16,515 bases of DNA from JACRDV01 sp024860865 [NCBI: Methanobacteriota archaeon] (GTDB lineage Archaea > JACRDV01). Location of the stretch: NCBI GenBank assembly GCA_024860865.1, contig JACRDV010000093.1, positions 1 to 16,515 on the forward strand, in the 5' to 3' direction. The position numbers were made by a program, and so were the translations under genes. Position 1 is the first letter of the stretch. Every line of letters starts with the position of its first letter. Below are positions 1 through 16,515 of this stretch, one piece after another. The notes beneath the pieces were generated by a model. The model saw only the letters and a program-made list of their open reading frames with translations, was not told the origin of the DNA and did no database searches.

Positions 1-608
1 ACCGTTTTAATTCCTTTTTCCACATCGATGGCGTTTTGAATTGCTTTTGCAACTTCATGATAGAAATTTGCCTTAACTTCTGCTCTAACCTTCCATTCAG
101 CTTGTTTCCCAGGAATTGACCTCTCAATTTTTCCAGCTTGGTCAATACCATATTGTCGAATTATTGCTAGATCTGCCTCTCCTTCATCCATAGTAACGAC
201 TAAAACATATGGCACTCGAACAGCTCTTTCTGCTTCTTTTAACCTTTGAAGTTGGTCCGGCTTCCAACCTTGTTCTTTCTCAATAGTTAAAACAGTTCTA
301 GGTTCAACTTCAATTGTGTGGTGAGCTCCGATTGATTCATCGCCAGCTTCAATTGTTCCAAGGATTCTAAGCCTGTTTGTGTATTTGTGAAACTCAAGAT
401 TTTTTACTCTAATTCCAAGATAAACTGGTCTTTTTTCAAAAGCTTCTGGCCTTAGCTTATCAGGTCGTTCAATTTCGACTCTGCGAAATGTCTTTGCAAA
501 AACAATATCTCCAAGCTCTATGACGTGGGATAAGTGCCATAGGTCATCCAAAGTTTGAGCTCTAACCTTTACTTTGTTATGATCTAAATCCTTTTCAATG
601 ACTCGCAT
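1..608 (-). CDS. pelA: Pelota (archaeal Dom34), N-terminal part, runs off the left edge
   Basis: mRNA surveillance factor. It enters the empty A site of a stalled ribosome and, with ABCE1, splits the subunits. Translating the minus strand from the ATG at 606-608 gives 202 codons before the window edge. The N-terminal Sm-like domain is recognisable: a start resembling MRVIEKDL, then the family signature TLDDLWHLSHVIELGD at about residues 19-34, then a basic stretch with KTFRRVEIE. A second domain begins near residue 140 with VPYVLVVTMDEGEADLAI, typical of the eRF1/Pelota central domain. No GGQ motif is visible, as expected for Pelota rather than release factor aRF1. NEMF lies 73 bp upstream on the same strand. 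No clear ribosome binding site precedes the ATG; an AT-rich TATA-like stretch near 624-636 would fit a leaderless transcript. The C-terminal domain is outside the window. Confidence 0.93.
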   Translation of the reverse strand, partial: MRVIEKDLDHNKVKVRAQTLDDLWHLSHVIELGDIVFAKTFRRVEIERPDKLRPEAFEKRPVYLGIRVKNLEFHKYTNRLRILGTIEAGDESIGAHHTIEVEPRTVLTIEKEQGWKPDQLQRLKEAERAVRVPYVLVVTMDEGEADLAIIRQYGIDQAGKIERSIPGKQAEWKVRAEVKANFYHEVAKAIQNAIDVEKGIKT

Positions 609-681
609 TTTTCTCAAACTCGCAAAATCTAATTTATTGTATTTGTCTTAATTCTAAAACAAAGTCCTATTATTAGGTTAT

Positions 682-2685
682 TTATTTTGAAATTTCACTG
701 GAACCTGGAGGAAGTGCGCGCAATAAATCATCGGCCGTTATAAACTGGTGAATTAAAGCCTTGTCAGCATCAGATGCTATTTGTAAAAAAGTGCCCAGCA
801 ACTGCTTGGCAAGTTGCGCGCGATCTATCCGACCTGGTTTTAAGGTTACCCAATATTTTGCTAGTTTCTGTATGGGTTCTACAGGACCAGCTATTATTTT
901 AGCCTCATTATCAATTTTGATTCCAATGGCTAAGCTGAGTTCGATATTGCGAATATAGTTTCTAGTCCCACGTATCATAAAAGCCCCACGAGGCAGATAT
1001 TCTCCAGGTGGAGGAGTTTTTGAAACTTGTTCAGGCTTAACCCAATAAACATCGGCGGAGAAAATTCTATGTTTCCATGTACTAGCGTAGGCTGCTGCAA
1101 ATTCAGCCGCTTCCTTGATGGTTTGTTCTTGTACTGGTTTTCCTTCTGTTTTTATTACAACAACCGGAGCTCCATGAGCATCAGAATGTAAGAAAAGATC
1201 CTCTGGTTGCATATATTTTTTAACTACCTCTTCATTAGAAGGTGCTCCTCGGCCACCAATAACTAAAAAACCATCAGATGAAATGAACCATCTTAATCTT
1301 TCAAACCATTGTACTTTTCTTTTTACTCGCTTTGTTGGGATTGCTTTCTCTATTTCAATTGCTGTTAATCCCATTTCTCTTAGTTTAGAAATTTCTCGCA
1401 AAGTAGCCTCGACTGCCTTTTGTGCTCCTAGGACTTTCTCTCTCTGCTTTTTGGCTTTTTTATAGAACTCCTGAGCATTCTCAGATAGCTTTTTTCTAAA
1501 ATCGATGTCGACTTCAACTACTTTAGCACGATCTAGGCTCTGCAGCTTAAGTAAAAGTAACCCTTGTTTGGGTTTAACTTCTTTTATTATATTTGCCTGG
1601 GGTAATGTTTTAATTTGCTTTAAGATTTCATCCCAAGACAATTTTTTCTTCGCTTCTCCAAGCCATGCTAGCAAATTTTCTATCTGAACTTTATTGTTAT
1701 AAATTAAATCTCCCATTTCTTGGAATTCAAATTCCCTCGTTTTAAATTGCTCCAAGCTTTTTTGTTGTTTTGCTAAACGTCTTTCAATATCAGCAATTTT
1801 TTCAGCAAGTTTTTGTTCTTTTAGTTTCTCAAGCCTTAGCACCTCAGTTGAGCTGAAAAATTCATCAAGGGCTTGATTGAAGTTATCGAATTGTCTTTTA
1901 GTAAAGCCAGTATATCTTGTAAGTTCAAATGGAACCACATCAAGAAATTTTTCATTTTCTAATACAATAGTTGGCATAAACTGCTTCGATTTTAAAGGCT
2001 CAAAGGTTTTTTGGATAGCTTGATAAACTATTCGTATCTCATTTGGAGTTAACTCTTGGGTGAGCTTATTCTTATCAATAGAAGCATTAGCGCATATTTC
2101 TTCAGCATAAAGACCTCCAATATTGAATTGCGTAGCTAAACAGCGAACTAAATCAGTTTTGCTAGCTTTAAAAAGCGAGGACAATCCTTCGAGTGTAATT
2201 TCAAGTGGATTAAGTTTACTTGGTGGATAACGATATTTTTCACCAGGATGAATTGTCCTATCCTTAAAGCGTTGGATTTTAAGTGATTGGATAATAGAAT
2301 AATCTGAAGTTGTTAAAACAATGTTGCCTCGGCTAAACAGTTCATTAATTAAAATATATTCTGCCTCACGTGAAAATTTAAGCTCTACAATTCGATCAAA
2401 ATCGAATTGGGTAATATCGATTAATCTAGCATTATCTAGATATTTTCTAAGTCCCATTGAAAAGTTGGTTGGAGTTATAGGAGCTGGTCTTGGATATTGA
2501 GTTATGTGGAGACGTTTACTCGCCTCTATAACCAAGTCTATAGTGCCTAACCCAACTTGATAAAGGCGGATTAAAATTTCATTCTCAGCAGTTTGATATA
2601 CTTTCTCAACTCTCGCGCCGATAAGTTTATCTTTTAATTCCTTTACAATAACCGAAACATCAACGCTGCTTACTTCAGTCTTCAT
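682..2685 (-). CDS. rqcH: RqcH/NEMF/Rqc2 family ribosome quality-control protein (NFACT)
   Basis: Binds large ribosomal subunits blocked by peptidyl-tRNA and, in characterised homologues, recruits tRNA to add a C-terminal tail to the stalled chain. 667 residues in the full NFACT order: NFACT-N (about 1-180), helix-hairpin-helix-like segment (about 180-240), coiled coils (about 282-325 and 400-440) and NFACT-R (about 460-580, with WFISSDGFLVIGGRGAPSNE and EDLFLHSDAHGAP). The residues needed for tail synthesis in yeast Rqc2 and Bacillus RqcH are present: Asp9 in SSVDVS and the Asp97-Arg98 pair in FDFDRIVELKF. This suggests an active tailing enzyme; the activity is inferred. Start: ATG at 2683-2685, with GGTG (minus strand, near 2693-2696) about 7 nt upstream, which fits an archaeal ribosome binding site. 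That site lies inside the divergent EMC6-like gene. Confidence 0.95.
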   Translation of the reverse strand: MKTEVSSVDVSVIVKELKDKLIGARVEKVYQTAENEILIRLYQVGLGTIDLVIEASKRLHITQYPRPAPITPTNFSMGLRKYLDNARLIDITQFDFDRIVELKFSREAEYILINELFSRGNIVLTTSDYSIIQSLKIQRFKDRTIHPGEKYRYPPSKLNPLEITLEGLSSLFKASKTDLVRCLATQFNIGGLYAEEICANASIDKNKLTQELTPNEIRIVYQAIQKTFEPLKSKQFMPTIVLENEKFLDVVPFELTRYTGFTKRQFDNFNQALDEFFSSTEVLRLEKLKEQKLAEKIADIERRLAKQQKSLEQFKTREFEFQEMGDLIYNNKVQIENLLAWLGEAKKKLSWDEILKQIKTLPQANIIKEVKPKQGLLLLKLQSLDRAKVVEVDIDFRKKLSENAQEFYKKAKKQREKVLGAQKAVEATLREISKLREMGLTAIEIEKAIPTKRVKRKVQWFERLRWFISSDGFLVIGGRGAPSNEEVVKKYMQPEDLFLHSDAHGAPVVVIKTEGKPVQEQTIKEAAEFAAAYASTWKHRIFSADVYWVKPEQVSKTPPPGEYLPRGAFMIRGTRNYIRNIELSLAIGIKIDNEAKIIAGPVEPIQKLAKYWVTLKPGRIDRAQLAKQLLGTFLQIASDADKALIHQFITADDLLRALPPGSSEISK

Positions 2686-2690
2686 TCTTT

Positions 2691-2972
2691 ATGCACCGGG
2701 GAATTAATGTGGATGCAGAAACTAAAACAATAGCATTGCATTCAATCAGTGGGTTTATAGCAGGTATTCTTTGCGTTATAGTTAAAACAAATTGGGTTGG
2801 AGCATTGCTTGCGTTTGGAATATTAGCTCTTTCGATATTTATTACTACTCGTGTACTGAAAATATCCACTGAAACGCTTGGTGGCAGCACTATGAGTTGG
2901 GTAGGTAATGCAATATGGCCCTTTTTGTCTATTTGGTTGGTAACGTGGATTTTATTGTATAACTTAATGTAA
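2691..2972 (+). CDS. EMC6-like small three-helix membrane protein
   Basis: 93 residues with three hydrophobic segments: about 18-33, 36-54 and 72-92. The pattern resembles EMC6, a core subunit of the ER membrane insertase complex that pairs with the Oxa1-type subunit EMC3. The first helix opens with SGFIAGIL, much like the SG-x-x-AGIL opening of eukaryotic EMC6, and the last helix (FLSIWLVTWILLYNLM) resembles its Tyr-rich C-terminus. Archaea carry EMC3-like (DUF106) proteins and short EMC6-like partners, so a role in membrane protein insertion is plausible but inferred. The ATG is 5 bp from the NEMF start on the other strand. An alternative GTG start at 2709, with GGGG about 8 nt upstream, would give 87 residues and leave more room for promoters. 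It could also be an unrelated small membrane protein. Confidence 0.72.
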   Translation: MHRGINVDAETKTIALHSISGFIAGILCVIVKTNWVGALLAFGILALSIFITTRVLKISTETLGGSTMSWVGNAIWPFLSIWLVTWILLYNLM

Positions 2973-3023
2973 GGCCATTGAGAAATGGTAGATTAAAAAC
3001 TTTAGACCAGTAGAACAAAATCC

Positions 3024-3048
3024 ACTTTTAAAAAGATATTTTAAAAGT
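3024..3048. promoter_or_regulatory. Perfect 10-bp inverted repeat upstream of ABCE1, with TATA-like core
   Basis: Arms ACTTTTAAAA (3024-3033) and TTTTAAAAGT (3039-3048) are exact reverse complements separated by AGATA. The right arm lies about 47-56 nt before the ABCE1 ATG. As a TATA box it would place transcription start near 3068-3072, leaving a leader of about 25 nt that contains the GGGGGT ribosome binding site at 3084-3089. It could equally be a hairpin terminator for the EMC6-like gene or an operator. Confidence 0.45.
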
Positions 3049-3094
3049 TGACTTTCTAAAGAATATTGTAATTACATCATTATGGGGGTAGTTT

Positions 3095-4894
3095 ATGCCG
3101 CGCATAGCTGTTATTGACCGCAATCGATGTCAGCCAAAAAAATGCGGCACTGAGTGCATTAAATACTGCCCCAGAGTAAGAGCAGGTGATGAGACAGTAA
3201 AGTTTGCTGAAGATGGTAAACCTATCATCATCGAAGAACTTTGTCCTGGCTGTGGGATTTGCACTCATAAATGCCCATTTGAAGCAATAATGATCATAAA
3301 TTTGCCAGAAGAGTTAGCTGAAGATTGCATCCATCAATATGGACCTAATGGTTTTCGGCTATATAGGTTGCCAATTCCAAGGTTTAGCAGTGTTACAGGT
3401 ATTATCGGACCTAATGGAGTTGGAAAAACAACAGCTATCCGAGTTCTAGCCGGGGAGGTTAAGCCTAACCTTGGAAGGTTGAAGGAGAAACTAAAATGGG
3501 ATGATATTATTCAAATTTTTTCTGGTACAGAATTACAAAATTATTTTACTAAGTTGGTCAACAAGCGCATTAAAGTGGTCCATAAACCACAAGAAGTAGA
3601 TAAACTTCCCAGGGCTGTGCGTGGAGTAACTCACAAATTGCTTGAAAGGGTCGATGAAAGAGGAATTGTAAAAGATTTAATTGATAAACTTCAGCTAAAA
3701 GAAGTGCTTGATAGAAAGCTTTCTCAGCTCAGCGGAGGAGAACTGCAGCGAGTTGCAATTGCAGCAGCTATTGCAAAGGAAAGCGATGTAATAATTTTTG
3801 ATGAACCTTCAAGCTACTTAGATATATACCAGCGTTTAAATACAGCTAAGGTAATTAGAGAGCAAGCATTATCTGGCAAAGCAGTAATTGTAATTGAGCA
3901 TGATTTAGCAGTTTTAGATTATCTTTCAGATTATGTTCATGTTATGTATGGTCAACCTACCGGATATGGTGTAGTTAGCAGCCCAAAGAGCGTGAGAGTT
4001 GGAATTAATGTATATTTGCAAGGCTATCTTAAAGAAGAAAATATCAGATTTAGAAAAGAGCCAGTTAAATTTGAGGTTAGACCCCCAACCGAGCGTTGGG
4101 AAGGCGAGACGCTAGTTCGTTTTAAAAATATTGTAAAACGGTATGAAGGATTTGAAGTTAAAGTCGAGCAAGGGGAAGTTTGTAAGGGCGAAGTTATTGG
4201 CGTTCTTGGCCCAAATGCAACTGGAAAAACTACTTTTGCAAGAATTCTTGCAGGCGAAATCAAACCAAATAAAGGAACTGTTGACAAAACTGTTACTATA
4301 GCTTACAAACCGCAGTATATTACAACCAAGATCGATGAACCCGTGGCTGAATATCTCAGGAAAGCGAATCCAGATAAATTTGGCACAAGTATATACAATA
4401 CAGAAATTTTAAGACCTCTTGACATTAAACCACTTTACGATAGATTGTTATCCGAACTTAGCGGAGGAGAACTCCAACGGGTTGTAATTGCAGCGACTTT
4501 GAGCAAAGACACCCAATTTTATTTACTTGATGAACCATCTGCACATCTTGATGTTGAACAAAGGATGGCTGTTGCGAAAGTCATTAGAAGAATTGCCGAA
4601 AAACGCGAAGCTGGCGCTATGGTTATTGACCATGATATTTTGTTTTTGGACTATATAAGTGATAGGCTGATGGTATTTTTAGGTAAGCCGGGTATAACCG
4701 GAGATGCATTTGGGCCATTTGATCTAAGGACCGGTATGAATACGTTTCTAAAAGAGGTTGGAGTAACATTTAGGAGAGATGAAACTACAGGGCGCCCTCG
4801 CGTAAACAAAGCCGATAGCTACTTAGATAGAGAGCAAAAAAGGTTGGGAGAATATTATTATACGGTTATAACCCCTGAGAAGAGCGAGGCATAG
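3095..4894 (+). CDS. abcE1: ABCE1 (Rli1) ribosome recycling ATPase
   Basis: Iron-sulfur ABC ATPase that splits ribosomes after termination or after Pelota-mediated rescue. 599 residues, normal for the family. The N-terminal ferredoxin-like domain carries eight cysteines in two sets: Cys12, 17, 21, 25 and Cys50, 53, 56, 60, enough for two [4Fe-4S] clusters. The first nucleotide-binding domain has Walker A GPNGVGKTT (105-113), signature LSGGELQR (212-219) and Walker B IIFDEPS (about 233-239). The second has GPNATGKTT (372-380), LSGGELQR (455-462) and LLDEPS (about 477-482). The helix-loop-helix insertion typical of ABCE1 falls between Walker A and signature of domain 1. All catalytic motifs look intact. 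A GGGGGT stretch 5-6 nt before the ATG supports the start. The stop is 4 nt from a small downstream gene, so the two are probably cotranscribed. Confidence 0.98.
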   Translation: MPRIAVIDRNRCQPKKCGTECIKYCPRVRAGDETVKFAEDGKPIIIEELCPGCGICTHKCPFEAIMIINLPEELAEDCIHQYGPNGFRLYRLPIPRFSSVTGIIGPNGVGKTTAIRVLAGEVKPNLGRLKEKLKWDDIIQIFSGTELQNYFTKLVNKRIKVVHKPQEVDKLPRAVRGVTHKLLERVDERGIVKDLIDKLQLKEVLDRKLSQLSGGELQRVAIAAAIAKESDVIIFDEPSSYLDIYQRLNTAKVIREQALSGKAVIVIEHDLAVLDYLSDYVHVMYGQPTGYGVVSSPKSVRVGINVYLQGYLKEENIRFRKEPVKFEVRPPTERWEGETLVRFKNIVKRYEGFEVKVEQGEVCKGEVIGVLGPNATGKTTFARILAGEIKPNKGTVDKTVTIAYKPQYITTKIDEPVAEYLRKANPDKFGTSIYNTEILRPLDIKPLYDRLLSELSGGELQRVVIAATLSKDTQFYLLDEPSAHLDVEQRMAVAKVIRRIAEKREAGAMVIDHDILFLDYISDRLMVFLGKPGITGDAFGPFDLRTGMNTFLKEVGVTFRRDETTGRPRVNKADSYLDREQKRLGEYYYTVITPEKSEA

Positions 4895-4898
4895 ATAC

Positions 4899-5015
4899 AT
4901 GGGCAAACTAAAAAAGCGCAAGCTTGAGAAAAAGGGCTCTGAAAAGCAAAAGGGCAGAAATGAGAAACTTTTAGAGCAAGAAATGAAAGAGCTTAAAGAA
5001 AAACTTTCAAGTTAA
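4899..5015 (+). CDS. 38-residue highly basic protein downstream of ABCE1
   Basis: Small open frame beginning 4 nt after the ABCE1 stop. It reads MGKLKKRKLEKKGSEK and continues with a predicted charged helix ending EMKELKEKLSS. About a third of the residues are Lys or Arg, and the charged spacing suggests an RNA- or ribosome-binding helix. GAGG at 4886-4889, about 9 nt before the ATG, could serve as ribosome binding site. It ends 23 nt before the stop codon of the convergent KaiC-like gene. I do not recognise a family. The tight spacing suggests translation from the ABCE1 transcript and a link to ribosome recycling, which is inference. It could be a chance frame in Lys-rich sequence. Confidence 0.6.
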   Translation: MGKLKKRKLEKKGSEKQKGRNEKLLEQEMKELKEKLSS

Positions 5016-5038
5016 TAAAGATTACTCTTTTAATTAAA

Positions 5039-6028
5039 TTATTTTTTTAAAGGAGTGGCGTGCCTCAATATAATGCCCTGTTTCTTATTTATAACAAATT
5101 GAACAATTCCAGTGGTATGGTCTGTTCTCAGCATTTTGCAAATTCTTAAATATCGATTTAGTTTTTTGCGTTCCTCAACGAGTAAGAGCTCAATTATTCC
5201 ATCCTCAAAGAAAGCAAGATGGGGCATTATATCATCATAAACCCCCTTATGAAAAACATGCAGTCCTAATATATTGCTGGCGCTAAATCTAGCTTTTCGC
5301 GTTTTAATAAAATCAACTGCTGGCTTAGTTTCCATTTGAGCAAGCATTTCATTTATCGAATCTATTACATAAACCCCTTTTGTTGCTTTCCCTCCTCCAA
5401 CTTCACCCCAAACATGTTCAAAGGCTTTTGCCCATTGGAGATGGTCACGAGGATTTTCAATAAAATATTCGACAGTTGATTTAGGAGGTGCTCCAGTTCT
5501 CCACGAAAAAGCATCGATAAATCGAAATTGATTTTCAGCTTCAAAACTTGAAACGTTCCAACCAAAACGCTCCATGTTTTTTCTAATTTGTAATGGGGGT
5601 TCATCAAGTGCAATATAAATGCAAGGATCGCCTTGTTTTAACCGCGCATAAATAATTTGTTGGCAAAATATAGATTTCCCAACCCCAAGATCACCAACTA
5701 CCAATATGCTTGCTCCTTTAGGAATTCCTCCTTCAATTAAATCGTCAAGTCTTGAGACTCCTGTTTTTACTCTTTCAATTTTTGCTTCAATTGCTTGAAT
5801 TAACTCTTGTTTAGTAGGTAAACCTGTAAATCTAATAGTTCCATCAATAATAATAGTTGGAACTTTTTTTATATCGTAGCGCAATGCTTCCTTAGGATCC
5901 TTCAAAAGGTCATAAACTTTAACCTCTACCTGATCTTCAAAAGTTTTAGCGATATCGTTCACTAGACTTAATGCTTCTGGGGAAGCAACATCTATTTCTG
6001 ATTTAAAAACTTCCAGTAAAACAGCCAT
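5039..6028 (-). CDS. KaiC/RadA-like ATPase fused to an N-terminal thioredoxin-fold domain lacking CXXC
   Basis: 329 residues, two domains. Residues 1-85 form a glutaredoxin/thioredoxin-like fold: beta strand VLLEVFKS, helix, second strand VEVKVYDLL, and the cis-proline signature KKVPTIIIDG (54-63). The segment where archaeal glutaredoxins have CPxC reads DVAS (13-16), so both redox cysteines are gone. Residues 86-329 are a single KaiC-like RecA domain: entry motif KTGVSRLDDLIEGGIPKG, Walker A GDLGVGKS (112-119), acidic LDEPP following the next strand (141-145), and Walker B VYVIDS (219-224). The first domain probably serves as a protein-binding or regulatory module for the ATPase; substrate and partner are unknown. 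Single KaiC-domain proteins in archaea are linked to motility, signalling or DNA functions, and nothing nearby decides between these. The aminotransferase lies 70 bp upstream on the same strand. Confidence 0.88.
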   Translation of the reverse strand: MAVLLEVFKSEIDVASPEALSLVNDIAKTFEDQVEVKVYDLLKDPKEALRYDIKKVPTIIIDGTIRFTGLPTKQELIQAIEAKIERVKTGVSRLDDLIEGGIPKGASILVVGDLGVGKSIFCQQIIYARLKQGDPCIYIALDEPPLQIRKNMERFGWNVSSFEAENQFRFIDAFSWRTGAPPKSTVEYFIENPRDHLQWAKAFEHVWGEVGGGKATKGVYVIDSINEMLAQMETKPAVDFIKTRKARFSASNILGLHVFHKGVYDDIMPHLAFFEDGIIELLLVEERKKLNRYLRICKMLRTDHTTGIVQFVINKKQGIILRHATPLKK

Positions 6029-6098
6029 TTTCTAATCACTTAATTACAAAATAGCAAAGTCGGCAAATAACTTTTTGGTAAACAGTTGTATACTGATT

Positions 6099-7286
6099 TT
6101 AAACCGAGAAAAAAAGATTATTATTCAATTCATTCATAGCTTTTGGAAATGCTTCAGCGAACTTCTCTACATGTTTTGTTGGTATTGAAAAACTAACTCT
6201 TAAATAACGATGGCCAAATCGCTTGCTTGTATAACTCCCTTCTCTGGTAAATATATTGTATTTTTCAAGCAAATGGCTCATTATATCGATTGGGCGAATA
6301 CCAGTGTCGAGGAGGTCTATTACAAACATGCTAGCTTGTGCTGGATAAATTGGCAAAAATGCTTTCGGTACTTTTTCAACAGCATCTTTAATTAATTTCT
6401 GATTCTCACGGGTTTCTTTTTTAATTAAAGGCAACCATACTGGCTTAGTTTTTAATGCAGCTAGGGCGACCCTTTGAGAAAGGAAATTTGTTCCCAAATC
6501 ATTTATTATAAAATTTTTAGCATTATTAACCATTTCTTTTAAACTGACAATTGCTCCAATTCTCAAACCTGCTAGAGCATAACTTTTTGAAAAGCTGTAA
6601 ATTGTAAAAGTCCGCTCTGGAGCATATTTTGCCGCTAAGGCATGTTTGTCTGAAAAATCTCGATAAGTAACATCATGTATTATGATTAAGTCATGCTCCT
6701 TTGCAATATCTGCGAAAGCTTTGATTTCATCTTCAGTATGAGCATATCCCAATGGATTTAATGGATCCACCAATATCAATAATTTTGTATTTTCTTTAAT
6801 TTCACCTTTAACTGCTTCGGGTTTAAGTCTATAGTTTAGTTCAGGAGAATATATTGGAACATAACTTACGTGCCCGCCCCATCTCTCAACAAATTTTCCG
6901 ATTATCATATACCCCGGGTCACTTATTATCGCATGGTCACCAACTCTGATAATAGAACTAACAACTATATGGAGCCCTTCAGTTCCTCCAGAAGTTATTA
7001 AAACATCATGATCGGGTAACTTTAGATCTTGTGCAATTGCTTCGCGAAGTTCAGAGAAGCCGCCAGGAGGCGGGTATTTTTGGAACTCACTGTTTTCAAT
7101 AACTTTGAGAGCTGCATTTTTAATCTCTTTATTAATTTCAAGGTGGTTTGTGTTTTGTCCCATCCAAATTATATTTTTACTCGCAATGAGATATTCCCAC
7201 ATTTCATCTTGGCTTTTAAAACGCTCAACAAGTGGTTTAGGTAAAGTTGCTTCGGACTCCTTTAAAGTTGTTTCAGATTTTTTCAT
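6099..7286 (-). CDS. PLP-dependent class I/II aminotransferase
   Basis: Fold-type I aminotransferase of the aspartate aminotransferase superfamily. Counted from a TTG at 7308-7310 (403 residues), the landmarks are: substrate-side YPPPGGFSELREAIA (79-93), cofactor-loop TSGGTEGLH (106-114), DPLNPLGY with Asn185, Asp213 and Tyr216 in IIHDVTYRDF, Schiff-base Lys242 in YSFSKSYALAGLRIG, Arg250, and the C-terminal carboxylate-binding Arg in YLRVSFSIP. All PLP-binding positions are present, so it should be active; the amino donor cannot be read from sequence. I place the start at the ATG 24 nt inside (7284-7286, 395 residues) because the TTG has its GGAG only 2 nt away. A GTG at 7293-7295 is also possible. 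The N-terminal 20 residues are Lys/Glu-rich and poorly conserved looking. Confidence 0.9.
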   Translation of the reverse strand: MKKSETTLKESEATLPKPLVERFKSQDEMWEYLIASKNIIWMGQNTNHLEINKEIKNAALKVIENSEFQKYPPPGGFSELREAIAQDLKLPDHDVLITSGGTEGLHIVVSSIIRVGDHAIISDPGYMIIGKFVERWGGHVSYVPIYSPELNYRLKPEAVKGEIKENTKLLILVDPLNPLGYAHTEDEIKAFADIAKEHDLIIIHDVTYRDFSDKHALAAKYAPERTFTIYSFSKSYALAGLRIGAIVSLKEMVNNAKNFIINDLGTNFLSQRVALAALKTKPVWLPLIKKETRENQKLIKDAVEKVPKAFLPIYPAQASMFVIDLLDTGIRPIDIMSHLLEKYNIFTREGSYTSKRFGHRYLRVSFSIPTKHVEKFAEAFPKAMNELNNNLFFSV

Positions 7287-7344
7287 ATTTTTCACGCTAC
7301 CTTTTGACAAAACTCCGCGGTATTTTTGATAATTAAACGGTAGG

Positions 7345-7690
7345 AAAGTGATTAATTCTATAAATAGTTTGTCGTCTCATGTATTCCCCGTATCTGCTAC
7401 AAAAAGATGCTTGCCATAACTGAAGACTCCCTGAGGCATGTCAATCTAGAAAGTTTAGGTATGCTAAATATATTTGGATATTTGTCTATCTCCCAAGACC
7501 TGATTTCAAAATCAGCTGTTGACCATTTCTCGTTGGTATAGAATTCCAAATTAACACCCGGTTATTTCTTGCATCCGAAACTACATTTTTTTTCAACTTA
7601 GCACCTGATTTCTTTGTATAGCCTTTGGTCGAGAGTCTTGGCGTCGTGTTGAATTGAGCATCGAAAAAATTTTTAAAAATAACTAAACAA
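7345..7690 (-). pseudogene. Decayed NHL-repeat beta-propeller gene fragment
   Basis: The gap 7311-7757 has no intact gene but keeps clear protein traces on the minus strand. At 7516-7584 the translation reads VVSDARNNRVLIWNSIP followed by TRNGQ, a near-consensus NHL repeat. At 7380-7442, in another frame, it reads DMPQGVFSYGKHLFVADTGN, the start of the next repeat. The two are about 60 codons apart, close to the repeat period of such propellers. Between them the frame shifts right after NGQ (ADF continues in a second frame) and stops intervene; after the second unit comes a TAG where the repeat normally has Trp before Asn. Upstream, an open frame without a start codon extends to about 7685. 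Several frameshifts and stops over about 340 bp make a functional product very unlikely. Confidence 0.75.
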
Positions 7691-7757
7691 AAGTTTAAAA
7701 GAATTTTTACATAGAATTTTTTGCACTTTTATACTCTGGATCTATTAGACGTGTGCT

Positions 7758-8954
7758 TTAGAAGTCGGTCATAATTCTAAACTGGTCGACCTCTTCTACA
7801 CCCATCCTCTGGAGGAATGCCCTTGCAGCACCGGTCACGTCCTTCGCAGCCGTAATAGCTCTTCCAACCACAAGGATATCGGCACCCGATTTCAGGGCTT
7901 CCTCCACCCTATCGAGCCTGATCCCCCCGGCCACTGCCACCAATATCTTGTTATTGCATATTTTCTTAATTTCGCCGATATTTCCCCACTGGGCCTTCTC
8001 GGTGTGCTCTACATCTATCGCCCTGTGGAGTTCCAAGATGTCCGGCTTCACCTTCAGTTTTTTGAGCACCTCCGCCGGATCGGGCATGTTGAGAGTATCC
8101 ATCAGCGACAGTGCCCCGACCTTCTGGCACTCCTCTATGAACTTCTCCATGGTCTTCAACGGCGCAAGGCCAGAAAACACTATTACGTCAGCGGTGGCAT
8201 CTCCAGCCATTCTAGCCTCGAGGTTGCCCGTATCAAGTGTCTTCAAATCTGCGACCACAACGGTCTCCGGCCTCATCTGGTGGATCTTCTGCACCACTTC
8301 GACGCCGTATCTCTTTATCAGCGGCGTCCCGGCTTCGATTATTATTGCATCCGTTCTTGGAAGTGCCCTGATGACGCCTTCAACTCTTCGCCAGTCTGGA
8401 ATGTCGAAGGCGATCTCAAGATACGGTGGCTTCTTCAGATTATTTATCCTAAATCCTATCATAGCATGTATTGATTTATCCTTTTCCTCTAAAATCTTAT
8501 CGATGTTCGGAAACCCCTCCATAGCGCGCCTTAATGCAAGCTTCGTGGCCCCATAGTTGTACCTATATAGTCTCTGGTAGTCCTTTCCGCGGGGATGAAT
8601 GAACACAGAGACTATGATCAATATATCCTCCACTTTTTCCTTAGGTATGATTCCCTCCTCCACCGCGTCGACAACCGCCTTAGCTATAGCGCTTTGGGCA
8701 GGCCCAAAAATCTTTTCGGCATCTTCTAGGTTCCTTATGGTTACCTTAGGCACAATGAGCGTCGCGGGCTTAACAGGGAGATTGGGCCTCACCACAGCTA
8801 AAATGGGCGTATGCCCCTGTGTGGGTTGGGCTAAGGAATTGACAAAGGCCTGACTGATCGGCCCCTTTTTGCGCCCCACTACTAGATCGATATGCGCGAT
8901 CTCAGGTTCTTCACCAACGAGGGCTTCACCCACTAAAAGTTCGTCGTCAATCAT
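7758..8954 (-). CDS. fae-hps: Bifunctional formaldehyde-activating enzyme / 3-hexulose-6-phosphate synthase (Fae-Hps)
   Basis: 398 residues joining two enzymes. Residues 1-160 are Fae, which condenses formaldehyde with tetrahydromethanopterin; the catalytic His is His21 in EIAHIDLVVG, and GPISQAFVNSLAQPTQGHTP is family-typical. Residues 165-398 are Hps of the OMP decarboxylase superfamily: IAFDIPDWRR (181-190), EAGTPLIKRYG (207-217), the metal and substrate motif ADLKTLDTG (235-243, Asp-x-Lys-x-x-Asp), and phosphate-binding VAGGI (341-345) and VVGRAI (362-367). In archaea lacking the oxidative pentose phosphate pathway, Hps run in reverse supplies ribulose 5-phosphate, and Fae captures the released formaldehyde. 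The ATG overlaps the end of the 99-residue gene by 8 nt, so the two are translationally coupled. The gene is visibly richer in G and C than its neighbours (33 of 60 at 8221-8280 against 23 of 60 in pgk at 10441-10500), suggesting transfer or separate selection. Confidence 0.95.
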   Translation of the reverse strand: MIDDELLVGEALVGEEPEIAHIDLVVGRKKGPISQAFVNSLAQPTQGHTPILAVVRPNLPVKPATLIVPKVTIRNLEDAEKIFGPAQSAIAKAVVDAVEEGIIPKEKVEDILIIVSVFIHPRGKDYQRLYRYNYGATKLALRRAMEGFPNIDKILEEKDKSIHAMIGFRINNLKKPPYLEIAFDIPDWRRVEGVIRALPRTDAIIIEAGTPLIKRYGVEVVQKIHQMRPETVVVADLKTLDTGNLEARMAGDATADVIVFSGLAPLKTMEKFIEECQKVGALSLMDTLNMPDPAEVLKKLKVKPDILELHRAIDVEHTEKAQWGNIGEIKKICNNKILVAVAGGIRLDRVEEALKSGADILVVGRAITAAKDVTGAARAFLQRMGVEEVDQFRIMTDF

Positions 8955-9246
8955 AGTGCTCTACTCTGTACTCATAATTTTTACTAATCGCGAATTCGAC
9001 GAGCTCACTCTTCTCATGCCATATCCTTATGTGAATGAATCCACCTCTATCATCCAGACCCATGATCTCCCTCACAAATGTTGGGAAATCCGGCGGGATT
9101 GTTTTATTATTCGTGATGAGGTATTCAAGATAATCCTTAAGGAAGAGTATCCTGCCCCCCTTGCCTCCTTCCTTCAATTTTATCTTCAGTTTTTTATGAA
9201 ATACGCTTTCTTCATACTCAAATTCTTCTTTTACTTCTTGGGCCAT
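8947..9246 (-). CDS. Conserved-looking hypothetical protein, 99 residues, first gene of the fae-hps operon
   Basis: I do not recognise the family. The protein is soluble and charged: an acidic start (MAQEVKEEFEYEES), a Lys-rich KKLKIKLKEGGKGGR segment, and a C-terminal part with beta-like GGFIHIRIWHEK. It has no membrane segment, cysteine or clear catalytic motif. It overlaps fae-hps by 8 nt and shares its GC-richer composition and promoter, so a role tied to formaldehyde or pentose-phosphate metabolism is a reasonable inference but no more. The start is well supported: GGAG lies about 10 nt upstream of the ATG (minus strand, near 9258-9261), below a TATA box at the right distance. Confidence 0.8.
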   Translation of the reverse strand: MAQEVKEEFEYEESVFHKKLKIKLKEGGKGGRILFLKDYLEYLITNNKTIPPDFPTFVREIMGLDDRGGFIHIRIWHEKSELVEFAISKNYEYRVEHYD

Positions 9247-9287
9247 AGCAATAAGTCTCCGTAAGCTATTGTTAGGATGTAAACGCG

Positions 9288-9302
9288 ATATAAATCTTTT
9301 CG
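9288..9302 (-). promoter_or_regulatory. TATA box and BRE of the 99-residue gene / fae-hps operon
   Basis: On the minus strand an A-rich BRE-like CGAAAAGAT (9294-9302) runs directly into TTTATAT (9288-9294). The centre lies about 45 nt before the ATG at 9246, so transcription should start near 9265, leaving a leader of about 19 nt that holds GGAG. This is the most canonical archaeal promoter in the window. Confidence 0.65.
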
Positions 9303-9307
9303 GTGCG

Positions 9308-9425
9308 CGATACGCTTTTTCATATAACTAAATTTTTTCTATATCCAAATTTTCTGTAGTATTGCCTTATTCCTATCGCACTTATTATCAGTATTTTAGT
9401 TTTTCCACTTGAAGCTGACTTATTG
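9308..9425 (-). pseudogene. C-terminal relic of an Elp3 (tRNA U34 acetyltransferase/radical SAM) gene
   Basis: Minus-strand translation gives GKTKILIISAIGIRQYYRKF then GYRK (about 9340-9406), matching the highly conserved acetyltransferase end of Elp3 (consensus like KILVISGIGVREYYRKLGY). A shift of frame at the T6 run 9333-9338 is needed to continue into SYMKKR (about 9311-9328), which corresponds to the usual ending PYMxKxL. Upstream the frame soon meets a stop, and the rest of the roughly 500-residue gene is absent. So this is a fragment of a deleted or replaced gene, ending about 60 bp from the fae-hps operon start. Confidence 0.72.
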
Positions 9426-9660
9426 TCAAGTTAAAGATGCGTGCTTTGACGAAAAGAGTTCTAACTTTCTAAAGAAGATTTAGCCTTCATGAGATTTTTT
9501 GTTTGGTGAATTACCTTTATCGAACATGCAAGTTTAGGATTTAAATCTTCAACTGTGATTTCTTATTCAGTTAGATTTACTCTGAGTAAGTTTCCAGTAT
9601 AACTGCGCATGTGAATCACTTATGGCCACATTCTGAAGCTTTTGCTTTTGAGCATATTGC
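9426..9660. other. Intergenic stretch with at most a faint coding trace
   Basis: No intact gene. On the minus strand a frame without a start codon reads EITVEDLNPKLACSIKV and goes on for about 16 more codons to a stop near 9468. It could be another piece of the decayed locus that left the Elp3 fragment, but I do not recognise it. Nothing else stands out. Confidence 0.35.
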
Positions 9661-9717
9661 AAGGAGGTATTTTAAATGCTTTCTTTTAATATTAAAGTTA
9701 TTTCGATAGGATTTTAA
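9661..9717 (+). CDS. Perfect Shine-Dalgarno followed by a 13-codon frame (possible leader peptide or gene relic)
   Basis: AAGGAGGT at 9661-9668, the best ribosome binding site in the window, precedes an ATG at 9676 by 7 nt. The frame is only 13 codons (MLSFNIKVISIGF) and stops at 9715-9717. It ends 23 nt before the ATG of the 49-residue membrane protein. It may be a leader peptide coupled to that gene, or the surviving start of a deleted gene. The start site is clear; the function is not. Confidence 0.4.
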
Positions 9718-9740
9718 ACAATCAAGGTTAATTAACAACC

Positions 9741-9890
9741 ATGTGGTCAATATTTGGGTTTACTGGGGTTGGATTAATTATACTTGGGATTATTCTAGTT
9801 ATTGGGGCCGACGTTCTCAAATTCGGAGTCAGGGTGGTTGGAGCAATTTTAATAATTATCGGTCTCCTCCAGGTTTTCAAACAGGCATAA
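9741..9890 (+). CDS. 49-residue membrane protein with two helices
   Basis: The product starts MWSIFGFTGVGLIILGIILV, then a short hydrophilic turn around GADVLKFG, then a second helix VVGAILIIIGLLQVF, ending KQA. It is almost entirely two transmembrane segments with a Lys-containing loop, a shape common for small archaeal membrane proteins and unlikely by chance over 49 codons. AAGGTTAA about 10 nt upstream may be the ribosome binding site. MoaD follows 83 nt downstream on the same strand. Function unknown. Confidence 0.68.
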   Translation: MWSIFGFTGVGLIILGIILVIGADVLKFGVRVVGAILIIIGLLQVFKQA

Positions 9891-9973
9891 AATAACCCAA
9901 GCGTTTGTTTCTCCAAATTGTAAAGCTTATTTTTGAGCATATTTTTTATAGCTTGAAATTATTAAATGAGACT

Positions 9974-10258
9974 ATGAAAGTGAAAGTCGAATTTTTTGCA
10001 ACGCTGAGAGAGATTGTTAAAGAAAAATCAATAATTGTTGAACTTGCAGAAAATTCCACGGTTCAAGACTTGCTGGCAGATCTAATCGAGAGATTTGGTA
10101 AAACTTTTAAAGAAGCTATTTATGAATCAGAGATCGAATTGAGAAACTATATAAGAATCTTAGTGAACGGCCGAAACATTGAGTCTATCGAGGGCCTTAA
10201 AACTAAGTTGAATTCAAACGATGAAGTTGCAATTTTCCCACCAGTAGCTGGAGGATAA
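9974..10258 (+). CDS. MoaD/ThiS-like ubiquitin-fold sulfur carrier ending in Gly-Gly
   Basis: 94 residues. Beta-grasp pattern: MKVKVEFFATLREIV at the start, helix with TVQDLLADLIERFG, strand YIRILVNGRNI, and the characteristic end DEVAIFPPVAGG. The exposed C-terminal Gly-Gly is the site that E1-like enzymes adenylate, for molybdopterin synthesis in MoaD or for protein tagging and tRNA thiolation in archaeal SAMP proteins. With no MoaE, MoeB or molybdopterin genes in view, MoaD and SAMP cannot be told apart. I start at the ATG at 9974: the in-frame TTG 69 nt upstream would add a 23-residue extension unlike the family. Its last two codons form the ribosome binding site of the kinase gene that follows. 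Confidence 0.9.
   Translation: MKVKVEFFATLREIVKEKSIIVELAENSTVQDLLADLIERFGKTFKEAIYESEIELRNYIRILVNGRNIESIEGLKTKLNSNDEVAIFPPVAGG
10250..10255 (+). promoter_or_regulatory. Ribosome binding site of pgk formed by the MoaD Gly-Gly codons
   Basis: GGAGGA encodes the terminal Gly-Gly of the MoaD-like protein. GGAGG (10250-10254) sits 7 nt before the TTG at 10262, ideal spacing for pairing with the archaeal 16S 3' end. It decides the start of pgk at a TTG codon. Confidence 0.75.
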
Positions 10259-10261
10259 CAA

Positions 10262-11494
10262 TTGGATATCGAGACCGGTTTTTTAACTCTTAACGATGTT
10301 GACTTGAATGATAAATTTGTTTTAATGCGAGTTGATATAAATTCGCCAATTAATCCGAAAAATGGAGAAATTCTTGATGATACTAGGATAAGAAAGCATG
10401 CTGAAACTATTTCTGAGCTAAAAAATTCAAAAGTAGTGATTTTAGCACATCAAAGTCGGCCAGGCAAAAAAGATTTTACAACACTTCAAAACCACGCAAA
10501 AAGATTGGCCAAAATTCTTGGGAAAGAAGTTAAGTATGTAAACGATATTTTCGGAGAAAAAGCTCTGTGCGCAATTAAAAATTTAAATAACGGAGAAATC
10601 TTGGTTTTAGAGAATGTCCGCTTCTGGGCCGGAGAGAATGTTAAAGGAAATCCAGAAGAAATGGCAAAAACTGAGATGGTTCAAAAATTAGCCCATTTGT
10701 TTGATATTTTTGTAAATGATGCTTTTGGATGCGCGCATAGAGCTCAGCCATCTGTGATTGGATTTGCTTTTGTTTTACCAACCGTTGCTGGTAGAATAAT
10801 GGAAAAAGAACTCAAGATGCTGAATAAAGTCCTTGAAAATCCAAAAAAACCTTGTATTTTCCTGATTGGCGGAATTAAAGTTGAAGACAAAATGAAAGCT
10901 ATTAGGCATGTGCTCCAGCGAGGAATCGCAGATAAAGTTTTGACATCTGGTGTTACTGCAAATGTGTTTTTATTTGCAAGAGGTCATGACCTTGGCAAGG
11001 TTAACTCCTCTTTAATTGAAAAAGAGGGTCAAGTTGGAGCAATTTCCCAAGCAAAAGAACTCCTAGAAAGATATAATGATGCAATTGAAACTCCAATTGA
11101 TTTAGCAGTTTTTTCTAATGGCAAAAGGCTTGAAGTCCCATTGAAGGAATTTCCTCAAGAAAATCCAATATATGATATAGGTCTTGAAACCATTGTAAAA
11201 TATACGAGTGAAATCAAAAAAGCAAAGACTATCGTTGCTGATGGGCCTGCAGGTGTTATTGAAGAAGAAGAATTTTCGCTAGGGACCGAGGAGCTGCTCA
11301 AAGCAGTTGCACAATCAGGAGCGCTTTCGATTCTTGGCGGTGGGCATCTCGGTATAGTCGTTGAAAATCTGAGCATAGCTAATAAAATCAGCCATATTAG
11401 CACTGGTGGTGGGGCATGTATTTCTGTGCTTGCCGGGGAGGAACTTCCAGTTATTGAAGCTTTAAAAGAAGCAGCTAAGAAGCGTAGAAAATAA
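10262..11494 (+). CDS. pgk: Phosphoglycerate kinase (archaeal type)
   Basis: Converts 1,3-bisphosphoglycerate and ADP to 3-phosphoglycerate and ATP, reversibly, in central carbon metabolism. 410 residues, the usual length. Recognisable blocks: FVLMRVDINSPIN (19-31), basic-patch DDTRIRKHAETI (39-50), ILAHQSRPG (60-68, the archaeal form of the SHLGRP region), FVNDAFGCAHRAQPSV in the N-domain near 150-165, and the C-domain nucleotide site ADGPAGVIEEEEF near 320-333 and SILGGGHLG near 354-362. Nothing essential seems missing. Translation starts at TTG 3 nt after the MoaD stop, with the GGAGG inside MoaD, so expression is probably coupled to MoaD. Confidence 0.97.
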   Translation: MDIETGFLTLNDVDLNDKFVLMRVDINSPINPKNGEILDDTRIRKHAETISELKNSKVVILAHQSRPGKKDFTTLQNHAKRLAKILGKEVKYVNDIFGEKALCAIKNLNNGEILVLENVRFWAGENVKGNPEEMAKTEMVQKLAHLFDIFVNDAFGCAHRAQPSVIGFAFVLPTVAGRIMEKELKMLNKVLENPKKPCIFLIGGIKVEDKMKAIRHVLQRGIADKVLTSGVTANVFLFARGHDLGKVNSSLIEKEGQVGAISQAKELLERYNDAIETPIDLAVFSNGKRLEVPLKEFPQENPIYDIGLETIVKYTSEIKKAKTIVADGPAGVIEEEEFSLGTEELLKAVAQSGALSILGGGHLGIVVENLSIANKISHISTGGGACISVLAGEELPVIEALKEAAKKRRK

Positions 11495-11641
11495 TTTTAA
11501 CCATTAGAGGCTAAATTTAATTATTATTCATATATCATAAAGAAATTTTTCTAAATTTACAATACTTTCAGACATCTCTGTCGATATTTATACCTGTTTC
11601 GTCATCAGAAAAATTATTACAGGGACTACATCTCAATATTT

Positions 11642-11887
11642 ATGTTAGTTATAATGCCAAAGAGTACTACAAATCAAGAAATATGGCATACATTAAAAAT
11701 AAAACCTATATCAATGGAAAAGAAAATCTGAAATTGGATAGGAAAAGTAGGATTTAAAAATCAGCGAAATATAACAAAACTTGAGGTTTGGAAAAACTTT
11801 GGTTTTTGTCCACCGAAAACGACTTTAATAGAAAGAATTCGAATCTTAAATTGTGAAAAATACTCATATAGTTTGATGCCTCGGTAG
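11642..11887 (+). pseudogene. Interrupted small frame of unknown family before the tRNA
   Basis: The gap 11495-11877 has no intact gene. One frame opens at ATG 11642 (second ATG 11654, MPKSTTNQEIWHTLKIKP), meets a single TGA at 11729-11731, and stays open for 51 more codons (GKVGFKNQRNITKLEVWKNF and on) to a TAG at 11885-11887, inside the tRNA 5' arm. Residue choice looks protein-like and AT-rich sequence seldom stays open so long, so it may be a decayed gene. I do not recognise it. An overlapping frame containing MAYIKNKTYINGKEN resembles the start of some archaeal transposases, but too weakly to call. Confidence 0.3.
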
Positions 11888-11964
11888 CTCAGTTGGTAGA
11901 GCGCTCGCCTTGTAAATTTTATCCAGAGAGCGAGAGTGCGGGGGTTCGAATCCCTCCCGAGGCT
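11878..11964 (+). tRNA. tRNA-Thr(UGU) with a 14-nt intron at 37/38
   Basis: Perfect acceptor stem GCCTCGG/CCGAGGC (11878-11884, 11957-11963); D stem GCTC/GAGC with loop AGTTGGTA; anticodon stem CTCGC/GCGAG (11904-11908, 11930-11934); T stem GGGGG/CCCTC with one G-T pair and loop TTCGAAT; discriminator T. The anticodon TGT is at 11911-11913. The loop is broken by 14 nt (11915-11928). The folded junction gives a bulge-helix-bulge: CTTG (11909-11912) pairs with CCAG (11923-11926) with one T-C mismatch, each bulge has 3 nt, and a 2-bp intron helix with a TTT loop closes it. No CCA is encoded. The U discriminator suits archaeal tRNA-Thr. A TATA-like CTTAAATT lies about 27 nt upstream. Confidence 0.93.
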
Positions 11965-12039
11965 CTATCGGCTCAAGAAATAAGTTTTTTAAAATTACGA
12001 AGTGGCTAATGCTTATCATGTATTGCCATAATTTAGATA

Positions 12040-12921
12040 TTATCGTATATTTTGAAACTCAAACTTAACAATAAATTTTTTTAAAATAATCCCTGGTACT
12101 AAGGATACAGCATATTTTAATTTTTCATCAAAATCATTTGCTACAATTATTCCTCGAACTTCATTTTCTTTTGCAAGATTTTGTTTAATCCATCCCATAT
12201 ACGTTAAGATTTCCCCAACAACGGGATTTGAAGCCGTCCCCGTTTTAATTTTTATTCCAACGAAATTATTGTCCTTATCCTTTGCAATAAAATTGATTCT
12301 ACCAATGCCGTCAAATTGAAATTGATTGCCATTCTGTTCTTTGGATGAGTAAAGTTTAAGACCAGCTTCGAGAGAATTCAAATTATTTTCTAAAAACTCT
12401 TCGATAGTTGGTTCAGGAAGTTCAATGAATTTAGGCACTCTCTTTAAAGTTTTAGCTTTAACCTCAACTTCGTGCGCATAGCCGAATGAACTTCTTAGTA
12501 GCGTAGGAACTAATGGTTCGTTATTATTTGCAGCATAAAATTCACTTAGGTCCCTTGGTTCTATCCTTTTAATCGAGATATATTTCAGCCATGTATTTGT
12601 TAGAGTACCTCCTTTTATTGCGTCTAACTCCTCTTTCATAGTTAATGGCGCGTCTGGCGCATCTAAATTATCATGGCTAGTTTCAAAATCTATAACTTCA
12701 GCTAAATATTCGATTTTGCCACTTTCGCCGAACATATATAAATATAAAGGAAATTTTCCTTCAGTAGCTATTCTTTCTTTTAATACGCTTTGCCACTCAT
12801 CTCTAATTCTGAAATTCCAAAATGACCATACTGCTTTGTTTTTTTCTATGAAATTTTGACAGTTTATTGGATATTCTGGATTACAGGCGCCTATTAAAAC
12901 TAGTTTCAACTCTTTTTGCAT
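12040..12921 (-). CDS. NucS/DUF91-like PD-(D/E)XK protein with a degenerate active site
   Basis: 293 residues. The C-terminal part (about 173-290) follows the DUF91/NucS endonuclease layout: IEEFLENNLNSLEAGLKL, then GRINFIAKDKDNNFVGIKIK (207-226), then VVGEILTYMGWIKQNLAKE (234-252), VRGIIVANDF (255-264) and a closing beta strand. In active relatives the core is I-D-x(n)-V-x-I-E-x-K followed by a Gln in GQI. Here Asp is Asn210, Glu is Lys224 and Gln is Glu237; only Lys226 and Glu184 are kept. DNA cleavage is therefore doubtful, while binding may persist. The N-terminal 160 residues (LVLIGACNPEYPINC, then WSFWNFRIRDEWQ, then GKIEYLAEVIDFE) look like a separate alpha/beta or EVE/PUA-like module; this is weak. 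The gene stands alone, convergent with the tRNA. Confidence 0.72.
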   Translation of the reverse strand: MQKELKLVLIGACNPEYPINCQNFIEKNKAVWSFWNFRIRDEWQSVLKERIATEGKFPLYLYMFGESGKIEYLAEVIDFETSHDNLDAPDAPLTMKEELDAIKGGTLTNTWLKYISIKRIEPRDLSEFYAANNNEPLVPTLLRSSFGYAHEVEVKAKTLKRVPKFIELPEPTIEEFLENNLNSLEAGLKLYSSKEQNGNQFQFDGIGRINFIAKDKDNNFVGIKIKTGTASNPVVGEILTYMGWIKQNLAKENEVRGIIVANDFDEKLKYAVSLVPGIILKKFIVKFEFQNIR

Positions 12922-13086
12922 TCGATCACTCTAATTACATGGAAAATCTAATTTTAAAAAAATAACTCAAAATTCCGTATTTTTTTCGTAAATTTAGTAA
13001 GGAATTTTGGATTATTATAAAAAATATCTTTTTTAAGATACCATGTTAAGTGAGTTACAGCAAAGTGAGAAAAATAGGTCCTTTTT

Positions 13087-13656
13087 ATGTTTCCAGGATT
13101 AGATGTAATATTGTCCAGATTGGATATAGTATATCCTATTTCTCTCGTTGCAATTACAATTTTCATTATAGGTTTAGTATTATTTTTACTAAAGAACCAA
13201 AACAAAGAGAACTTTTCGATGAAAAATATAGAAACGTCTTTGGAGCAATTAATAAAAGAAGCTGAAAACTCTGAAGAAACATTAAGCGAAGTGCAAGCAA
13301 AAATCGCAGATTTAGAAACAAAAATCAAGTCTATTGAAGAAGAGCGATATAGAGTACAAATCTTGGTTCATAATCTCAAAGAGCAAGTTAAATCTTTAGA
13401 AAACGAGAAAACAGTCATCGTCGAAGAGCAAACCAGAGCATTAAACACTATATCTGAGCTTAAGGATAAAACAAAAACACAAGAGAAAGAAATAACCGAA
13501 GCCAACAAGGAACTAATTAAAAATTCAGACATTATATCAGAACTTCAAAACAAAATTTCTGACCTTGAACAAAAGTTAAAATCAGCAGAAGAAAAAATCA
13601 GCCTTTTAAACTTCCAACAGCTTCGGCTACTGGGCAAAGGCTCAATGTACCCTTGA
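13087..13656 (+). CDS. Membrane-anchored coiled-coil protein
   Basis: 189 residues. One transmembrane segment at about 15-36 (VYPISLVAITIFIIGLVLFLL) is followed by a Lys/Asn linker and then about 125 residues of heptad-rich charged sequence (about 47-176), for example VQAKIADLETKIKSIEEE and ISELQNKISDLEQKLKS. The rod probably lies in the cytoplasm with positive residues next to the helix; this fits a scaffold or spacer. No catalytic domain is visible and coiled coils match many unrelated proteins, so no function is offered. AGGT about 8 nt before the ATG is a plausible ribosome binding site. A frame on the opposite strand at 12954-13328 overlaps it and is judged a shadow. Confidence 0.8.
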   Translation: MFPGLDVILSRLDIVYPISLVAITIFIIGLVLFLLKNQNKENFSMKNIETSLEQLIKEAENSEETLSEVQAKIADLETKIKSIEEERYRVQILVHNLKEQVKSLENEKTVIVEEQTRALNTISELKDKTKTQEKEITEANKELIKNSDIISELQNKISDLEQKLKSAEEKISLLNFQQLRLLGKGSMYP

Positions 13657-13726
13657 AGGTAGATACTATTTGCTTGATTTCACAGCTAAAAAATGAAAAA
13701 AATGCTAAGAAAAAATAATTAAATTT

Positions 13727-13738
13727 GAATTTATAAAT
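13727..13738 (+). promoter_or_regulatory. TATA-like element close to the methyltransferase start
   Basis: GAATTTATAAAT lies about 22-32 nt before the ATG at 13759. That distance would place transcription start within a few nt of the start codon, implying a leaderless or nearly leaderless mRNA. Only a weak AGGG is available as ribosome binding site. Confidence 0.4.
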
Positions 13739-13758
13739 TTTTTTTCTAAGGGAAAATC

Positions 13759-14352
13759 ATGGGAGATCAAGACTGGTGGAATGAAGTCTATAGCGGACCT
13801 AGAGAAGAAATTCCTTGGGACATTGGTGTGCCGTCAGAGCAATTGGTTGAGTTAATTGAAAAGGGTGAAATAAAGCCATGTCCGGCTCTAGACATCTGTT
13901 GCGGTACTGGAACAGAGGCTATTTATCTGGCAAAGAATGGTTTTAAGGTCAGTGCAATCGATATTTCCAAAGAAGCTATCAAAATTGCTGAGAAGAAAGC
14001 AAAGGAAGCCGAAGTAAAAGTTGACTTCAGGGTTGGAAATGTCTTAGAAATTCCTTTTCAAGATAATAGCTTTGGTTTTGTTAATGATAGAGGGTGCTTT
14101 CATGTCTTTGCCTCAGAATACAGAAAATGGTTTGCAGATGAGATTCATCGCGTCATGAGACCTCATGGAGTTTACTTTCTTAGATGCTTCAGCGACAAGG
14201 AGCTAGGTGATTGGGGTCCTTATAGAATTTCAAAAGAAGAAATAATAAACACTTTTTCCGATCTCTTCGAAATATTTGGCATTGACGATATTAAATTAAA
14301 CGGGAGAAGAGGTTCTCATAGAGGATATAAATGCTTAATGAAGAAGAAATAG
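13759..14352 (+). CDS. Class I SAM-dependent methyltransferase, TPMT/TehB-like
   Basis: 197 residues, a single Rossmann-type methyltransferase domain. The N-terminal WWNEVYSGPREEIPWDIG (6-23) is the helix-loop with a Pro-Trp pair seen in thiopurine-methyltransferase/TehB-like enzymes. The SAM site is motif I ALDICCGTGTEA (43-54), the acidic end of strand 2 VSAIDIS (Asp69) and the motif II region VGNVLEIPFQDNSF (95-108), followed by NDRGCFHVF. The substrate is unknown; relatives act on small molecules such as thiols or metalloids. It is complete and appears to be transcribed alone from a promoter very near its start. Confidence 0.88.
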   Translation: MGDQDWWNEVYSGPREEIPWDIGVPSEQLVELIEKGEIKPCPALDICCGTGTEAIYLAKNGFKVSAIDISKEAIKIAEKKAKEAEVKVDFRVGNVLEIPFQDNSFGFVNDRGCFHVFASEYRKWFADEIHRVMRPHGVYFLRCFSDKELGDWGPYRISKEEIINTFSDLFEIFGIDDIKLNGRRGSHRGYKCLMKKK

Positions 14353-14387
14353 ATTAAGCTTTTAAGTTTATTGTACCTGAAATTTAG

Positions 14388-14524
14388 TTGCAAAGAGCAG
14401 CGCAAGAGAGTTTATTTGATTTTAATAAAAAGAAATAATTGAACTTTTAGTTTATTCTCTCTTTGAGACCGAGCTGTTTAAAAAAGTAGAAGAAGTAATT
14501 TTAAATCCCAAAACAGGTCTTTAA
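14388..14524 (+). pseudogene. Frameshifted helix-rich coding remnant downstream of the methyltransferase
   Basis: Two plus-strand frames join into one protein-like string. LQRAAQESLFDFNKKK (14388-14435) ends at the A-rich run 14427-14437. In another frame the text continues EIIELLVYSLFETELFKKVE and then EVILNPKTGL to a stop at 14522-14524. Just upstream, VPEI and a TAG precede LQRAA in the same frame. One slippage and one stop over about 45 codons suggest a recently decayed gene end. Family not recognised. Confidence 0.4.
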
Positions 14525-14550
14525 AGCCGAACTTTAAAATTATTCGATAG

Positions 14551-15066
14551 CTACTTCTTAAAGTTTAAAGCACGAGTTTGGATTATCAATAAAACGAGCA
14601 ACATAAAAAGAAGCATAGTGCTTGCTGGTGAGATCAGAGCCGCATCAGTTATGATATTCGGAAAAGGGATAAGTTCTCGCTTCAAATGTACCGCGAATTG
14701 GATTGTTGGAACTATGCTATGCTGCGATGCAGCGAGAGAGATCATAAGCCCATAACCCATGTTTGTTATTGGCCAAAAGAATGCAAGATATCCTGCAAAG
14801 AAGTCTAACATGAGGTGGCTAAATAGATATCCAGCTGTGAGAGCAGTAGCAGGTAAGTATTTTCTTTTTTTCCAACTGAGAAGGAACAATGGGGCAACTA
14901 TAGCTAAAAGAGGTAAGATTGAGTGGAGGTAGAGCCTATGTGCAGAGAAGAAGATATCCAAATCTGGAATAAGAGCTACTGGTGCCAGCATGAGGGCTTT
15001 CTTTCGATCAACTCCTGCAATTATAAAAACTATAGCTGGAAATAATAGGTGAAATAACGTATCCAT
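14551..15066 (-). CDS. YdjM/DUF457-type membrane-bound metal-dependent hydrolase-like protein
   Basis: 171 residues with about four or five hydrophobic helices. The metal-ligand pattern of the YdjM family is present: His6 in the first helix, IPDLDIFF (Asp35, Asp37), HRLYLHSILPL (His43, His48) and FSHLMLDFF (His84, Asp88). Family members are called inner-membrane hydrolases on the basis of these ligands; no reaction is established for most, though all ligands are kept here. GAGGAG 4-5 nt before the ATG (minus strand, near 15071-15076) fixes the start. The neighbours are unrelated by strand or family. Confidence 0.85.
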   Translation of the reverse strand: MDTLFHLLFPAIVFIIAGVDRKKALMLAPVALIPDLDIFFSAHRLYLHSILPLLAIVAPLFLLSWKKRKYLPATALTAGYLFSHLMLDFFAGYLAFFWPITNMGYGLMISLAASQHSIVPTIQFAVHLKRELIPFPNIITDAALISPASTMLLFMLLVLLIIQTRALNFKK

Positions 15067-15166
15067 TTTTTCTCCTCAGACTTGTTAATATGGGTTTAAA
15101 ACATAGTTAACTGAATATTAAAATTTTTTGATAAAGGATAAAGGTATTTAATGTTCCAAAATGAAC

Positions 15167-15196
15167 TTGATTTTAAAGTCAGATTTTGATTTTAAA
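15167..15196. repeat. 11-bp direct repeat in the divergent spacer
   Basis: TTGATTTTAAA occurs at 15167-15177 and again at 15186-15196, 19 bp apart centre to centre (nearly two helical turns). It lies between the YdjM-like gene and the winged-helix gene. It may be a pair of regulator sites or chance in AT-rich DNA. Confidence 0.3.
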
Positions 15197-15257
15197 CCAT
15201 AAATTCAGCTTTTTACATTTATCTCTAGGAATTATTTTGTTTTTAGGCTTTAGTCAG

Positions 15258-15408
15258 ACAATATCGAAAATGCAATCAAATTCTTGCATGAAGAGATTCG
15301 GATTCACTTTATCGAGGATTTCCTTGAACTTCTCCCCCAAAGAATATGGAAAATGGCGCGCTGACAAATTGCCGCCTGGAATCGCTAACGGAATATTTAT
15401 AATGTAGC
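15258..15408 (-). pseudogene. Possible gene relic (strand uncertain) upstream of the winged-helix gene
   Basis: The spacer 15067-15445 holds no convincing intact gene, yet 15258-15408 is less AT-rich and open on more than one frame. The minus strand reads IPLAIPGGNLSARHFPYSLG then EKFKEILDKVNPNLFMQEFD to a stop, about 50 codons with no ATG. The plus strand also has an open frame from TTG 15186 to 15407, and a third frame with IKFLHEEIRIHFIEDFLELL ending in TGA. Base composition suggests former coding DNA. I favour the minus strand because of its balanced residues but cannot decide. Confidence 0.3.
15392..15402 (+). promoter_or_regulatory. TATA box of the winged-helix gene
   Basis: ATATTTATAAT lies about 44-54 nt before the ATG at 15446. 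It would set transcription start near 15424-15428, inside or just after the inverted repeat that follows. Confidence 0.5.
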
Positions 15409-15409
15409 A

Positions 15410-15425
15410 GTAACAATTGTGTTAC
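15410..15425. promoter_or_regulatory. Operator-like inverted repeat between TATA box and start
   Basis: GTAACA (15410-15415) and TGTTAC (15420-15425) are perfect inverted arms around ATTG, and a further TGTTAC occurs at 15437-15442 just before the ATG. Placed at the expected transcription start, it would let a bound dimer block the polymerase. The winged-helix product is the obvious candidate, by autorepression. Confidence 0.5.
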
Positions 15426-15445
15426 CAAAAAATGGATGTTACTAA

Positions 15446-15757
15446 ATGCCCGAAGTTGATGAGATAGTAAAGTACCTTCTTTACAATGAACGAGAAAGTA
15501 AGATCTTGGAATCCCTTTACCAAAGTAGAAAATCTTTTACAGAACTGAAGGAAGATCTCGGTATAAAACACAATGCCGAGTTATCTAGAGCGTTGAAAAA
15601 CCTAAGGAGATTCGTCTTGTTCGATCATGTGTACGAGAGGAAAAATGGTGACAAGGTTTTCTCCTACTACCAAATAAACTCCATGGGCAGGACCATCTTC
15701 CAGATTGTGGAGGATGTCGAAAGATACATAACCGCAAAAGCCAAACCGTTTTCATGA
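15446..15757 (+). CDS. Small winged-helix DNA-binding protein
   Basis: 103 residues, little more than one winged-helix domain. Helices: EIVKYLLYNERESKILESLY (6-25), SFTELKEDLG (30-39) and the recognition helix HNAELSRALKNLRRF (42-56), then a wing with DHVYERKNGDKVFSYYQINS (60-79) and a C-terminal helix likely to dimerise (RTIFQIVEDVERYITAK). This matches archaeal ArsR/MarR-like regulators. There are no cysteine or metal-sensor pairs, so no effector can be named. The inverted repeat in its own promoter suggests autoregulation. Other targets are unknown. Confidence 0.85.
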   Translation: MPEVDEIVKYLLYNERESKILESLYQSRKSFTELKEDLGIKHNAELSRALKNLRRFVLFDHVYERKNGDKVFSYYQINSMGRTIFQIVEDVERYITAKAKPFS

Positions 15758-16112
15758 GAAGTTTATACTTCCGCATTAGGTCGTCAAAATTGATGATGTT
15801 TTAACTTTCAGCAAAATATTGTTCCATAAAGTGCCTTAAATTAGTTAGCAGATGCAATAAAATCAACTTCCCATAGCTAAATAGTTACATAATTTCTTTA
15901 CAGTATCTTAAGTATCCTACAACAAGAAAACAAGAAGTACCCTCGCTACAAAAAAGTTATCATAGAGATATCTTATTTCTCATTGAAATTCTAATTAAAT
16001 GTTCGTCAAGTTTGAATTTTTGCTGTTTTCATAGTTATGTATTAGCAAATCAAACCTTACTTTCAAAAATTTAATAGCTATGAGAATTCATGAAAATTTT
16101 CAAGGTTAGTAA
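15758..16112. other. AT-rich spacer with one short coding trace
   Basis: No gene. On the minus strand 15801-15884 reads YGKLILLHLLTNLRHFMEQY then FAES and a stop, preceded by a stop and lacking a start codon. It looks like the tail of a vanished gene, but 25 codons is too little to be sure. Near the right end, ATG 16090 opens an 8-codon frame (MKIFKVSK) whose TGA overlaps the lipoprotein ATG. Confidence 0.3.
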
Positions 16113-16515
16113 ATGAGACAAAATATATTAATTTTGCTAGCACTAGTATTAACTTTGACAATAATAGTTGCAGGTTGCGTTGCTCCATCAACAGGAACAT
16201 TAGTTATTAAAGTGACTGATAAAATAGTTGGGATGAATCACCTATACATAACTTTTTCAGAAATTAAAATCCACAAGGCAAATGAAACTCAGCCATGGAT
16301 TACAATTACTAATAAGTCTCAAACAATTGACCTTTTTGCGATTAGAAACTTAACTTCAACGATTGGTCAAAAGAATTTAAAGCCGGGCAATTATACACAA
16401 ATTAGAATAAAAGTTGAAAAAGCGTCTGCAACAATAAATGGTAAAGATCAAACACTTGAAATTCCGGGTTGGGAAGAGCAATACGTTAAAATTGTCAGAG
16501 AATTTAACATAGAAG
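16113..16515 (+). CDS. DUF4382-type lipoprotein, N-terminal part, runs off the right edge
   Basis: 134 codons are visible. The start MRQNILILLALVLTLTIIVAGC is a lipoprotein signal: short charged end, hydrophobic core, and lipobox VAGC with the lipidated Cys at residue 22. The mature part begins GTLVIKVTDKIVGMNHLYIT and continues with FSEIKIHKA, QPWITI, TIDLFAI and LKPGNYTQIRIKVEKA, which is the beta-sandwich pattern of DUF4382 surface proteins. It is probably anchored outside the cytoplasmic membrane; the ligand is unknown. AAGGTTAG (16103-16110), a few nt before the ATG, supports this start. The C-terminus is missing from the window. Confidence 0.85.
   Translation, partial: MRQNILILLALVLTLTIIVAGCVAPSTGTLVIKVTDKIVGMNHLYITFSEIKIHKANETQPWITITNKSQTIDLFAIRNLTSTIGQKNLKPGNYTQIRIKVEKASATINGKDQTLEIPGWEEQYVKIVREFNIE

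Follow-up and report, generated by a model that had tools for sequence, protein, structure and literature searches.

Recurrent neighborhood of an EMC6-type membrane protein gene and ribosome-rescue genes in archaea

The clustering of a gene for an EMC6-type membrane protein with those of RqcH and ABCE1 is not confined to the source genome of the window (the whole stretch of DNA analyzed, 16,515 nucleotides); it is recurrent in archaea and has a fixed geometry. EMC6 was detectable in 76 archaeal genomes from 36 families; among the matches listed, 34 of these genomes and 14 of these families have it no more than 500 bp away from RqcH or ABCE1. Random placement would give approximately 0.03 such genomes, an expectation that ignores inheritance between related genomes. 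Finding this membrane gene beside similar partners in widely separated archaea suggests that the rescue of stalled ribosomes and membrane protein insertion may be linked in these organisms. The reading that we favor, to which we give an even chance, is that the conserved neighborhood joins the rescue genes to an insertase subunit: the proteins would be made together, and a membrane site would handle 50S subunits with unfinished chains. The neighborhood itself is a genomic association, from which contact or a shared pathway is predicted.

Five genes at the start of the window

Stalled ribosomes are split by pelota and ABCE1, and RqcH acts next, on the obstructed large subunit. The five features that the first-pass annotation had placed in positions 1 to 5015 are all present, namely the N-terminal part of pelota, an archaeal RqcH, an EMC6-type membrane protein, ABCE1 and a 38-residue basic protein, with RqcH, EMC6 and ABCE1 scoring above curated cutoffs. 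The identity of pelota (aPelota/Dom34; positions 1 to 617, reverse strand, open reading frame 3 to 617) is borne out by eRF1_1 (PF03463; 105.3 bits) and by TIGR00111, but the gene is cut by the contig end and only partial in the window. The fragment covers positions 1 to 197 of the 351 of TIGR00111, with 162.1 bits against a whole-protein cutoff of 177.65. The remainder (profile positions 200 to 351) was found in the source genome where another contig, C127, ends (5073 to 5543), the gene being split over two contigs.

RqcH, the archaeal homologue of NEMF and Rqc2 (682 to 2685, reverse strand, 667 residues), matched NF041120 with 725.8 bits (cutoff 400) over profile positions 1 to 644 of 645. 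It carries the pair D97-R98; in 30 aligned RqcH sequences the first column holds 23 D and 7 E, and the second holds R in all 30. According to excerpts of PMC8373112, the DR pair of RqcH is required for tRNA-Ala recognition in B. subtilis. By the profile cutoff and this pair, the window protein is an archaeal RqcH, and C-terminal tailing on the 50S subunit is predicted. The family match and the pair are what it shares with ribosome-associated quality control (RQC) by RqcH, Rqc2 and NEMF. Bacterial RqcH has a partner, RqcP; the comparison of the window with this system covered RqcH. To our knowledge, no partner set is established for archaeal RqcH.

ABCE1 (Rli1; 3095 to 4894, forward strand), the ribosome-splitting ATPase with an Fe-S domain and two ABC domains, scored 916.3 bits with NF009945 (cutoff 469) and contains the Pfam domains Fer4_RLI and Fer4 and two ABC_tran stretches. 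The adjacency of the rescue genes is not confined to this genome: RqcH-pelota, ABCE1-pelota and RqcH-ABCE1 neighbor pairs recur in other archaea, the pelota pairs having been picked out of the tables by eye.

Between RqcH and ABCE1 lies the EMC6 gene (2691 to 2972, forward strand), whose product has three predicted helices. It reached 28.6 bits with PF19094 (EMC6_arch; gathering score 26.7), a family that matches exactly one protein in the source genome. Translation probably begins with the GTG of position 2709, so that the protein would read MDAETKT...; this start is preferred because relatives begin near MD.E.K, and the gap to the start of RqcH would then span 2686 to 2708. The AlphaFold model (pLDDT 70.6, pTM 0.49) places helices at residues 7 to 31, 35 to 55 and 67 to 92. 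The best four VIA matches of this model were yeast EMC6, human EMC6, a chain of the multipass translocon and a chain of the WRB/CAML complex. Their Z scores were modest, at 6.8 (yeast EMC6, rmsd 4.2, 90 aligned), 6.7 (human EMC6), 6.0 and 5.5, and the next row, unrelated, had 5.0. Foldseek alone returned nothing for the model at an E value of 0.001 or below. A possibly similar three-helix arrangement, at these modest scores, and the presence of the DUF106/EMC3 family in the genome are points of likeness to the eukaryotic EMC3-EMC6, TMCO1-C20orf24 and GET1-GET2 insertases. In eukaryotes, EMC6 is not known to be linked directly with NEMF or ABCE1.

Heterodimers of archaeal EMC6-like proteins and YidC have been predicted, and EMC6 proposed as the YidC partner, in the excerpts available of PMC8675477. 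The window agrees with this pair in that its protein belongs to EMC6_arch, has three predicted helices and is accompanied by a DUF106 (YidC) gene, present once in the source genome. Since archaeal EMC6 has a Pfam family and a proposed partner, the description of both small proteins as uncharacterized holds only in part. The gene beside DUF106 in the source genome is presumably SecY-like. An EMC6_arch match is also present in Haloferax volcanii, used as a control genome. A literature search for DUF5379 yielded nothing.

Arrangement of EMC6, RqcH and ABCE1 across archaea

The comparison sample comprised 149 genomes, domain-wide and in anonymous families, with none from the phylum of the window. 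The E-value limits were strict (1e-100 for ABCE1, 1e-40 for RqcH and 1e-30 for pelota), and absences may therefore be misses; in one genome (G147) the end of RqcH was extended from its open frame. Among the matches listed, the pairs within 500 bp have a single geometry: EMC6 and RqcH are head-to-head in 24 of 24 cases, and EMC6 lies directly upstream of ABCE1 on one strand in 11 of 11. Both RqcH and ABCE1 are this close to EMC6 in the window only, among the 76 genomes and the matches listed. Since profile A1 includes some sequences first found beside ABCE1, the count was also made with the curated Pfam model only, and 20 of 41 genomes, from 8 families, then had EMC6 this close to one of the two rescue genes.

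The named ABCE1 loci (n = 80) have EMC6 directly upstream in 47 and not in 30, with too little upstream DNA in 3. A further head-to-head pair of EMC6 and RqcH, with a gap of approximately 500 bp, is present in locus L276, and the same orientation was seen in family f61 and, with weak profile scores, in f24 and f53. The record of L032 and L276 bears the Asgard name Candidatus Hodarchaeaceae in the NCBI taxonomy, although the ABCE1 tree puts it together with a Hadesarchaea record assigned to Hadarchaeota. EMC6 was the commonest recurrent neighbor in RqcH regions from 30 families, at least 11 of which had been chosen with the EMC6 link already known; the runner-up occurred in 5 families. The RqcH loci of f49 and f5 were rejected as EMC6 neighbors, their matches being downstream, on the same strand and at a lenient cut (E value of 0.5).

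The association has exceptions. In 21 of the 36 families, where some EMC6 matches are weak and many assemblies fragmented, EMC6 is over 5 kb away from RqcH as well as from ABCE1, and 9 of 11 full-length RqcH sequences from named genomes have no EMC6 in the 1.5-kb flank. Among the matches listed, RqcH was lacking in 9 of the 76 EMC6 genomes versus 1 of the 73 without detected EMC6 (p = 0.018). EMC6 and RqcH each occur without the other and are therefore not obligate partners. In G145, one of the nine EMC6 genomes without an RqcH match, EMC6 is cut at the contig start.

The insertase family DUF106, found in 136 of the 149 genomes, served as a control and bears on a rival reading of some weight, which we hold somewhat less probable than the one we favor. 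RqcH, ABCE1 and EMC6, all of them genes of translation or biogenesis, would be placed under one control region, with amounts following ribosome number, and EMC6 would serve the general YidC insertase only. A shared promoter fits the fixed geometry, EMC6 has been proposed as an insertase partner (excerpts of PMC8675477), and its occurrence tracks DUF106 (74 of 76 EMC6 genomes versus 62 of 73 without EMC6; p = 0.008), not RqcH (67 of 76 versus 72 of 73, among the matches listed). Such co-regulation without cooperation leaves unexplained why the neighbor may be either RqcH or ABCE1, and why it is EMC6 that stays beside the rescue genes and not DUF106, which in none of its 136 genomes came as close as 500 bp to either RqcH or ABCE1 (nearest, approximately 5 kb; one distance check spanned 54 single-contig genomes).

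The arrangement might also be a neutral remnant of an ancestral RqcH-EMC6-ABCE1 order, unbroken in some lineages, which we regard as improbable. In the window and in four genomes of family f10 the three genes share a stretch of less than 5 kb, as expected of an ancestral cluster, and f8, f27 and Halobacteria, which have EMC6-ABCE1, form one group in the ABCE1 tree (support 0.97), so that their pairing may be one inherited event. Neutral retention is at odds with the far lower conservation of other RqcH neighbors (5 of 30 families for the second most recurrent) and with the uniform orientation of the close pairs with both RqcH and ABCE1.

The 38-residue basic protein

The open reading frame of this protein (4899 to 5015, forward strand) starts four bases after the ABCE1 stop codon. 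Relatives of 32 to 58 residues were found in other archaea, and they define a tiny family, here named KRxxERKGSEK, in which M1, R7, E10, K12, G13, K16 and L24 are invariant in 9 sequences, including that of the window. The family occurs in 44 of 394 genomes, its own included (E value of 0.01 or better). No Pfam family was above cutoff; a match to Wbp11 (E value of 0.089) fell below it and was taken as chance.

The first-pass annotation had taken the clustering to mean that both small proteins share in rescue. The conservation of the peptide, its basic character and its start just four bases after ABCE1 speak for this reading, and excerpts of PMC8373112 allow for an undiscovered factor working with Rqc2/NEMF in archaea. 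Outside the window, both genes could be placed in 14 other genomes, and the relative was near ABCE1 in none of them: six have it hundreds of kilobases away on the same contig, and eight have it on another contig. These eight are fragmented assemblies and constitute weaker evidence against linkage. Among the compared ABCE1 loci, a similar open reading frame close behind ABCE1 was found in none outside the window. The family has differing neighbors elsewhere, which we take to be a Hef-type helicase (f2, f57 and f109) and an HTH gene (f27 and f81). With its neighbors changing and its occurrence limited to 44 of 394 genomes, action of both small proteins in rescue is very improbable. The protein is conserved, yet a rescue role for it is not supported. 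Judged by linkage in other archaeal phyla, the first-pass reading is partly supported: strongly for EMC6, as a genomic association (34 of 76 genomes and 14 of 36 families), while the part that concerns the peptide fails.

A possible link between rescue and insertion

In the reading that we favor, EMC6 would be made together with RqcH, ABCE1 or both, through a shared divergent control region and an operon. With its partner YidC/EMC3 (DUF106) it would form a site in the membrane where 50S subunits carrying unfinished membrane or secreted chains could be handled, and splitting, RqcH action and chain insertion or clearance would thereby be matched. The 38-residue protein would be a separate small protein, behind ABCE1 here by happenstance. 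Action of EMC6 in rescue at membrane-bound ribosomes, and a shared mechanism, are what we infer from gene order.

Literature searches found no published report of a link between EMC6 and RqcH or ABCE1, although print beyond the searched collection may differ. The 2014 paper of Burroughs and Aravind on NFACT gene neighborhoods may contain a related remark. The link is new relative to PMC8675477, which in its available excerpts remarks only on the large distance between the EMC6-like gene and the SecY/YidC cluster and does not contain the words ABCE1, NEMF or operon. Among the other sources, in the excerpts available, PMC5898192 (Makarova et al. 2015) covers YidC and lacks the terms EMC, Rli1, RNA-binding and fibronectin; PMC6514570 treats pelota and ABCE1 without EMC6; PMC2643942 lacks RNase L, Rli, fibronectin and pelota; and PMC8887752 has nothing on archaeal gene order.

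A bolder form, which we consider unlikely, is that of an archaeal membrane arm of RQC, in which the EMC6/YidC insertase docks the RqcH-bearing 50S subunit, with the RqcH-EMC6-ABCE1 cluster as the ancestral arrangement of the module. If this were true, NEMF-type quality control would have included EMC6 from its founding, before the eukaryotic endoplasmic reticulum existed. A neighborhood of fixed geometry across archaea gives a direct, testable proposal for the linkage of insertion and rescue, for which Haloferax volcanii offers genetics if it shares the gene order of the Halobacteria loci. If true, the proposal would make the membrane branch of quality control older than the eukaryotes.

Gene content and lineage of the rescue neighbourhood

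Open reading frames and matches to Pfam and NCBIfam models confirmed all five genes that the first-pass annotation had recognized at this end of the contig. Pelota (3-617) and RqcH (682-2685) are read leftward on the minus strand, and EMC6_arch (PF19094; 2691-2972), ABCE1 (3095-4894) and the gene of a 38-residue basic protein (4899-5015) are read rightward. Pelota is partial (profile positions 1-197 of 351) because the window begins at base 1 of its contig, C44; positions 200-351 were found at the extreme end of another contig of this genome, C127. RqcH is complete (profile positions 1-644 of 645) and contains the D97-R98 pair, and the NCBIfam match identifies ABCE1 unambiguously. The EMC6_arch match, the single one in the whole genome, is barely over the Pfam cut-off (28.6 versus 26.7 bits). 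The called start codons of RqcH and EMC6 are separated by 5 bases, a distance that grows to 23 if EMC6 begins at the GTG at 2709, which is preceded by GGGGA and gives an MD.E.K-like N-terminus as in relatives.

Convergent with the ABCE1 operon is a thioredoxin-like domain fused to a KaiC-type ATPase (PF13192-PF06745; 5039-6028, minus strand), and similar genes occur near RqcH in two archaeal families (f11 and f72). The minus-strand gene at 7758-8954 is presumably a formaldehyde-activating enzyme fused with hexulose-phosphate synthase.

The relatives compared here are related to the window at the domain level (Archaea). In a tree of 35 ABCE1 sequences, the window is sister, with support of 0.99, to three MAGs titled uncultured archaeon (locus L033), Hadesarchaea (Hadarchaeota in NCBI) and Candidatus Hodarchaeaceae. 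The last is an Asgard name in NCBI, which misfits the placement of the ABCE1 of that MAG (source of L032 and L276) among Hadesarchaea; the title of this public MAG may be wrong.

EMC6 beside RqcH or ABCE1 across archaea

EMC6 (profile A1, 37 sequences), RqcH, ABCE1 and pelota were searched in 149 domain-wide archaeal genomes. EMC6 was detected in 76 with profile A1 and in 41 with the Pfam model alone. RqcH or ABCE1 lies within 500 bp of EMC6 in 34 of the 76 genomes (36 within 5 kb), versus about 0.03 expected from random placement under a model that ignores inheritance between related genomes. Among the matches listed, RqcH accounts for 24 genomes (f1, f2, f3, f4, f11, f17, f30, f34, f38, f57 and f72), always head-to-head, and ABCE1 for 11 (f1, f8, f10 and f27), always directly downstream on the same strand. 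Since some A1 sequences originally came from loci beside ABCE1, the count was repeated with the Pfam model alone, which linked 20 of 41 genomes in 8 families, 14 via RqcH and 7 via ABCE1. The neighbourhood is thus not confined to the window's genome but recurs in 14 of the 36 families with EMC6, a strong genomic association; in 21 families both RqcH and ABCE1 are absent within 5 kb of EMC6. The window and four f10 genomes keep both genes less than 5 kb from EMC6, and among the 76 the window alone keeps both less than 500 bp away. In f10, a gene that looks CBS-like by sequence occupies the RqcH-EMC6 gap on the RqcH strand.

Among 80 ABCE1 loci of the GTDB collection, EMC6 is directly upstream in 47, namely six Methanosarcinaceae records and 41 others, all Halobacteria by title except L071 (uncultured archaeon). 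It is not directly upstream in 30 (L032-L035, Methanosphaera and other Methanobacteriaceae, Poseidoniales, Thalassarchaeaceae, DPANN and others), and in three the upstream DNA is too short to judge. RqcH was found in 12 of 16 of these genomes searched, full length in 11. In two of the 11, RqcH and EMC6 are head-to-head, separated by ~150 bp in Hydrothermarchaeum profundi and by ~500 bp in the Hodarchaeaceae-titled MAG (L276); the 1.5-kb RqcH flank showed no EMC6 in the other nine. In five of these (three Halobacteria, two Methanosarcinaceae) EMC6 adjoins ABCE1 instead, and in two Methanosphaera and two Thalassarchaea it is beside neither gene. Pelota immediately follows RqcH in these two Methanosarcinaceae.

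In 30 RqcH regions, one per family, with 267 neighbour genes, EMC6 was the commonest neighbour (16 families at a lenient profile cut), and the next commonest occurred in 5 of 30; because at least 11 regions were picked for having the EMC6 link, these figures rank neighbours at the same loci and give no rate. Matches in f5 and f49 were dropped as not head-to-head with RqcH, leaving 14 families. The second commonest neighbour is a CBS-domain-like gene, by sequence look (f10, f11, f17, f38 and f42; L179, L182, L188, L190 and L215). Some lineages missed by the profile may nevertheless carry a small membrane protein at this position (f61, E of 2e-6; f24 and f53, weak E of 0.4-0.6). As a negative control, DUF106 (PF01956) was detected in 136 of the 149 genomes and in no case comes as close as 500 bp to RqcH or ABCE1; in the 54 genomes that carry these genes on a single contig, the shortest distance is ~5 kb, start to start.

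Pelota pairs were read by eye from the survey tables. Pelota is within 5 kb of RqcH in at least seven genomes (the window, four genomes of f27, one of f57, and G104) and within 5 kb of ABCE1 in 12 (G008, G030, G041, G049, G062, G070, G083, G091, G093, G114, G133 and G142). Pelota and ABCE1 are immediate neighbours (≤350 bp), tandem or head-to-head, in eight of them (G008, G041, G049, G062, G093, G114, G133 and G142). Clustering of rescue genes, in changing pairs, therefore recurs in archaea. ABCE1 is generally regarded as universal in archaea. Among the matches listed, it was not recognized in f7, f12, f15, f29, f67 and G020, several of these genomes being fairly complete (G020, one contig, 99% complete; 3/3 genomes each in f7, f15 and f29); in f15, RqcH (among the matches listed) and pelota were also not found. 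The missing ABCE1 could be explained by sequence divergence, by stringent thresholds or by a limit of the search itself.

The 38-residue protein

The 38-residue protein matches no Pfam model above the cut-off. A search retrieved 13 further genomes at E of 1 or better, several with entire tiny ORFs; nine aligned sequences share M1, R7, E10, K12, G13, K16 and L24, and the family profile matched 44 of 394 genomes, its own included, in several families. These whole-ORF relatives, common residues and profile matches show that the gene is no artefact. The family is archaeal, basic and 32-58 residues long, with the motif M-x-[KR]-x-x-[KR]-R-x-x-E-[RK]-K-G-x-x-K (window 4899-5015; L228-L234, L236, L238-L267). 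In f2, f57 and f109, the gene beside a family member is one that we take to resemble Hef helicase.

In none of the 14 other genomes with both genes placed is this gene near ABCE1: the two are hundreds of kb apart on the same contig in six and on different contigs in eight. Given this unshared position, a part of the 38-residue protein in rescue is not supported. The first-pass annotation, which had proposed that both small proteins share in rescue, thus saw something real that reaches past this genome, and half of its interpretation, that for the EMC6-like protein, stands as a strong association at the genome level, while the half concerning the 38-residue protein fails.

Identity and possible role of the EMC6-like protein

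AlphaFold, given an alignment of 35 sequences from the window and the named loci, models three helices with pLDDT of 70.6. Foldseek gave no significant match with this model. VIA-align, which only re-aligns Foldseek rows, ranked yeast EMC6 (Z of 6.8), human EMC6 (6.7), a multipass translocon chain (6.0) and a WRB/CAML complex chain (5.5) above unrelated membrane proteins (5.0 and less), values in the middle range for helical bundles. The passages of Lewis and Hegde (PMC8675477) consulted here report a single EMC6-like protein per proteome in nine archaea, together with a modelled EMC6-like/YidC heterodimer; their sole remark on the locus of the EMC6-like gene places it far from the SecY/YidC cluster. 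A link of archaeal EMC6 to RqcH or ABCE1 was not found in the literature searched; a likely source on NFACT gene neighbourhoods lies outside it.

DUF106, the YidC/EMC3-type insertase subunit, is present in 74 of 76 genomes with EMC6 versus 62 of 73 others (p of 0.008), and RqcH shows the opposite direction (67 of 76 versus 72 of 73, p of 0.018). This indicates that EMC6 serves primarily as a partner of the insertase and can do without RqcH.

Gene identity and conserved geometry are direct observations. The main rival explanation for the neighbourhood is co-regulation of EMC6 and the rescue genes without contact. The best reading is that EMC6, as an insertase subunit, would be co-expressed with the rescue factors and meet them at the membrane. 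Splitting of the ribosome by pelota and ABCE1 would leave a 50S subunit with an unfinished membrane chain at the membrane, and the chain may be handled at that site.
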